Source: Cytophagales bacterium (GTDB lineage: Bacteria > Bacteroidota > Bacteroidia > Cytophagales > Thermoflexibacteraceae). From it: a stretch of 59,267 nt of DNA. The stretch spans positions 1 to 59,267 of the forward strand of contig JAAFKA010000025.1 of the NCBI GenBank assembly GCA_013299115.1, in the 5' to 3' direction. This document shows, piece by piece, positions 1 to 59,267 of the stretch (positions are counted from its first letter, which is position 1; every line of letters begins with the position of its first letter). The position numbers and the translations under genes are program-made. The notes below the pieces were generated by a model. The model had not been told where the DNA came from. It did no database searches and saw nothing but the letters and a program-made list of their open reading frames with translations.

Positions 1-150
1 ATCCTGTTTGAATTTTGAATTTTGAATTTTTTTAATCCTGTCAATCCTGCAATCCTGTTTGAATTTTGAATTTTGAATTTTTTTAATCCTGTCAATCCTG
101 CAATCCTGTTTGAATTTTGAATTTTGTTTAATCCTGCAATCTTGTTTTGA
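1..150. repeat. 51-bp direct repeat at the left window edge
   Basis: A unit beginning ATCCTGTTTGAATTTTG recurs at 1, 52 and 103 (period 51), the third copy being shortened. Inside each unit GAATTTT and AATCCTG are themselves repeated. The array may continue left of the window. No gene is seen in 1-361; the part after 150 is AT-rich and holds only the promoter-like box before the purM-like gene. Confidence 0.85.
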
Positions 151-349
151 ATTAAATAACTTTCAACTCGCAAGTTACAAATTAAACAAATTGAAAGTAT
201 AGCTTTGGCAATTTTTTTGTAAACTCACAAAAGTACAAAAGAATACTGCAAAGGTCGTAAAGATTATTTTTCTTTGCGTACACTACATACTTCTTTGCGT
301 ACTCTGCAATAAAAAAAAATTAATGCGGAAAATCTATCCATTTTCTGCT

Positions 350-357
350 TACCTTTG
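350..357 (+). promoter_or_regulatory. -7 box TACCTTTG before the purM-like gene
   Basis: This matches the Bacteroidota -7 consensus TAnnTTTG. It ends 4 nt before the ATG at 362, so the transcript would have almost no leader. No convincing -33 TTG is present at the usual distance. Confidence 0.4.
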
Positions 358-361
358 CCCC

Positions 362-1537
362 ATGAACACCACAACCAACCGTTATCAGCAGCGTGGCGTA
401 TCTGCCGACAAAGAAGACGTACACGCAGCCATTCGCCAAATAGACAAAGGCATTTTTCCAAAGGCTTTTTGCAAAATTATTCCCGATTTATTGGGCAATG
501 ACGAAAATTATTGCAATATCATGCACGCAGATGGTGCAGGCACAAAATCATCCTTGGCTTATCTTTATTGGAAAGAAACAGGCAATTTGTCTGTTTGGAA
601 GGGCATAGCCCAAGATGCTATTGTGATGAACCTCGATGATTTGCTTTGCGTAGGGGCTACGGAAAATATTTTGCTTTCCTCGACCATTGGTAGAAACAAA
701 AAACTGATTCCTGCCGAAGTCATTGCTGCCATTATCAACGGCACAGAAGAAATTTTGGAACTTCTCCGCCAACATGGTATCAGCATTTACAGCACAGGGG
801 GCGAAACAGCAGATGTTGGTGACTTGGTGCGGACAATTATAGTCGACAGCACAGTTACAGTACGTATGAAACGAAGTGAGGTTATTTCCAATCATCGCAT
901 CACAGCAGGCGATGTCATTGTGGGCTTTGCTTCCGATGGGCAGGCAACTTACGAAACGCAATACAACGGAGGAATGGGTAGCAATGGCTTGACTTCGGCA
1001 CGCCATGATGTATTGACAAAAAGTTACGCCTCGCAATATCCTGAAAGTTACGATGGACAACTTGCCCCCGAAGTAGTTTATTCAGGGTCTAAAAAATTGA
1101 CAGAAACCTACAAAAATCTATCTCTCGACATAGGGCAGTTAATTTTGTCGCCTACACGAACTTATGCACCACTAATGAAGGTTATCTTGCAAGAGTTTCG
1201 CCCCCAAATCAACGGCATGGTGCATTGCAGCGGCGGCGGGCAAACCAAAGTCTTCCATTTTGTCGACAATTTGCACCTGATAAAAGATAATTTGTTTGCT
1301 TTGCCCCCTTTGTTTGAGTTAATACAAGCCGAAAGCCAAACTTCGTGGCAAGAAATGTATAAAGTTTTCAATATGGGGCATCGCATGGAAATTTATACCA
1401 ACGAGCAAACCGCCAATGAAATGATAAAAATTGCCAATTCGTTTGCCATAGAAGCAAAAATTATTGGTCGTGTAACAGACCACCCCCACAAAAAACTAAC
1501 TATTCGGTCAGAATTTGGGGAGTTTGTCTATGAATAA
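362..1537 (+). CDS. purM: Phosphoribosylformylglycinamidine cyclo-ligase (AIR synthase)-type protein
   Basis: 391 residues. AIR synthase closes the imidazole ring of FGAM with ATP in cytosolic purine synthesis. Visible PurM-family motifs are HADGAGTK (about 55-62, the DGVGTK-like loop), NLDDLLCVGAT (90-100) and STGGETADVGD (144-154). The N-terminus RYQQRGVSADKEDVHAAI is the form I associate with the longer Bacteroidota PurM, against about 345 residues in proteobacteria. I chose the ATG at 362 rather than an in-frame ATG at 323 because the TAnnTTTG box lies between them and the upstream 13 residues look non-coding. No other purine gene is adjacent. A 13-bp-arm palindrome follows the stop. An AIR-synthase-related paralogue is the alternative. 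Confidence 0.85.
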   Translation: MNTTTNRYQQRGVSADKEDVHAAIRQIDKGIFPKAFCKIIPDLLGNDENYCNIMHADGAGTKSSLAYLYWKETGNLSVWKGIAQDAIVMNLDDLLCVGATENILLSSTIGRNKKLIPAEVIAAIINGTEEILELLRQHGISIYSTGGETADVGDLVRTIIVDSTVTVRMKRSEVISNHRITAGDVIVGFASDGQATYETQYNGGMGSNGLTSARHDVLTKSYASQYPESYDGQLAPEVVYSGSKKLTETYKNLSLDIGQLILSPTRTYAPLMKVILQEFRPQINGMVHCSGGGQTKVFHFVDNLHLIKDNLFALPPLFELIQAESQTSWQEMYKVFNMGHRMEIYTNEQTANEMIKIANSFAIEAKIIGRVTDHPHKKLTIRSEFGEFVYE

Positions 1538-1561
1538 GGAAAGAAAATTTGCAAGTAAAAT

Positions 1562-1588
1562 CTACTAAGGTTTTTAAAACCTTAGTAG
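1562..1588. terminator. Palindrome after the purM-like gene
   Basis: CTACTAAGGTTTT and its exact complement form 13-bp arms around a single T. It lies 25 nt after the stop codon and just before the thiolase promoter. It may act as a terminator and belongs to the family of dispersed palindromes in this window. Confidence 0.6.
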
Positions 1589-1608
1589 GTTTGCATAGAA
1601 AATATTGC

Positions 1609-1616
1609 TACTTTTG
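1609..1616 (+). promoter_or_regulatory. -7 box TACTTTTG before the thiolase gene
   Basis: Matches TAnnTTTG, 30 nt upstream of the ATG at 1647. The nearest TTG (1591-1593) gives a 15-nt spacer, slightly shorter than usual. Confidence 0.4.
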
Positions 1617-1646
1617 CAACCATAAACACAGCAAAGAATTACAAAC

Positions 1647-2822
1647 ATGAAAGAAGTATATATCGTAGCAGCCGTAAGAACTCCGATTGGTAGCTTTGGC
1701 GGTATGTTGGCAGGTTTTTCTGCCACGCAATTAGGCAGTTTTGCTATCAAAGGTGCTTTGCAACGTGCAGGCATAGACCCAAAAGAGGTGCAAGAAGTGC
1801 TAATGGGCAATGTGGTGTCGGCAGGTTTGGGGCAGGCTCCCGCAAGACAAGCAGCTTTGGGGGCAGGTTTGCTACCCAGTACAGTCTGCACAACTATCAA
1901 CAAAGTGTGTGCTTCGGGCATGAAAGCTGTGATGTATGCAGCCCAAAACATTATGTTAGGTGGGGCAGATTTGGTAGTGGCAGGCGGTATGGAGTCTATG
2001 TCGAACATTCCTTTTTACGTACCCAAAGCACGTTTTGGCTACAAATACGGCAACGCAACCCTCGAAGATGGTTTAGTGCGTGATGGTTTGGAAGACGTAT
2101 ATCAGAAAAAAGCTATGGGCGTATTTGCAGATGCCACAGCCAAAAAATACGATATTTCTCGCCAAGCCCAAGACGACTATGCAATAAATTCTTACAAACA
2201 AGTGGCTGCAAACACAGACAACGGCAACATAAAACAAGAAATAGTGCCAATAGAAGTAGAGAGCAAAAAAGGCAAAATCATTATAGACGCCGATGAGGAA
2301 TACAAAAACGTATTTTTTGACAAAATTCCTAACTTGAAACCAGCTTTTACGCCTGATGGCACAGTAACCGCAGCCAATGCCTCCACTATCAATGACGGTG
2401 CAGCAGCTTTGATTTTGGTGAGCAAAGAAAAAATGTTGGCTTTGGGCTTAAAACCAATCGCAAAAATAGTAGCTTTTGCAGACGGCGAACAAGAACCCGA
2501 ATGGTTTACCACTGCCCCAACCATAGCAGCTCCCAAAGCCTTGCAAGCAGCCAAAATGTCTATCAAAGACATCAATTATTTTGAGGTAAACGAGGCTTTT
2601 GCCGTAGTTCCGTTGGCGTTTAACCAAGTTTTGGGCATAGATACTGCAAAAACCAATGTATTTGGTGGTGCAGTAGCCGTAGGGCATCCCTTAGGTTGTT
2701 CGGGTGCAAGAATATTGGTTACGCTAAACAATGTTTTGCATACGCAAAAAGCAAGTGTAGGCATGGCAGCTATTTGCAATGGCGGCGGCGGCGCTTCGGC
2801 TTTGATTATTGAGGCAATGTAA
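1647..2822 (+). CDS. Acetyl-CoA C-acetyltransferase (thiolase)
   Basis: 391 residues, the usual length for biosynthetic thiolases. It would condense two acetyl-CoA to acetoacetyl-CoA or run the reverse cleavage, in the cytosol. The nucleophilic Cys is in NKVCASG (C88), followed by the NEAF motif (about 314), GHPLGCSGAR (His about 346) and the C-terminal catalytic Cys in CNGGGGAS (about 377), all in normal order. It stands alone: the neighbours are a purM-like gene upstream and a convergent small gene downstream. Because an HMG-CoA reductase is present at 31 kb, it could supply acetoacetyl-CoA for mevalonate, but fatty acid or storage metabolism is equally possible, so I leave the gene symbol blank. 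Confidence 0.93.
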   Translation: MKEVYIVAAVRTPIGSFGGMLAGFSATQLGSFAIKGALQRAGIDPKEVQEVLMGNVVSAGLGQAPARQAALGAGLLPSTVCTTINKVCASGMKAVMYAAQNIMLGGADLVVAGGMESMSNIPFYVPKARFGYKYGNATLEDGLVRDGLEDVYQKKAMGVFADATAKKYDISRQAQDDYAINSYKQVAANTDNGNIKQEIVPIEVESKKGKIIIDADEEYKNVFFDKIPNLKPAFTPDGTVTAANASTINDGAAALILVSKEKMLALGLKPIAKIVAFADGEQEPEWFTTAPTIAAPKALQAAKMSIKDINYFEVNEAFAVVPLAFNQVLGIDTAKTNVFGGAVAVGHPLGCSGARILVTLNNVLHTQKASVGMAAICNGGGGASALIIEAM

Positions 2823-2908
2823 AAACCAAAGTGTCTTGCTAACAGCTTTTGTTGAAGACTTAAAAAAGTATAGTGTCAAACAAGTATTGTGTCCGTGGCA
2901 ATGCCGAA

Positions 2909-2943
2909 AAAAGATGTCATTTTTCCAGAAAATGACATCTTTT
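2909..2943. terminator. Palindrome between convergent genes (AAAGATGTCAT family)
   Basis: Arms of 15 bp (2909-2923 and 2929-2943) are exact complements around a 5-nt loop. It lies between the thiolase stop and the stop of the minus-strand gene ending at 2972, so it could terminate both. The GATGTCAT/ATGACATC core recurs at about 11.09, 21.73, 26.1, 38.7 and 44.15 kb. Confidence 0.65.
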
Positions 2944-2971
2944 AGTAAATGCTTTTAGTGAATATTTGCAA

Positions 2972-3403
2972 CTAAAAGCCCTGTAAAAAACCTGCTTTCA
3001 TCTGCTCAGCAACCAAAGTTTTGAGATTGACAAACAAAAACACTTGCCTAAAAGCTGCTACGCCTATAATTTTTTCCTCGTCTTTGAAAGTTACTTTTAG
3101 CAATAAAAAAATGTGGTAAGACTCCACTTGCAATGCGTTATCAACAGCCTTGTCTATCATAGGTTTCATCAGTTCTTGCTGAAACATAGACCCTAATTGC
3201 TGCAAAGTATTGAGCAAATCTCCTTCCTTTTGGGTTTGGGTAGCTTGTTGCAAGGTATCTATGCCCGCAGCCTTATACACCTCTTGCTTTATGTGCTGGC
3301 GTACAAAGGTTTCGGTAGGCAAAGTAAAATAGGCTATGCCACTTAGCACAAGCAAAACTACACAAACAACGCCTATTATTTTGAGTTTTTGCATTTTGTT
3401 CAT
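2972..3403 (-). CDS. Small membrane-anchored protein of unknown function
   Basis: 143 residues. A single hydrophobic segment (about residues 8-27, IIGVVCVVLLVLSGIAYFTL) follows a short basic N-terminus. The rest is mixed and soluble, so the likely arrangement is one membrane anchor with an extracytoplasmic domain. ATG at 3403; a second ATG three codons later would also serve. I do not recognise the family. It is convergent with the thiolase and co-oriented with lpxC/fabZ, from which it is separated by a nested palindrome at 3449-3565, so co-transcription is uncertain. Confidence 0.6.
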   Translation of the reverse strand: MNKMQKLKIIGVVCVVLLVLSGIAYFTLPTETFVRQHIKQEVYKAAGIDTLQQATQTQKEGDLLNTLQQLGSMFQQELMKPMIDKAVDNALQVESYHIFLLLKVTFKDEEKIIGVAAFRQVFLFVNLKTLVAEQMKAGFLQGF

Positions 3404-3411
3404 TGCCGTAT

Positions 3412-3429
3412 ATTCGCCTTCAGGCGAAT
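3412..3429. repeat. Short palindrome ATTCGCC/GGCGAAT
   Basis: Seven-bp arms ATTCGCC and GGCGAAT around TTCA, just upstream of the small membrane protein gene. A related TTATTCGCC hairpin lies at 32457-32480. Confidence 0.6.
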
Positions 3430-3448
3430 GTTTTTGTGTTTTTTATAG

Positions 3449-3565
3449 AATGTAACATACGCTTTAGCGTGTGATTTTTCACTGAATTTGTAAAGCAAAT
3501 TCAGTGAAAATGCTTACTAAGCTGAGTTTTCTGTAAACACCACACACTAAAGCGTATGTTACATT
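3449..3565. repeat. Nested palindrome between lpxC/fabZ and the small membrane gene
   Basis: Outer arms 3449-3473 and 3541-3565 (25 bp, one mismatch; they contain ACATACGCTTTAGCGTGTG). Between them lies an independent palindrome 3476-3510 centred on GTAAAGC with arms TTTTCACTGAATTTG. It follows the lpxC/fabZ stop directly, so it may also end that transcript. Confidence 0.8.
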
Positions 3566-3567
3566 TC

Positions 3568-4965
3568 TCACTTTCTTTTCACCAAACTTGCCGTTAAAGT
3601 GGCTTCGCACACCAAATTTCCTGCTACAAAAGCCTGTCCTTTCATTTTGGCTATGCCTCTTTTGATAGGGGCAATTAATTCGCAACGAAACAACAAGGTA
3701 TCGCCGGGCATCACCACTCTTTTAAATCTGCATTCGTCTATTGCCAAAAAGTAAGTCCAATAGTCCGCAGGATTGCCACCCACAGTGTCCATGAGCAAAA
3801 TACCGCCAGTTTGTGCCATTGCCTCTATTTGCAATACCCCTGGCATTACAGGATTTTCGGGAAAATGTCCTTGAAAAAACGGCTCATTCATTGTTACATT
3901 TTTCACACCCACCACTTTGGTTTTGTCCATTTGAATAATTTTATCTACCAACTGAAACGGATAGCGGTGTGGCAATATTTTGTAAATTTGGTTTACGTCC
4001 AAAATCGGAGGTTGTTTAGGGTCGTAGTGCGGGGCTTGGTCTTGATGAGAATTTTTGCTTATCAATCGTTTGATTTTTTTAGCAAAAGCTACATTGGCAG
4101 CATGACCCGGACGTGCAGCCAAAATTTGTGCCTTCAAAGGTCTGCCTACCAACGCCAAATCTCCTACCAAATCCAACAGTTTATGGCGTGCAGGTTCGTT
4201 AGGATAACGCAACTCTACATTATTCAAAATTCCTTCTTTCTTTACCTGTACTTTGGGTTGATTGAAAAGTCCTGCCAAATAGTCTAATTCGTTGTCTTCC
4301 ACCACTCTATCCACAATGACAATGGCATTGTTTAAATCTCCGCCTTTTATCAAGTTATTTTTATACAACATTTCCAATTCGTGCAAAAAGCAGAAAGTTC
4401 GGCAAGAAGCAAAATCTGTTTTGAATTGGGCAATGTCGTTCATCGATGCGTGCTGGCTACCCAAAACAGGCGAATTATAGTCCACCATTACCGTAACCCG
4501 ATAATCATTTAAGGGCAAGGCTGCAATTTCTACATTGCGGGCTGGCTCATGATAAAATACACCTTCGGGCAACTCGAAAAAATTGCGGACTTGTGCCTGC
4601 TCCTCGAAACCTGCCGACTGCAAAGCCTCTATAAACTGAATGGAACTACCGTCCATAATAGGAGGTTCGGGACCATCGAGCTGAATAATTACATTGTCTA
4701 TCTCCAAGCCAATCAAAGCTGCCAAGGTATGCTCGACTGTATAAACTCTGGCACCACTTTGCTCTATGGTCGTGCCACGTGAAATATCTACGACTAAATC
4801 TGCATCGGCATCTATCGTAGGCTGTCCTTCTACGTCTATCCGTTGAAATTTAATGCCATGACCTGCGGGGGCGGGCAAAAACGTCATATTTGCCTTTACG
4901 CCTGTGTGCAGACCTACACCAGAAATGGTGATGCTTTGCTGGATGGTGCGTTGTTTCTGATTCAT
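3568..4965 (-). CDS. lpxC/fabZ: Bifunctional UDP-3-O-acyl-GlcNAc deacetylase / 3-hydroxyacyl-ACP dehydratase
   Basis: 465 residues, the fused enzyme typical of Bacteroidota. The N-terminal LpxC half (about 1-300) removes the acetyl group in the first committed step of lipid A synthesis. It shows SGVGLHTG (15-22), the zinc histidine in EHTLAAL (H79) and HKLLDLVGDL (H261, D265). The C-terminal FabZ half (about 325-465) dehydrates 3-hydroxyacyl-ACP, with LPHRYPFQLVD, the catalytic His in QGHFPENPVMPG (H367) and Glu in QIEAMAQTGG (E381). The enzyme is cytosolic. Transcription probably starts at the promoter 4983-5012. It is not followed by lpxA, which is common in this phylum; the next gene is an unrelated small membrane protein beyond a nested palindrome. 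Confidence 0.97.
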   Translation of the reverse strand: MNQKQRTIQQSITISGVGLHTGVKANMTFLPAPAGHGIKFQRIDVEGQPTIDADADLVVDISRGTTIEQSGARVYTVEHTLAALIGLEIDNVIIQLDGPEPPIMDGSSIQFIEALQSAGFEEQAQVRNFFELPEGVFYHEPARNVEIAALPLNDYRVTVMVDYNSPVLGSQHASMNDIAQFKTDFASCRTFCFLHELEMLYKNNLIKGGDLNNAIVIVDRVVEDNELDYLAGLFNQPKVQVKKEGILNNVELRYPNEPARHKLLDLVGDLALVGRPLKAQILAARPGHAANVAFAKKIKRLISKNSHQDQAPHYDPKQPPILDVNQIYKILPHRYPFQLVDKIIQMDKTKVVGVKNVTMNEPFFQGHFPENPVMPGVLQIEAMAQTGGILLMDTVGGNPADYWTYFLAIDECRFKRVVMPGDTLLFRCELIAPIKRGIAKMKGQAFVAGNLVCEATLTASLVKRK

Positions 4966-4982
4966 CTTCCGAAATTATTTTG

Positions 4983-5012
4983 CAAAGTTATGAAAAAATA
5001 AAGACTTCTCAA
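4983..5012 (-). promoter_or_regulatory. Promoter of lpxC/fabZ
   Basis: On the minus strand: TTG (5012-5010), a 19-nt spacer, then TAACTTTG (4990-4983). This fits the Bacteroidota TTG-N17-23-TAnnTTTG consensus. The ATG is at 4965, giving a short leader. Confidence 0.65.
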
Positions 5013-5036
5013 ACAAAGTGGTATTTGAAAAAGTTT

Positions 5037-5044
5037 TATCTTTG
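5037..5044 (+). promoter_or_regulatory. -7 box TATCTTTG before sufB
   Basis: Matches TAnnTTTG. The ATG of sufB is at 5210, so the leader would be about 160 nt and would include the three 37-bp repeats. No well-placed -33 TTG was found. Confidence 0.4.
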
Positions 5045-5088
5045 CAATAAATTAGAATTAATCTAATTTAGTACAAAGATAAAATTTA

Positions 5089-5199
5089 AGTGCTTTTGGT
5101 TTCTCAACACCGAAGGTTTTAACATAGTGCTTTGGGTTTCTTAAAACCGAAAGTTTTAACGTAGTGCTTTTGGTTTCTTAAAACCGAAAGTTTTAACAC
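5089..5199. repeat. Three tandem 37-bp repeats in the sufB leader
   Basis: Units start at 5089, 5126 and 5163 with AGTGCTTT. Each contains a GGTTTCTTAAAACC-type dyad (the first variant is GGTTTCTCAACACC) followed by GAAAGTTTTAAC. They fill the space up to 11 nt before the sufB ATG. A related GGTTTCTCAAAACC palindrome lies at 36164-36203. Confidence 0.85.
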
Positions 5200-5209
5200 C
5201 AAAAAAATT

Positions 5210-6643
5210 ATGGAAATCTTAGAAGAAATTACCAATTCCGAATATAAATACGGTTTCACGACCAATATAGAAAATGAACAGGCAAAAAGAGGCTTGAATG
5301 AAGACACTGTTCGGTTTATTTCTGCAAAAAAATCAGAACCCGAATGGTTGCTCGAATGGCGACTCAAAGCCTACCAACAATGGCTCACGATGAAATGTCC
5401 TGAATGGGCAAACGTGAAGTTTCCAGAAATAGACTATAACGATATTATCTATTACTCTGCACCCAAGCAAAAAATAGCCCCCAATAGTTTGGAGGAAATA
5501 GACCCCGAATTGTTGGCTACTTTCGAGAAATTAGGCATTTCTATTGGTGAGCAAAAAAGGTTGTCGGGCATAGCCGTAGATGTGGTCATGGACAGCGTAT
5601 CAGTCAAAACCACCTTCAAAGAAACCTTAGCCGAATTGGGTATTATTTTCTGCTCTTTGAGTGAAGCCGTACACGAACACCCCGATTTGGTGCGAAAATA
5701 CTTAGGCTCCGTAGTGCCTATCAACGATAATTATTTTGCAGCCCTGAACTCGGCTGTTTTTTCAGATGGTTCTTTTTGCTATATACCCAAAGGAGTCCGC
5801 TGCCCAATGGAATTGTCGACCTACTTCCGAATCAATGCAGCCAACACAGGGCAGTTCGAAAGGACTTTGCTCATAGCCGATGAAGGCAGTTATGTAAGCT
5901 ATTTGGAAGGCTGCACCGCACCTATGCGTGATGAAAACCAACTGCACGCAGCCACAGTAGAATTGGTAGCCCTAAAAGATGCCGAAATTAAATACTCAAC
6001 CGTACAAAATTGGTATCCTGGCAACAAAGAAGGCAAAGGAGGAATTTACAACTTTGTAACGAAAAGAGGAATTTGTATGGGAGATAATTCCAAAATTTCG
6101 TGGACACAGGTAGAAACAGGCTCGGCTATTACATGGAAATACCCAAGTTGCGTCTTGAAAGGAGATAATTCGGTGGGCGAATTTTATTCGGTTGCTGTTA
6201 CAAACAACTACCAACAGGCAGACACAGGAACAAAAATGATACACATAGGCAAAAACACTCGCAGCCGTATTGTTTCTAAGGGAATTTCGGCGGGCAGGAG
6301 CCAAAACTCATACAGAGGACAGGTAAAAGTGATGAAAAGAGCCGACAATGCCCGCAATTTTTCGCAATGCGACTCTTTGCTCATGGGCAACTTGTGTGGT
6401 GCGCATACGTTTCCGTACATAGAAGTAGATAATCCAACGGCAAAAGTGGAACACGAAGCCACGACCTCAAAAATAGGCGAAGACCAGATTTTTTATTGCA
6501 ACCAACGCGGCATAGACACCGAACAAGCCGTTGCCCTCATAGTCAATGGCTACTGCAAAGAGGTACTTAACCAACTGCCAATGGAATTTGCCGTAGAAGC
6601 ACAAAAATTGTTGGCGGTAAGTTTAGAGGGAAGTGTGGGGTAG
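5210..6643 (+). CDS. sufB: Fe-S cluster assembly scaffold SufB
   Basis: 477 residues, normal for SufB. It builds and transfers Fe-S clusters in the cytosol as part of SufBC2D. Recognisable stretches include [20 protein letters not shown] (about 187-206), [20 protein letters not shown], and [20 protein letters not shown] (about 414-433) with the conserved C-terminal Cys. Unusually, sufC, sufD and sufS do not follow: the next gene is a histidine kinase 262 bp away. The leader holds three 37-bp repeats with dyads, which could affect mRNA stability or expression. Confidence 0.95.
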
Positions 6644-6876
6644 GTTGTTTCTTGACTTATAGTTTGTTTGGTTACATTCTCTTAAAAATTCAAGATTAAG
6701 TTATTTTCATCAGGGTTACAAAAGATGTGTATGAGGAAATAAGCCCCAACAAACTCTGTTGCATAAACAACCACAGCATTACAGCATTTTCGCCTACACC
6801 ACAGCTATTTTGAATAGCTGACACCCCTTGCTACGTTAAAGTCTGTTAAATATCACAAGTCTTTTGTTTTGTTTTG

Positions 6877-6884
6877 TACTTTTG
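6877..6884 (+). promoter_or_regulatory. -7 box TACTTTTG before the histidine kinase
   Basis: Matches TAnnTTTG and lies 21 nt before the TTG start at 6906. The box supports a start near 6906. Confidence 0.4.
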
Positions 6885-6905
6885 TAAAAAAAGCAAACAA
6901 CAAAG

Positions 6906-8531
6906 TTGAGCCAGCGAAAAATCATCATCATTATTGCTCTTATGAGTGCAGCCTTGTTGGGGCTGTTGGGTTTGCAATTTTATTGGATAAACAATGCCAT
7001 TAAGATAACCGAAGACAGGTTTAAGCAAAATGTGCATGACGTGTTGCAGGCGGTGAGCAAACGGATAGAACACCGCGAAATTTTGTGTGCTACGAGAGAA
7101 AATATAGAACGAAGTAGGAAACAGCATAAGACTTTTGCAATGAAAATAGACTCCAACGGCATAGCTCGATGGAAGGAGGACAGGGTTATCAAACGCCGCA
7201 GAACTTTAACCAATCCAATTTTGACCCGCAACGGTTACGAAATTCAGGTGGAGGAGGAAGCCGTAGTGAGCAAGACAGGTTTTGCTAAACGCAACAAAAT
7301 CAATGGTTTAGGTGAAATGCCCCAACTGAATTATGAGCAAATTAATCCAATTTTAGACTCCATAGACTCGGTAGAATATGCCCAAAACGTGCAACAGCAA
7401 AGTTACCTGAAATATGTAAACAAGGTGGACATGGTGGCTATTGTCTTAGAAAATTTGGTAAATTTCGACAAACCTATTGAGGAAAGGCTGAACAAAAATC
7501 TGGTGGATTCGTTGTTGAAAATAGAATTGCAAGCAAAGAATTTGGATTTAGCCTATAAATTTGGGGTGTTGGATACTCGCAATTACGACATTTTATATAC
7601 AGACGACCTGATAACGAAATTAAATCTCTTGCAGTCGGGTTTTCATGTGAGGTTGTTTCCCAATGACGAATTTGCTCCTGCCAGCTATTTGTACGTTACG
7701 TTTCCCGACCAGAGTAGTTATTTGTTGAGAGATATGTTTTGGCTGTTTGGTACTTCGGTGGTCTTGATTGTGGTGGTCATTGCTTGTTTTGTCATTGCCA
7801 TTGCCACTGTTATCAAACAAAAACAAACTTCGCTAATTACCAATGATTTTATCAACAACATGACCCATGAGTTCAAAACTCCTGTGTCCACCATTTCCTT
7901 AGCTTGTGAGGTGATGCAAGACCCTGATATGCGGAGCAATGAAAAACAACTTACTCGTTACCTCAATATTATCAAAGAGGAAAACGCAAGGTTGGGCAGG
8001 CAAATAGAAAAGGTTTTGCAGATAGCCATACTCGAAAAAAATGATTTCAAACTCAAAATTGAAACCTTAGATATAGACAAAGTAATAGACAAGGTAGTGG
8101 AAAACATAGCCATTCAGATTGAAAGTCGCAATGGGATTTTGGAAACTGTTTTCAACGCCACCAACAGCAAAATAGAGGCAGACGAAGTGCATTTGACTAA
8201 TATTATTTTCAATTTATTGGACAATGCAAACAAATATTCGCCTGAAAATCCCGATATTTTGCTCACTACCGAAAACGTAAAAAATGGCGTGGTCATTACC
8301 ATTTCCGACAAAGGTTTGGGTATAGCCAAAGATACAATTAACAAAATTTTTGATAAGTTTTACAGAGTGCCTACGGGCAATATTCACAACGTAAAAGGGT
8401 TTGGGCTGGGGTTGAGCTATGTAAAAAACATGATAGATGCCCACAACGGACAAATTAGCGTAAAAAGTGAACTCAATAACGGCAGTACATTCACCATATT
8501 TTTGCCATACAAACATGAACAACGAAACTAA
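6906..8531 (+). CDS. Two-transmembrane sensor histidine kinase (RprX-like)
   Basis: 541 residues with a TTG start; the next in-frame ATG (6942) would cut into the first membrane segment. Layout: TM1 about 6-29, periplasmic sensor about 30-275, TM2 about 278-300, HisKA with the phospho-acceptor in NNMTHEFKTP (H321), then the ATPase domain with NLLDNANKYS (N box), DKGLGIAKD (G1) and GFGLGLSYVK (G2). It senses an unknown extracytoplasmic signal and phosphorylates the response regulator whose gene overlaps its 3' end by 17 nt. The periplasmic domain is not one I recognise. The pairing resembles RprXY of Bacteroides. Confidence 0.93.
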   Translation: MSQRKIIIIIALMSAALLGLLGLQFYWINNAIKITEDRFKQNVHDVLQAVSKRIEHREILCATRENIERSRKQHKTFAMKIDSNGIARWKEDRVIKRRRTLTNPILTRNGYEIQVEEEAVVSKTGFAKRNKINGLGEMPQLNYEQINPILDSIDSVEYAQNVQQQSYLKYVNKVDMVAIVLENLVNFDKPIEERLNKNLVDSLLKIELQAKNLDLAYKFGVLDTRNYDILYTDDLITKLNLLQSGFHVRLFPNDEFAPASYLYVTFPDQSSYLLRDMFWLFGTSVVLIVVVIACFVIAIATVIKQKQTSLITNDFINNMTHEFKTPVSTISLACEVMQDPDMRSNEKQLTRYLNIIKEENARLGRQIEKVLQIAILEKNDFKLKIETLDIDKVIDKVVENIAIQIESRNGILETVFNATNSKIEADEVHLTNIIFNLLDNANKYSPENPDILLTTENVKNGVVITISDKGLGIAKDTINKIFDKFYRVPTGNIHNVKGFGLGLSYVKNMIDAHNGQISVKSELNNGSTFTIFLPYKHEQRN

Positions 8532-9240
8532 AATCTTACTCTTAGAAGATGACGAAAATCTGGGGCAAATTCTCAAAGAATACCTCGATGTAAAAGGCTT
8601 GAAAACTACGCTGTGCAGAGATGGCAAAAGTGGGTTGCAAACTTTTCAAGAAAACCATTTTGACCTCTGCATCTTCGATGTGATGATGCCCATCATGGAC
8701 GGGTTTACCGTAGCCGAAGAAGTGAAAAAAATGGGCAGTCAAACGCCAATTATTTTCCTCACCGCCAAAGCTATGAAGGAAGATACCATTAAAGGCTTGC
8801 AAATAGGGGCAGACGACTACCTCACCAAACCTTTTAGTATGGAGGAACTAAGGCTGCGGATAGATGCTATTTTGCGGCGGACAAAAATAGAAACAGTCAT
8901 ACAAAACTCTATACCTGACCTAAAAGCCTACCAAATAGGACATTTTCGGTTTGATGCAGACTTGCAACTACTCAAAAGCTCAACAGAGGAGTATAAACTC
9001 ACCTCCAAAGAGGCTGAACTACTAACGATGCTCTGCCAAAACAAAAACCAGACTCTCCAACGGGTGGTTGCCCTCAAACGGATTTGGTACGAAGACACTT
9101 ATTTTAATTCTCGAAGCATGGACGTTTACATTACCAAACTCCGCAAGTTTCTCCGCAGTGATTCGAGGTTGCAAATTGTCAATGTGCATGGCACAGGCTT
9201 TAAGTTGATAGAAAATATAGAGGAAGTAAAGGCGGAGTGA
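8515..9240 (+). CDS. OmpR-family response regulator (RprY-like)
   Basis: 241 residues. Receiver domain 1-120 with the acidic pocket LEDD (11-13), phospho-acceptor D55 in IFDVMMPIMDGF and K105 in LTKPF; winged-helix DNA-binding domain about 135-235 with LTSKEAELLTML. I use the ATG at 8515: an earlier in-frame ATG at 8467 would add 16 residues before the receiver's first strand. The gene overlaps its kinase by 17 nt, so the two are translationally linked. Its targets cannot be read from the sequence. A perfect 18-bp-arm hairpin follows the stop. Confidence 0.94.
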   Translation: MNNETKILLLEDDENLGQILKEYLDVKGLKTTLCRDGKSGLQTFQENHFDLCIFDVMMPIMDGFTVAEEVKKMGSQTPIIFLTAKAMKEDTIKGLQIGADDYLTKPFSMEELRLRIDAILRRTKIETVIQNSIPDLKAYQIGHFRFDADLQLLKSSTEEYKLTSKEAELLTMLCQNKNQTLQRVVALKRIWYEDTYFNSRSMDVYITKLRKFLRSDSRLQIVNVHGTGFKLIENIEEVKAE

Positions 9241-9260
9241 GAACTAAAACTTTCTAAAAA

Positions 9261-9297
9261 CAAACCTTCTAAGGTCTTAAAGACCTTAGAAGGTTTG
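9261..9297. terminator. Perfect 18-bp-arm hairpin between convergent genes
   Basis: Arms 9261-9278 and 9280-9297 (starting CAAACCTTCTAAGGTCTT) are exact complements around a single A. It lies between the response regulator stop and the atpD stop and is a good bidirectional terminator candidate. Confidence 0.75.
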
Positions 9298-9322
9298 TTT
9301 GCTCTAACCTCATAGGCAAAAA

Positions 9323-10843
<1,521 letters not shown>

Positions 10844-10957
10844 TTATTTTGATATAGCAGTGTTTAAAATTAATTGAGCTTGTGAAATAAAAAATGCAAT
10901 TCATTGTCTATCAAGCACTTAGCTTGCAAACACACCAAAAAACAACTTTTTTCTGTG

Positions 10958-10987
10958 CAAAACTATCATTTTCTTTTAGTTATACAA
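10958..10987 (-). promoter_or_regulatory. Promoter of atpD
   Basis: Minus strand: TTG (10987-10985), 19-nt spacer, TAGTTTTG (10965-10958). The leader to the ATG at 10831 would be about 120 nt. Confidence 0.6.
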
Positions 10988-11080
10988 GTGATAAGCCAAA
11001 AGTTTTTTGTGTAAAAAAGTATATTTTGCCATTGTTTGCAAAAAACTACCAAGTTCATTAACTTTATAATGCTTAATTTT

Positions 11081-11120
11081 GAAAAATGACATCTTTCGAA
11101 AATTATTCATAAACTCTATT
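11081..11120. repeat. Half copy of a GATGTCATC-family palindrome
   Basis: This 40-nt stretch matches 21743-21782 at 39 of 40 positions (GAAAAATGACATCTTT then AATTATTCATAAACTC). At 21.7 kb it is the right arm of a nested palindrome; here the left arm is missing. Confidence 0.8.
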
Positions 11121-11139
11121 AGTTCTCAAACCCTATAAC

Positions 11140-14100
11140 ATGGACAGCATACAAAAACTACAAGTAGAAATCAGTTTTTTTTCGGAGGCATTGTACCCAA
11201 CCTTTGAGGAAAAATTAATGACTATGCTCAACAACATCTTGTTGCCTGAAATTGAAAAGATAATGGAGCAAGCCCTACCTCCACAAAAATTATTGCGACT
11301 CAACGAACTAATCATAGATTTACAACCTATTGATTATGAAGACTTTGAAAATAAATTTGCTCAACAGTTTATAGAAAAACTAACCGATGCTTTGCGGAGT
11401 GCAGTAGCCCATGCCCAGCCTACTACTTTGCCTTTGCCCTCCTCCCCTACCCTACTGCAAACCCAAACAGACAACATCGCCACTTTGTTGCACCCCAATC
11501 AAGCTGCTCTTGATACTTTGTTGTATTTTTTAGATTATGGTGTGTTGCCTTGGTGGGAAAATACCTCAACTTTTATGGGCATAGACCAATTAATTGAAAA
11601 GATAGCCAAAGAAAACCCTGTCCAATTAAGGCAAAAAATTTGGCAAAATTATCAAAATCATACATTTATAAAAAGGTTATTGACCCAAGCAAATGAGGAA
11701 GTTATTAGCAATTTATTGTTAGCACCAACAAGCAGCCAAACACCTGAAAAATTACAAGAAATTACACAACATCTTATCAAAAACTCCGCTGTAAATAACA
11801 AAGGAACAACTGAAAATTATTTGCAATTTTTGGCTACTTACTTCAAAACAGCACCACAAAAAACAGATTTTCGAAACAAAATACTTTTACAACTTGCTGA
11901 AAAACAATTAATTAGTTTAGTTCAATTCATACAACCCATAGAAGCTCCTTTTATCATTCGTTATGCTCATGACTTGCAACACACCCACAGCCAAAGACCT
12001 TTTACACCTGCCAATCAACCCACTTTTAGACAGGCTATGTGGGAATTTATTTTTACTTATTTGGTAGAAGAAAAAAGCACTGTATTTAATCGTAAGTTGT
12101 TCATTGCCAATAGTATCAAACAATTAGCTGCTCGGTTTAACCGTAGCTACCAAGAATTATTGGCTGCTTTAACTTCGGTGGCTTTGACTGTTCAGAAAAG
12201 TTTGAAATTAAAAACTTTATTACCTACTATTTTGCAAGAATTACAAGCTGATTTATTGCCTACTGCCCTGCAAAATACAAAGCAAAACAACAACATTTCT
12301 TATTTGCAAACAGCCCAAACTTCGCTACAATGGCAAGTCTGGAAACCTGTTTACGACACCTTGCCCGACTCGCCATTACACAAATTATTAGACGACCCGC
12401 AACAGCACATAGTTCAGGTCTTGCTTGCTACTGCCTTGACTTCCAGCACTTTGTCTGCCGAATGGCTTGCACAATTCAGGAAAACGTGGCAACAACTCAT
12501 TGCTACCTATCCTGCTGAAACGACAAAAGTCATTCGCAGATTGGGTAGTCAAGCAATGTATAGACAGAGATTGGTGCAACGCTGGACATTAAGGCAAATT
12601 CGAAATACCTTGCAACTCGTGGAACCACAAGAGGCAGGTTTTATTTGGCACTATGCCCAAGATTTACAAACTATTCAACAACAAAAAAATGCTATCAAGA
12701 GCAATAACAAAGACTTTTATCAAGCAAAATGGGAGCTAATTTTTGCCTATTTATTGGCAGACAGAGGGTCGGCTTTCAACCGCAAGTCGTTTATAAAAAC
12801 TACTTTGCAAGGTTTGGCTCGCCGTTTCAACACAAATTATGAAATTTTATTGACTTTTTTTATAAAAATATTACAAGATAAAACTCAATACGATACACAA
12901 TTTTTACAACTTGGCAATTTGCTTTTGCTCTTATTCAAAGATTTGCAAAAAGAGCAAATTGCTATTCAAAAACCAGCCATAAACCTTCAAATTACTATTC
13001 AAATCCAAACACAACGCCATTTTCTTTACCACTTGTTGCGTTATGGTGTATTGCCCTATTCCAATCAAGATTTAATGCCCAGCCCTAACATTTATCAAAG
13101 AAATGTTAGTGCTAACGAAGTTAAAGAATTACGGCACGAAAAAAATCAATTTATTGATTATCAGTCTATTGTAAAAAATTATATCAATTTGACTACGGCT
13201 GTTTATTGGCAAAACCCCAAAGTTTTTGTGCCTGTTTTGCTTGCCCTAAAAAACTCACCTCGCAGTTGGGAAAAGTTGGTAGTTGAATTGCCTGCTACAC
13301 TTTTGCAGCAAGTAGTGGCAAGCCTCCCCCCTACTCTACTGCTTGAAAATCAAGCAATTGCGAATTTGTTAATTCCGAAATTACCAAGTCCTTCGCCTTT
13401 CTTTGCCAACTTATTAACTGTTTATTTGCAACAAGCACAGCATAGCAATTTTCAGCATTTTTATGTTGTACCTTCTCTACTCAAAAAGATATGGTTAGAT
13501 TTTTATGGAGATTTTATTCAACGCTGGCTCGATAAATTGCCCGCAATGGAAGGAGAAAAAATAGAAAAAACTATACAAATATTACAAAAAGAATTATTCG
13601 AATTTTCTACAACTAAGCAAATAATCAAAACAGAGAATTTTGTTAATGACAAACCAAATAAACAACAAATAATAGATTGGAAAGATTGGCAACAGCAAAG
13701 CAACTTGCTAAAAAAACAGGCTTATTTGCCCCTCAACCAACCTGCTTTGTGGGCTGCTTACTTGCAATTTAGCAAACAATTTGCCTTGCTTTTTTCTCAC
13801 TTGAAACCTTATTTGTCTGACAACTCGAAGTTGTCAGACAAATTACATAGCAAACCTTATTTGTCGGACAACTCGAAGTTGTCTGACAATTTACGTAGCA
13901 AACCTTATTTGTCCGACAACTCGAAGTTGTCTGACAAATACTTATCGGACAACTTTGAGTTGTCGGACAAATTTCAGAAGTTGCGTACTAAACAAACTAA
14001 ACGACTTTTTGAATTTTTGCAGCATAGCTTTACTTTACTTGCTACACAGCACCAAAATTTGACAACGGCACAAAAGGAATTTACAAAAAAATTATTGCTT

Positions 14101-15429
14101 TTTTTATCAAAAAATTACAAGCAAGATACAGCCTACTTTTTGACTACTTTTACTCAACAATTTGCCCCTTCGCCTCACTTGACTGCATTTTTGGCAACCT
14201 TGCCCAAAGAGGTTTATGCTGCTGATAAACAACTTGTTACTGCAACAACTTTGGAAGTTTTACAAAGTTATTTTGCCTTTGAAAAAAGTAAATTTATTAT
14301 AAAAAATTACACAAATGCTACCTTAGAAAAAATGTTAGTTGGCTTGCTTACCACGCCGCCCTCGCCTTTGCTTTTTGAACTGTTGCCCACACGTAGTATG
14401 CGAAATGCTACTGTTACCTATTTTACAGACTTTGCAACTACCACATGGCACAGGGCAGCTTATTTGTATAATTCTCACCAATACAGGCAAATTTGGCAGC
14501 ATACTCAACTATTTTGGCGTGTTTTTCCTTTGGTGTCGGCAGATTATTTGCCCCAACTAAGAGTTTTGCGAACTCCACAAATGCAAATAGCTTTTGTTTG
14601 GTATGTGCTGGCGGGTGGCTATGCAGGTAGCCTTTCTGCAAAAGAATTGCTAAATGAATGGTTGGGATTTGTCAATTTACATACGAAAATAGATAAAAAA
14701 TTACTCCAAACTATTTTATTTTCTCCGCTAACAAAATTGGCAAGTAACTTGCCCACTACTACGAATTTGCAACAAACTCTTCGCAATTTTTCTTTGCCTA
14801 TAGAACAAAATACGAAACAAGTAACTAATCAAAACCTTGCTTTGCAAGCCAAACAAAAAAATATAAAAAAAGAGCAAAAACAGGAAAATAATACATACAA
14901 AATACCTGAAAGTATTTATGTAGCTAATGCAGGTTTGGTGCTGTTAAGCCCTTATTTGGTGGTGGTGTTCAGCCGTTTGGGTTGGATGGACAAAGGGCAG
15001 TGGAAAACCGAAGAAACTTTGCCACTACCCCAACAAAAAGCCTTGCATCTGTTGCAATATTTGGCTTTTGAGGGCAAAAATCCCGCAGAATACGACTTGG
15101 CATTGAATAAATTGCTTTGTGGCTTGCCTTTGGGAGAAGTAGCCGAAAAAGAAATTGAACTTACCACTGCTGAGCAAGAAACGGCAAATGGCTTGCTATC
15201 CGCTGTAATTAAACAGTGGGTGGCGATGCAAAATTCTTCCTTGCTCAACTTTCGGGTGTCTTTTTTGCAACGTACAGGCAGACTCACTTTTCACGAAGAC
15301 CACTGGGAACTGCACGTAGAACAACGAGCTTATGATGTGCTGTTAGACCGTCTGCCTTGGGCTTTTCATTTGGTTAAGTTGGCGTGGATGCCGTTGCCTT
15401 TGTTTGTCTATTGGCGAAATAAGGCTTAA
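11140..15429 (+). CDS. Contractile injection system tape-measure protein
   Basis: 1429 residues. Both ends fit the CIS tape-measure family, which sets tube length in phage-tail-like injection machines. The N-terminus (1-90) has KLQVEISFFSEA and LRLNELIIDLQPIDYEDF. The C-terminus (about 1260-1429) has NAGLVLLSPYLVVVFSRLGW, NKLLCGLPLGE, SLLNFRVSFLQRTGRL and DVLLDRLPWAFHLVKLAWM. The middle contains a duplicated module: residues about 262-345 and 490-570 share the pattern HDLQ or QDLQ, then AMWEFIF or AKWELIF, then FNRK. Residues about 889-943 are encoded by tandem palindromic repeats (13804-13970). No sheath, tube, baseplate or ATPase gene is nearby, so it is an orphan here; the rest of the machine may be elsewhere or lost. 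Confidence 0.88.
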   Translation: MDSIQKLQVEISFFSEALYPTFEEKLMTMLNNILLPEIEKIMEQALPPQKLLRLNELIIDLQPIDYEDFENKFAQQFIEKLTDALRSAVAHAQPTTLPLPSSPTLLQTQTDNIATLLHPNQAALDTLLYFLDYGVLPWWENTSTFMGIDQLIEKIAKENPVQLRQKIWQNYQNHTFIKRLLTQANEEVISNLLLAPTSSQTPEKLQEITQHLIKNSAVNNKGTTENYLQFLATYFKTAPQKTDFRNKILLQLAEKQLISLVQFIQPIEAPFIIRYAHDLQHTHSQRPFTPANQPTFRQAMWEFIFTYLVEEKSTVFNRKLFIANSIKQLAARFNRSYQELLAALTSVALTVQKSLKLKTLLPTILQELQADLLPTALQNTKQNNNISYLQTAQTSLQWQVWKPVYDTLPDSPLHKLLDDPQQHIVQVLLATALTSSTLSAEWLAQFRKTWQQLIATYPAETTKVIRRLGSQAMYRQRLVQRWTLRQIRNTLQLVEPQEAGFIWHYAQDLQTIQQQKNAIKSNNKDFYQAKWELIFAYLLADRGSAFNRKSFIKTTLQGLARRFNTNYEILLTFFIKILQDKTQYDTQFLQLGNLLLLLFKDLQKEQIAIQKPAINLQITIQIQTQRHFLYHLLRYGVLPYSNQDLMPSPNIYQRNVSANEVKELRHEKNQFIDYQSIVKNYINLTTAVYWQNPKVFVPVLLALKNSPRSWEKLVVELPATLLQQVVASLPPTLLLENQAIANLLIPKLPSPSPFFANLLTVYLQQAQHSNFQHFYVVPSLLKKIWLDFYGDFIQRWLDKLPAMEGEKIEKTIQILQKELFEFSTTKQIIKTENFVNDKPNKQQIIDWKDWQQQSNLLKKQAYLPLNQPALWAAYLQFSKQFALLFSHLKPYLSDNSKLSDKLHSKPYLSDNSKLSDNLRSKPYLSDNSKLSDKYLSDNFELSDKFQKLRTKQTKRLFEFLQHSFTLLATQHQNLTTAQKEFTKKLLLFLSKNYKQDTAYFLTTFTQQFAPSPHLTAFLATLPKEVYAADKQLVTATTLEVLQSYFAFEKSKFIIKNYTNATLEKMLVGLLTTPPSPLLFELLPTRSMRNATVTYFTDFATTTWHRAAYLYNSHQYRQIWQHTQLFWRVFPLVSADYLPQLRVLRTPQMQIAFVWYVLAGGYAGSLSAKELLNEWLGFVNLHTKIDKKLLQTILFSPLTKLASNLPTTTNLQQTLRNFSLPIEQNTKQVTNQNLALQAKQKNIKKEQKQENNTYKIPESIYVANAGLVLLSPYLVVVFSRLGWMDKGQWKTEETLPLPQQKALHLLQYLAFEGKNPAEYDLALNKLLCGLPLGEVAEKEIELTTAEQETANGLLSAVIKQWVAMQNSSLLNFRVSFLQRTGRLTFHEDHWELHVEQRAYDVLLDRLPWAFHLVKLAWMPLPLFVYWRNKA
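13804..13970. repeat. Tandem palindromic repeats inside the tape-measure gene
   Basis: Units start at 13804, 13852 and 13900 (period 48 bp, 16 codons) and end in a variant fourth palindrome. Each carries TTGTCTGACAACT and its complement around CGA (13-bp arms). They are translated as repeats of KPYLSDNSKLSDKLHS. Near-identical DNA between units points to recent expansion. Confidence 0.9.
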
Positions 15430-15445
15430 AAGTGGTTGCAACTAC

Positions 15446-16372
15446 CTATTTTCCCCACCCAATCATTGCCTCCACTGCATAATGGTCTGAAAGGTCTTGG
15501 TGTTTCTTGTGCCATTGTTGCCTAAAAATTCGCACTTGGCGTTGTAAAGTTAAGGGTTGCCCTTGTTTTCTCAGGAGAATATAGTCTAATACCAACCGAT
15601 ATTGTTTGAAACTTTTGCAAAGGTCGTTGTGGGGTCTGTCCATTGTGTATTGTTGCTTGCCGACCAATTCCCCATCTTCGGCTTGCAAAGTTGCTAATAA
15701 TTTTTGGTAACGAGGGAGTCGAGCCACCATAGCAGGTGTAATTCGGCTGGGCAGACTATCAGGAAGTTGTTTGAGGGTATTGAAATCACCGCAAATAAAT
15801 TGGGCAATATTGGGTTTGCTGTTGGGCAATAGCAATTCGTTATAGATTTGTTGGTATTGTTGGTACAAAATAGAGTCGGTACTCCACGCTTGGAGGTGTG
15901 TGCCTATCACTTGCAAGTGCCGACCTTTGTAAGCTACTTCGACTAAAATAGCCCCTTTTCGTGCCATTCTATCTATTCCTTTTCTTGCCTTAAACCGAAT
16001 ACTTTGGGTAGGGGCTACAAAAGGATGCTTACTCAAAATCAATACACCCCCATTACTTTTGAGGCTGATAGTTTTTGTGTTTAACACCACTGTTTGGTAA
16101 GGATAGTCTTTTTGCAGCCCTTTGGTAAGTATTTTTCTGGCACGACTGTAAAACACTTCTTGCAACACCACCACATCAGCCCTGTGTTCTTGGAGTTGTT
16201 GCACCATTATTTTTGCTCGTTTTGCCTTGCCTTTGTTGTTTACAAAACGTGGCAAAAACTGCACATTCCACGACAAAATGCGAAGGCTGTCGGTTTGGGC
16301 AAAGATAGGCAGAGGCAGAGGCAAACACCAACAGCAAAATAAGCAAAGGAAATAGCAAAGTATCTTTTTCAA
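15446..16372 (-). CDS. Secreted endonuclease/exonuclease/phosphatase-family protein
   Basis: 308 residues with a signal peptide (about 1-25, ending IFAQ). The EEP fold is clear: SWNVQFLP (N36), VVLQEVF (E72), GTHLQAW (H159), CGDFNT (D196, N198) and the terminal SDH (D296-H297). It is therefore a metal-dependent phosphodiesterase acting outside the cytoplasm. Members include sphingomyelinases, DNase I-like nucleases and inositol phosphatases, and the substrate cannot be decided here; the DYILLRK stretch is usual in the family. It lies 4 nt after the DUF4199 gene on the same strand, so the two are probably one operon, although no functional link is obvious. Confidence 0.88.
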   Translation of the reverse strand: MKKILCYFLCLFCCWCLPLPLPIFAQTDSLRILSWNVQFLPRFVNNKGKAKRAKIMVQQLQEHRADVVVLQEVFYSRARKILTKGLQKDYPYQTVVLNTKTISLKSNGGVLILSKHPFVAPTQSIRFKARKGIDRMARKGAILVEVAYKGRHLQVIGTHLQAWSTDSILYQQYQQIYNELLLPNSKPNIAQFICGDFNTLKQLPDSLPSRITPAMVARLPRYQKLLATLQAEDGELVGKQQYTMDRPHNDLCKSFKQYRLVLDYILLRKQGQPLTLQRQVRIFRQQWHKKHQDLSDHYAVEAMIGWGK

Positions 16373-16376
16373 AGGC

Positions 16377-16898
16377 TTAAAACATCGTTGGTTCTTTTTT
16401 CATAATGGCAGCCATAATCGCCGAAACTATCAAGCCAATAAGAATTGCTCCAAACAAGCCAAAAATAGCTGTCAATTCTGGCGACATCATTTTGCTCATC
16501 ATGGTCATGGCTTGTTCTATTTGCTCCTCACTCATTCCTTTTTTCTCAAATTCCTCGCGTTGAATGTTTTGGATAGTTTCAAAAAAAGTAGTGTCAATAA
16601 ATTTGGTATAAACAAAAATATAGACTGCGGACATAGCACCAGAAATGGCGGAGGCAATGCCACCAATGGTAAGCCCTTCTTTGAAAGTCATAAAACCTTT
16701 GTTCAGGTTTTTGAACTCACGCAAGGCAAAAAACAAAACAGCAATAAAAAATACAGTATTCAGCCAGCCCAAAGCCTGATTGGCTTGGTTGTCTGTAATA
16801 TTGAGCAAGGTAGAATAGGCAATAGAAATGACACCGCCCATGATGCCATATTTTACGCCCACCTTGTTGGGTTGAATTAACTCGTTGGTTGTTTCCAT
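16377..16898 (-). CDS. DUF4199 integral membrane protein
   Basis: 173 residues. Four hydrophobic segments (about 17-37, 45-61, 75-98 and 142-167) are separated by a charged central loop with FKEGLTIGG and a long EEFEKKGMSEEQIEQAM segment. The FMTFKEGLTIGGIASAISG region is characteristic of DUF4199, a Bacteroidota family of unknown function. It lies in the inner membrane and is first in a likely two-gene operon with the EEP protein. The region upstream to 17049 is AT-rich and divergent. Confidence 0.85.
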   Translation of the reverse strand: METTNELIQPNKVGVKYGIMGGVISIAYSTLLNITDNQANQALGWLNTVFFIAVLFFALREFKNLNKGFMTFKEGLTIGGIASAISGAMSAVYIFVYTKFIDTTFFETIQNIQREEFEKKGMSEEQIEQAMTMMSKMMSPELTAIFGLFGAILIGLIVSAIMAAIMKKEPTMF

Positions 16899-17048
16899 GT
16901 TTATAATGGTTTAGTGATTGTAAGTTTTTGATAAATTATTAGCTTACCTAAAAACTAATACTTACATTTTCATTACTTTTAGTTACATTTACCAATACTT
17001 ACAGTTAGTAGAAACAAAAATAAAAAATCTATTTGTAAAAAAATTATT

Positions 17049-18368
17049 TTGTCAATAAAAAATTTATTTCATACTTACTTCTATTTCGTGTTCAGTCAAT
17101 TTTTTTACGACCTTACGCTAACTGCTTACCAAACAGCCTTGCACATGGCAGCACCTTTTTACCAAAAGGCAGCCCTCATGCAGCGAGGCAGGCAGCAACT
17201 TTGGCAGCAACTCCAAGCCACTTTTCAGCAAATTCACCAACCGAAACAACAGCCTGTGGCGTGGTTTCACTGTGCATCATTAGGAGAATTTGAGCAAGCA
17301 AGACCTTTGATAGAGGCTTTTCGCCAGCAATACAGCCACTACAAAATAGTGCTTACCTTTTTTTCGCCCAGTGGCTACGAAATTCGCAAAAATTACGACC
17401 AAGCAGACGTAGTTTGTTATTTGCCTTTTGATAGTGCTGCAAATGCTACACAATGGTTTGAGTTGGTAAAACCGTCTATCATTTTTTTTGTAAAGTATGA
17501 ATTTTGGCACTATTATCTCCAAACTGCCAAGCAAAGACAAATTCCTACGCTTAGTTTTTCGGCTATTTTCAGACCCGAACAACTTTTTTTTAAGCCTTAC
17601 GGCAAGTTTTACCGCCAAATTTTGTTTAATTTTTCTCACTTGTTTGTGCAGAATAAACAATCAGTTGATTTATTGCAAAAAATTGGTATTCAGCAAGTTA
17701 GCCAAGCAGGAGATACCCGTTTTGATAGAGTATTGCAAATAAAAACTCAAAGAAAAAATTTAGATTGGGTAACAACTTTTAAGGAAAATAACCTGTTGCT
17801 GGTCGTGGGCAGTGCGTGGGCAGACGATATGGCGGTGCTTGCCCCTGTGTTGGCAACTACAAACTTGCGTTTGAAAATTATCATTGCCCCTCACGAAATT
17901 TTGCCTCAACATCTTGCCCAAACCGAAAAACAATTGAAACAATACAATTCGCAGTTGACTATCCTTCGGCACTCCCAAATTGCTGCTGAAACTGACCTTC
18001 GCAACTATCAAATCCTTATCATAGACAATATTGGTTTGCTTTCTTCTCTCTATGCTTATGGCGATATGGCTTTTATAGGTGGGGCTTACAAAGACGGATT
18101 ACACAATATTTTGGAGGCTGCGGTCTTTGGTATGCCCATTTTTTTTGGCAATCGAAACTACAAAAAATTTCAGGAGGCAATAGATTTATTGGCTTTGGGC
18201 GGGGCATTTTTGGTGACAAATAGCAAAGAATTTGCTGAAAAATTGGATTTTTACGCCCAAAATCATAATCAACGTCAGCAAGTTGCTCTATTGACTGCCA
18301 ACTACGTGAAAGAAAATGAAGGAGGAACAAAAAAGATTTTGGATTTTATAATGAACATATTGAATTAG
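17049..18368 (+). CDS. waaA: 3-deoxy-D-manno-octulosonic acid (Kdo) transferase
   Basis: 439 residues. It adds Kdo from CMP-Kdo to the lipid A precursor at the inner membrane. An N-terminal hydrophobic anchor (about 5-35) is followed by the GT30 signature region WFHCASLGEFEQARPLIEA, then FFSPSGYEI, VKYEFWHYYL and, in the nucleotide-binding half, GAYKDGLHNILEAAVFGMPI. The start is TTG at 17049; the first ATG (17145) would remove the anchor. With lpxC/fabZ this is the second lipid A gene in the window, but the two are 12 kb apart. Downstream, the sortilin-like gene follows after 90 bp. Confidence 0.93.
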   Translation: MSIKNLFHTYFYFVFSQFFYDLTLTAYQTALHMAAPFYQKAALMQRGRQQLWQQLQATFQQIHQPKQQPVAWFHCASLGEFEQARPLIEAFRQQYSHYKIVLTFFSPSGYEIRKNYDQADVVCYLPFDSAANATQWFELVKPSIIFFVKYEFWHYYLQTAKQRQIPTLSFSAIFRPEQLFFKPYGKFYRQILFNFSHLFVQNKQSVDLLQKIGIQQVSQAGDTRFDRVLQIKTQRKNLDWVTTFKENNLLLVVGSAWADDMAVLAPVLATTNLRLKIIIAPHEILPQHLAQTEKQLKQYNSQLTILRHSQIAAETDLRNYQILIIDNIGLLSSLYAYGDMAFIGGAYKDGLHNILEAAVFGMPIFFGNRNYKKFQEAIDLLALGGAFLVTNSKEFAEKLDFYAQNHNQRQQVALLTANYVKENEGGTKKILDFIMNILN

Positions 18369-18458
18369 AAAAAAGTTATTAACCAAAATATAATACTTTT
18401 TTCCAATCTTGTCTATATTTACAGGTTACAAAAGGCATTTACTAACTTAAAAAACACA

Positions 18459-21400
18459 ATGAACAACAAAAAAACGTGGCTTACAGCAGGTTTGGCTTTG
18501 CTGTTGGGCAATTTGGCGGTAGCACAAGAGGCTATCACCCTCAAAGGCGAGGAACTGTTTGGCTCTTTGCGTGCCAGACAAATAGGTCCCGCATTGATGA
18601 GTGGGCGTATTTCAGACATTGAAGGACACCCTACGGACAACAAAATTATCTACATTGGTACTGGAGGTGGCGGTGTGTGGAAATCTGTAGATGGTGGCGT
18701 GATTTTCAAACCTGTTTTTGACAAGCACCCCCAATCTATTGGTGCTTTGGCAATTAACCCCAAAAACCCCGATAAAGAAGTGTGGGCTGGTACAGGCGAA
18801 GTCTGGACAAGAAACTCTGTTTCGCTGGGCGACGGCATCTACAAATCGGAAGATGCAGGGCAAAATTGGACTAAAATGGGCTTGGAAAAGACCGAAAGAA
18901 TTAGTAGTATCAAAATTGACTACAACAACCCCAACATCATGTACGTAGGGGCAATGGGTACGTTGTGGGGACCAAACGAGGACAGAGGCGTATATAAAAC
19001 CACAGACGGCGGCAGAACTTGGGAGAAAATTTTTTACATAGACAACAATACAGGTTGTTCGGATTTAGTAATGGACCCAAAAAATCCTGAAATTTTGTAT
19101 GCTGCTTTTTGGCAATATCGTAGAACTGCCTATTCTTTTGACTCAGGAAATGACAATCCTGCTAAAAGTGCCTTGTATAAATCCACAGATGCGGGCAAAA
19201 CTTGGGCAAAAATTCATAATGGTTTCCCCACAGGAAAAATGGGCAGAATTGCTATTGCGGTTGCTCCTTCTAATCCTGAAATTTTATATTCGGTTATAGA
19301 GTCGGAGAAACCCGAAAACAAAGGCTTATACAGGTCTGATGATGGGGGCAAAAATTGGAAGTTTTTGAATGGAGATTTTGAATTGACTGTTCGTCCTTTC
19401 TATTTTTCAAGGATTGTGATTGACCCAAAAAATCCCGAAGTGGTTTGTAAGGCTGGTTTAAGAGGTTCTATTAGTAGTGATGGAGGCAAAACCTTTCGCA
19501 CACATGGAGGCACACACGCAGATATTCACGATTATTGGTTTGCGATTGACAATTCGCAAATGCTATTTGTAGCCACAGATGGCGGTTTATACAGAACTTG
19601 GGACGGCGGCAATGTGTTTGATATGGTTAAAAACATTCCTGTTTCGCAGTTCTATCATGTCAGCGTGGACAATGCAAAACCTTACAATGTCTATGGTGGT
19701 TTGCAAGATAATGGTTCTTGGTATGCACCTTCTGAAAGTCCTGGGGGAATAGAAAACAGAGATTGGTTTTCGGTAGGGCAAGGTGATGGTTTCAGAGTTT
19801 ACCGCCACCCAACAAAACCGAATATTGTTTATTCGGAAATGCAAGGGGCAGAAAATATTTGGCGTTATGACACAGAAAAAAGGCAAACCAAAATAGTAAA
19901 ACCTTATCCTGCTGATGACACCGAAAAATTGCGTTTTAATTGGAATACACCTATTCAAATTAGCAAAAAACAGCCCAACAGATTGTATGTAGCCAGCCAA
20001 TTTCTCCACAAATCGGAAGACATGGGCGAAAGTTGGGTAAAAATTTCACCTGATTTGACTACCAATGACAAGAAAAAACAAGAGCAAGAAAAGTCGGGAG
20101 GTTTGTCTATGGACAATTCGGGTGCAGAAAACCACTGTACCATTTTCAGCGTGGCAGAGTCGCCAATAGACGAAAACACCATTTGGGTAGGTACAGATGA
20201 TGGCAACGTGCAAGTTACAACAGACGGCGGCAAAACGTGGACAAACACCATTGCCAATGTACCAAATTTGCCAAAAAATACGTGGGCATATCACGTAGAA
20301 CCCAGCAATTTTGACAAAAACACTTGCTATGTGGTCTTTGAGGGACACACGCAAAGTGATATGAACACCTACGTTTACAAAACTACGGATTTGGGCAAAA
20401 CGTGGAAATCTATTGTTACTGCTGACATCAAAGGTTTTGCACGCAATATCAAAGAGGATTTAGAAAACCCTAATTTGTTGTTTGTAGGCACAGAATTTGG
20501 CTTGTTTATTACGGTTGATGGGGGGCAAAATTGGTCGCAATTTACCAACAATATGCCAAGTGTGGCGGTGCATTACATCACCATTCACCCTGAAACTAAT
20601 GATTTGGTTATGGGTACGCATGGGCGAGGCGTAATTATTATAGACGACATCAGCCCTCTCCGCCAAATTACGAAAGAAAACACCGAAAAAGCTGTTTATT
20701 TCTTCAAAACCAAACCAACTTTGTTGCGTGATGGGTCTGCTTTCTCCGAAGGTGGCGACATGGGCGAATATGTTGGCGACAACCCTGAACGTGAGGCAAA
20801 AATTATCTACTACCTCAAAGGTCGTCATACGTTTGGCAAAATGAGTTTGGAGGTTTTTGACAACACAGGCAAATTGGTTGCAGATTTAGCCCCCAACAAG
20901 TCAAAAGGTATCAATATTGTGAATTGGAACTACAATTTGAAAGCACCTAAAATGGCAAAAGCCAAAACTTTTGCTTTTGGAGGTTTTTCTACCCCTCGTT
21001 TGCCCGCAGGAACTTATACAGTGAAAATGACCAAAGGCAAAGATGTTTATGAAACCAAAATTGAATTGAAAGCAGACCCCAACAGTATGCACTCAGACGC
21101 AGACCGCCAAAAACAAGTGGAAACCACGATGAAATTGTATGAGATGTCTGAACAATTAGCCTACGGAATAGACCAACTCGATGCTATCAAAGATGGTGCT
21201 GCGGACAGGTTAGCAAAAAATGCAGCCTTGAAAAAAGTAGTAGAGCCTATCACCAAAAACATTGACAAACAAAAAGAAAGTTTAGTCGTGTTGAAAGGCG
21301 ACAACTACGTGGGCAGTGCAGAGCCACAGTTGCGTGAAAAAATTGCAGAGTTGTATGCCGAAGTTGCCAATTATTATGGTAGCCCTTCGCCTGCTCAAGT

Positions 21401-21563
21401 CTTGCGTATGGGAACTTTGGAAGGCAAACTAAAAACTGCTCTTGCGGGTATTGAAACTTTGAAAACTACACAACTTGCCGACCTTAACAAAAAATTGGCT
21501 GCTGCCAAATTGGAGGAAATCAAATTAAGAAGTTTTGAGGAGTTTAAGAAGGCAGATAAGTAG
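18459..21563 (+). CDS. Secreted sortilin/VPS10-like BNR-repeat protein
   Basis: 1034 residues with a signal peptide (1-22, ending LAVAQ). At least ten Asp-box motifs (S/T-x-D-x-G-x-x-W/F) are spread over about 65-690, for example SEDAGQNW, TTDGGRTW, STDAGKTW, SDDGGKNW, TTDGGKTW and TVDGGQNW. They imply a large beta-propeller like those of sortilin and exo-alpha-sialidase-type proteins. A C-terminal part (about 760-1034) has a beta-rich segment and then helices. Often annotated glycosyl hydrolase, but I see no catalytic signature, so the activity is unknown. No T9SS sorting domain is visible. A palindrome-rich region follows. Confidence 0.87.
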   Translation: MNNKKTWLTAGLALLLGNLAVAQEAITLKGEELFGSLRARQIGPALMSGRISDIEGHPTDNKIIYIGTGGGGVWKSVDGGVIFKPVFDKHPQSIGALAINPKNPDKEVWAGTGEVWTRNSVSLGDGIYKSEDAGQNWTKMGLEKTERISSIKIDYNNPNIMYVGAMGTLWGPNEDRGVYKTTDGGRTWEKIFYIDNNTGCSDLVMDPKNPEILYAAFWQYRRTAYSFDSGNDNPAKSALYKSTDAGKTWAKIHNGFPTGKMGRIAIAVAPSNPEILYSVIESEKPENKGLYRSDDGGKNWKFLNGDFELTVRPFYFSRIVIDPKNPEVVCKAGLRGSISSDGGKTFRTHGGTHADIHDYWFAIDNSQMLFVATDGGLYRTWDGGNVFDMVKNIPVSQFYHVSVDNAKPYNVYGGLQDNGSWYAPSESPGGIENRDWFSVGQGDGFRVYRHPTKPNIVYSEMQGAENIWRYDTEKRQTKIVKPYPADDTEKLRFNWNTPIQISKKQPNRLYVASQFLHKSEDMGESWVKISPDLTTNDKKKQEQEKSGGLSMDNSGAENHCTIFSVAESPIDENTIWVGTDDGNVQVTTDGGKTWTNTIANVPNLPKNTWAYHVEPSNFDKNTCYVVFEGHTQSDMNTYVYKTTDLGKTWKSIVTADIKGFARNIKEDLENPNLLFVGTEFGLFITVDGGQNWSQFTNNMPSVAVHYITIHPETNDLVMGTHGRGVIIIDDISPLRQITKENTEKAVYFFKTKPTLLRDGSAFSEGGDMGEYVGDNPEREAKIIYYLKGRHTFGKMSLEVFDNTGKLVADLAPNKSKGINIVNWNYNLKAPKMAKAKTFAFGGFSTPRLPAGTYTVKMTKGKDVYETKIELKADPNSMHSDADRQKQVETTMKLYEMSEQLAYGIDQLDAIKDGAADRLAKNAALKKVVEPITKNIDKQKESLVVLKGDNYVGSAEPQLREKIAELYAEVANYYGSPSPAQVLRMGTLEGKLKTALAGIETLKTTQLADLNKKLAAAKLEEIKLRSFEEFKKADK

Positions 21564-21782
21564 GAGGTAAATTTAGCAGTAATAGAGGTTATTACGATAA
21601 TTTTTGTATAGAAAATTAACTTGTTGATTTTCAGTTGATTGACCTTGCACCCTAAAGAGTACGGTACAAATCGTAGTAACCTCTAATAGAGTTTATGACT
21701 AAATTTTTGTTGAGAAACTTAAAAAAAGATGTCATTTTTTTTGAAAAATGACATCTTTAGAAAATTATTCATAAACTCTATT
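21564..21782. repeat. Two adjoining palindromes after the sortilin-like gene
   Basis: The first has arms 21583-21598 and 21670-21685 (TAGAGGTTATTACGAT, one mismatch) around about 70 nt that include a GCACCCTAAAG half-site. The second has outer arms 21685-21696 and 21771-21782 and an inner perfect pair 21725-21739/21744-21758 (AAAGATGTCATTTTT). They share base 21685. There is no gene in this stretch. Confidence 0.75.
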
Positions 21783-21950
21783 TTACTTGCTTTTCCGCCT
21801 ATACTCCAAATCATATTCAGCTTGCCAAGTCGTGCCTTTGTCTTTTGAGATTTCGCCCAACTGCCTCACTTTATCTTTGGCAAGGTTAAAAAATGTCAAT
21901 TTTCTTACAGCCATTGTATCTTTGGCAACTGCAATTGCTATTTTTTTCAT
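21783..21950 (-). pseudogene. 55-codon remnant, C-terminus of a DUF1579-like protein
   Basis: An open frame from an ATG at 21950 to a TAA at 21783 encodes 55 residues. Its second half, KVRQLGEISKDKGTTWQAEY followed by DLEYRRK, looks like the end of small lipocalin-like proteins of the DUF1579 type, which finish with an xVRQxxExSxDxGxTW pattern. The expected N-terminal 100 or so residues are absent upstream. I read this as a decayed 3' end rather than a working gene; a genuine short protein remains possible. It abuts the 21.7-kb palindrome. Confidence 0.4.
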
Positions 21951-22059
21951 TGATGTATTTTTTGCCTTAGGCGAAAGTAAAAAAAATGTATTGTGCTACT
22001 CTATATTTAAGAGCAAAGCCTCAATGATAAAATCCATTGCAAGATAAAACAATTTATAA

Positions 22060-22102
22060 AAAAAATAGCACTAAAAGAAAGCATCTTTTAGTACTATTTT
22101 TT
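22060..22102. terminator. Hairpin after the DUF5694 gene
   Basis: Arms 22060-22078 and 22084-22102 (AAAAAATAGCACTAAAAGA, one mismatch) around AAGCA. It lies 18 nt downstream of the stop of the minus-strand DUF5694 gene and ends in a T-run on that strand. Confidence 0.7.
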
Positions 22103-22119
22103 GCAAGTAGGTGAGGTAT

Positions 22120-23028
22120 TTACTTTTTCAAATCATTAAACTTGATATAGTCATATTCTGGCGTACTCTTTAAAAGTTGATCTAATATGGCAATATGACC
22201 TGCCCCAAATAATATTAAAACTCTGTCTTTTGGTGAGGTCGCAACTCTCTGAATATTTCTAAATATTCTCAAATTTCTATTATACCAATAAGTGGCTAAG
22301 GCATCTGCTCCATCATACTTTCCATTTTTAAAATCTCCGACTAAATACGCACCATAATCTCGTTGCAAATTCTTGGGAGAATTCAAATATTTGAAATAAT
22401 TGAGTAATGGAAGTTTAAGTGATAACTCTGTATTATATTTGAATAAATTAGTGTAGTTTTCACTTGTTTTAAAGTTATAATCGTAAAAAATTCTATCAAA
22501 ATAAGGCTTGATAACAAGTGAGTCCTTCGATTCTGGCAATTCTTCTGCTATTGTCCTTGCATCAACAGCGTAAATTGTATCTAAGTTGAACTTATCCATC
22601 AATCTAAACCCAATTTGCTCGACCTCATCTCTTGCCAAATCTTTTTTTCCAGTCTTATACAAACGATAGTTGTCCATAGTTTTTCGACCATCTATGGCTT
22701 CCATACATATTTTTGTGGGTTTAAAAATGGCTAAATAGTCCAGCAATTTTTGTAATTCTTTCTGTTTTTGCTCAGATAAAATATCAATTTGCTTATTTTT
22801 GTCCACTTTATAAGCATCTGCATTGTAATACTCAAAATGAAAAGTACCTACAAGAAATATTTTTGGCAAACTATCCTTGTTAGGAGCTAAAAAATGATCT
22901 GGGTCATGCAGTTTTTGTCCAAATACAAATTGTCCATAAAACAAACTCACTACTAAACACAAAAATATTTTTCCAAAGTTTTTGTTGCCAAAGCACCAAA
23001 AAAATAAAATAATTGCTATTTTTTTCAT
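22120..23028 (-). CDS. Secreted DUF5694 / TIKI-like protein
   Basis: 302 residues. A long hydrophobic N-terminus (about 19-37, ending VFGQ) suggests export. The mature part begins with FLVGTFHFEYYNAD and ends with YWYNRNLRIFRNIQRVATSP and ILFGAGHIAILDQLL. The GTFHF ... RN ... GAGH arrangement is that of DUF5694, related to the TraB/TIKI/EreA-type metallo-hydrolase superfamily; H in GTFHF and GAGH are candidate metal ligands. The substrate is unknown. It is a single gene, with the nested palindrome region upstream and a hairpin downstream. Confidence 0.8.
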   Translation of the reverse strand: MKKIAIILFFWCFGNKNFGKIFLCLVVSLFYGQFVFGQKLHDPDHFLAPNKDSLPKIFLVGTFHFEYYNADAYKVDKNKQIDILSEQKQKELQKLLDYLAIFKPTKICMEAIDGRKTMDNYRLYKTGKKDLARDEVEQIGFRLMDKFNLDTIYAVDARTIAEELPESKDSLVIKPYFDRIFYDYNFKTSENYTNLFKYNTELSLKLPLLNYFKYLNSPKNLQRDYGAYLVGDFKNGKYDGADALATYWYNRNLRIFRNIQRVATSPKDRVLILFGAGHIAILDQLLKSTPEYDYIKFNDLKK

Positions 23029-23077
23029 TAGTTTAAGTTTTTTTATATAGCACCTTTTTAGGTGTAGGGTGTTATAC

Positions 23078-23547
23078 CACAGACTTTAGTCCAATGCTAT
23101 TAAGCTAAGAATAACTCACAACCTCGAAGAGGTTGAACAATAATAGCCCTACGTGCAACGTAGGGAAAAAGGTGCAAAGTCACTCCACAACCCCGAAGGG
23201 GTTGAACAATGACGTATTGCTACACGAATGTTCAACCCCTTCGGGGCAGGGTCGATTGTTTCTTACCTCACCCCCTGCCCCTCTCCTTCTGAGAGGGGAG
23301 AAAAATTACCCCTTTGGGGTAAAAATGACCTCGAAGAGGTCAAAAACTCCCCTCCCAGCAGGGGAGGGGCAGGGGGTGGGGTTGCTTTGTTAGCAGAAAC
23401 AATCGACCCTGCCTTCGGGGTTGGATGCACATTTGCAAATACTTCCCTATGTTGCACGCAGGGCTATTAGTGTTTAACCCACAATGGAATTGCTCTTCGA
23501 GTTTGTAAATATTTTCTTAGCTTAATAGCATTGGACTTTAGTCTGTG
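23078..23547. repeat. Multi-layer nested palindrome region
   Basis: Layers from outside in: 23078-23109 with 23516-23547 (about 32 bp, containing CTTAGCTTAATAGCATTGG on the right); about 23139-23165 with 23443-23469 (27 bp, two mismatches, around GTAGGGCTATTA); 23246-23263 with 23395-23412 (18 bp perfect, GCAGGGTCGATTGTTTCT); and about 23270-23285 with 23361-23376 (CCCCTGCCCCTC type). Local hairpins fill the rest: AACCTCGAAGAGGTT (23121-23135), CAACCCCGAAGGGGTTG, GACCTCGAAGAGGTC and CCCCTCTCCTTCTGAGAGGGG. There is no real gene from 23029 to 23603. Confidence 0.85.
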
Positions 23548-23574
23548 AATAAATAGTATAGTAAATATTGATTT

Positions 23575-23592
23575 CACAGACTAAAGTCTGTG
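23575..23592. repeat. Palindrome CACAGACTAAAGTCTGTG
   Basis: An 18-bp dyad just downstream of the VOC gene stop. The same ACTTTAGT/ACTAAAGT family forms the outer end of the nested region (23078), the arms at 25816-25877 and a half copy near 28394. Confidence 0.75.
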
Positions 23593-23603
23593 GTACATTT
23601 TAC

Positions 23604-23984
23604 CTAACTGATAGAATGTAAGGAAATATGATTGCCTTCGCAGTCCTCAAAGATGGCGAAATATCCAAATTCGGGCGTAATTTCCGTTTTAGCAAGCAAC
23701 ACTTTACCTCCTGCTTTTTCAACCCGATTTAGCACAACATTTAAGTCATTACCTCCGTTCAAATAAACTTTTGCACCTTTCGTAGAGGGTATGTGGTTGT
23801 TGCCTTTGACAATGGCAGCACCAACACCACCTTGCTGGTCGTAAAGCAAGAAGCCCATCTGGTCTTCGCCCATCATCATTTCAGGCATCTCGTAGTCATA
23901 AATTTGACTGTAAAATTTCTTTGCTCTCGCAAAATCAGTAACAGGAATTTCAATCCAATTCACTGCATTTTTTAGCATTTCCAT
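23604..23984 (-). CDS. VOC (glyoxalase-fold) family protein
   Basis: 126 residues, one glyoxalase/bleomycin-resistance fold subunit. It begins NAVNWIEIPVTDFARAKKFY, the usual first strand and helix, and ends YFAIFEDCEGNHISLHS, the usual last strands with a metal-site Glu/His region. Such small members often act as dioxygenases, lyases or resistance proteins, and a specific function cannot be assigned. It is cytosolic and a single gene. The stop lies next to palindromes at 23575 and the start is followed (in the upstream direction) by hairpins at 24016-24165. Confidence 0.88.
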   Translation of the reverse strand: MEMLKNAVNWIEIPVTDFARAKKFYSQIYDYEMPEMMMGEDQMGFLLYDQQGGVGAAIVKGNNHIPSTKGAKVYLNGGNDLNVVLNRVEKAGGKVLLAKTEITPEFGYFAIFEDCEGNHISLHSIS

Positions 23985-24015
23985 TGTAATTGTGTGTTAA
24001 AGTTTATGTTTTATA

Positions 24016-24044
24016 AGTAACATTTCTCTAATAAATGTTACTTC
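24016..24044. repeat. Hairpin AAGTAACATTT/AAATGTTACTT
   Basis: Eleven-bp perfect arms (24016-24026 and 24034-24044) with a 7-nt loop, in the upstream region of the VOC gene. Confidence 0.65.
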
Positions 24045-24057
24045 TTTGTATTTTTGT

Positions 24058-24165
24058 ACCACAGCCTTTAGGCTGTAAGGTCATTGCAAAATAGCAAAAA
24101 ATTACTAAGTGATGCTAAATTTTATATATTTTGTAACGACCTTACACCCTAAAGGGTGTGGTACA
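24058..24165. repeat. Palindrome with 27-bp arms, GTACCACA family
   Basis: Arms 24058-24084 and 24139-24165 match with two mismatches. Each arm contains its own small dyad (CAGCCTTTAGGCTG and CACCCTAAAGGGTG), so the structure can fold as one long stem or two hairpins. It lies 11 nt after the stop of the minus-strand PD40 gene. Confidence 0.8.
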
Positions 24166-24176
24166 TTTTACAAACT

Positions 24177-25139
24177 TTATTTCAAAACCTCCGACATTTT
24201 TACCCAATAAATATCTCCTCTGCCATTTGCGGGTGTCATAAACCTACGCAATAAATCTGTGGTTTTGAAAGGATTATTGGTCGTGGGCAGGTTTTGAGTT
24301 TTTTCACTCGTAAAAAACAAGTAGCTTCCGTCTGCACTCACATAAGGGCAATAATCTAAGGCAGCGGAGTTCAAAAAAGCAATATTTCTACCTGCTGACC
24401 AAGTTCCATCGGCATTTTTGAGGCTGATATACAAATCTCCACCGCCATTGTCGTCTGCTCTGCCGAAACTTGAAAACAAAATATAGCTGCCATTGGGGTC
24501 AATAAAAGCATTAAATTCATCTTTCCCTGTATTTACGCCACTCAAAACTTCAGGCTTTTGGTAAGCACCATTCTCAAATTTTGATGCCCAAATGTCCTCG
24601 CCACCCACACCACCTGCATATTTTGCGGTGTAATATAAGGTGTTGTTTTTGTCAAGTGAAGGATAATATTCATTCTCGGCAGTGTTGATAGGGCTACCCA
24701 TATTTTGCGGTGCAGACCACGTGTTATCTGCATTTCGTTCTACAAACCAAATATCAAAATCCTTTGTGCCACTGCCTGTTAAAGTGCGACTGGAAGCAAA
24801 AAACAGTTTTTTGCCATCGGGCGAAAATGCAGGTTCAATATCATTAGATTTGCCCGAAAACGAAGCCACTTTTGCAGCCTGCCACTTGCCATTTTCATAA
24901 CGTCTGACCATAATCATTGCCGAAGTTCTGGACAAAACCAAAGAATAGTAGATTTCTTTGCCATCGGGCGAAATTGCCATATCTCTTTCATTAAAATTGG
25001 TAGAAAGCAAATAAGGTGCAAACATAATTGCTTGATTATCAGGCAATTTTTGTGATAAATATTGCCAATCTTGCCCAAAACTTACATAGCTTGTAAGCAT
25101 AGCACCAGCAACTAAAAGAGGAAAAAATAAAGATTTCAT
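24177..25139 (-). CDS. Secreted PD40 (TolB-like propeller) protein
   Basis: 320 residues. I use the ATG at 25139 because it opens a clean signal peptide (MKSLFFPLLVAGAMLTSYVS, ending SFGQ); an upstream ATG at 25196 would put 19 polar residues before it and would start inside the 25170-25260 palindrome. The mature part has at least five WD40-like (PD40) blades, such as DIEPAFSPDGKKLFFASSR, NEYYPSLDKNNTLYYTAKY, NAFIDPNGSYILFSSFGR and YCPYVSADGSYLFFTSEK. This is a periplasmic or surface beta-propeller, probably for binding. No enzyme motif or C-terminal OmpA domain is present. Confidence 0.87.
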   Translation of the reverse strand: MKSLFFPLLVAGAMLTSYVSFGQDWQYLSQKLPDNQAIMFAPYLLSTNFNERDMAISPDGKEIYYSLVLSRTSAMIMVRRYENGKWQAAKVASFSGKSNDIEPAFSPDGKKLFFASSRTLTGSGTKDFDIWFVERNADNTWSAPQNMGSPINTAENEYYPSLDKNNTLYYTAKYAGGVGGEDIWASKFENGAYQKPEVLSGVNTGKDEFNAFIDPNGSYILFSSFGRADDNGGGDLYISLKNADGTWSAGRNIAFLNSAALDYCPYVSADGSYLFFTSEKTQNLPTTNNPFKTTDLLRRFMTPANGRGDIYWVKMSEVLK

Positions 25140-25169
25140 AAGATTTTTTGAGTTAAAGTTATGTGTATT

Positions 25170-25260
25170 GTACGTTGGCAATGGTGCTTTTCGCACCTTG
25201 ACAATCGTACTAATTCTACTTTCATACGTTTGTCAAGGTCTGCGACCATTGCCAGCGTAC
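25170..25260. repeat. Nested palindrome upstream of the PD40 gene
   Basis: Outer arms 25170-25185 and 25245-25260 (GTACGTTGGCAATGGT, one mismatch). Inside, CACCTTGACAA (from 25195) pairs with TTGTCAAGGT (25230-25239). The element lies between the PD40 gene and the lipoprotein gene. Confidence 0.75.
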
Positions 25261-25269
25261 TAAAATGTT

Positions 25270-25791
25270 CTATAAAGGCTTCATTGTAAACAAAACCTGA
25301 ATTATTTTGCCTTCTGCCATTGTTTTGTCAAAATCAACACCCGAAGCAGTGAGGTATAAGTTGGCAAATTGCAACAAAGTTTCTTGCTCTGCATTTGGGT
25401 TTGTTAGTGGCAAATTGGCTTGTGTGGCAACGTAAGTCCATTCGGTTGTGCTGGAATTAGTAATCTCAAAAACTGTTGTCGTGTTGTCTGTGTGCGTAAT
25501 TTCCAACTTTTTGCTTGCCTCTAACCATTTCCATTTTGCAGTTTGGTCTTGTCCGTTTTGGTTGAAAATGTATGTACCTTTATCCGAAAATTTTGCAGAA
25601 ATTGGCGTGGCAGGCGAACCAGGAATGTCATAGCTTGCCTTGTCTGTTTTGATTGTGATGCCACTAATTTTCCAATTCCCGACAATAAAGTCCGTATTGG
25701 TTTGTGTTGGCTTTGGCGTGTCGTTTGAGCCACAAGCCCAAGCAAAAACAGCGAAAAAGATAAATGAGAACATAAGAATACGATTTTTCAT
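25270..25791 (-). CDS. Lipocalin-like lipoprotein
   Basis: 173 residues with a lipoprotein signal: FFAVFAWAC gives a lipobox with C20, followed by GSNDTPKP. The mature protein starts NTDFIVGNWKISG, then GTYIFNQNGQ and KWKWLEASKKLEITHTD, a pattern seen in lipocalin-like domains of Bacteroidota (Lipocalin_4/5 type). It is probably anchored in the outer membrane. The ligand is unknown. It is co-oriented with the PD40 gene but separated by a nested palindrome. Confidence 0.8.
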   Translation of the reverse strand: MKNRILMFSFIFFAVFAWACGSNDTPKPTQTNTDFIVGNWKISGITIKTDKASYDIPGSPATPISAKFSDKGTYIFNQNGQDQTAKWKWLEASKKLEITHTDNTTTVFEITNSSTTEWTYVATQANLPLTNPNAEQETLLQFANLYLTASGVDFDKTMAEGKIIQVLFTMKPL

Positions 25792-25815
25792 AATTTTGGT
25801 TTTAAAATTTTGAAT

Positions 25816-25877
25816 GTAGCATAGACTTTAGTCTGTGCTTGTATTGTATCAAAAGCACAGACTAAAGTCTATGCTAC
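25816..25877. repeat. Palindrome with perfect 25-bp arms
   Basis: Arms 25816-25840 and 25853-25877, both containing the CATAGACTTTAGTCTGTGC motif in one orientation, around a 12-nt loop. It lies upstream of the lipoprotein gene (start 25791). A half copy is at 28394-28420 and a diverged one near 57403. Between 25878 and 26077 I see nothing else. Confidence 0.85.
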
Positions 25878-26077
25878 AGCACTACACAAAAGTAAACAAC
25901 GCAAAATTATGATTTTCAAAAAGTGTAAGTTGGTGGGTTTGCAACGGACTGACAACCTTTTCTGACTACCGAATGTCGTTTGTGGGTTAGAAAAAGTTGT
26001 TTGTAAACTGAAAGATGTTGTTTGTAGTTTTTGTGCAAGAAAGTGAAATAGAATTAGTATGTTTGTAGTAACAAAAA

Positions 26078-26146
26078 GGTGTTAAAAAATAGTGTAAAGA
26101 TGTCATCTTTTAGAAAGATGACATCTTTACACTATTTTTTAACACC
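26078..26146. repeat. Palindrome with perfect 33-bp arms upstream of the LytS-type kinase
   Basis: Arms 26078-26110 and 26114-26146 are exact complements with a 3-nt loop. The inner part is the AAAGATGTCATCTTT core; the outer part (GGTGTTAAAAAATAGTGT) is specific to this locus. It ends 18 nt before the kinase ATG, so it lies in the leader or promoter and may influence expression. Confidence 0.9.
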
Positions 26147-26164
26147 CACAATTACACTATTTTT

Positions 26165-27238
26165 ATGTATCCTCAACTCCTAAAATTTTGGCAGACCAGC
26201 AAATTAGATTTGCTTTTTTGGGCATCTTACTTGGCTTTGCAAATTTATTTTGAATATGCTTGGGTACATAGTTCAATGAAAGAATTGCCTTATTGGAAAA
26301 TTTTTGCCATTGCAGCTACTTCTGAACTTGGCTTATTGCCTGCCAAAATAGCCCTTATTTATGTTATTTTTTGGCTTTTTGAACAACAAGAGGGTGTTTT
26401 TAAAGGCAAGTTTATAAAATATTTGACTATTTTTCTATCTTTTTGCTTTGCAGTTCTTGCATACAGAATAACTATTGTGTATCTTCTTTTTCCTATGTTT
26501 TATGCAGATTCGCCAAGTAAACCTCAACTATTTACTTTGGCTCGTATCAATTCTACCCTTACTGATTTCTTTTTTATCATTGGTTTGTTCATAGCTTTTA
26601 AGCAATATGTGGCAAAGCAAGCCCAAGAAAAATACGCTGCCCAGCTACAAAAAGAAAAATTAACTGCCGAATTGCAGTTTTTACGCAACCAAACCAATCC
26701 CCACTTTTTGTTTAATACACTCAACAATATTTATGCCCTTGCCCGAAAAAAATCGGAGCAAACTCCCGAAATTATCCTTAAATTGTCGCAATTATTGCGT
26801 TTTATGCTTTATGAATGTCGGTTAGACGAAATTCCGATAGCTAACGAAATTAAAATCATTGAGGATTACATTAGTTTGGAAACTATCCGTTACCAAGACC
26901 GTCTGGAAGTAAGTTTTGTGCAAGAATTGACAGATAATTTTGAACCTATTGCACCTTTGTTGTTGTTGCCTTTTGTTGAAAATGCTTTTAAACATGGGGC
27001 TGGCGAAAGTCGTTTTGGGGCTTTTATCCACCTCAATTTAAGTCTAAAAGATGGAAATTTGTTATTTGTGGTGGAAAATTCCAAAGAAAATACAGAAACA
27101 GTGCTGATAGAAAATATTGGTTTGGGCAATGTTCGAAGGCAATTAGAGTTGATTTATTCGGATTTTGATTTGAAAATAGACAACCAAGTGCAGCAATTTT
27201 GTGTTACATTATGGGTGGATTTGAGAAAAAGGAAATGA
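26165..27238 (+). CDS. LytS/YehU-type sensor histidine kinase
   Basis: 357 residues. Four predicted membrane segments in 1-145 (about 16-32, 48-72, 84-112 and 130-146), a short coiled linker (150-170), then the His_kinase domain with LRNQTNPHFLFNTLNNIY (H180) and an ATPase part with PFVENAFKHG and GLGNVRRQLEL. This is the class that partners LytTR regulators, and one follows after 40 bp. The membrane part has no obvious ligand domain. A 33-bp-arm palindrome lies 18 nt upstream of the start. Confidence 0.93.
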   Translation: MYPQLLKFWQTSKLDLLFWASYLALQIYFEYAWVHSSMKELPYWKIFAIAATSELGLLPAKIALIYVIFWLFEQQEGVFKGKFIKYLTIFLSFCFAVLAYRITIVYLLFPMFYADSPSKPQLFTLARINSTLTDFFFIIGLFIAFKQYVAKQAQEKYAAQLQKEKLTAELQFLRNQTNPHFLFNTLNNIYALARKKSEQTPEIILKLSQLLRFMLYECRLDEIPIANEIKIIEDYISLETIRYQDRLEVSFVQELTDNFEPIAPLLLLPFVENAFKHGAGESRFGAFIHLNLSLKDGNLLFVVENSKENTETVLIENIGLGNVRRQLELIYSDFDLKIDNQVQQFCVTLWVDLRKRK

Positions 27239-27246
27239 AAAACCCT

Positions 27247-27267
27247 ACACCCTAAAGGGTGTGGTAC
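27247..27267. repeat. Palindrome between kinase and regulator
   Basis: TACACCCTAAAGGGTGTGGTA forms a dyad in the 40-nt gap between the LytS-type kinase and LytTR genes. It belongs to the GTACCACACCC family seen at 24058-24165. Confidence 0.75.
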
Positions 27268-27278
27268 ATACTACTGCT

Positions 27279-28028
27279 ATGCAAACCTATAACTGTTTGA
27301 TTGTGGAAGACGAGCCACTGGCTGCCGAAATTCTGCAAGATTATATCAAACAAGTACCTTTTTTGGCACTCAAAGGCACTTGTCCCGATGCTTTGTATGC
27401 CTTAGATTTTTTGCAAAAAGAAAACAAGAGTATGGATGTAATCTTTTTGGACATTCATTTGCCCCGACTAAAAGGATTAGATTTTTTGAAAATATTGCCC
27501 ACACCACCAAAAATTATTTTAACTACTGCTTATCACGAATATGCTCTGCAAAGTTATGAATTGAATGTATTGGATTATTTGCTAAAACCTATAGAGTTTA
27601 GTCGTTTTTTGCAAGCAATAAATAAGTTAGGCAGCAGTAAAAACACACAAGTAATTGAAAAACAAGAAGTTATAAAGCCTATTGCTACTCAAAAAACTAT
27701 TGAAACAGAGAGAATCTTCCACTTTTTTACTGTTGATAAGAAAAAAATTAAGGTCTATGAAGACGAAATTTTATATGTTGAGAGTTTAAAAGAGTACATA
27801 AAAATCTTTACCATTTCGCAAACCATTGTAACAAAACTGCAATTAGGGCAGTTTGAACACCTTTTTACAAGCAATAAATTTTTGCGGGTTCACCGTTCTT
27901 TTCTCGTAGCAAAAGACAAAATAACAGCCTATTCAGCTACGCACATTGAGTTGCAAATTGCCTCAGAAAAAAGAGAAATCCCGATTGGTAGGAATTATAA
28001 AGAGTTGATTAGCAAGGAGTTGGTGTAG
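27279..28028 (+). CDS. LytTR-family response regulator
   Basis: 249 residues. Receiver domain 1-120 with EDE (10-12), phospho-acceptor D58 in IFLDIHLPRLKGL, and YLLKPIEFSRF; LytTR DNA-binding domain about 145-245 with DEILYVESLKEYIKIF and FLRVHRSFLVAKDKI. The ATG at 27279 is used; an in-frame ATG at 27261 falls in the intergenic palindrome and adds only six residues. It is partner of the upstream kinase. Target genes are unknown. Confidence 0.93.
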   Translation: MQTYNCLIVEDEPLAAEILQDYIKQVPFLALKGTCPDALYALDFLQKENKSMDVIFLDIHLPRLKGLDFLKILPTPPKIILTTAYHEYALQSYELNVLDYLLKPIEFSRFLQAINKLGSSKNTQVIEKQEVIKPIATQKTIETERIFHFFTVDKKKIKVYEDEILYVESLKEYIKIFTISQTIVTKLQLGQFEHLFTSNKFLRVHRSFLVAKDKITAYSATHIELQIASEKREIPIGRNYKELISKELV

Positions 28029-28066
28029 TGTGGGCTTTAACCCACACATTTTAACCTTCTAAAACA
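28029..28066. repeat. Dyad TGTGGGCTTTAACCCACACA after the LytTR gene
   Basis: TGTGGGC and GCCCACA-type arms surround TTTAA right after the stop, and TGTGTGGGCT recurs near 28101. It may act as a terminator. Confidence 0.55.
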
Positions 28067-28214
28067 ATTTTTACACAAATAAGTATTTGCCTATTAAATT
28101 ATGTGTGGGCTAAACCAAATTACAGCACCTGCTTATTGAAAAAATAGTCTATTGTTTTTTGGGAGAACTATTTGACGCAATCTTTTCAAAACTAAGAATA
28201 TTTAGAAGATTTTG

Positions 28215-28335
28215 GGTTGTCCGACAATTTTTGTGGAAACGTAGCCTTTGATTTATCAAAGACCCTTTTGGGCAAAGCATTTGATAAATCATAAGCCTAC
28301 ATTATTCTCATTCCACAAAAAATTGTTGGACAACC
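28215..28335. repeat. Nested palindrome upstream of the T9SS cargo gene
   Basis: Outer arms 28215-28238 and 28311-28335 (GGTTGTCCGACAATTTTTGT type; one mismatch and one extra A). Inner arms 28241-28260 and 28280-28300 (GTAGCCTTTGATTTATCAAA type). The only ORF over it, a 68-codon frame from 28248, is not supported. Confidence 0.8.
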
Positions 28336-28358
28336 AAGTTTTTTTATTGCAATTTCCC

Positions 28359-28366
28359 TATCTTTG
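28359..28366 (+). promoter_or_regulatory. -7 box TATCTTTG upstream of the T9SS cargo gene
   Basis: Matches TAnnTTTG about 85 nt before the ATG at 28451. A half copy of the CAGACTAAAGTCTATGC palindrome (28394-28420) would be in the leader. Confidence 0.35.
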
Positions 28367-28450
28367 CAACCAAAAATTATATTTTATTTCTATGCACAGA
28401 CTAAAGTCTATGCTACAAAAAAATAATTTGCTGGTACAATTTAGCAAGGT

Positions 28451-30334
28451 ATGACAAAAAAAATATTTCTTCTCTTTTTGGGTTGGTGTTGGAGTTTAGC
28501 TTGGAGTCTGGGCTGTTTGGCACAACCTTGTTTTACGACTGATGTGCGGAAGGGCTGCTCTCCTCTCAATATTACTGTTACCAACTGCTCTCCGACTACC
28601 GACAGCCGTTTGGTTTTTTACGAATATGGCGATGGTTCTACCGCCAAAACCTCTAACACACACACCTATACAAAGGCAGGAAAATATTTTATCAAGCAAT
28701 ATATCAACTCCAACCCTGGGCAGCAAAGTGATGGCACGTATCTCATAGAGGTTTTGGAGCCAGAAACTCCACGATTTTTGGTAGAATATTGCGGAGCTAA
28801 TACAGTGATAGTCAAAGTTTTAACCAATGGTATGCCTGCTTACCAAATAGACTACGGCGATGGCGAAAAAGCCGAAGTAGGTGGATTAACTAGCACCACG
28901 CACCGCTACGCAGACAACCAGCAACGGACTATTGTGGTGGCAAGTTATATTCCAACCGAAAAAATTACTTGTGGCACTGCCTCGCAAAGCATTACGCCAC
29001 TTGCCCAAGTGCCACCTGCCGAATTTAAAGAGGTGCGTATTTTGCCAAACAACGCAGTGCAGTTGAGTTTTACGCAAACCAAACCCTATAGCTACAAAGT
29101 TTCGGAGTTTTCAGGCGTTGCTAATGCCTTGACTACCATAGACTTAGCTGATAATGGCGTGAGTTCTTTGACCCTACCCAACCGAAATTTGCAAACCGAC
29201 AAATTCATTTATCGGGTCAATCCTTTCGACCAATGTCGCAATGCGGTTACGGCAAGTGCCGAAGGAATACCTACGTTGCACTTGACAGTGGAGGCAAAAC
29301 AAAAGCAAAATGTTTTGCAGTGGGATTTGCTCACAACGGCAGGTTTTGTTTCTTACCAAATTTACAGAAACAATACCTTGTTGCAGACCATAACAGAGGC
29401 AACTACCAAAACTTTTATAGACGAAAAAGTAACTTGCAATGAATTGTACCAATATCGGGTAGAACTCAATTTGTTTGGGGGCAAAAGCAAATCAATCTCC
29501 GCCACCCAAAACATAAAAGCTGCTTCGGCTCGTGTGCCTGTGGCTGTTACTCAATTTTCTGCCTCTACCGAACAAAATGCAGTTCGTTTGCGTTGGCAAT
29601 ATCCCAAAGAAATAGTGCCTACAAAGGTGCTGATAACCAAACAGTTTAGAGGGCAAACGACCACCATTCAGCAAAATGCCAAAAATACTGAAAATGATTT
29701 TGTCTATGATTTATTGCCAACTACCCAAGAACAGGCTTGCTATACGCTGGTGTATATAGATGAGTGTGGCAACCAATCTGCCCCCTCCCCTACCCTATGC
29801 AACATGGTTTTGACAGGTACAGAAAATGGCAATACAATTTTGTTGAATTGGCAAGCCAACGTGGGCAACCAAACAGCTCAATTTGTGATAGAAAAAATAA
29901 ATTTAGCAACTAATCAAGTCGTAAACACCTCCCCTGTGGCGGGCAACGGCAATTTGACGGAGGACAAAACCCAACAGGACTTGGCTTATTTTGGTTACAG
30001 GTTGCGAACTATTATTGGCAATGATACTTTACGTTCTAATCTTGTGCCTATTACCATGCCAATACAAGTGGCTATTCCTACGGCTTTTTCGCCCAATGGC
30101 GATGGATTGAACGACACTTTCAAACCCTTGATACGCTATGTGTTGGCTTATCAACTACAAATTTTCAACCAATGGGGGCAGGTTATTTTCGAAACCAATG
30201 ACCCCAACCAAGCATGGGACGGCAACATAGCAGGTGGCACAGCCTCCACAGGAGTTTATATTTCTCAAGTTTTTTATAGGGCTGGCAATGGAGATGCTAA
30301 AACCTTAGTCAATCCGCTAACAATCATAAGGTAA
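28451..30334 (+). CDS. T9SS cargo protein with PKD and gliding-motility C-terminal domain
   Basis: 627 residues. Signal peptide 1-25 (LFLGWCWSLAWSLGCLAQ). A PKD-like domain (about 30-100) contains YEYGDGSTAKTSNTHTYTKA; fibronectin-type folds fill about 180-520. The end (about 540-627) is a type B sorting domain: IPTAFSPNGDGLNDTF, LQIFNQWGQVIFETN, WDGNIAGG and STGVYISQVFY. Such proteins cross the outer membrane through the type IX system, consistent with PorV at 56 kb, and are displayed or released. The function is probably adhesion; no enzyme domain is seen. Confidence 0.92.
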   Translation: MTKKIFLLFLGWCWSLAWSLGCLAQPCFTTDVRKGCSPLNITVTNCSPTTDSRLVFYEYGDGSTAKTSNTHTYTKAGKYFIKQYINSNPGQQSDGTYLIEVLEPETPRFLVEYCGANTVIVKVLTNGMPAYQIDYGDGEKAEVGGLTSTTHRYADNQQRTIVVASYIPTEKITCGTASQSITPLAQVPPAEFKEVRILPNNAVQLSFTQTKPYSYKVSEFSGVANALTTIDLADNGVSSLTLPNRNLQTDKFIYRVNPFDQCRNAVTASAEGIPTLHLTVEAKQKQNVLQWDLLTTAGFVSYQIYRNNTLLQTITEATTKTFIDEKVTCNELYQYRVELNLFGGKSKSISATQNIKAASARVPVAVTQFSASTEQNAVRLRWQYPKEIVPTKVLITKQFRGQTTTIQQNAKNTENDFVYDLLPTTQEQACYTLVYIDECGNQSAPSPTLCNMVLTGTENGNTILLNWQANVGNQTAQFVIEKINLATNQVVNTSPVAGNGNLTEDKTQQDLAYFGYRLRTIIGNDTLRSNLVPITMPIQVAIPTAFSPNGDGLNDTFKPLIRYVLAYQLQIFNQWGQVIFETNDPNQAWDGNIAGGTASTGVYISQVFYRAGNGDAKTLVNPLTIIR

Positions 30335-30360
30335 ATTTTAGCTACCTTTTGTTTTATTCT

Positions 30361-30390
30361 TTTGTCTTTTCGTAAAACCTATTACTTTTG
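30361..30390 (+). promoter_or_regulatory. Promoter of the small secreted protein gene
   Basis: TTTG (30361-30364), 18-nt spacer, TACTTTTG (30383-30390); the ATG is at 30416. A good fit to the Bacteroidota consensus, and it decides against an upstream TTG start at 30362. Confidence 0.65.
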
Positions 30391-30415
30391 TAATCTTATT
30401 CTATTTAAGCCTACT

Positions 30416-30886
30416 ATGCAGCATTATCATTTTTGCTCAATCAACAATCTCGTTTCATACAATTTTTTTTCTTTTTTTTGCGTGCTTTTTTGCTTGTTTT
30501 TCAGCAACTTACAAGCACAAACCGAATGTAATTTTGAGTTTCAAAAACAAAAAGCTATGCGTATGATACCACAAGGTTTTTTTTATACTCATACCTTGCC
30601 TTGTTTCAACGAAAGTAACCCAAACAAGCAAATCAGGGCAACTTGTTTGCTATTTAAAAATAGAACATATTGTATTGCAGTCAGTCGCAAGGAAAAAGAA
30701 TCCGAAGGTATCATTGCCACACTTTTTGATGACAAAAAAAATGTAATAACCAGCACCTTGTTGAGTAATAAAAATTACGAAAAAATATTTTTCGAATGCA
30801 AAAATTCAGGTTTATATTACCTCCAAATTTCTTTTAAAGATAACAAATCGTACTGTGGCTACGCAGTGGTAGGAGTAAAATATTAG
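30416..30886 (+). CDS. Secreted protein of unknown function
   Basis: 156 residues. A hydrophobic segment with FFSFFCVLFCLFFSNLQAQ makes a signal peptide cleaved after about residue 35. The mature part has several cysteines and a beta-rich pattern ending GLYYLQISFKDNKSYCGYAV. I do not recognise the family, although the layout resembles small extracytoplasmic domains that bind ligands. It is separated from the T9SS cargo gene by its own promoter, and the next gene starts 38 bp later, so it may lead the following operon. Confidence 0.65.
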   Translation: MQHYHFCSINNLVSYNFFSFFCVLFCLFFSNLQAQTECNFEFQKQKAMRMIPQGFFYTHTLPCFNESNPNKQIRATCLLFKNRTYCIAVSRKEKESEGIIATLFDDKKNVITSTLLSNKNYEKIFFECKNSGLYYLQISFKDNKSYCGYAVVGVKY

Positions 30887-30923
30887 CCATTCAACATTAA
30901 AAATTCAACATTAAAATAAACCC

Positions 30924-31268
30924 ATGCGTTTTCTACTCATTTTACTACTCATTGCCGTATTTGCAGCAGCCTTGCAACTTTTTCTGCCTTGGTGGACTTG
31001 TGCAGTGGCAGCTTTTTTTGTAGGAGCAGCCGTTAGGCAGTCAGGTAATAGTGCATTTTGGGCAGGTTTTTGGGGTATTTTCCTCTTGTGGGGAGGTTAT
31101 GCTTTTTGGATAGACCAACACACCCAAAGTTTGCTAACGACCAAAATGGCAAGCCTGTTTTCTTTGCCCTCACCTTTCTTGCTCATTTTTCTTACAGCTT
31201 TTGTCGGTGGACTAACCAGTGGTTTTGCAGCAGGTGCAGGGGCTTATTTGCGAAAAACTTTTCAATAA
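30924..31268 (+). CDS. Small polytopic membrane protein
   Basis: 114 residues with about four hydrophobic segments (2-20, 22-40, 47-65 and 83-108); the last contains SPFLLIFLTAFVGGLTSGFA. The family is not recognised. It ends 3 nt before the HMG-CoA reductase ATG, so the two genes are almost certainly co-transcribed. I infer no function beyond that. Confidence 0.75.
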   Translation: MRFLLILLLIAVFAAALQLFLPWWTCAVAAFFVGAAVRQSGNSAFWAGFWGIFLLWGGYAFWIDQHTQSLLTTKMASLFSLPSPFLLIFLTAFVGGLTSGFAAGAGAYLRKTFQ

Positions 31269-31271
31269 CCA

Positions 31272-32453
31272 ATGGAAACAATACCTACCGAACTCATTAT
31301 CACCAAACAATCTTGGACTACCGCAGGGCAGCAGGCGAGGTTGCAACTATTAGAAAACCAGCAACAAATTACTTTGCCTTTTTTGGGCAACGAACAGACT
31401 TATACAGATATTCCTTCCCTCAAAGGCAATATAGAGCATTATATTGGCATGACCCAAGTACCTACGGGCATCATAGGCGAGGTCTGCATAGAAGGAACTG
31501 ACGCAAATGGCAATTTTTTTGTCCCTTTGGCTACTTCCGAAGGTGCTTTGGTGGCTTCTTATCATAGAGGAACAGTGGCTTGCAAAATGGCGGGGGCAAT
31601 TCGGGCTGTGGTCGTGAGTGAACAGGTGCAACGCTGCCCCATTTTTAGGTTTCGAACTGTGGTGCAGGTCTTGGCTTTTGTGGCGTGGCTTACAGAGGAG
31701 TGGGAAAAATGCAAAGAAATAGTAGGCAAACAAAGTCGTTTTGCAAAGTTGCAAACACCCAAATTTAACATAGAGGGCAATCAAGTGATTGTTACTTTTG
31801 AATATACAACAGGCGATGCAGCAGGGCAAAATATGGTTACAGTCTGTACGGAGGCTGTTTGCTTGTATTTGGTGCAGCAAAGTCCTGTCGAAATCATAGA
31901 ATGGTTTATAGATGGCAATTTGTCGGGAGATAAAAAAGTGCGAGGGAGTGCTTTCATAGCCCCAAGAGGAAAGTATGTAACAGCCGAAATTACGCTGCCC
32001 CGAAAAATTGTCATAGATTTTTTGCGGACTACACCCGAAAAAATGCAAACTTTTTGGCAGACTTCGGCTTTGGGGGCTGTCAAAATGGGTGGAATTGGAA
32101 TGAATGCCCACTTCCCCAATGGCTTGGCTGCTTTGTTTTTGGCTTGCGGACAAGACATAGCTTGCGTTTCGGAGGCTTGCGTGGGCATAGCCAGAGCCGA
32201 AGTAACAGCCGAAGGAGATTTGTACGGGGCTGTTACACTACCGAATTTGATAGTGGGAACAGTCGGCGGCGGCACACACTTGCCCACGCAACAAGAGTGT
32301 CTAAAAATTATGGGTTGTTATGGGGCAGGCAATTCACGCAAATTTGCTGCTATTTGTGCGGCGGTGTTGTTGGCGGGAGAATTTTCTATTTCGGCAGCCA
32401 TGTCGGGTGGCTATTTTTCCAAAGCACACAAGTTGTATGGAAGAAAAAAATAA
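31272..32453 (+). CDS. Hydroxymethylglutaryl-CoA reductase
   Basis: 393 residues. It reduces HMG-CoA to mevalonate with NAD(P)H, the committing step of mevalonate-type isoprenoid synthesis. The catalytic set is visible: Glu in ATSEGALVASYHRG, TGDAAGQNM, Lys in NLSGDKK, Asp in LACGQD, GTVGGGTHLPTQ, and a C-terminal His in AHKLYGR. The motif forms look closer to the class I type than to the Pseudomonas type. It is cytosolic, with no N-terminal membrane domain of its own; the small membrane protein gene ends 3 nt upstream. A hairpin follows at 32457. Confidence 0.9.
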   Translation: METIPTELIITKQSWTTAGQQARLQLLENQQQITLPFLGNEQTYTDIPSLKGNIEHYIGMTQVPTGIIGEVCIEGTDANGNFFVPLATSEGALVASYHRGTVACKMAGAIRAVVVSEQVQRCPIFRFRTVVQVLAFVAWLTEEWEKCKEIVGKQSRFAKLQTPKFNIEGNQVIVTFEYTTGDAAGQNMVTVCTEAVCLYLVQQSPVEIIEWFIDGNLSGDKKVRGSAFIAPRGKYVTAEITLPRKIVIDFLRTTPEKMQTFWQTSALGAVKMGGIGMNAHFPNGLAALFLACGQDIACVSEACVGIARAEVTAEGDLYGAVTLPNLIVGTVGGGTHLPTQQECLKIMGCYGAGNSRKFAAICAAVLLAGEFSISAAMSGGYFSKAHKLYGRKK

Positions 32454-32456
32454 TTA

Positions 32457-32480
32457 TTTATTCGCCTCTTGGCGAATAAA
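32457..32480. terminator. Hairpin after HMG-CoA reductase
   Basis: TTTATTCGCC and GGCGAATAAA (10-bp perfect arms) around TCTT, immediately after the stop codon. Confidence 0.7.
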
Positions 32481-32555
32481 TTGGTTGTTAAACTTTGTGA
32501 AATATTTTTATTATTTTCAATTTTCATTTATTTTTAGGCACTTTCAAAAAAGTAT

Positions 32556-32563
32556 TACTTTTG
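32556..32563 (+). promoter_or_regulatory. -7 box TACTTTTG before the 7TM-DISM gene
   Basis: Matches TAnnTTTG, 14 nt before the ATG at 32578. No well-placed TTG was found. Confidence 0.4.
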
Positions 32564-32577
32564 CCAGCCGAATTTAA

Positions 32578-34929
32578 ATGAAACTACGCCTACTTTTTAT
32601 TTTCCTTTTGTGCCTTCCTTTTGCTCTTTCTGCCCAGCAGCCTTTGTTGTCGGCAGATACCTTGTCGCACCAACAAGTTCATGTGTTGCAACCTTTTTTG
32701 AGTTTTTTGGAAGATAAAAGCAACCAATTTACTATCAACGAAGTGTTGGCAACGCCACAGCAAAATCAATTTGCTCCGCTAACCCCAAAAACGACAACTA
32801 ATAGTGGTTCTACGTATTGGCTCAAATTCCAAATCCGCAGCATTTATTTCAGAGAAACAAATTGGATAGTTGCTCCTGCTACTTTTGGTGTTGCCGATGA
32901 CTTAGAATTGTATGCTATCAATCCTTACAATGCCTATATTCGCAAGTTAGGCGGCGTAAGACGCAAGGCTGCTGAAACCGAATTTGGTAGCCAACTTAAA
33001 CATTATTTGGCTTTTCCTCTCAAACAAGACAGTTTGCCGACTATGGTTTATGTAAAAGTTCGCAACTTTTCGATTACGCCACCCACCTTGAATTATAGAA
33101 TTGTAGAGAAAAGTTTTGCCCTCAAATTGACCGAAAGACTGACTACTATAAACCTTGTGCAACAAGGAGTTTTTCAAGGCATGATTTGGATTATTTTGAT
33201 TTATAACTTGCTGCTCTACTTTTCGACACGTGAAAAATCTTATTTTTATTATGCCTTGTATTTATTAGGGGCTGCAATATACTTTATTTTTCGCAATAGT
33301 TTTCTTATCTCCGATTTTTCGGAACAATACCCACACTTGGGTACATTGGGTTGGTTTGGTTCTATCGGATTGACTTCGGTGTTGTATTATGTCTTCATGA
33401 GGTCGTTTTTCAACACTGCCCAAAAACACCCCAACATAGACAAACTGCTTCGCTACGGTTTGTATTTTCAGGCTGTGGTTATGGGTGGCACGTGGTTGTA
33501 TGTAGCTTTTACACAAGATACTTTTTATGCCCTGCGGTTTATTTTCCCTCCGAGTGTGTTGCAAGTTGGGTTGAGCATTTATATTTTGTATAGGTTGCGG
33601 ACAGAAGGAGGCAAAATAGCCAAATATTTTGTGCGAGGAAGTGCTGCCTTGCTATTATCAGTCATTATTTACAACATAATCTTTTATGGTGTGGTACAAT
33701 TTCGATTGATAGCCACCGACCAAAATGTCAGTAGGCTAAATTTATTGGTAGAAATTGGGGTGATTATAGAAATTTTGTTTTTTTCCTATGGCTTAGGTCG
33801 CAAGATGCAAATTGCCGAAGCCGAAAAGCAATTAACGGACAAACAACTTATTGTGCAACTCAAAGAAAACGAAAGGTTGCAAGCACAGGCAAACCAAGAA
33901 TTGGAGAGCAAAGTGCAAGAAAGAACCCTAAAACTCAACGAAACCATAGAGGAGTTGAACTCTATACTGTTGTTGGTCAATACGCAAAAGAAAGAAATTG
34001 AGGAGAAAAAGGAAAACATTACGGCAAGTATCAACTATGCCAAACGGATACAAACCGCCATGATGCCTACCGAAACAGACATTCAACGGACTTTACCCGA
34101 TAGTTTTGTGTTGTTTCGTCCTTGCGACATTGTGAGTGGAGATTTCTATTATTTTGCCGAAACCATAGACAAAGTGATTGTAGCTGCCTTAGACTGCACA
34201 GGGCATGGTGTGCCAGGGGCTTTTATGAGCATGATTGGCAATGAAATTTTGAATGAAATTGTCAATCTCAAAGCTATTTACGAAGCAGATTTGATAATAA
34301 ACCACCTGCACACAGGCGTAAGAAAAGCCCTAAAACAACAAGATACAGACAACAAAGACGGAATGGACTTGGCTTTGTTGGTGCTGCACAAAGCCGAAAA
34401 AACTTTGCCCAATTTTCAACCCCTCACAGGCGTAACTTGCGTAGAGTATGCAGGAGCAATGAATCCTTTGTATGTATGCGACCACACAGGCAAACTGCAC
34501 GAAATAAAAGCCGACAAAAAGCCTGTCGGAGGTAGCCATTTTTATGACGAACAAGATAGAAAATTTACCAAAAACCTTGTTTATCTCTGTCCTGAGCCGC
34601 CAAAGGAACAAGAAAATGAGGAAACAGCACAAGAAAATGAGGACAAAACTTTTTATACCAATCAAACTACACCAACACCTACTTTATGGCTCAACAGCCC
34701 TTCGGCTACGTTTTACCTCTCTACTGATGGCTATCAAGACCAATTTGGTGGCTCACAATCCAAAAAATTCATGCCACGCCGCCTACGTGAACTCCTCGCC
34801 CAAGTGCAACCTCACGAATTAAGCCAGCAAAAGCAAATCATCGAGCAAACTTTTGTAGAATGGCTAGATGACAACGAACAGATTGATGATGTACTACTAA
34901 TGGGAATAAAGGTGCAAGGAAGTTGGTAG
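32578..34929 (+). CDS. 7TM-DISM receptor with SpoIIE-type serine phosphatase
   Basis: 783 residues. Signal peptide 1-19 (PFALSAQ), a DISMED2-type extracytoplasmic domain (about 25-165, with YWLKFQIRSIYFRETNWIVA), seven membrane helices (about 200-400), a coiled coil (about 410-490, with QTKEIEEKKENI-like heptads), then a PP2C/SpoIIE phosphatase (about 495-783) with RPCDIVSGDFYYF, ALDCTGHGVPGAFMSMIGNE and TDGYQDQFGG. The acidic residues in SGDF and TDG are the expected metal ligands. It probably converts an external signal into dephosphorylation of an anti-sigma-antagonist-type partner; no such partner gene is adjacent. Confidence 0.93.
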   Translation: MKLRLLFIFLLCLPFALSAQQPLLSADTLSHQQVHVLQPFLSFLEDKSNQFTINEVLATPQQNQFAPLTPKTTTNSGSTYWLKFQIRSIYFRETNWIVAPATFGVADDLELYAINPYNAYIRKLGGVRRKAAETEFGSQLKHYLAFPLKQDSLPTMVYVKVRNFSITPPTLNYRIVEKSFALKLTERLTTINLVQQGVFQGMIWIILIYNLLLYFSTREKSYFYYALYLLGAAIYFIFRNSFLISDFSEQYPHLGTLGWFGSIGLTSVLYYVFMRSFFNTAQKHPNIDKLLRYGLYFQAVVMGGTWLYVAFTQDTFYALRFIFPPSVLQVGLSIYILYRLRTEGGKIAKYFVRGSAALLLSVIIYNIIFYGVVQFRLIATDQNVSRLNLLVEIGVIIEILFFSYGLGRKMQIAEAEKQLTDKQLIVQLKENERLQAQANQELESKVQERTLKLNETIEELNSILLLVNTQKKEIEEKKENITASINYAKRIQTAMMPTETDIQRTLPDSFVLFRPCDIVSGDFYYFAETIDKVIVAALDCTGHGVPGAFMSMIGNEILNEIVNLKAIYEADLIINHLHTGVRKALKQQDTDNKDGMDLALLVLHKAEKTLPNFQPLTGVTCVEYAGAMNPLYVCDHTGKLHEIKADKKPVGGSHFYDEQDRKFTKNLVYLCPEPPKEQENEETAQENEDKTFYTNQTTPTPTLWLNSPSATFYLSTDGYQDQFGGSQSKKFMPRRLRELLAQVQPHELSQQKQIIEQTFVEWLDDNEQIDDVLLMGIKVQGSW

Positions 34930-34969
34930 GAATTGGAATTCATTAACACTAATATTTCTTTGAGAAATG

Positions 34970-36130
34970 TTAGTTCTGTAGTACTATGCTGTTTTTTATC
35001 ATTTCCAATCTTTCTAAATATCTTTGACTGTAATCTTGCCAAGAAAAGCCTTTTTCTACTCTTTTGCGTGCCAAAATGCCCATTTGCTTGTTCTTTTCAC
35101 GATTTTCATAGCAATATTGGACTTTCTCCGCCAATTTTACATTATCCTCTATTGGTATCACAAAACCTTGCTCAAAATCTGTTACCACATCAGGCGTGCC
35201 TGTATTGGTAGTGCCAATCACTGCCAAACCTGTGGACATAGCTTGCAAAATTACCAAACCAAAACCGTCTTGCACCGAATTAAGCACAAATAAATCCATT
35301 TGTGAATAGTAAATATGCAGTTGGTTTTGTGGAATAATGCCTTTGTAGTCAATAAAATTTTGCTCTAATTCTGTTTTGTCAAACGTGGTAGTATCAATTC
35401 CACCTATCAATAAGAGTTTGATTTTCAAACCTTTATGATTTAATAAAGCTACAGCTTCTATCAATCCTTGGGCATTTTTTTGGCTACTCATTACGCCTAC
35501 ATAGCCCACAACAAAAGTTTCTGCTGCGGTTTTAATTTTGCGGTCATAAAAAGGAAACTCTTGTAAATCTACACCCATATTATTCACGAATATTTTATCA
35601 GTTTGAAAGCCTTTCTCCAAAAAAGTGTTTTTTGCAAACAAACTAATGGTACTCACAAAGTCTGCCTGGGCATATTCGGCTTTCTCTTTTGCTACTATTT
35701 CAGGCTGCACCACGTCTTGATTGGCTATTTTTTTCAACAGTTCTGCCTGTGTTTCTATATGAGCAGAACCCCTTTCTATGATTATTTTTGCCTTTGGGTT
35801 GTGTTTTCTGATATGGGCAACGGTTTTGAGGGCAAAACTTGACCAAATAATATAAACATCAGCATCTAATTTGATTTGCCGACTTGCCCAAAAATCAAAC
35901 CAATCGCAGAGCAAAATAAGCGAAGGATAGTTGCCTGTGAGTTTTTTCCAAGTTCTCTCTATAATTTCTTTGCTAAGGACACTACAAACTTTTTGGCTCG
36001 GAATACCATGTTTTACCACCTCAAAAGTGGGATAACTTGTAACTAATTGGTGCAAATGACCTTTTTCTTGCAAGTAAGCAGCCAAATAAAAGGCGTGGAA
36101 CTTACCTCCAACGGCTATACAGATTTTCAA
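34970..36130 (-). CDS. GT4-family glycosyltransferase
   Basis: 386 residues with a GT-B fold. The N-terminal half begins MKICIAVGGKFHAFYLAAYL. The C-terminal nucleotide-sugar half has VGYVGVMSSQKNAQGLIEA, LFVLNSVQDGFGLVILQAMSTGLAVIGTTNTGTPDVV, in which the E-x7-E-like region is present as QDGFGLVILQAM (the first acidic residue is replaced by Gln/Asp). It would transfer a sugar to a glycan or lipid at the cytoplasmic face. The donor and acceptor are unknown. It is a single gene, convergent with the 7TM-DISM gene. Confidence 0.88.
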   Translation of the reverse strand: MKICIAVGGKFHAFYLAAYLQEKGHLHQLVTSYPTFEVVKHGIPSQKVCSVLSKEIIERTWKKLTGNYPSLILLCDWFDFWASRQIKLDADVYIIWSSFALKTVAHIRKHNPKAKIIIERGSAHIETQAELLKKIANQDVVQPEIVAKEKAEYAQADFVSTISLFAKNTFLEKGFQTDKIFVNNMGVDLQEFPFYDRKIKTAAETFVVGYVGVMSSQKNAQGLIEAVALLNHKGLKIKLLLIGGIDTTTFDKTELEQNFIDYKGIIPQNQLHIYYSQMDLFVLNSVQDGFGLVILQAMSTGLAVIGTTNTGTPDVVTDFEQGFVIPIEDNVKLAEKVQYCYENREKNKQMGILARKRVEKGFSWQDYSQRYLERLEMIKNSIVLQN

Positions 36131-36163
36131 GGCAGTAAGGTTTGTGAAAAAAACAGTGTTTGC

Positions 36164-36203
36164 GGTTTCTCAAAACCGCAAGACTTCGGGTTTTGAGAAA
36201 CCC
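36164..36203. repeat. Palindrome GGTTTCTCAAAACC/GGTTTTGAGAAACC
   Basis: Fourteen-bp arms (36164-36177 and 36189-36202) around GCAAGACTTCG. It lies upstream of the glycosyltransferase and downstream of the Hc1-like gene and resembles the dyads in the sufB leader repeats. Confidence 0.75.
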
Positions 36204-36272
36204 AAAGCACCTTATAAGGAAAACAACAAAAGACACAAGCTAAAGCATACACTACATCAAACTGAAACAAAA

Positions 36273-36303
36273 AACCTACGAGGCTTTATATTCCTCATAG
36301 GTT
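36273..36303. terminator. Hairpin after the Hc1-like gene
   Basis: AACCTACGAGG and CCTCATAGGTT (one mismatch) around CTTTATATT, just beyond the stop of the minus-strand small histone gene. Confidence 0.6.
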
Positions 36304-36327
36304 CTTGCTTACAAAATAGGCGAAGAC

Positions 36328-36531
36328 TTATTTTTTGTCTTTGCTTTCTTCTGTTTGTTGGTTTTTAATGTCTTGCACTTCCAAACGGATAGATTGGGCA
36401 AGTTCTTTGAGGTCTTGCATACCTTTACGTACACGAGTACCTGCTGCTTGGTTGTTTTTTTCGTAGAACTTTGAGAAGTCATCTTTCAAGTCTGCTACTA
36501 ATTTTTCGAGTTCTTCAAATCTATTTTTCAT
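36328..36531 (-). CDS. Histone H1-like (Hc1-type) small protein
   Basis: 67 residues, helical and charged. The stretch FEELEKLVADLKDDFSKFYE followed by KNNQAAGTRVRKGMQDLKEL matches the short Hc1-like proteins common in Bacteroidota, thought to bind DNA and organise the nucleoid. The lysine-rich tail of chlamydial Hc1 is mostly missing, with only KESKDKK-type residues at the end. It is cytosolic and a single gene with its own terminator-like hairpin. Confidence 0.85.
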   Translation of the reverse strand: MKNRFEELEKLVADLKDDFSKFYEKNNQAAGTRVRKGMQDLKELAQSIRLEVQDIKNQQTEESKDKK

Positions 36532-36617
36532 TGTTACAAAAATTGTGAAATGTGGTTACAAAAACCTTTTGGCAAAGTAGGCAAAAAAAAATATCTATTC
36601 AAAGATAAAAAATAACT

Positions 36618-37070
36618 TTATTTCTTATTTTTTGAATCTATGCTAATTGTGACGGGTCCGTCATTGAGTAAACTCACCTGCATATCAGCCCCAAACTCTC
36701 CTGTTTCTACTTTTTTGCCCATTTTTTGTTCGGCAAGTGTGATAAAACTTTCGTACAAAGGAATGGCTATTTCTGGTCGGGCTGCCTCCGTAAACGAAGG
36801 TCTATTGCCTTTTTGGGTGCTTGCAAACAAAGTAAACTGACTGATAATCAACAAGTTGCCTCCAATATCCTGAACAGATAAATTCATTTTGCCTTCTGCA
36901 TCACCAAAAATACGGAGATTGACAATTTTGGTTACCAACCATTCCACGTCTTGTTGCGTATCGTCATGGGTGATGCCGAGCAAAACCAACAGCCCTTTGT
37001 CTATCCTGCCTTTGCACTTACCCGCAATATGAACCGCAGCTTCTTGAGTGCGTTGTAATATGGCTATCAT
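36618..37070 (-). CDS. dtd: D-aminoacyl-tRNA deacylase
   Basis: 150 residues, the standard length. It hydrolyses D-amino acids (and mischarged Gly) from tRNA in the cytosol. Signature motifs are SQFTLFA (77-83) and NDGPVT (136-141), which form the cross-subunit active site. The N-terminus MIAILQRTQEAAV is typical. A GTCATTCTGAGCG-type palindrome lies upstream at 37093-37155. It is co-oriented with the Hc1-like gene but with an 86-bp gap, so separate transcription is plausible. Confidence 0.96.
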   Translation of the reverse strand: MIAILQRTQEAAVHIAGKCKGRIDKGLLVLLGITHDDTQQDVEWLVTKIVNLRIFGDAEGKMNLSVQDIGGNLLIISQFTLFASTQKGNRPSFTEAARPEIAIPLYESFITLAEQKMGKKVETGEFGADMQVSLLNDGPVTISIDSKNKK

Positions 37071-37092
37071 GTGGTTTGTTTTTGTATTTTAG

Positions 37093-37155
37093 TTTTGTCA
37101 TTCTGAGCGTAGCGAAGAATCTGCCAGATTCTTCGCTACGCTTAGAATGACAAAA
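37093..37155. repeat. Palindrome with 31-bp arms, GTCATTCTGAGCG type
   Basis: Arms 37093-37123 and 37125-37155 with one mismatch and a one-base loop. The sequence GTCATTCTGAGCGTAGCGAA is of a kind I recall from many Bacteroidota intergenic regions. It lies 22 bp upstream of dtd. Confidence 0.85.
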
Positions 37156-37448
37156 TATTCGTGTCATTGCTTTGCCCTGAAACAATACCAGCGGCGACCA
37201 AAATTTGCTTCTGCAATAGCATACAATTCAACACCATAAACCAACCTTTCTGCCTCGTAATGGTATGCAAGAAGAAAATAAAAAGACGAAGTAAGTTAAT
37301 TGTGTAGATTGTTATGGTGGCAAAAGTAGGCAAATAGCTGGCAATTACAATTTTGCAAACATTTTTTTTAAATAACTAAAATTCAGTTTTGAGGTTATCA
37401 AGGTTTGCAAAAAAATTTGTTATTTGCAAACTACTTTTACTTAATCTT
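37156..37448. other. Gap upstream of deoC with a possible coding remnant
   Basis: Apart from the palindrome, no gene is seen. On the minus strand from about 37285 to a stop at 37164 there is a 37-codon open stretch without ATG; it reads AYHYEAERLVYGVELYAIAE and then ANFGRRWYCFRAKQ, which looks protein-like and may be a decayed fragment. Its family is not recognised. Confidence 0.25.
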
Positions 37449-38138
37449 ATGACCAAACCACCAATTCATTCAAAGCCCAGCATAGCTGCTGCCATCGAAC
37501 ATACCAATCTCCATCCGTTGATAACCTCTGATGAGATAGAAAAATTGGTAGCCGAAGCCCAACAATACCAATTTGTTGGGGTTTGTGTGCCGCCATTTTG
37601 GGTCAAAAAAGCCAAACGTGATATTGGAAATTTTCCGATTCATTTGGCTACGGTCATTGGTTTTCCTTTGGCTTACCAACGGACAGAAGCTAAACTGCAC
37701 GAAATTTCTTTGGCTTTGCAAGACGGGGCAGATGAGTTGGATATGGTACTCAACCTTTCTTGTATCAAAACAGGCACGCATTTTTGGGCGAAGGCAGAGG
37801 TGGCAAGGTGTGCAAAACTATGCCATGAGGCAGAGGCTGTGCTAAAAGTGATTATAGAAACGGCTTATTTGAGTGAGGAGGAAATAGTGTTTTGTAGCAA
37901 ACTTTGCCAAGATGCAGGGGCAGATTATGTAAAAACCTCCACTGGTTTTGCCCCCGCAGGTGCAAAGGTAGAGCATATTCGCCTCATGCGTAGTGTGCTT
38001 GCTCCCGAAGTAGGCATTAAAGCATCAGGTGGCATACGCACTTTTGAGCAAGCAGCAGCCATGTTGGCAGCAGGAGCAGACAGAATAGGCACGTCTTCGG
38101 GGATTAAAATTTTGGAAGAGGAGAAAAATAATTCTTAA
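37449..38138 (+). CDS. deoC: Deoxyribose-phosphate aldolase
   Basis: 229 residues. It cleaves 2-deoxyribose 5-phosphate to acetaldehyde and glyceraldehyde 3-phosphate in deoxynucleoside salvage. The Schiff-base lysine is K162 in YVKTSTGFAPAGA; D99 in DELDMVLN and K191 in IKASGGIRT complete the active site. The ATG at 37449 is used in place of 37389, since the extra 20 residues (RFAKKFVICKLL) do not belong to the family. It is a single gene. An 8-bp tandem repeat begins at its stop codon. Confidence 0.96.
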   Translation: MTKPPIHSKPSIAAAIEHTNLHPLITSDEIEKLVAEAQQYQFVGVCVPPFWVKKAKRDIGNFPIHLATVIGFPLAYQRTEAKLHEISLALQDGADELDMVLNLSCIKTGTHFWAKAEVARCAKLCHEAEAVLKVIIETAYLSEEEIVFCSKLCQDAGADYVKTSTGFAPAGAKVEHIRLMRSVLAPEVGIKASGGIRTFEQAAAMLAAGADRIGTSSGIKILEEEKNNS

Positions 38139-38178
38139 TTCTTAATTCTTAATTCTTAATTCTTAATTCTTAATTATT
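38131..38178. repeat. 8-bp tandem repeat ATTCTTAA
   Basis: About six copies of ATTCTTAA start within the last codons of deoC (its stop TAA is part of the first copy) and fill the space to 38178. Copy-number change would not alter the protein. Confidence 0.9.
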
Positions 38179-38212
38179 TAAATTATTGATTTTCAAATAA
38201 TTACAAAAAATT

Positions 38213-38698
38213 ATGAAAACTACTTATTTTTCTAAAATTATGGCTTGTTTGGCTGTTGCTTTTTTTGTTTTTGCTTGCAGCCAAACCAATACGCCCACAC
38301 CTACCACAACGCCAGTTACGACTGCCGAATTTGTGGCTCAGGACACAGATTTCAAGGATTTTAGAAAGTGGGCAGTCGTGGCTACACTTGCTCAGGCTTT
38401 GTCGGCAGATGGCAGGGCACACACTGATGCTGCCCGAACTATTTGGATAAACAAAAATGTAAGTAGAGGTACTACTAACGAATATCCAAACGGAACTATT
38501 TTTGTGAAAGAGGTGCAAGGTAGCTACGGCATCGTAGGCATGGCAAAAAGAGGCGGTACTTTTAACACCACACACAATGGCTGGGAGTGGTTTAAGTTAG
38601 ACAGTGATGGCAAAATTCTTAATCGTAGCAGTTCAAATACTTGTAATTCTTGCCATGCCAAAGTAAAAAATTTGGATTATGCCTTCACAAAACCGTAA
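38213..38698 (+). CDS. Cytochrome P460-family lipoprotein
   Basis: 161 residues. Lipobox FFVFAC gives lipidated C22. The mature part has the P460-type fold features DFRKWAVVAT, WINKNVSRGTTNEYPNGTIFVKE and a C-terminal haem c motif CNSCH (144-148), with HNGWEWFKLD before it. It is a periplasmic or outer-membrane-anchored monohaem cytochrome. P460 proteins oxidise hydroxylamine or bind NO, but many members in heterotrophs have no known substrate. The stop codon lies inside the left arm of a 37-bp-arm palindrome. Confidence 0.88.
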   Translation: MKTTYFSKIMACLAVAFFVFACSQTNTPTPTTTPVTTAEFVAQDTDFKDFRKWAVVATLAQALSADGRAHTDAARTIWINKNVSRGTTNEYPNGTIFVKEVQGSYGIVGMAKRGGTFNTTHNGWEWFKLDSDGKILNRSSSNTCNSCHAKVKNLDYAFTKP

Positions 38699-38769
38699 TT
38701 TTCAATTTATTTGTTACAGATGACATCTTTTTAAAAGATGTCATCTGTAACAAATAAATTGAAAATTAC
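38695..38769. repeat. Palindrome with perfect 37-bp arms
   Basis: Arms 38695-38731 and 38733-38769 around a single T; the inner core is CAGATGACATCTTTT and the outer 20 or so bp (AATTTTCAATTTATTTGTTA) are specific to this site. The left arm includes the stop codon of the P460 gene; the element ends 20 nt before the next ATG. Confidence 0.95.
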
Positions 38770-38789
38770 CACCAAAATACTCAAATGAC

Positions 38790-39494
38790 ATGAAAAAATA
38801 TCTTTATTTCTATTTTTTGGCTTTTTTGCTTTGCTGTTCCCAAACTTCGGTGGCTCAACATACGACCCAAACCAATGAGCAAATTGGCGAACAAATCAAC
38901 CAAAATTATAAACAACGCCATCATTTTGACGCAGCTGTAGGCTTAGGTAGTGGCTTTTCTACGGCTTTGTCTTGGTCGCATTTGCATGGCTTAGGTAGAA
39001 AAAAGAAACTCAAAATAGGTTATGGCTTGCGAATGACCAACTATTTTGGTATGAGCCAAAACTACAAAACTGCCCCTGCCGACCTCATTGCTGCCAAACA
39101 AACGGAGGAAATTCAGTTTTTGTCTGCCCAAACCAACAGTGTAAACGCAACTTTAAATTTGCAATATTCTTTTTCAAAAAGGGTGGAAGTAGGTTTTAAC
39201 ATCGATGCCTTCGGATTTACTTTTGGTGGCGAACAAACAGCTTACCAAGCCAGTGGCGCCTTAGTAAAGGCAAGTCCTACTTTGGGCAATTTACTTTTGA
39301 TTGACAAAAACGACAGAGGTAGCCTGAACTCCGAGTTTTATGTCCGTTATTGGCTTTCTCCTCAATTTGCCATACGTGGTGGATTCAGCCATTTGTTTTC
39401 TGAATACACCACCAACACCAAATTAGCTTATCAAAACGACAGGTATAGATTGATTACCAATTTGGGTTTTGTGGCTTTTACGTTTAGACTGTAA
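38790..39494 (+). CDS. Outer-membrane beta-barrel protein
   Basis: 234 residues. Signal peptide 1-22 (LLCCSQTSVAQ); a Cys is present but the lipobox is poor. The mature part alternates polar and hydrophobic residues in strand pairs (for example VGLGSGFSTALSWSHL, KIGYGLRMTNYFG, VNATLNLQYSFS, VEVGFNIDAFGFTF, FAIRGGFSHLFSEY) and ends LGFVAFTFRL with a terminal Phe-x-Leu typical of barrels. Specific function unknown. It may be transcribed with the P460 gene if the 37-bp palindrome between them is not a full terminator. Confidence 0.8.
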   Translation: MKKYLYFYFLAFLLCCSQTSVAQHTTQTNEQIGEQINQNYKQRHHFDAAVGLGSGFSTALSWSHLHGLGRKKKLKIGYGLRMTNYFGMSQNYKTAPADLIAAKQTEEIQFLSAQTNSVNATLNLQYSFSKRVEVGFNIDAFGFTFGGEQTAYQASGALVKASPTLGNLLLIDKNDRGSLNSEFYVRYWLSPQFAIRGGFSHLFSEYTTNTKLAYQNDRYRLITNLGFVAFTFRL

Positions 39495-39592
39495 AAAAAT
39501 TAAAAAAAAACTGTAAAATTTATTATTCTTTTTGCAAAAAAATTAACTTGTTGCCTCATCGCAACCATTACACAAAACTATCACATAAAACT

Positions 39593-40792
39593 ATGTTTGA
39601 GAAATATCGCAAAGCATTCAATGCACAGTTTACCGAGCAGAAATACAACAATATGCTGCAAGATATTTACAGCACCGTTGGCTATACAGTAGATTTTAAA
39701 ATCTGCGAATCTCCAATTTTCATTCCTACTTACTTCAAAGAGCATTTGGAGAAGGGCTGCAAAGATATTTTGGCACAGATGGACAGCCCAAACTATCGCA
39801 AACACATACACAAAGCTGTTCCGCCACAGATTTATGTACCCAATGACACAGATGAGCCTTTGTTTGTAACCCTCGATTTTGCCGTATGTGATGTGGGCAA
39901 AGGCAATGAGGCTTTGAAACCGCAACTGATAGAGATGCAAGGCTTTCCTTCACTGTATTGTTTCCAAAATTTTTTGAATAAAAGTTACCGTAAACATTAT
40001 GAAATGCCCGACAATTTGACGCACTTTTTTAGTGGCTACACAGAAAAAGATTATATGCGTATCATGCGTGAGGCATTGGTAGGCGATGCCCCCGTAGAAA
40101 ATACAATTTTGCTCGAAATTGAGCCTGAAAAACAAAAAACCAGAGTAGATTTTACTTGTACCGAAATGTTGTTTGGTATCAGGTCTGTTTGCATTACCAA
40201 ACTCCGCAACGAAGGCAAAAAACTCTACTACGAAAGAGATGGGCGTAAAGTGTGGATAGAAAGAATTTACAGCCGGTTGATTTTTGACGAATTGCTGTTG
40301 AAAAAAGACAAGTTGGACATCAGAGTCGACCTCCTCAAAGAGTGGGACGTGGAGTGGCTGGGACACCCGAATTGGTTTTGCAAGATGAGCAAATTTACCT
40401 TGCCGTTTTTAGACAGCGAATATGTACCCAAAACGTGGTTTTTGCACGAGTTGCCCTCCATTCCCGATGATTTGGAAAATTATGTCTTGAAACCTTTGTA
40501 TTCTTTTGCAGGCTCAGGTGTGAAGTTTGACGTAGAGAGAAAAATGATAGACGAAATACCTGATAATCAACGCCATAACTTTATCTTGATGAAAAAAGTA
40601 AACTATGCTCCTGTCATAGAAACGATGGACATCAACGCAAAAGCCGAAATTCGTATGTTGTGGATAAGACAAAATGGAGAAACCAAAATGCTTACCAATT
40701 TGGTGCGTCTAAGCAAAGGCAAAATGTTGGGCGTAGATTTCAACAAAGATAAAACATGGGTCGGTGGGTCTATTGGTTATTTTGAAAAGTAA
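39593..40792 (+). CDS. ATP-grasp-like protein of unknown function
   Basis: 399 residues. The C-terminal part reads ENYVLKPLYSFAGSGVKFDV and later IETMDINAKAEIRMLWI, which resembles the phosphate-loop Lys and metal-binding strands of ATP-grasp ligases, possibly of the glutathionylspermidine-synthase type. The N-terminal 150 residues (LIEMQGFPSLYCFQNFL) carry no domain I can name. It probably ligates an acid to an amine, with unknown substrates. I use the ATG at 39593; an in-frame ATG at 39548 would add 15 residues. The dyad 40811-40844 follows the stop. Confidence 0.6.
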   Translation: MFEKYRKAFNAQFTEQKYNNMLQDIYSTVGYTVDFKICESPIFIPTYFKEHLEKGCKDILAQMDSPNYRKHIHKAVPPQIYVPNDTDEPLFVTLDFAVCDVGKGNEALKPQLIEMQGFPSLYCFQNFLNKSYRKHYEMPDNLTHFFSGYTEKDYMRIMREALVGDAPVENTILLEIEPEKQKTRVDFTCTEMLFGIRSVCITKLRNEGKKLYYERDGRKVWIERIYSRLIFDELLLKKDKLDIRVDLLKEWDVEWLGHPNWFCKMSKFTLPFLDSEYVPKTWFLHELPSIPDDLENYVLKPLYSFAGSGVKFDVERKMIDEIPDNQRHNFILMKKVNYAPVIETMDINAKAEIRMLWIRQNGETKMLTNLVRLSKGKMLGVDFNKDKTWVGGSIGYFEK

Positions 40793-40810
40793 ACCAAATG
40801 TAAAAATTCA

Positions 40811-40844
40811 ACTCCACAAGAATTTAAAACTTTTGTGGAGTTAG
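40811..40844. terminator. Hairpin after the ATP-grasp-like gene
   Basis: AACTCCACAA and TTGTGGAGTT (10-bp perfect arms) around a 13-nt AT-rich loop, starting 19 nt after the stop codon. Confidence 0.55.
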
Positions 40845-40995
40845 TTAAGAAAAATAAATACTTCAATAGAAAAAGCCTGAACTCCTAACATAGACTTAGC
40901 GAAAGCGGGGCAGAAGTGCTAAATTAAATTTTTGAATAGATACTGGGCAATTTGTTTGGTTGTCGAAACTACGAAGTACCATGCAACTTACCTTG

Positions 40996-42228
40996 CTAAT
41001 CAAACCGAATAGCTTTAATAGGTGAAATGCGTGAAATTATCTGAACAGGAACAAACAAAATAAGGGCTACTAAAACGGCAATGCCAATATTTAATCCGCC
41101 AACAGTCCACCAATCCCAAGCTATGGGAACAGTGTCCATATAATAGGTGGCTGCATCGAGGGTAAAAAAATGAAATTGGTCTTGCAAAAAAGCAAGGGTA
41201 AAAGCCAAACCATTGCCCAGTAACAAACCTTTCCAAAGAATTTGCCAACCATTGTAGAGAAAAATCTGTTGTACCTGCCTTTGTGTAGCCCCCAAAGCTT
41301 TGAGCATACCAATCATTTGGGTTCTTTCCATTATCAAAATCAGCAAAATAGACATGGTATTGAAACAAGCCACAAACAAAATGATACTCAAAAAAATGAC
41401 TACATTGCGGTTTAAAATTACAAACCAATCGAAAAAGTGAATGTATTGGTCTGTAACTTTGGTTAGTTGCAAATCCATGTCCATTCGGTCATACACTTTT
41501 TCGGCAGTGAGGTCTAAGGTTGCAAAATCTTTTACAAACAATTCGTAACCTCCCGCCAGCGTATCTGCCCAACTGTTTACCTCTTGTATCAGCCTGTGGT
41601 CGCAGACGACAAATCTTTTGTCAAAATCCTCAATATCAGTCTTGTAGATACCGCAAACAGTCATTTTTCGCAACTTGGGTGGGTCTTGAATAAAGTACAA
41701 AATCACTTTGTCATTTAGTTTTAAGTTGAGTTTATCTGCCAAATATTGGCTAATGGTAAGTTGCAAATTTGCCGTTGTGTCTTGCAGCGTGGCAGGTTTT
41801 AGCAATTCTCCTTTTACCAAGTTCGGCGTAAACCTTGCTCGGTCAAAATCTGTGCTTATTCCTTTGAGTACCACGCCCAAAACCTCCTCATTTGCACGCA
41901 TGAGGGCAGGTTTTCTATCAAAAAGTTGTATAGCAGCTATGTTTTTGTCGAGCAGTTGGGGTTGTTTTGCAAATTGGCGAGTCGTACCCAAAGGCGTATC
42001 TTCGTAAGAATTGTTAAGCGTAAATTTAGAGAGTTGCAAGTGAGCAGCAAAACTAAATAGCTTGTTTTCTATGGTGCTGCGAAAGCCGTTGAAAATCATA
42101 AAAGACAACAAGCCCACACACACGCCAATAGCCACACTACCAATGGCAATGCGACCAATTAAGGTAGAAAATGCCGATGTTTTGACACTGAAAATGCGTT
42201 GGGCAATGAAAAAAGAGGTATTGGGCAT
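40996..42228 (-). CDS. FtsX/LolE-type ABC transporter permease
   Basis: 410 residues. One N-terminal membrane helix (about 25-48), a large periplasmic MacB-like domain (about 50-265) and three C-terminal helices (about 272-295, 320-345 and 375-400) with the FtsX region NTMSILLILIMERTQMIGMLKALGA. The start FFIAQRIFSVKTSAFSTLIGRIAI is typical of LolC/E proteins, which extract lipoproteins from the inner membrane with LolD. No ATPase gene is adjacent, but in Bacteroidota a single LolE-like permease is often unlinked from lolD. I leave the symbol blank because MacB-like export remains possible. Confidence 0.88.
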   Translation of the reverse strand: MPNTSFFIAQRIFSVKTSAFSTLIGRIAIGSVAIGVCVGLLSFMIFNGFRSTIENKLFSFAAHLQLSKFTLNNSYEDTPLGTTRQFAKQPQLLDKNIAAIQLFDRKPALMRANEEVLGVVLKGISTDFDRARFTPNLVKGELLKPATLQDTTANLQLTISQYLADKLNLKLNDKVILYFIQDPPKLRKMTVCGIYKTDIEDFDKRFVVCDHRLIQEVNSWADTLAGGYELFVKDFATLDLTAEKVYDRMDMDLQLTKVTDQYIHFFDWFVILNRNVVIFLSIILFVACFNTMSILLILIMERTQMIGMLKALGATQRQVQQIFLYNGWQILWKGLLLGNGLAFTLAFLQDQFHFFTLDAATYYMDTVPIAWDWWTVGGLNIGIAVLVALILFVPVQIISRISPIKAIRFD

Positions 42229-42354
42229 AGATTTAAGTAAGTAATTTGGAGAGCAAGGTAAAATAAATTTGCATAAGACCCAAAATTTTATTGCTTTACA
42301 ATCACAAACAAAGAAACAGTTGAAAGTTACAGCTTTGGATTATTTTGTAAATTG

Positions 42355-42388
42355 TTGGCAGCTATCTTACTTATTTTTATTATCTTTG
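42355..42388 (+). promoter_or_regulatory. Promoter of the Rpn-type nuclease gene
   Basis: TTG (42355-42357), 23-nt spacer, TATCTTTG (42381-42388), with the ATG at 42415. The box lies between two possible starts and favours 42415 over an ATG at 42352. Confidence 0.5.
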
Positions 42389-42414
42389 CTATACGAATAA
42401 AATTTTCAAGACCT

Positions 42415-43338
42415 ATGAAATTTGCAGACATCAAAAATGACGTTGCTTTTCACAAAATCTTTGGCAGTGAAGACCGCAAAGAAAGTCTGATTTCTTTCCT
42501 CAATGCGACTTTGCAGTTTGAAGGACAGCAACGAATTAAGGAAGTGGCTATTGTGAATCCCTACCAACTGCCCAAACTCAAAAGTGGCAAGACAACCATT
42601 GTGGACGTGAAAGCAACCGACCAAACAGGTAGGTCGTATATTGTAGAAATGCAAGTAGCCGACCAAGATGGTTTTGATAAACGAGTGTTGTATTATTTTG
42701 CAAAGGCATACAGCAACCAAATCAAACGTGGCGACCAATACCGCAAACTCAATCCTGTGTATTTCATCGGGATTTTAAACTTTGAATACACAGAAGGTAA
42801 AAACTTTATCAGTCGCAGCCAAATTGTAGATGTAGAAACAGGGGAACAAACTTTCAAAGACGTAGAATTTACGTTGATAGAATTGCCTAAATTCAAGAAA
42901 AAACTCAACAAATTGCAAAATCTGTTTGAAAAGTGGGTATATTTTATCAAAAATTCCGAAAATATGACCTTTATTCCCGAAGGCGTGGAAGACGAAGGAC
43001 TGAAATCTGCTTATGAGAATGCAAACCAATACATGTGGTCGCAAGCCGAACTCGATGCCTACGATGCCCTGTACATTCACGAGGAAGGACGAAGGGCTGC
43101 CATGGACAAGGCAATGCGGAAGGCAATGGAAGTAGGAAAAATTGAAGGGAAAATTGAAGGGAAAATTGAAGGGAAAATTGAAGGAAAAATTGAAGGAAAA
43201 ATTGAAGGAAAAATTGAAGGAAAAATTGAAATTGCCCGAAATGCAATTTTAGAAGGTGCAAGTGATACGTTTATTGTCAAAATTACAGGGTTAAGTTTGA
43301 CAGAAGTTCGAGCCTTACGGGAGAAAACTAAATTGTAA
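42415..43338 (+). CDS. Rpn-family PD-(D/E)XK nuclease / transposase-like protein
   Basis: 307 residues. It starts MKFADIKNDVAFHKIFGSED, the standard N-terminus of the Rpn/PDDEXK_2 family. The catalytic core is D64 (TIVDVKA) and E78-x-Q80 (RSYIVEMQV). These proteins are RecA-independent recombination-promoting DNases. The helical C-terminal part carries eight GKIE repeats (241-272) from a 12-bp tandem repeat, before a final ILEGASDTFIVKITGLS segment, which is also usual in the family. A second gene with the same first codons follows at 43369. Confidence 0.9.
   Translation: MKFADIKNDVAFHKIFGSEDRKESLISFLNATLQFEGQQRIKEVAIVNPYQLPKLKSGKTTIVDVKATDQTGRSYIVEMQVADQDGFDKRVLYYFAKAYSNQIKRGDQYRKLNPVYFIGILNFEYTEGKNFISRSQIVDVETGEQTFKDVEFTLIELPKFKKKLNKLQNLFEKWVYFIKNSENMTFIPEGVEDEGLKSAYENANQYMWSQAELDAYDALYIHEEGRRAAMDKAMRKAMEVGKIEGKIEGKIEGKIEGKIEGKIEGKIEGKIEIARNAILEGASDTFIVKITGLSLTEVRALREKTKL
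43135..43230 (+). repeat. 12-bp coding tandem repeat (GKIE)8
   Basis: Eight in-frame copies of GGAAAAATTGAA or GGGAAAATTGAA, first three linked by GGG codons and the later ones by GGA. It encodes a charged, probably helical linker and is a candidate for copy-number variation. Confidence 0.95.
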
Positions 43339-43368
43339 AAAACAGATGTTTCTAAACAAACTAAACCT

Positions 43369-43995
43369 ATGAAATTTGCAGATTTTCAAGACAGTACCGA
43401 ATTGTTAGCATATTTTGGATTTCGGGTGATAGCAGAAGAATTTATCAACTTTGCAACTATTCCCTCTATTAAAATTCCGATACACCTTAAACAAGACCTT
43501 ACCTTCTTGCTTGCCAATCGTGGGGATAAGGATTTGGAAAATTATGCGTGTGAAGCCCTTATTTTCCCGTTTTTGAAAGAAGCTTGGAAACGAAACCCAC
43601 AAGCAAAGCTATTCAGTCACCCACAAATCAAGTATGAAGAATTGATTTTAGTGCCAGATTATGTGGTTACACCCAAAGACAAAGTAGGTTTAAACAAATT
43701 TACTTATCCTTTGCTCATCACTGTTGAGGCTAAAAATGACGATTATGCACTCGGTTGGGCTGATGTTTATAAGCAACTAATGGTGGCTAATTTACTGAAT
43801 AGCAATGAAAAAATACCAATTTATGCCTTAGTGAGCATTGGTGAAGGCTGGCAAATTGGTAAATTAGATGGTAAATTGATTTATAAACACCCAAAGCCTT
43901 TGTCTATAAACAATCCAAACCAACTGTTGGGTGTATTAAATTTTGTTTTTGCAGACTGCGTACAAACTGCCGAAAAATTGGGTCTGTATGCCTAA
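43369..43995 (+). CDS. Putative PD-(D/E)XK nuclease-like protein
   Basis: 208 residues. I do not recognise a named family, but the core has the restriction-fold pattern: ELILVPDYVV (P96-D97), then LLITVEAKNDD (E120-x-K122), then KQLMVANLL (Q136). ENYACEALIFPFLKEAW before it could supply the helix-borne Glu. It begins MKFADF, with the same first codons and preceding CCTATG as the upstream Rpn-type gene, 30 bp away, so the two are probably one operon and may share a duplicated 5' end. An independent role as a restriction-like protein is possible. Confidence 0.65.
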   Translation: MKFADFQDSTELLAYFGFRVIAEEFINFATIPSIKIPIHLKQDLTFLLANRGDKDLENYACEALIFPFLKEAWKRNPQAKLFSHPQIKYEELILVPDYVVTPKDKVGLNKFTYPLLITVEAKNDDYALGWADVYKQLMVANLLNSNEKIPIYALVSIGEGWQIGKLDGKLIYKHPKPLSINNPNQLLGVLNFVFADCVQTAEKLGLYA

Positions 43996-44133
43996 AATGA
44001 TATTTTTTTGACTATTTTTAGTAAGGATTACTATGTTGGTTTTTGGTGGTAATTATAAATTTTTTATTTTTTGCGAAACTTCGCTTGTGAATAATTTTTT
44101 GCTTGTGTATTTTTGGCTGCAAAACTTCGGTGA

Positions 44134-44199
44134 TTGTTAGTTAAAGATGACATCTTTTAATGGTGCGACAACTCGCAAGATGTCATCTTTAACTAACAA
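44134..44199. repeat. Palindrome with 23-bp arms (GATGACATC core)
   Basis: Arms 44134-44156 and 44177-44199 are exact complements. The 20-nt loop contains a second small dyad TGCGACAACTCGCA. It lies upstream of the malate synthase ATG at 44248. From 43996 to 44133 nothing else is seen. Confidence 0.85.
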
Positions 44200-44247
44200 C
44201 TATCCAAAACTTCAATAATTCATAGACAACCTCAATACCGAAAATAG

Positions 44248-45858
44248 ATGGAATCTTCATTTGCTTTTTTAGAAAATATAGAAATACGCGGTGCCGTTTC
44301 GCAGTGGTACAATGCCATGCTCACGCCAGAGGCTTTGGTGTTTTTGGCTGCACTCAACCGCCAATTTAACTCTCGCCGCAAGCAACTTTTGCAAAATAGA
44401 ATCAAGGAACAAGAGGCTATTAATCAGGGTATTTTGCCAAATTTTTTGGCTGCAACGGAGTATATTCGCAACGATATGCACTGGGGAGCTGCTGCCATTC
44501 CAGACGAATTGCAAGATAGAAAAGTGGAGATAACGGGTCCCGTAGATAGAAAAATGATTATCAATGCCCTCAATTCGGGTGCAAAGGTGTTCATGGCAGA
44601 CTTTGAAGATGCCAATTCTCCCACTTGGCGAAATTGCATAGAAGGGCAAATGAATTTATATAATGCTATTCGCAAACAAATTGATTTTGTGGGTGAGCAA
44701 GGCAAAGCCTATAAACTAAACGAAAAAACGGCTGTCCTCATGGTACGACCACGCGGCTGGCATTTGGAGGAAAAACACGTATTGGTGGACAATCAGCCTA
44801 TGTCGGCAAGTTTGTTTGATTTTGGTTTGTATTTTTTTCACAATGCCAAAGAATTGTTGCAACGAGGCACTGCACCTTATTTTTACCTGCCCAAAATGGA
44901 GAATCACGAGGAGGCAAGGCTTTGGAATGATGTTTTTGTATTTGCCCAAAAAACTTTGGATATTCCACAAGGCACTATCAAAGCTACGGTGTTGATAGAA
45001 ACTATTTTGGCTGTTTTCCAAATGGACGAAATTATTTATGAGTTGCGTGAACATATTGCAGGGCTGAATGCAGGTCGTTGGGATTATCTGTTTTCGGCTA
45101 TCAAAAAATTTGCAAAATATCCCGATAAAGTTATGCCTGATAGGTCGCAACTGACCATGCAAACGCCATTTATGCGTGCCTACGCCTTGCTGTTGGTGAA
45201 AACTTGCCATCAACGCAATGTTCATGCCATGGGCGGAATGGCTGCTTTTATCCCCAGCCGAAAAGATGCCGAAATCAACCGCAATGCTTTTGCCAAAGTG
45301 AAGGCAGACAAAACCTTAGAGGCAAGCACAGGTTTCGATGGCACGTGGGTAGCCCACCCCGATTTAGTGCCTATTGCCTTAGAGGAATTTAACAAGGTAT
45401 TGGGCGAAAAGCCCAACCAAAAAGACGTTTTTTTGCCCGATTTGCAAATAACAGCCAAACAACTGATAGATTTTAAAGTGCCAGAGGGCAAAATTACCGA
45501 ACAGGGGCTACGAACTAACATCAACATTGGTATTCTCTACATAGAATCGTGGCTCATGGGAACAGGGGCAGCCGCCTTGCACAACCTCATGGAAGACGCA
45601 GCCACAGCAGAAATCTCACGTGGGCAGGTGTGGCAGTGGCTCAATCACCACGCTTACCTCGACGATGGCAGAGAAATTACGGTTACTTTATACAAACAGC
45701 TATTTAACGAGGAGTTGCAAAAAATAAGGGACGCAGTAGGCGAAAGGACTTGGTGGGAAAGAAAGTATGAAAATGCAGCCCGACTTTTTGATAAATTGGT
45801 AATGGCTACCAACTTCGAGCCTTTTTTGACTAATTTGGCGTATACTTATTTGGCATAA
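44248..45858 (+). CDS. aceB: Malate synthase A
   Basis: 536 residues, the length of form A. It condenses glyoxylate and acetyl-CoA to malate in the glyoxylate shunt. Clear blocks are EITGPVDRKMIINALNSGA, VFMADFEDANSPTWRNCIEG (metal-site acidic residues), LMVRPRGWHLEEKH (catalytic Arg), KATVLIETILAVFQMDEI, HAMGGMAAFIPSRKD and, near the end, LHNLMEDAATAEISRGQVWQW (catalytic Asp). Isocitrate lyase is not adjacent; in many bacteria aceA follows. Cytosolic. The next gene starts 94 bp on, with its own -7 box. Confidence 0.97.
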   Translation: MESSFAFLENIEIRGAVSQWYNAMLTPEALVFLAALNRQFNSRRKQLLQNRIKEQEAINQGILPNFLAATEYIRNDMHWGAAAIPDELQDRKVEITGPVDRKMIINALNSGAKVFMADFEDANSPTWRNCIEGQMNLYNAIRKQIDFVGEQGKAYKLNEKTAVLMVRPRGWHLEEKHVLVDNQPMSASLFDFGLYFFHNAKELLQRGTAPYFYLPKMENHEEARLWNDVFVFAQKTLDIPQGTIKATVLIETILAVFQMDEIIYELREHIAGLNAGRWDYLFSAIKKFAKYPDKVMPDRSQLTMQTPFMRAYALLLVKTCHQRNVHAMGGMAAFIPSRKDAEINRNAFAKVKADKTLEASTGFDGTWVAHPDLVPIALEEFNKVLGEKPNQKDVFLPDLQITAKQLIDFKVPEGKITEQGLRTNINIGILYIESWLMGTGAAALHNLMEDAATAEISRGQVWQWLNHHAYLDDGREITVTLYKQLFNEELQKIRDAVGERTWWERKYENAARLFDKLVMATNFEPFLTNLAYTYLA

Positions 45859-45911
45859 GTGCCAAAAAAAATTTAATATGACTTTTATTTTTCCTTTGGA
45901 GTTGCTTGCTT

Positions 45912-45919
45912 TACCTTTG
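45912..45919 (+). promoter_or_regulatory. -7 box TACCTTTG before the aminotransferase
   Basis: Matches TAnnTTTG, 33 nt before the ATG at 45953. The nearest TTG (45896-45898) gives a 13-nt spacer, shorter than usual. Confidence 0.4.
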
Positions 45920-45952
45920 TGCCAATATTAACAAATTGTTAAAACTACCAAA

Positions 45953-47212
45953 ATGAATATTTTTGATATGTTTTCGGCACAAACGGCAGATGCAACCACT
46001 ATGGAAGCAGTGCCTTCGCCCAAAGCTACATTGAGTAATAGACAGTTATTTTTAGATTATGTAGCCCAAACATCTGATAATCCTTTGCTACTCGAAATTG
46101 TAGCAGCCGAAGGATTGCTATTGAGGGGAATAGACGGACAGCAATATTATGATTTAATTTCAGGGATTGGGGTGAGCAATGTGGGGCATCGCCACCCCGC
46201 CGTAGTCAAGGCTATTCGCAAGCAGCTTAAAAAGTATATGCACCTCATGGTTTATGGCGAATTGGTGCAAGCCCCCCAAGCCAAGTTAGCTTCTCGATTG
46301 ACCTCTACTTTGCCCGCCGCCTTAGACAATGTATATTTTGTCAATTCGGGCAGCGAAGCCATAGAAGGGGCAATGAAATTAGCAAAGAGATACACAGGCA
46401 GAACCGAATTTATTGCTTACCACAAAGCCTATCATGGCAGTACGCAAGGTGCTTTGAGCCTAAACGGCGATGAATTTTTTAAAACAGCTTTTCGTCCTTT
46501 GCTGCCCGATATTCGGTTTATCAACTTTAACGAAACGGCTGATTTAGAGCAAATTACAGACAAAACAGCAGCCGTTTTTATAGAAACTATACAAGGCGAG
46601 GCAGGTGTGCGGGTGCCTGATGCAGCGTATATGCAGAGGTTGGCAGCACGTTGCAAACATCAGGGGGCTTTGTTGGTGGCAGACGAAATTCAGGCAGGTT
46701 TTGGGCGGACAGGCAAGTTTTGGGCATTCGAGCATTTTGGCATTACGCCTGATGTAGTGGTTTGTGCCAAAGGAATGGGCGGCGGTATGCCTATTGGGGC
46801 TTTCATAGCCTCCAAAGATGTGATGAGTGTGCTGAAAAACAATCCTTTTTTGGGTCATATTACCACTTTTGGTGGGCATCCTGTGTCTTGTGCAGCAGCC
46901 TTAGCCACGTTGAAAGTAATACAAAAAGAAAAACTCTACGAAAAAGCAGAGGCAAAAGCCGAATTGTTTAAAAAGTTTTTGGTACACCCCAAAATCAAAG
47001 AAATTAGAAATTGCGGTTTGCTGATGGCAGTCGAATTTGAGTCTTACGAAGTGCTGAAACCTATCATAGACAAGGCTATTCAGTACGGCGTATTGACAGA
47101 TTGGTTTTTGAATTGCAACAATTCTATGCGAATAGCCCCGCCTTTAACTATCAACAAAGCCCAAATTTCAGATGTTTGCGGCATTTTGTTGAAGGCTATT
47201 AATGAGGCTTGA
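45953..47212 (+). CDS. Class III PLP-dependent aminotransferase
   Basis: 419 residues. The fold type I signature is intact: NSGSEAIEGAMKLAKRYTGR (phosphate binding), VADEIQAGFGRTGKFWAFEH (Asp to the pyridine N) and VVVCAKGMGGGMPIGAF with PLP lysine K273. Members transaminate omega-amines such as acetylornithine, ornithine or 4-aminobutyrate to 2-oxoglutarate. No arginine or GABA pathway gene is adjacent, so I give no substrate or symbol. The N-terminal 25 residues (SAQTADATTMEAV) are probably disordered. Its stop codon abuts the stop of the convergent helicase gene with no gap. Confidence 0.93.
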   Translation: MNIFDMFSAQTADATTMEAVPSPKATLSNRQLFLDYVAQTSDNPLLLEIVAAEGLLLRGIDGQQYYDLISGIGVSNVGHRHPAVVKAIRKQLKKYMHLMVYGELVQAPQAKLASRLTSTLPAALDNVYFVNSGSEAIEGAMKLAKRYTGRTEFIAYHKAYHGSTQGALSLNGDEFFKTAFRPLLPDIRFINFNETADLEQITDKTAAVFIETIQGEAGVRVPDAAYMQRLAARCKHQGALLVADEIQAGFGRTGKFWAFEHFGITPDVVVCAKGMGGGMPIGAFIASKDVMSVLKNNPFLGHITTFGGHPVSCAAALATLKVIQKEKLYEKAEAKAELFKKFLVHPKIKEIRNCGLLMAVEFESYEVLKPIIDKAIQYGVLTDWFLNCNNSMRIAPPLTINKAQISDVCGILLKAINEA

Positions 47213-50200
47213 TTACCGAAAACTCCAATACCTCACATACTCCCAATTTTTTTCTACTAATTGCAAAGGCAAATAAGCCAAATATTCTTTGGCAGACAGC
47301 GAAGCAAAAAACAAATTATCGTCTGTCAAAAAAAGTTGCTTGCCCTTTGCCAAATCTGCAAAAGGTAAATTTTCGTGTAGAGTTTCAGCTTGATTATCAG
47401 GATTTTGCGGTAAATTTTGCAATAAATTTTGTTTGATTTTTTCTTTCAAATACCAATCCACCGTAGGCTGTTGCGTAGTGGGCAGTGCCTTGTTTTCTTT
47501 CCCTTGCGAAACTGTCCACGCATAATGTAGGTAGTGTTGCAACAATTTGACCCCTTCATTTTTCAGGTTTTCAGTTTGTAGTTGGTGAGGCAAAATACTT
47601 GCCACCACATAAATTTTTTGCTTTGCCCGCGTAATGGCTACATTCAACCTGTTTTGCCCTTTTTCCATGTTCAGCAGCCCAAACTGCATAGCCCAACGAC
47701 CCGATGCTGAAGGTGCATAACCCACCGAAAAAATAATAATATCTCTTTCATCACCTTGCACATTTTCTATATTTTTCACAAAAACCTCTGGTGCCAAAGC
47801 CAAACCCGACTCGTCTATGGTGTCTAAAATCAAGTTTTGTTGATGCACATTGAAAGTAATTACACCAATAGAAGTGCTGCCTTCGGCTTGCAATTTTTTT
47901 AGCAAAGCTACTACTTCCTTTGCCTCCACTTCGTTCTTATTTTTCTCCCAAACACCCTCCACTTTCAAATAATCTATGGCTGGTGTTGTACTTGCAAAGT
48001 CTTGACTATCAGGGATTAAACGCAAATGATTGTTATAAAAAATTTGATTAGAAAAAGCAATCAACGAATTGAAACGGCTGCGGTAATGCTCACGCAAGGC
48101 ATACACAGGCAAATAACGACTGCCCAAATCTAACAAGGACTCCACCTCCAAAGCCAGATGTTCCTCCTCATCTTGGTCTAAATTTTCCTCCCAACGAGGT
48201 CTATACAAGTCAAACGGGGCTAATTGTTGGCTGTCGCCTGCAATAACGGCTTGCTTGCCCCGATACAAAGCAGGAATTGCTTTTTCGGCATAGCACTGCG
48301 AAGCCTCATCAAAAATTACCAAATCGAACAAGGGCTGCAAGGCAAACAAAGTAGATGCCGTTTCGGGAGAAACCAACCAACAAGGTAGCAAATCAAAAAT
48401 CTCCGTTTCGAACTGCCCCAACAACTTACGCAAGGGAAACCAATGTCGTTTTTTGCTTACCTGATGTTTCAAATCTCGATAAGTTACTAAGTTACCTAAA
48501 CGATTGATAATGAGGGTTTTATAACTTCTCTCACGCAATTTTTGCAGCACAATATCCCTCGACAATTTGCGTTTTTCTATCACATTTTTTTGCAATAAAT
48601 TTTCCCACTGTTCCATTTTAAAACCAGACACAGCCCGCAAAATAGGAAAGTGATTTTGCAAATAAGCCAACCACGACTGCCGAATACTGCTGGCACAATA
48701 AGCAACTAATTTTTCATACTTTCCAATACTTTCCAAGTCTTTTAGACTTGGAAAGTTTTTTAACTTGATACTTTCCAAGTCTTTTAGACTTGGAAAGTTT
48801 TTTGACTTGATACTTTCCAAGTTTGATAAACTTGGAAAGTGTTTTTCAAAATATTTTTCTCCCTCTTTAACTAATTGATTTTGAACAGGTTGCCAATTTT
48901 TTTCTAATAAATCTATTTCGCAAAAAGTAGCAAAATTAGCACGCAACGAAGGTAGCAAGGCTTTGGTGAGCCAATTTGCCTCGTCTTTTTTGGCGAACAA
49001 AATTGCTAATTGTGCTGGCGACAAAAAAGACAACCACATTGCATAATTGGTTTCAAATTCCTCTAAACAAGCCACCAACTTTACCAACAATTCAGTAAAT
49101 GAAGCAAAAGTATAGTCGGCAAGAGGCACAGCACCAAAAATATTTTGGAGTTGCAGCCAAAGTTTTTTGTCTGCTAAGGCTTTGTCGTAGCAAGAAAACC
49201 AAAGCACAAAATCCTGTTTGTCAATGCTTTGCGGTATATTTTCCAACCAATCTATCTTGTCCACTGCCACCGCCAACTCCTCTACCGACAAAGCCAACAA
49301 CCACTGCTGCGAAACTAATTGGTTTTTAAAATCTTCTAAATTTTGCCTATTTTGTATCTTTTTTGCCAACAAAGCCAAATCATCAGGTGTAAAAAGCAAA
49401 TGGTGAACTGCTGCCAAAGCCTTTAATTTTTTCTTGTCTTTTGAAAACAAATTCCAATGCCAACGGTCAAAAAATTTAGTTTGGGCTTGTTGGTAAGTGG
49501 CAATGATGGTCTGCCAAGTTTCCCAACTTACCTCATTTATCCGATACCTCGAAGGTATCGGATAAGTCGTTGAATTGTCCTCATTTATCCGATACCTCGA
49601 AGGTATCGGATAAGTCGTTGAATTTTCCTCATTTATCCGATACCTCGAAGGTATCGGATAAGTCGTTGAATTGTCCTCATTTATCCGATACCTCGAAGGT
49701 ATCGGATAAATAGTTTCAGGAATATTTGCAATTCCTTCGGGTTGCTCAAAGCAAGCAAACAACTGTTGGCGAAGTTGAAACAACCAATCCAATTCTTTTT
49801 CGGTGTGGTTGCAAACTTTTTGGAAGTGCCTAAAATCCACTACTGTTTGCAATTTTTCGGCAAGCTGTTTAATGGCAGGTAATTGCTTTGCAAACTCAAA
49901 AAAATCATTCCATTGCAGTTTTTTGTGCAATAATTGGCTACTTTCTTGGGTGAGGTTTTGCATTTTTTGCACAACGGCAGGCAAAAGTTCGAGCAAAGGC
50001 TGCAAATCTTTGGGCTGATAGGCAGCAAAACTGTTGCGAAGTTGCCAAAACTCTGCTAATTCTTGCCCTGTTTTGGAGTCGGCGTGCTGCTGTTCGAAAT
50101 AATCCAAAACTTGTTGGTGATATTTTCCCCAAAAACCAACCTGCTGCAAAAATTGTTGGTGATGTTGCCAATGAAAGCAAGCCGTATGTTGTTCAATAGC

Positions 50201-51604
50201 AGGAACATAGCCAAAAGGTTGTTCAAAATCCGTAGTCAAATACAATTCCTTTGCACTGATGCCTGCCACCGAAGTATCGAACAAAGCCTGCTTGTATTGG
50301 GTAATTTGCAAAGCTGTTTCTGCAATTTCTCCACTCAACTGTTCAAATCTTTTGGAGGCATAAGCCGTATCAAAACTTTCATTTTCTTTTTGGTAAACCG
50401 CCAAATTTTCTATGTGCGTGAGAATTTGCTGAAAAATTTTTGCCCTATCTGCCTGTATGTCATGCACTAAGGCTGCAAAAGGAGCAAAGTTTTTTTCTGC
50501 CAGCCTTTGGTTTACTACGTCTAAGGCTGCTCTTTTTTGGCAAACCACCAACACTTTTTTGCCCTGTGTCAAATTATCTGCTATCAAATTGCAAATTAAC
50601 TGCGACTTCCCTGTGCCAGGAGGTCCCTGCACCACTGCGGACTTGCCCTGCTTTACGGCTTGCAAAGCCTGTTCCTGCGAAGCATCGAGGGCATAAGGAG
50701 CTACGAGGTTTTGCTCTTGTTGTTTTAAATTTTCCAAATCCAAAGAACTCAAACTTTCCAAGTCTTGAAGACTTGGAAAGTTTTGCAAATTTTCATTTAG
50801 CTTTCCACTCAATAATTCCTCCAAAGTCGGCAGGGCAGAGTCGGCAAGGAGTTGGTCGTAGTCGGGCATGAGATAAGAGTCTGCAAGGGGAAACACACCC
50901 AACACAGCTTCGGGCATGAGTTTGAGTTTGCCTGTTTGGTGCAGGAGGTCAAAATCCTTTTTGGTGTGGCTTTGAAAATAATGTAAGGTATTGGTAAAAA
51001 TTTCTTGATTAAAGTGCAAATCTATGGGACTATTTGCCAATAAATGGTACAAAGCCGTATGAAAAACTTGCACGTCTTGGCTACTTTCCTCAAAATCGTA
51101 GTCTAATAAGTCCGTAGGCAGTGGCACTTGATTGTAGTGCGTATAAGCCAATAAAAAAGTAGTATTCCAAATAATTGGCTGATTTTCAATGGTTTTCAAC
51201 AGCCATTGCTTATTTTCTATTGCCAAATTGACAGGAAAAAATAGCAAAGGGCATCTCACCAGCGTATCGTCTATCATTTTGCCCTGCACAAAAGGATAGC
51301 CTACATACAAGTTTTTTGCCCCTCTTTCCTCCTGAATAATTTGTGCAGTTCTATAAATTTTGTGTAAGGTATTTGCAATTTTGTTATTATTTTTATCTCT
51401 ACTATCCACCACTTCGCACAAAGGAATTTTCTTTTTGCGAGCCAATAGTTGCGTGATGAGGTGAAAAGAAGGTTGGTTTTGCACAAAATCCAAGTTGTGC
51501 AGGTCTAAAAAATACTGCTCTGCCAACCGCAACAAGAGCAAACTTTTGTTGCTGGTGCTAAGGTTGGTCAGTCGTTTTTGGTAAATTTTCAGTAGTTTTT
51601 GCAT
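47213..51604 (-). CDS. SF1-family helicase with DUF4011-like N-terminus
   Basis: 1463 residues. The N-terminus (about 1-130: KRLTNLSTSNKSLLLLRLAE, later KNLYVGYPFVQGKMIDDTLVRCP) resembles DUF4011-type helicases. SF1 motifs follow: Walker A QGPPGTGKSQLICN (about 331), Walker B LVIFDEASQC (about 1100), GDSQQLAPFDL (motif III), NVQGDERDIIIFS (motif V) and RLNVAITRAKQKIYV (motif VI, about 1320). It probably unwinds or translocates on DNA or RNA. Three translated palindrome arrays interrupt it (residues about 274-284, 631-691 and 921-959), all between motifs. The ATG lies 3 nt after the stop of the first nuclease-like gene, so they share a transcript. Confidence 0.9.
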   Translation of the reverse strand: MQKLLKIYQKRLTNLSTSNKSLLLLRLAEQYFLDLHNLDFVQNQPSFHLITQLLARKKKIPLCEVVDSRDKNNNKIANTLHKIYRTAQIIQEERGAKNLYVGYPFVQGKMIDDTLVRCPLLFFPVNLAIENKQWLLKTIENQPIIWNTTFLLAYTHYNQVPLPTDLLDYDFEESSQDVQVFHTALYHLLANSPIDLHFNQEIFTNTLHYFQSHTKKDFDLLHQTGKLKLMPEAVLGVFPLADSYLMPDYDQLLADSALPTLEELLSGKLNENLQNFPSLQDLESLSSLDLENLKQQEQNLVAPYALDASQEQALQAVKQGKSAVVQGPPGTGKSQLICNLIADNLTQGKKVLVVCQKRAALDVVNQRLAEKNFAPFAALVHDIQADRAKIFQQILTHIENLAVYQKENESFDTAYASKRFEQLSGEIAETALQITQYKQALFDTSVAGISAKELYLTTDFEQPFGYVPAIEQHTACFHWQHHQQFLQQVGFWGKYHQQVLDYFEQQHADSKTGQELAEFWQLRNSFAAYQPKDLQPLLELLPAVVQKMQNLTQESSQLLHKKLQWNDFFEFAKQLPAIKQLAEKLQTVVDFRHFQKVCNHTEKELDWLFQLRQQLFACFEQPEGIANIPETIYPIPSRYRINEDNSTTYPIPSRYRINEENSTTYPIPSRYRINEDNSTTYPIPSRYRINEVSWETWQTIIATYQQAQTKFFDRWHWNLFSKDKKKLKALAAVHHLLFTPDDLALLAKKIQNRQNLEDFKNQLVSQQWLLALSVEELAVAVDKIDWLENIPQSIDKQDFVLWFSCYDKALADKKLWLQLQNIFGAVPLADYTFASFTELLVKLVACLEEFETNYAMWLSFLSPAQLAILFAKKDEANWLTKALLPSLRANFATFCEIDLLEKNWQPVQNQLVKEGEKYFEKHFPSLSNLESIKSKNFPSLKDLESIKLKNFPSLKDLESIGKYEKLVAYCASSIRQSWLAYLQNHFPILRAVSGFKMEQWENLLQKNVIEKRKLSRDIVLQKLRERSYKTLIINRLGNLVTYRDLKHQVSKKRHWFPLRKLLGQFETEIFDLLPCWLVSPETASTLFALQPLFDLVIFDEASQCYAEKAIPALYRGKQAVIAGDSQQLAPFDLYRPRWEENLDQDEEEHLALEVESLLDLGSRYLPVYALREHYRSRFNSLIAFSNQIFYNNHLRLIPDSQDFASTTPAIDYLKVEGVWEKNKNEVEAKEVVALLKKLQAEGSTSIGVITFNVHQQNLILDTIDESGLALAPEVFVKNIENVQGDERDIIIFSVGYAPSASGRWAMQFGLLNMEKGQNRLNVAITRAKQKIYVVASILPHQLQTENLKNEGVKLLQHYLHYAWTVSQGKENKALPTTQQPTVDWYLKEKIKQNLLQNLPQNPDNQAETLHENLPFADLAKGKQLFLTDDNLFFASLSAKEYLAYLPLQLVEKNWEYVRYWSFR
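48728..48841. repeat. Three tandem 42-bp palindromic repeats in the helicase gene
   Basis: Units start at 48728, 48770 and 48812. Each has ACTTTCCAAGTCT and its complement around TTT (third unit varies: ACTTTCCAAGTTT, GAT). Translated on the minus strand as FPSLKDLESIKLKN. A single copy of the same element lies at 50752-50782. Confidence 0.93.
49531..49710. repeat. Four tandem 48-bp palindromic repeats in the helicase gene
   Basis: Units start at 49531, 49579, 49627 and 49675. Each has TTATCCGATACCT and its exact complement around CGA (13-bp arms) plus a 19-nt joint. Translated on the minus strand as TYPIPSRYRINEDNST. Confidence 0.95.
50752..50782. repeat. Single AACTTTCCAAG palindrome in the helicase gene
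   Basis: Perfect 15-bp arms (50752-50766 and 50768-50782) around one G. Same element as the array at 48728-48841; encodes FPSLQDLESL and nearby residues. Confidence 0.9.
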
Positions 51605-51607
51605 CGG

Positions 51608-52318
51608 TTACTGCTCATAAGCTGCTCTCAATCTTGTGTCTAACAACCACCGAAATTTGCGGAGAATAGCTATGATTTTGAGCAAATCATCTTTTTTGGT
51701 GCAGGAAAAGGTATCGGAAACACAATAAGTTTTGCCTTCCATGATGATAAAAGTCCAATGCTTTCCTACCATAGAAACACCATATAAAGGCAGTTGAGCA
51801 TTTTTATTTTTGACTTGGGCTATCAGAAAAGACTGTAAAAGCTGTGCCATCGGCTCTCCTGTGGGGTTGAGTTCTGGCTTATACTCGTGAAAGTGAAAAT
51901 AAGGCACTTGCAGCAAATTCAACAACCCTTTTGCCATCATAAAATCTGCTTTGACTTTTAACTTCATACCCTCAACGGTTGCCTCCGTTATTTTATCAAA
52001 AAAAGTTACTAAGCCATTACCTGCTTTTAAATTCCCTAAATCTATGATATAAGCAATAAATTTCATTTTTAAGTCTTCCTCACTCCAACCCGCAATTTGT
52101 GTCAATGCTTCTTTATATTTGTCCTCAAAAATAAACTGTTCCACTACATTAAACTCTGGTGGTTGCACATCTAACCATTCTTGCATAAGTGGCGTTTGGT
52201 ACTCTACAATTCGAGTGAGTCCAAATGACAAAACCAATTCGGCTTCTTTTTGAAATTGCCAAACTTCTTGATTTTTTTCCAACTCATCATTGTTTACCTG
52301 TTGTTTTTTGCGTGCCAT
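51608..52318 (-). CDS. Putative PD-(D/E)XK nuclease, paralogue 1
   Basis: 236 residues. I know no named family, but the core fits a PD-(D/E)XK fold: D125 (KADFMMAKG), then E145-x-K147 (FHFHEYKPE), then Q159 (PMAQLLQSF). The rest has LYGVSMVGKHWTFIIMEGKTY and an all-helical end KIIAILRKFRWLLDTRLRAA. The last 120 residues are nearly identical to paralogue 2, while residues 33-75 differ strongly. It ends 3 nt before the helicase ATG and is preceded by a 67-bp spacer copied between paralogues. A role with the helicase in DNA processing or defence is an inference. Confidence 0.7.
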   Translation of the reverse strand: MARKKQQVNNDELEKNQEVWQFQKEAELVLSFGLTRIVEYQTPLMQEWLDVQPPEFNVVEQFIFEDKYKEALTQIAGWSEEDLKMKFIAYIIDLGNLKAGNGLVTFFDKITEATVEGMKLKVKADFMMAKGLLNLLQVPYFHFHEYKPELNPTGEPMAQLLQSFLIAQVKNKNAQLPLYGVSMVGKHWTFIIMEGKTYCVSDTFSCTKKDDLLKIIAILRKFRWLLDTRLRAAYEQ

Positions 52319-52385
52319 AGTCTTCGTGCTATTTATAGGTTAAAGGTAAAAAAATTGAAACTCAACAAATAGATTAATCATATTT
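52319..52385. repeat. Duplicated spacer between nuclease paralogues
   Basis: 52319-52385 and 53097-53164 are the same sequence apart from one extra A (starting TCTTCGTGCTATTTATAGG). Upstream of paralogue 3 only the first part is recognisable. The spacer and the coding ends are conserved while the N-terminal coding region is not. Confidence 0.9.
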
Positions 52386-53096
52386 TTACTGCTCATAAGC
52401 TGCCCTCAATCTTGTATCTAATAACCACCTAAATTTGCGGAGAATAGCTATGATTTTGAGCAAATCGTCTTTTTTGGTGCAGGCAAAGGTATCGGAAACA
52501 CAATAAGTTTTGCCTTCCATGATGATAAAAGTCCACTGCTTGCCTACCATTGAAACACCATACAAAGGCAATTGAGCATTTTTATTTTTGACTTGGGCTA
52601 TAAGAAAAGACTGTAAAAGCTGTGCCATCGGCTCTCCCGTTGGGTTGATTTCTGGCTTATACTCATGGAAGTGAAAATAAGGCACTTGCAACAAATTCAA
52701 CAACCCTTTTGCCATCATAAAATCTGCTTTGACTTTTAGCTTGATACCATCAACAGTTGCCTCTATAATTTTGTCAAAAAAAGTTACCAATCCATCGCCT
52801 TCCTCTAAATGCCCTAACTCCAATACATCAGAAACAAATTTCACTTTGAGGTCTTCCTCACTCCAACCAGAGATATTGAAGGCTAAATTTTTAAACTTTT
52901 TGTTAAAAATATATTCCTCACCACTGTCAAATTGTGGTGGTTGTACGTCTAACCATTCTTGCATTAAGGGCGTAGATTCATTGACTAACTTAGTCAAATT
53001 AAACGACAAAATCAGTTCTGCTTCTTTTTGAAATTGCCGAACTTCTTGATTTTTTTCCAAATCATCATTGTTTATCTGTTGTTTTTTGCGTGCCAT
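52386..53096 (-). CDS. Putative PD-(D/E)XK nuclease, paralogue 2
   Basis: 236 residues, the middle copy. It keeps all candidate catalytic residues (D125, E145-x-K147, Q159) and the first 28 residues, and differs from paralogue 1 mainly in about residues 33-75 (TKLVNESTP against TRIVEYQTP; FDSGEEYIFNKKFKN against FNVVEQFIFEDKYKE). It is followed by a 67-bp spacer almost identical to the one on its other side, so the copies arose by tandem duplication of a 778-779-bp unit. Confidence 0.7.
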   Translation of the reverse strand: MARKKQQINNDDLEKNQEVRQFQKEAELILSFNLTKLVNESTPLMQEWLDVQPPQFDSGEEYIFNKKFKNLAFNISGWSEEDLKVKFVSDVLELGHLEEGDGLVTFFDKIIEATVDGIKLKVKADFMMAKGLLNLLQVPYFHFHEYKPEINPTGEPMAQLLQSFLIAQVKNKNAQLPLYGVSMVGKQWTFIIMEGKTYCVSDTFACTKKDDLLKIIAILRKFRWLLDTRLRAAYEQ

Positions 53097-53164
53097 AGTC
53101 TTCGTGCTATTTATAGGTTAAAGGTAAAAAAAATTGAAACTCAACAAATAGATTAATCATATTT

Positions 53165-53875
53165 TTACTGCTCATAAGCTGCCCTCAATCTTGTGTCTAA
53201 TAACCACCGAAATTTGCGGAGAATAGCTATGATTTTGAGCAAATCATTTTTTTTGGTGCTGGTAAAAGACTCAGAAACACAATAGGTTTTGCCTTCCATT
53301 ATCACAAATTTCCATTTTTCGCCAACCATAGAAACACCATATAAAGGCAGTTGAGCATTTTTATTTTTGACTTGGGCTATGAGAAAAGACTGTAAAAGCT
53401 GTGCCATTGGCTCTCCTGTGGGGTTAAGTTCTGGCTTATATTCGTGGAAGTGAAAATAAGGTAATTGCAACAAATTCAGCAAACCTTTTACCATCATAAA
53501 ATCTGCTTTTACTTTTAGCTTGATACCCTCGACGGTTGCCTCTATAATTTTGTCAAAAAAAGTTACCAATCCATCGCCCTCCTCCAAATGTCCTAACTCT
53601 AAGACGTGGGCAACAAATTTCATTTTGAGGTCTTCCTCACTCCAACCAGAGATTTTATCTACTACTTCAGTAGATTTTTTATCAAAAATGTACTGCTCTC
53701 CTACATTAAATACAGGATTTTCTACTGTTGTCCACTCCTGCATCAGCGGAGTTTGGTAAGTTGTAATTCGTTTCAAGCCAAAAGTAACAATCAGTTCGGC
53801 TTCTTTTTGAAATTGCCGAATTTCTTGGTTATTTTCCAACTCGTCATTGTTTACCTGTTGTTTTTTGCCTGCCAT
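53165..53875 (-). CDS. Putative PD-(D/E)XK nuclease, paralogue 3
   Basis: 236 residues from the ATG at 53875; an in-frame ATG at 53947 would add 24 residues absent from the other two copies. It starts MAGKKQQVNNDEL against MARKKQQ in the others. It is the most diverged copy: FVIMEGKTYCVSESFTSTKK and AELIVTFGLKRITTYQTP differ, but D125, E145-x-K147 and Q159 remain. It is first in the run and so probably carries the promoter of the operon, although none is evident. Confidence 0.7.
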   Translation of the reverse strand: MAGKKQQVNNDELENNQEIRQFQKEAELIVTFGLKRITTYQTPLMQEWTTVENPVFNVGEQYIFDKKSTEVVDKISGWSEEDLKMKFVAHVLELGHLEEGDGLVTFFDKIIEATVEGIKLKVKADFMMVKGLLNLLQLPYFHFHEYKPELNPTGEPMAQLLQSFLIAQVKNKNAQLPLYGVSMVGEKWKFVIMEGKTYCVSESFTSTKKNDLLKIIAILRKFRWLLDTRLRAAYEQ

Positions 53876-54095
53876 AGTCGTCGTGCTATTTGAGGTAAAG
53901 ATACGATTTTTTTTGAATAAAAAAATACGTTTGTCAAAGTTTTGCAACCCTCAACAAACGTACTTTTTACCAACTAAGTGAACAAATTTATTTTTTTTAA
54001 ACCAGAATCTTAAAAATAAAGCCGTATTCTATTATATTTGTTTCAGGTTTGCTTTTCCTATTTGAAACAAGTAACAGGTGTAAATTTACAATTTT

Positions 54096-54476
54096 TTACA
54101 GCAACTTATTTTTATCATGTTGTCTAAAAAAAGCATGGGGTAAGCCCTCTGAGTCTAACGCAAAGTAAGGTTTTTGCTGCCCTTCTGCTACATAAACAGC
54201 TAATATACTCTTTCCTTCCTCCTCAAAAATTTCAAACTCCACTGCCAAAGGTGGCGAACAATATTGCATCGCTTGTTCTATCACAAATTTTTCTTCTTCA
54301 GGGTCTATACCTATCAGTTGCTTGTGGTCTGTAACACCAATCAAAATAGTGCCACCTTTGGTGTTGGCAAAAGCAACCAAAGTACGTGCTACTTTGTGGG
54401 CTGCTATAGTCTGCTTAAAATCTAAGGTTTCAGATTCGCCAGCCCTCAACAACAGTTGTAAGATTTCAGATTTCAA
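54096..54476 (-). CDS. AlbA_2 (Schlafen-type) domain protein
   Basis: 126 residues, just one domain. GESETLDFKQTIAAHKVART at 13-32 and ANTKGGTILIGVTDHKQLIG (about 37-56) are the AlbA_2 (divergent AAA_4) core; the end EGQQKPYFALDSEGLPHAFF fits the last strands. The domain occurs in regulators and in Schlafen-like nucleases with roles in DNA or RNA binding. It is short, with no helix-turn-helix or nuclease partner. It lies 220 bp upstream of paralogue 3 on the same strand, so a link to the nuclease-helicase run is possible but not shown. Confidence 0.85.
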   Translation of the reverse strand: MKSEILQLLLRAGESETLDFKQTIAAHKVARTLVAFANTKGGTILIGVTDHKQLIGIDPEEEKFVIEQAMQYCSPPLAVEFEIFEEEGKSILAVYVAEGQQKPYFALDSEGLPHAFFRQHDKNKLL

Positions 54477-54540
54477 AACAACTAATAGTTAGGTAGCAAA
54501 GATAATAAATTGCTTGCAAATACTAATTCTTAATTTTTAT

Positions 54541-54571
54541 TTGTTATTTATTTTTATTTTTTTTATCTTTG
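54541..54571 (+). promoter_or_regulatory. Promoter of the small lipoprotein gene
   Basis: TTG (54541-54543), 20-nt spacer, TATCTTTG (54564-54571). The ATG at 54655 is 84 nt downstream. A strong fit to the phylum consensus. Confidence 0.65.
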
Positions 54572-54654
54572 TAAGAGGTACAATAATTGCTTTGCTGTTT
54601 AGAAAAATAGATAAAAACCTATTTACTTTGTTGGGCAAGTAAAACAAAAACGTC

Positions 54655-54840
54655 ATGAAAAAATATATCATATTCCTCGTTGCTATTTTTTGTTTGAGTA
54701 TATTAGCGGGCTGTAATAATTCTGTGCGAACAGCTTGGACACCTTACAGACCTGCTTATGGTAAGCATCAAAAGAAGAAAAAATTGGAAAGAGTAAGAAT
54801 GGGAACTACGCCACTTACAAAAGGCAATCCTACACATTAA
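54655..54840 (+). CDS. Small basic lipoprotein
   Basis: 61 residues. KKYIIFLVAIFCLSILAGC is a lipoprotein signal with the lipidated Cys at residue 20. The mature 42 residues are basic (GKHQKKKKLERVR). Its promoter is strong and a hairpin (54883-54915) follows it, which supports a real, separately transcribed gene. The family is unknown to me. Confidence 0.7.
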   Translation: MKKYIIFLVAIFCLSILAGCNNSVRTAWTPYRPAYGKHQKKKKLERVRMGTTPLTKGNPTH

Positions 54841-54882
54841 AGATTAAAAAAAGTTGTTATTTACTTAGCTGCTTTTATGCTT

Positions 54883-54915
54883 GTTCGCCATACAACTTCA
54901 AATTGTGTGGCGAAC
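54883..54915. terminator. Hairpin after the small lipoprotein gene
   Basis: GTTCGCCATACAA and TTGTGTGGCGAAC (one mismatch), followed by TTTGCTTTTTTG. It favours the ATG at 54970 for the next gene, since the ATG at 54877 would place the hairpin in its reading frame. Confidence 0.7.
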
Positions 54916-54969
54916 TTTGCTTTTTTGCTTAATTCTCCTTGGTATCATTGCTCGTTTTTTTACTACCTT

Positions 54970-55992
54970 ATGCGTCTATTACTCTTAGGTTCAGATTATC
55001 ATTATTCCATAGAAAGATACTATCTAAAATACCTCCAACTGATGGGAATAGACGTAACTTTATTTGGCATAGAAAATATTTATGGTAACTACTCGAACCG
55101 AAATTTTTTTACAAAAGGATTGAATAAGTTGGGACTTTCCCAATACTTTTTTTATCAAACCAACCACCAAACCATTGACTATATTAAGCAGCACCGTCCT
55201 ACGCATATTATAGTTTTTAAGGGTATGCAACTCTATCCAGCAACCATAGCTTGGTGTAAAAAACAGGGTATTTTTATTGCCAATTATAATCCTGACCATC
55301 CCTTTATTTTGACTGGGGAAGGTAGTGGTAACAGTTATGTTACAGACTCGGTAGGATTATATGATTTGCATTTTTGTTATTCCCAATTACTTAGGCAACA
55401 AATAGAAAGCAAGTACCAAATTCCTACTGTTTTTTTACCTTTTGGCTATGAATTAAGTGTGGAAACGTATGCTTTGTGTGAGCAAGTGCCTGAGGTAGAA
55501 GCAGTTTGTTTTTTGGCTAACCCAGACAAAGAAAGAGTGATTTTTATCAAAGAATTAGTGAACCAAGGTATAAACTTGGCTATTTATGGGCATCAATGGC
55601 AACGGTATCTTTCTCCTTCTGCCCAACTAAGCCTGCACCCTCTCCAATTTCAGCAAGATTATTGGCAGACTTTGAGAAAATATGCAGTTCAAATTAATAG
55701 GCTCAGAAAACACAATGTGAACTCGCACAACATGAGAACTTTCGAAGTTCCTGCTGTTGGTGGTATTCAATTAGCAGATGATACAGATGAACACAGGCAG
55801 TTTTTTGAGGCAGACAAAGAAATATTTTTGTTTAAAACTCCTGCTGAATGTGCAGAAAAGATAAAATTTTTACTCAATTTATCACCTCAACAAAGGCAAG
55901 TAATTAGACAAGTAGCACGTAAACGAAGTGTACAGGCAGATTATACTTACCAAAATAGGGCAAAAATATTATTGGAAGGTTTGAGAAGCTAA
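54970..55992 (+). CDS. CgeB-like glycosyltransferase
   Basis: 340 residues from the ATG at 54970 (MRLLLLGSDYHYSIERYYLK). A GT-B fold with the C-terminal Glyco_trans_1_2 pattern: NSHNMRTFEVPAVGGIQLAD, then FFEADKEIFLFKTPAECAEK and a terminal helix QVARKRSVQADYTYQNRAK. This form is found in spore-coat CgeB and in surface polysaccharide loci. It is a single gene here; no other polysaccharide gene is close. The donor and acceptor are unknown. The dyad 56024-56066 follows the stop. Confidence 0.8.
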   Translation: MRLLLLGSDYHYSIERYYLKYLQLMGIDVTLFGIENIYGNYSNRNFFTKGLNKLGLSQYFFYQTNHQTIDYIKQHRPTHIIVFKGMQLYPATIAWCKKQGIFIANYNPDHPFILTGEGSGNSYVTDSVGLYDLHFCYSQLLRQQIESKYQIPTVFLPFGYELSVETYALCEQVPEVEAVCFLANPDKERVIFIKELVNQGINLAIYGHQWQRYLSPSAQLSLHPLQFQQDYWQTLRKYAVQINRLRKHNVNSHNMRTFEVPAVGGIQLADDTDEHRQFFEADKEIFLFKTPAECAEKIKFLLNLSPQQRQVIRQVARKRSVQADYTYQNRAKILLEGLRS

Positions 55993-56023
55993 GGAATAGA
56001 TATGAAATAGTAGGTATAAAATT

Positions 56024-56066
56024 AAATTAACCCCATAAGAGTTGGAAACTCTTGTGGGGTTAATTT
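56024..56066. terminator. Hairpin between convergent genes (CgeB-like / porV)
   Basis: Arms 56024-56043 and 56047-56066 (AAATTAACCCCATAAGAGTT, one mismatch) around GGA, followed by a T-run. It lies between the CgeB-like gene and the stop of the minus-strand porV and can serve both. Confidence 0.75.
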
Positions 56067-56107
56067 TACGTTTTTATAAAATTTGTAGGTATTTGATTTA
56101 TCAAATA

Positions 56108-57316
56108 CTAATTGGCAGGAATGGTCATTTCTGGTTCCTCAACAGGCGTTGTGCCTTTGTTTTTAGATTTTTTGAAGTCAAACAACAGCGTAAAACGGAA
56201 AGTGTCTGCCAAAGGGTGGTTTTGGGCTTGAGGCAACATATAGACAAAATCTAACCCAAAAGTTTGGTAGCGCAAGCCACCACCCAAAGTAAAATATTTG
56301 CGGTTGCCTTTGCTGGCATCTTCATAAAAATAACCTGCCCGAATTGCTAACAAATTATTGTACCAATATTCTACCCCTGCTGAAACTTGCAACTCTCTTA
56401 GTTTTTCACCAAATCCATCGGGTGCTTCGGTCAAAGAACTGCCAATAGCCCCTAACAAAGATTTTTCGGTGTCTTGTTTTGGTTGTCCATTTCCATCACG
56501 CAAGGGCGTAGGCACAAGCAATTTGTTTGCGTCTATGGCTATGGTTAGCTTGTTGTACTCGTCAAAATCTGCTGTCCACGAAGTACCCAAACGCAAGTTA
56601 GAAGGAATGTAATCTTGATTATTTCGTGCCACATAGGTAACTTTGGGTCCAATATTAGAAATATTTACACCCCACGAAAACCTTGTGTTCAAACCACCCA
56701 CCATAATATTCGGTTTGCTATAATACATAGAAATATCTACGGCAGCCGAAGTAGCAACGGATTGTACGTTGGGTCCAGTAGGAGAAATAACAGGTGCAAG
56801 ATTTGATTGAAACAATCTTGCCGTTACGCCCATGCTAAATCTTTTGGATAATTGACGTGAATAGGTTACGTCAAAAGCAAACTCACGAGGGTCTGATGTA
56901 CCAATAGAGCCTCCTGTTGCATTGGTCAGTTGCAGTTGCCCTAAGCTAAAATAACGGATAGAGGCAGCCACCACATCTTGTTTGCGAAGACGATAATAAC
57001 CCGATACAAAAGACAAAGACATATCAGGAATAATATTGCGGAGCCAAGGACTGTAAGAAAGTGAAGCACCAAAATCGGAGTCTATAAAGGCATATTTGGA
57101 AGGATTCCAATGTGCAGAAGCTCCATCAGGAGAAGTGGCTACGCCCACATCACCCATACCTGCCCCACGTGCCTCTGGCGAGACCAACAAAAAAGGTACA
57201 GAAGTGGTAATAATTTGTGTTCCTTGCTGCCCACCTGGATTAATTTGGGCGAAAGCACAAGGGGACACCAACACACCCGCCAAGACTGCTGCGAAACGAA
57301 TTTTTTTGAATAACAT
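56108..57316 (-). CDS. porV: Type IX secretion outer-membrane protein PorV
   Basis: 402 residues with a signal peptide (1-23, ending CAFAQ). The PorV pattern is clear: TSVPFLLVSPEARGAGMGDVGVATSPDGASAHWNPSKYAF near residue 40, then FVSGYYRLRKQDVVAASIRYFSLGQLQLT and a C-terminal barrel end RFTLLFDFKKSK. PorV is an FadL-like 14-strand barrel that carries T9SS substrates from the translocon to the PorU sortase. In several Bacteroidota porU is adjacent; here it is not. The cargo-type protein at 28.4 kb is a likely client of this system. Confidence 0.94.
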   Translation of the reverse strand: MLFKKIRFAAVLAGVLVSPCAFAQINPGGQQGTQIITTSVPFLLVSPEARGAGMGDVGVATSPDGASAHWNPSKYAFIDSDFGASLSYSPWLRNIIPDMSLSFVSGYYRLRKQDVVAASIRYFSLGQLQLTNATGGSIGTSDPREFAFDVTYSRQLSKRFSMGVTARLFQSNLAPVISPTGPNVQSVATSAAVDISMYYSKPNIMVGGLNTRFSWGVNISNIGPKVTYVARNNQDYIPSNLRLGTSWTADFDEYNKLTIAIDANKLLVPTPLRDGNGQPKQDTEKSLLGAIGSSLTEAPDGFGEKLRELQVSAGVEYWYNNLLAIRAGYFYEDASKGNRKYFTLGGGLRYQTFGLDFVYMLPQAQNHPLADTFRFTLLFDFKKSKNKGTTPVEEPEMTIPAN

Positions 57317-57564
57317 TTGCTTTTTATTTGAGAGTTAAGTTACCAACTAAGTATGACAACTGCCAAAGAGGAGTTATCGAGATAAAAAAATTAAAACTTG
57401 TTGTAGCATAGGGTTTAGCCTGTGCAGTGCATTAGTACAACTGTTTCATGCTTTGTTGGTGCGAGGTAGGTGTTTTTTTAGGCTGCAATTTTGTCATTTT
57501 TTTCAAAAGAAAAAAATAGAATAACAAAAAAGTTTTTGTTTATTGTAACATAAGTAAGTTTTCT
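57317..57564. other. Divergent gap porV / membrane protein
   Basis: 248 bp without a gene. It includes a diverged copy of the CATAGACTTTAGTCTGTGC element near 57403-57425 (read as CATAGGGTTTAGCCTGTGC). No clear TAnnTTTG box for porV. Confidence 0.5.
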
Positions 57565-58995
57565 ATGCTAATTTTTATTTTTCATGCGGTTTTGGTGGCA
57601 AGTCTTGGCTATTTTTTGCACCGCCAACGGGTTGCCCAACCTTTGGGCAAGTTCTTTTTCGGGGGCTTGCTGCTCAAATGTGCCGCTGGTTTGGCTACTT
57701 TTTACGTAGTCAATCAATACGGTGGTGGGTTACACGACAGCCAAAATGCTTTTGCCGTAGGTTGTCGGTTAGCAAACAAATTGGTAGAAAATCCCCTCAA
57801 ATTTGGCATTTTTTTCATAGAACAAGAATGGCTGTATAACTTTGACGACTACCGCAACCATATTTATCAAGATTGGAATGTGCAAACCTTGTTTCTCTAC
57901 AAACTCACTGCTTTGTTTTGCCTCTCTGCCCAATCTAATTTTTACGCTGTCAATCTTTGGTTTTCTTTTGCAAGCTACTGCGGACTCTGGGCTTGTGCCA
58001 ATGCGTTGGCAAACAAATTTCCTACTTCGCAGTGGGCTGCGGTGGTGGCTTTTTTGTGCTTTCCTTCGGTCTTGGTCTGGAGTGCAGGCTTGCTGAAAGA
58101 AAGTTTGCTATGGGCTTTTGGTGGTTATTTGCTTAGTTTTTTGCTTGCATGGCAACCTTCCCAAAAAATAAAATCTTTGACTTGGCTTTGCTTGTCGTTG
58201 GCAAGTTTGGCACTTTTTCGCCTGAAATACTACTATTTTGCAGCTTTATTGCCTATGGCTGCGGTCTATGTAGTGGGCTGTTGGTTGGCTACTACCTCCT
58301 TTTTTCGCAAAAACTTTTTCGGTTTGTTTGTTTCTTTGGGCTTAGTCTTTGCGTTGGTGCTTGGTTTAGCAAGTTTTTTTCACCAAAATTTGGCATTAGA
58401 TTACTTTTTTGAGGGTTTAGTAGGCAATTATTATAACTTTGCCAATGCTTCGGATATAGACAATATCCAACATTTTCGATTTGTGCAGCCTTATTGGTGG
58501 TCGGTACTGTGCCAAATTCCCCAAGCCCTTTGGGGTGCTTTTTTCAATCCGCTGGGCTGGCAAAAAGGAGAAAGTTTGTTAAAAAATATGGCAGGCATAG
58601 AAAATGCAGGTTTGTTGTTGCTGTTGGTAGTGGCAAGTGGAGGGGCTGGTTGGCAGTGGGTAAAAAAAATAAAAAATTACCTCACCCCCAACCCCTCTCC
58701 TGCTGAGAGGGGAGATTTTAACTCTGCAAGGGCTTTAAGCCCTTGCGGAGTTGAATTGGGAATAAAAAACTATATTTTCAATCATTTTCCTACACTTTTG
58801 CTCATTACTTTGGGTATTGGTTATGTTTGTTTATTGGCAATTTTTATTACCTTCGCCTCACCCAACTTAGGGAGTTTGGCTCGGTATAAAGTCGGTTTTT
58901 TGCCTTTTGTGGTTTATGCGGGGTTGGCGGTTATCTGCCGTTGTTTTCGTTCAACCATTGGCAGGGTCTATCGACCACTGCCAAGGTTTCACTAA
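57565..58995 (+). CDS. Polytopic membrane protein, 3' end overwritten by repeats
   Basis: 476 residues with about nine or ten predicted membrane helices between 5 and 465. The periplasmic loop after TM2 has GGGLHDSQNAFAVGCRLANKL. The family is not recognised; the general layout resembles glycan polymerases or mannosyltransferase-like enzymes without a clear motif. Residues about 373-400 (LTPNPSPAERGDFNSARALS and following) are encoded by two palindromes inserted in frame. The last 16 or so residues (CFRSTIGRVYRPLPRFH) come from the start of a tandem palindromic array, so the original C-terminus is probably replaced. Confidence 0.7.
   Translation: MLIFIFHAVLVASLGYFLHRQRVAQPLGKFFFGGLLLKCAAGLATFYVVNQYGGGLHDSQNAFAVGCRLANKLVENPLKFGIFFIEQEWLYNFDDYRNHIYQDWNVQTLFLYKLTALFCLSAQSNFYAVNLWFSFASYCGLWACANALANKFPTSQWAAVVAFLCFPSVLVWSAGLLKESLLWAFGGYLLSFLLAWQPSQKIKSLTWLCLSLASLALFRLKYYYFAALLPMAAVYVVGCWLATTSFFRKNFFGLFVSLGLVFALVLGLASFFHQNLALDYFFEGLVGNYYNFANASDIDNIQHFRFVQPYWWSVLCQIPQALWGAFFNPLGWQKGESLLKNMAGIENAGLLLLLVVASGGAGWQWVKKIKNYLTPNPSPAERGDFNSARALSPCGVELGIKNYIFNHFPTLLLITLGIGYVCLLAIFITFASPNLGSLARYKVGFLPFVVYAGLAVICRCFRSTIGRVYRPLPRFH
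58691..58752. repeat. Two palindromes inside the membrane protein gene
   Basis: CCCCTCTC and GAGAGGGG (58692-58699 and 58705-58712); then arms 58720-58735 and 58737-58752 (AACTCTGCAAGGGCTT, one mismatch). The first is the same type as the CCCCTCTCC hairpin in the nested region at 23277-23299. Confidence 0.85.
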
Positions 58996-59267
58996 AACTT
59001 TGGCAGTGGCTTTTTTGCCCTGCCAATAGTTTCGTCATTTTCGTTCAACCATTGGCAGGGTCTATCGACCACTGCCAAGGTTTCACTAAAACTTTGGCAG
59101 TGGTCTTTTTCAGACCCTGCCAATAGTTTCATCATTTTCGTTCAACCATTGGCAGGGTCTATCGACCACTGCCAAGGTTTCACTAAAACTTTGGCAGTGG
59201 TCTTTTTCAGACCCTGCCAATAGTTTCATCATTTTCGTTCAACCATTGGCAGGGTCTATCGACCACT
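58948..59267. repeat. Tandem 94-97-bp palindromic repeats at the right window edge
   Basis: Copies start (CGTTCAACCATTGG) at 58948, 59042, 59139 and 59236; the last is cut by the window end. Each contains an outer dyad TTGGCAGGGTCT/AGACCCTGCCAA (in the first copy incomplete) and an inner dyad ACCACTGCCAA/TTGGCAGTGGT. The array overlaps the last codons of the membrane protein gene and continues beyond the window. Confidence 0.93.

Follow-up and report, generated by a model that had tools for sequence, protein, structure and literature searches.

REP-like hairpins repeated in frame within the tape-measure gene of a Cytophagales contractile injection system

Palindromic repeats in reading frames

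According to PMC3733652, REPs of the GTAG and CGTC super-families occur within ORFs of varied function, where dimers and clusters code for up to 82 residues. The hairpins that we describe here, from a Cytophagales bacterium (GCA_013299115.1), resemble these intragenic REPs, as that source portrays them, in being short palindromes that lie in ORFs of different functions and that are in some cases clustered. Canonical REPs carry a GT[AG]G or CGTC tag at the hairpin foot, whereas our hairpins are tagged in 0 of 65 cases (random expectation 1.7%) and are thus not canonical REPs. Such a tetranucleotide does lie within 20 nt of 10 of 15 intergenic family-2a copies vs 24% at random, copies that have a longer flank in common. 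A second account (PMC6006769) assigns one REP family to each RAYT, places in-frame REPs within subclass 2.4 RAYT genes, and describes untagged, atypical hairpins beside RAYT/TnpAREP genes of subclass 2.6, mostly in Bacteroidetes. As outlined there, subclass 2.6 is like our system in having a hairpin family per RAYT and no GT[AG]G tag. In motif comparison only, the YIHQNP of one RAYT of our genome (contig C11) fits the YIH[QN]NP given for this subclass, whereas its NHFH is a mismatch to NH[LIV]H; in addition, subclass 2.6 hairpins are termed weaker in that account, whereas ours are near-perfect.

Rickettsia palindromic elements, which are reported as in-frame palindromic inserts in many genes of one genome (PMC3733652; PMC10969869), were the parallel drawn by an initial annotation of this locus. 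The parallel holds insofar as the palindromes are comparably in frame, but by their published description these elements are ~150 bp long (PMC10969869) vs ~33 bp here, and hosts and sequences differ; REP hairpins with a cognate RAYT are the closer comparison. PARCELs, as presented in PMC2996958, are like our arrays in that they repeat in tandem and in frame and show dyad symmetry at the DNA level. They share a common 25-residue amphipathic motif, however, whereas our units encode 16 and 14 residues and members of one hairpin family are translated in either of two codon phases, and identity with PARCELs was rejected on these grounds. Within the parts of the literature searched, in-frame hairpin arrays of this Bacteroidota type were not found, though intragenic REPs are known. 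Relative to these sources as far as they extend, what is new is the untagged hairpin families, the several RAYT pairs in one genome and the tape-measure host gene; intragenic in-frame REPs are already published (PMC3733652).

Hairpin arrays of the tape-measure and helicase genes

The following features lie in the window, i.e., the whole stretch of 59,267 nt that was analysed (contig JAAFKA010000025.1). Hairpin families are named after the unit length of the helicase array in which they occur.

11140..15429, + strand: tape-measure gene of a contractile injection system, 1429 aa (PF19268 CIS_TMP, E 1.8e-97)
13804..13851, + strand: unit 1, 48 bp, with a perfect hairpin at 13811-13843 (15-bp arms, loop CGA)
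13852..13899, + strand: unit 2, 48 bp, one mismatch in the hairpin stem
13900..13947, + strand: unit 3, 48 bp, one mismatch in the hairpin stem
13942..13970, + strand: variant member of this hairpin family, following the third hairpin at 33 bp; TTG loop and two mismatches in the stem
47213..51604, - strand: DUF4011/AAA helicase gene, 1463 aa, with three in-frame hairpin sites
48726..48846, - strand: three 42-bp units of the helicase-42 family, the window's second (ACTTTCCAAGT...), helicase residues 922-959
49531..49711, - strand: four 48-bp units of the tape-measure hairpin family (TTATCCGATACCTCGAAGGTATCGGATAA), helicase residues 633-690, in the other codon phase
50751..50783, - strand: single in-frame hairpin of the helicase-42 family in the helicase gene
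58720..58752, + strand: in-ORF hairpin of the helicase-42 family (AACTCTGCAAGGG...)

The claim from which this work started, that three 48-bp units and a variant hairpin (13804-13970) sit in frame in a real tape-measure gene, was confirmed. CIS_TMP profile matches flank the array on both sides (11143-11796 and 13987-15414) in one open frame, and a profile search found this to be the only gene of the genome with such a match. The accompanying description of each unit as a 13-bp-arm hairpin with a CGA loop needs correction: only unit 1 is perfect (arms of 15 bp, CGA loop), units 2 and 3 are mismatched at one stem position each, and the variant has a TTG loop and two mismatches. Units 1 and 2 have 44 of 48 bases in common and each has 38 of 48 in common with unit 3 (TRF: period 48, 2.8 copies, score 237). 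In the protein the array corresponds to residues 889-946, which read KPYLSDNSKLSDKLHS, KPYLSDNSKLSDNLRS, KPYLSDNSKLSDKYLS and then DNFELSDKF. A chance repeat was rejected as the source of the array, as the window holds 29 short-loop palindromes of arm score ≥11 vs 0, 0, and 1 in three mononucleotide shuffles.

Residues 886-961 of the tape-measure protein matched the opposite strand of the 48-bp helicase array at 48% identity, the first sign that the two arrays are related. Spacings in the three arrays of the window (48, 48, and 33 bp; 48, 48, and 48 bp; 42 and 42 bp) are all multiples of three. Both helicase arrays are missing from the aligned orthologues of 14 other genomes (14/14), which represent empty sites, and in some relatives the second site is occupied by unrelated inserts. 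Near that same site, the helicases of two relatives (L058 in G009 and L062 in G011) have a different small hairpin, GTTGTC...GACAAC, with 10-bp arms. The helicase itself resembles the NCBIfam anti-phage models ProA (E 4.4e-143) and Hhe (E 2.5e-95) at scores far under their cut-offs. The 476-aa ORF that holds the hairpin at 58720..58752 had no Pfam match at E 1e-5.

Among 39 genomes, our own included, the tape-measure protein query matched five and PF19268 six. The tape-measure ORFs of the relatives span 1059-1549 codons, and the three that are full-length (in G003, G013, and G015) do not contain the array. Old, diverged repeats that lack a palindrome, which the initial annotation had named as one sign against its reading, were not what these orthologues hold, but their sequence around the array position is too diverged for an exact empty site. 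Searches of the genome-contig and viral-contig collections, from which records near our genome may be absent, returned no relatives of the protein, and no second genome with a tape-measure array appeared among the 39 genomes or in scans of these collections. Three matches to the tube-protein family PF06841 lie on contigs C1 and C13 of our genome and none beside the tape-measure gene on C18.

Hairpin families, RAYT genes and relatives

The same hairpin, for which the initial annotation had proposed a genome search, does occur elsewhere, in the four-unit helicase array and in a family of 30 members. The sample surveyed comprised 859 kb (the window plus 40 stretches, with seven short G006 contigs left out) and contained 217 palindromes of arm score ≥12, 42 of them in ORFs, which were defined as stop-to-stop frames of ≥150 codons, such that some “coding” cases (frames of 155-255 codons) may not be genes. 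In 82 of the hairpins the loop was 3 nt and the arms 12-18; as 27 of these lie in ORFs vs an ORF cover of 85%, they are rarer there than random placement would give, yet not absent. The same scan gave 24 hairpins (two in ORFs) in 400 kb of the same-genus G001, none in 140 kb of G004, and one, in an ORF, in 100 kb of G005. Clustering yielded two large families, one of 35 members (14 within ORFs) and one of 30 (12 within ORFs), plus smaller groups. The tape-measure and helicase-48 hairpins are members of the latter (family 2), which matches two overlapping patterns 66 and 60 times genome-wide and so has many dispersed copies.

The coding copies of family 2 are read in two codon phases (7/12 and 5/12), which indicates that the recurring thing is the DNA and not a peptide. 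The stems of family 2 differ by paired changes: 416 of 435 cells in 29 distinct rows are Watson–Crick, and pairing over 14 pairs reaches 95.6% vs ≤75.1% in 500 permutations, although, with rows picked as palindromes, this documents differences in stem sequence and the pairing level is not independent evidence of selection. Six of nine host ORFs put to Pfam found a match, including two Eco57I-type methylases, a Type ISP specificity protein, an Rhs-repeat protein and an FAD-linked oxidase, and three had none at E 1e-5. The array is therefore not, as initially supposed, peculiar to a length-setting protein: its family is arrayed in the helicase, and these families also reside in restriction-modification, Rhs-repeat and oxidase-domain ORFs and in a RAYT gene. 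Noncoding arrays have spacings of 50, 43.5-46 and also 63 bp (the last a multiple of three), and one in-ORF pair of hairpins, 40 bp apart, combines two different families rather than repeating one in tandem. Two Eco57I-type genes, probably paralogues, have one hairpin in common, bordered on each side by identical stretches of 16 bp (L022:3198-3232 and L026:14424-14458).

The NCBIfam RAYT model returned ten matches in the genome, all under the model cut-off, from which nine loci were inspected. At four of the nine, the RAYT gene has hairpins on both sides and each gene has its own type, vs 0.9% of random 1.4-kb windows that contain at least two hairpins of the two large families. The C28 RAYT is flanked by TTGTCCGACACCT hairpins of the tape-measure/helicase-48 type; one hairpin beside the gene (core TCCGATACCTCGAAGGTATCGGA) has 23 central bases in common with the helicase-48 hairpin, and the tape-measure hairpins (TTGTCNGACAACT) are one base pair different from the C28 type (ACCT). 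On C11 the flanking hairpins are TATCGGGTGGCT, one of which ends 3 bp beyond the gene. Those of C16 are ACTTTCCAAGT hairpins of the helicase-42 family, in tandem on both sides, with two further copies inside the reading frame of this RAYT gene; those of C74:79463 are AAACCTTATAAGG, of which four form a tandem array with a spacing of 63 bp. The other five loci (C24, C74:148622, C13, C34, and C56) were without these hairpin families; different inverted repeats occur on both sides at C24, on one side at C74:148622 and C13, and not at all at C34 and C56. A Pfam Y1_Tnp search found three genes, two of them IS200-type (C20 and C35). These two were rejected as movers, the palindrome nearest to C20 being of another family and C35 having one family-1 hairpin 1.2 kb away. 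The array hairpins thus have the marks of RAYT-linked, REP-like elements—a cognate RAYT flanked by the same family, and dispersed copies—with a putative role of the RAYT in binding and processing them, and they would work as RAYT-linked REPs do.

Across the 39 genomes, RAYT matches occur in 28 and the hairpin pattern in five (66 matches in our genome, 24 in G003 from the same bacterial family, four in G001, three in G009, and one in G002), and co-presence alone is thus of little weight. Farther afield, 52 stretches of named genomes contained a family 2 pattern; most came from Bacteroidota MAGs (Saprospiraceae, Cytophagales, and others) and one each from Calditrichaeota, Planctomycetota and Roseilinea, of which the Planctomycetota and Roseilinea matches were discarded as hairpins for falling under the hairpin threshold. 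Sixteen of the 53 matches in named genomes lie in frames of ≥100 codons, and at six of the 16 a stop codon lies on the edge of the hairpin. The pattern was absent from all 294 other genomes of a class sample that is made up of genomes from outside our genus and family. RAYT homologues are present in 16 of the 18 genomes reached via family 2 hairpins. Among 30 RAYT loci from these genomes, at least seven (L210, L215, L221, L227, L228, L230, and L239) have near hairpins on both sides that are not family 2, and seven have no hairpins.

Origin of the tape-measure array

Building on the observed hairpin family, its dispersal and in-frame residence, the empty sites of the helicase arrays and the flanking of RAYT genes, we consider it probable that the tape-measure array consists of RAYT-linked, REP-like hairpins that were inserted in frame, tandemly amplified and tolerated. 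Specifically, a 33-bp element of the C28 RAYT family (11 codons; arms of up to 15 bp, 3-nt loop) would have entered the tape-measure gene in frame, with a RAYT as the putative mover. The hairpin and ~15 bp of flank would then have been copied in tandem, slippage at the hairpin being the presumed cause; a unit length divisible by three, and the lack of a stop codon in the frame used, would have kept the reading frame open. The encoded peptide would most likely be a tolerated, neutral linker.

That the array is instead a selected length module, its units kept since each 16 residues alters the measured tube length, is very unlikely. Tape measures set tail length, the array lies in the only CIS_TMP gene of the genome, and the range of ORF lengths among relatives would suit such a role; it is opposed by the same-family array in the helicase and the hairpins in further unrelated ORFs, by the failure to see variation in unit number or a second genome with the array, and by a structure prediction too poor to use (AlphaFold, residues 820-1060 run from the one sequence, mean pLDDT 43). 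With same-family hairpins in several unrelated genes, a tolerated mobile passenger looks likelier than a length dial. It would likewise be a long shot to see in RAYT-driven arrays a mutable ruler, by which gain and loss of 16-residue units changes injection tube length within a population.

We regard as unlikely, too, an origin and spread of the hairpins that bypasses RAYTs (by template switching, gene conversion or another transposase), with RAYT genes merely frequent landing sites. The paired changes that separate the stems of one family are those expected from arm-to-arm correction, the Y1 genes of C20 and C35 belong to the IS200 type, and five of the nine RAYT loci are without these families, but four RAYT genes with a different hairpin type each, on both sides, are hard to reconcile with the scarcity of such clusters in random windows. 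Least credible is an assembly artefact, or a frame that is not a gene. Tandem arrays are prone to wrong copy numbers, but the units differ from each other (38-44 of 48 bases in common), a point against simple stutter, and one open frame has CIS_TMP matches on either side of the array.

Beyond this gene, the genome contains several untagged hairpin families, of which four lie next to a RAYT of their own, and many copies are translated. It is thus well suited to the study of how small mobile hairpins enter genes and leave them intact, and of whether hairpins of 33 bp (11 codons), with frames free of stop codons, are shaped for such entry.

A different kind of in-frame domain occurs on contig C11 (L094:10640-14992, - strand), where a MetH (methionine synthase) frame of 1450 aa includes, near its start (residues 282-390), a DUF559 nuclease-like domain, with peptides such as PLTPEGGT and PPKGEKG on either side. 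The genome has no other DUF559 match, and no short-loop palindromes were found at the borders of the domain. The window has further repeats of its own. A 97-bp tandem repeat (58944-59267, 3.4 copies) runs over the end of ORF 57565-58995 and has CCACTGCC...GGCAGTGG palindromes, three 37-bp tandem units with an inverted repeat lie between listed ORFs (5089-5198), eight 12-bp units (AGGAAAAATTGA) lie in ORF 42352-43338 (43134-43230), and a 7-bp repeat (TAATTCT, 6.7 copies; 38129-38175) spans the end of ORF 37389-38138. Long perfect palindromes with arms of 33 and 36 bp and a core of AAAGATG(T/A)CATCTTT stand at 26078-26146 and 38695-38769, and palindromes like these are found near the starts of G001 contigs.
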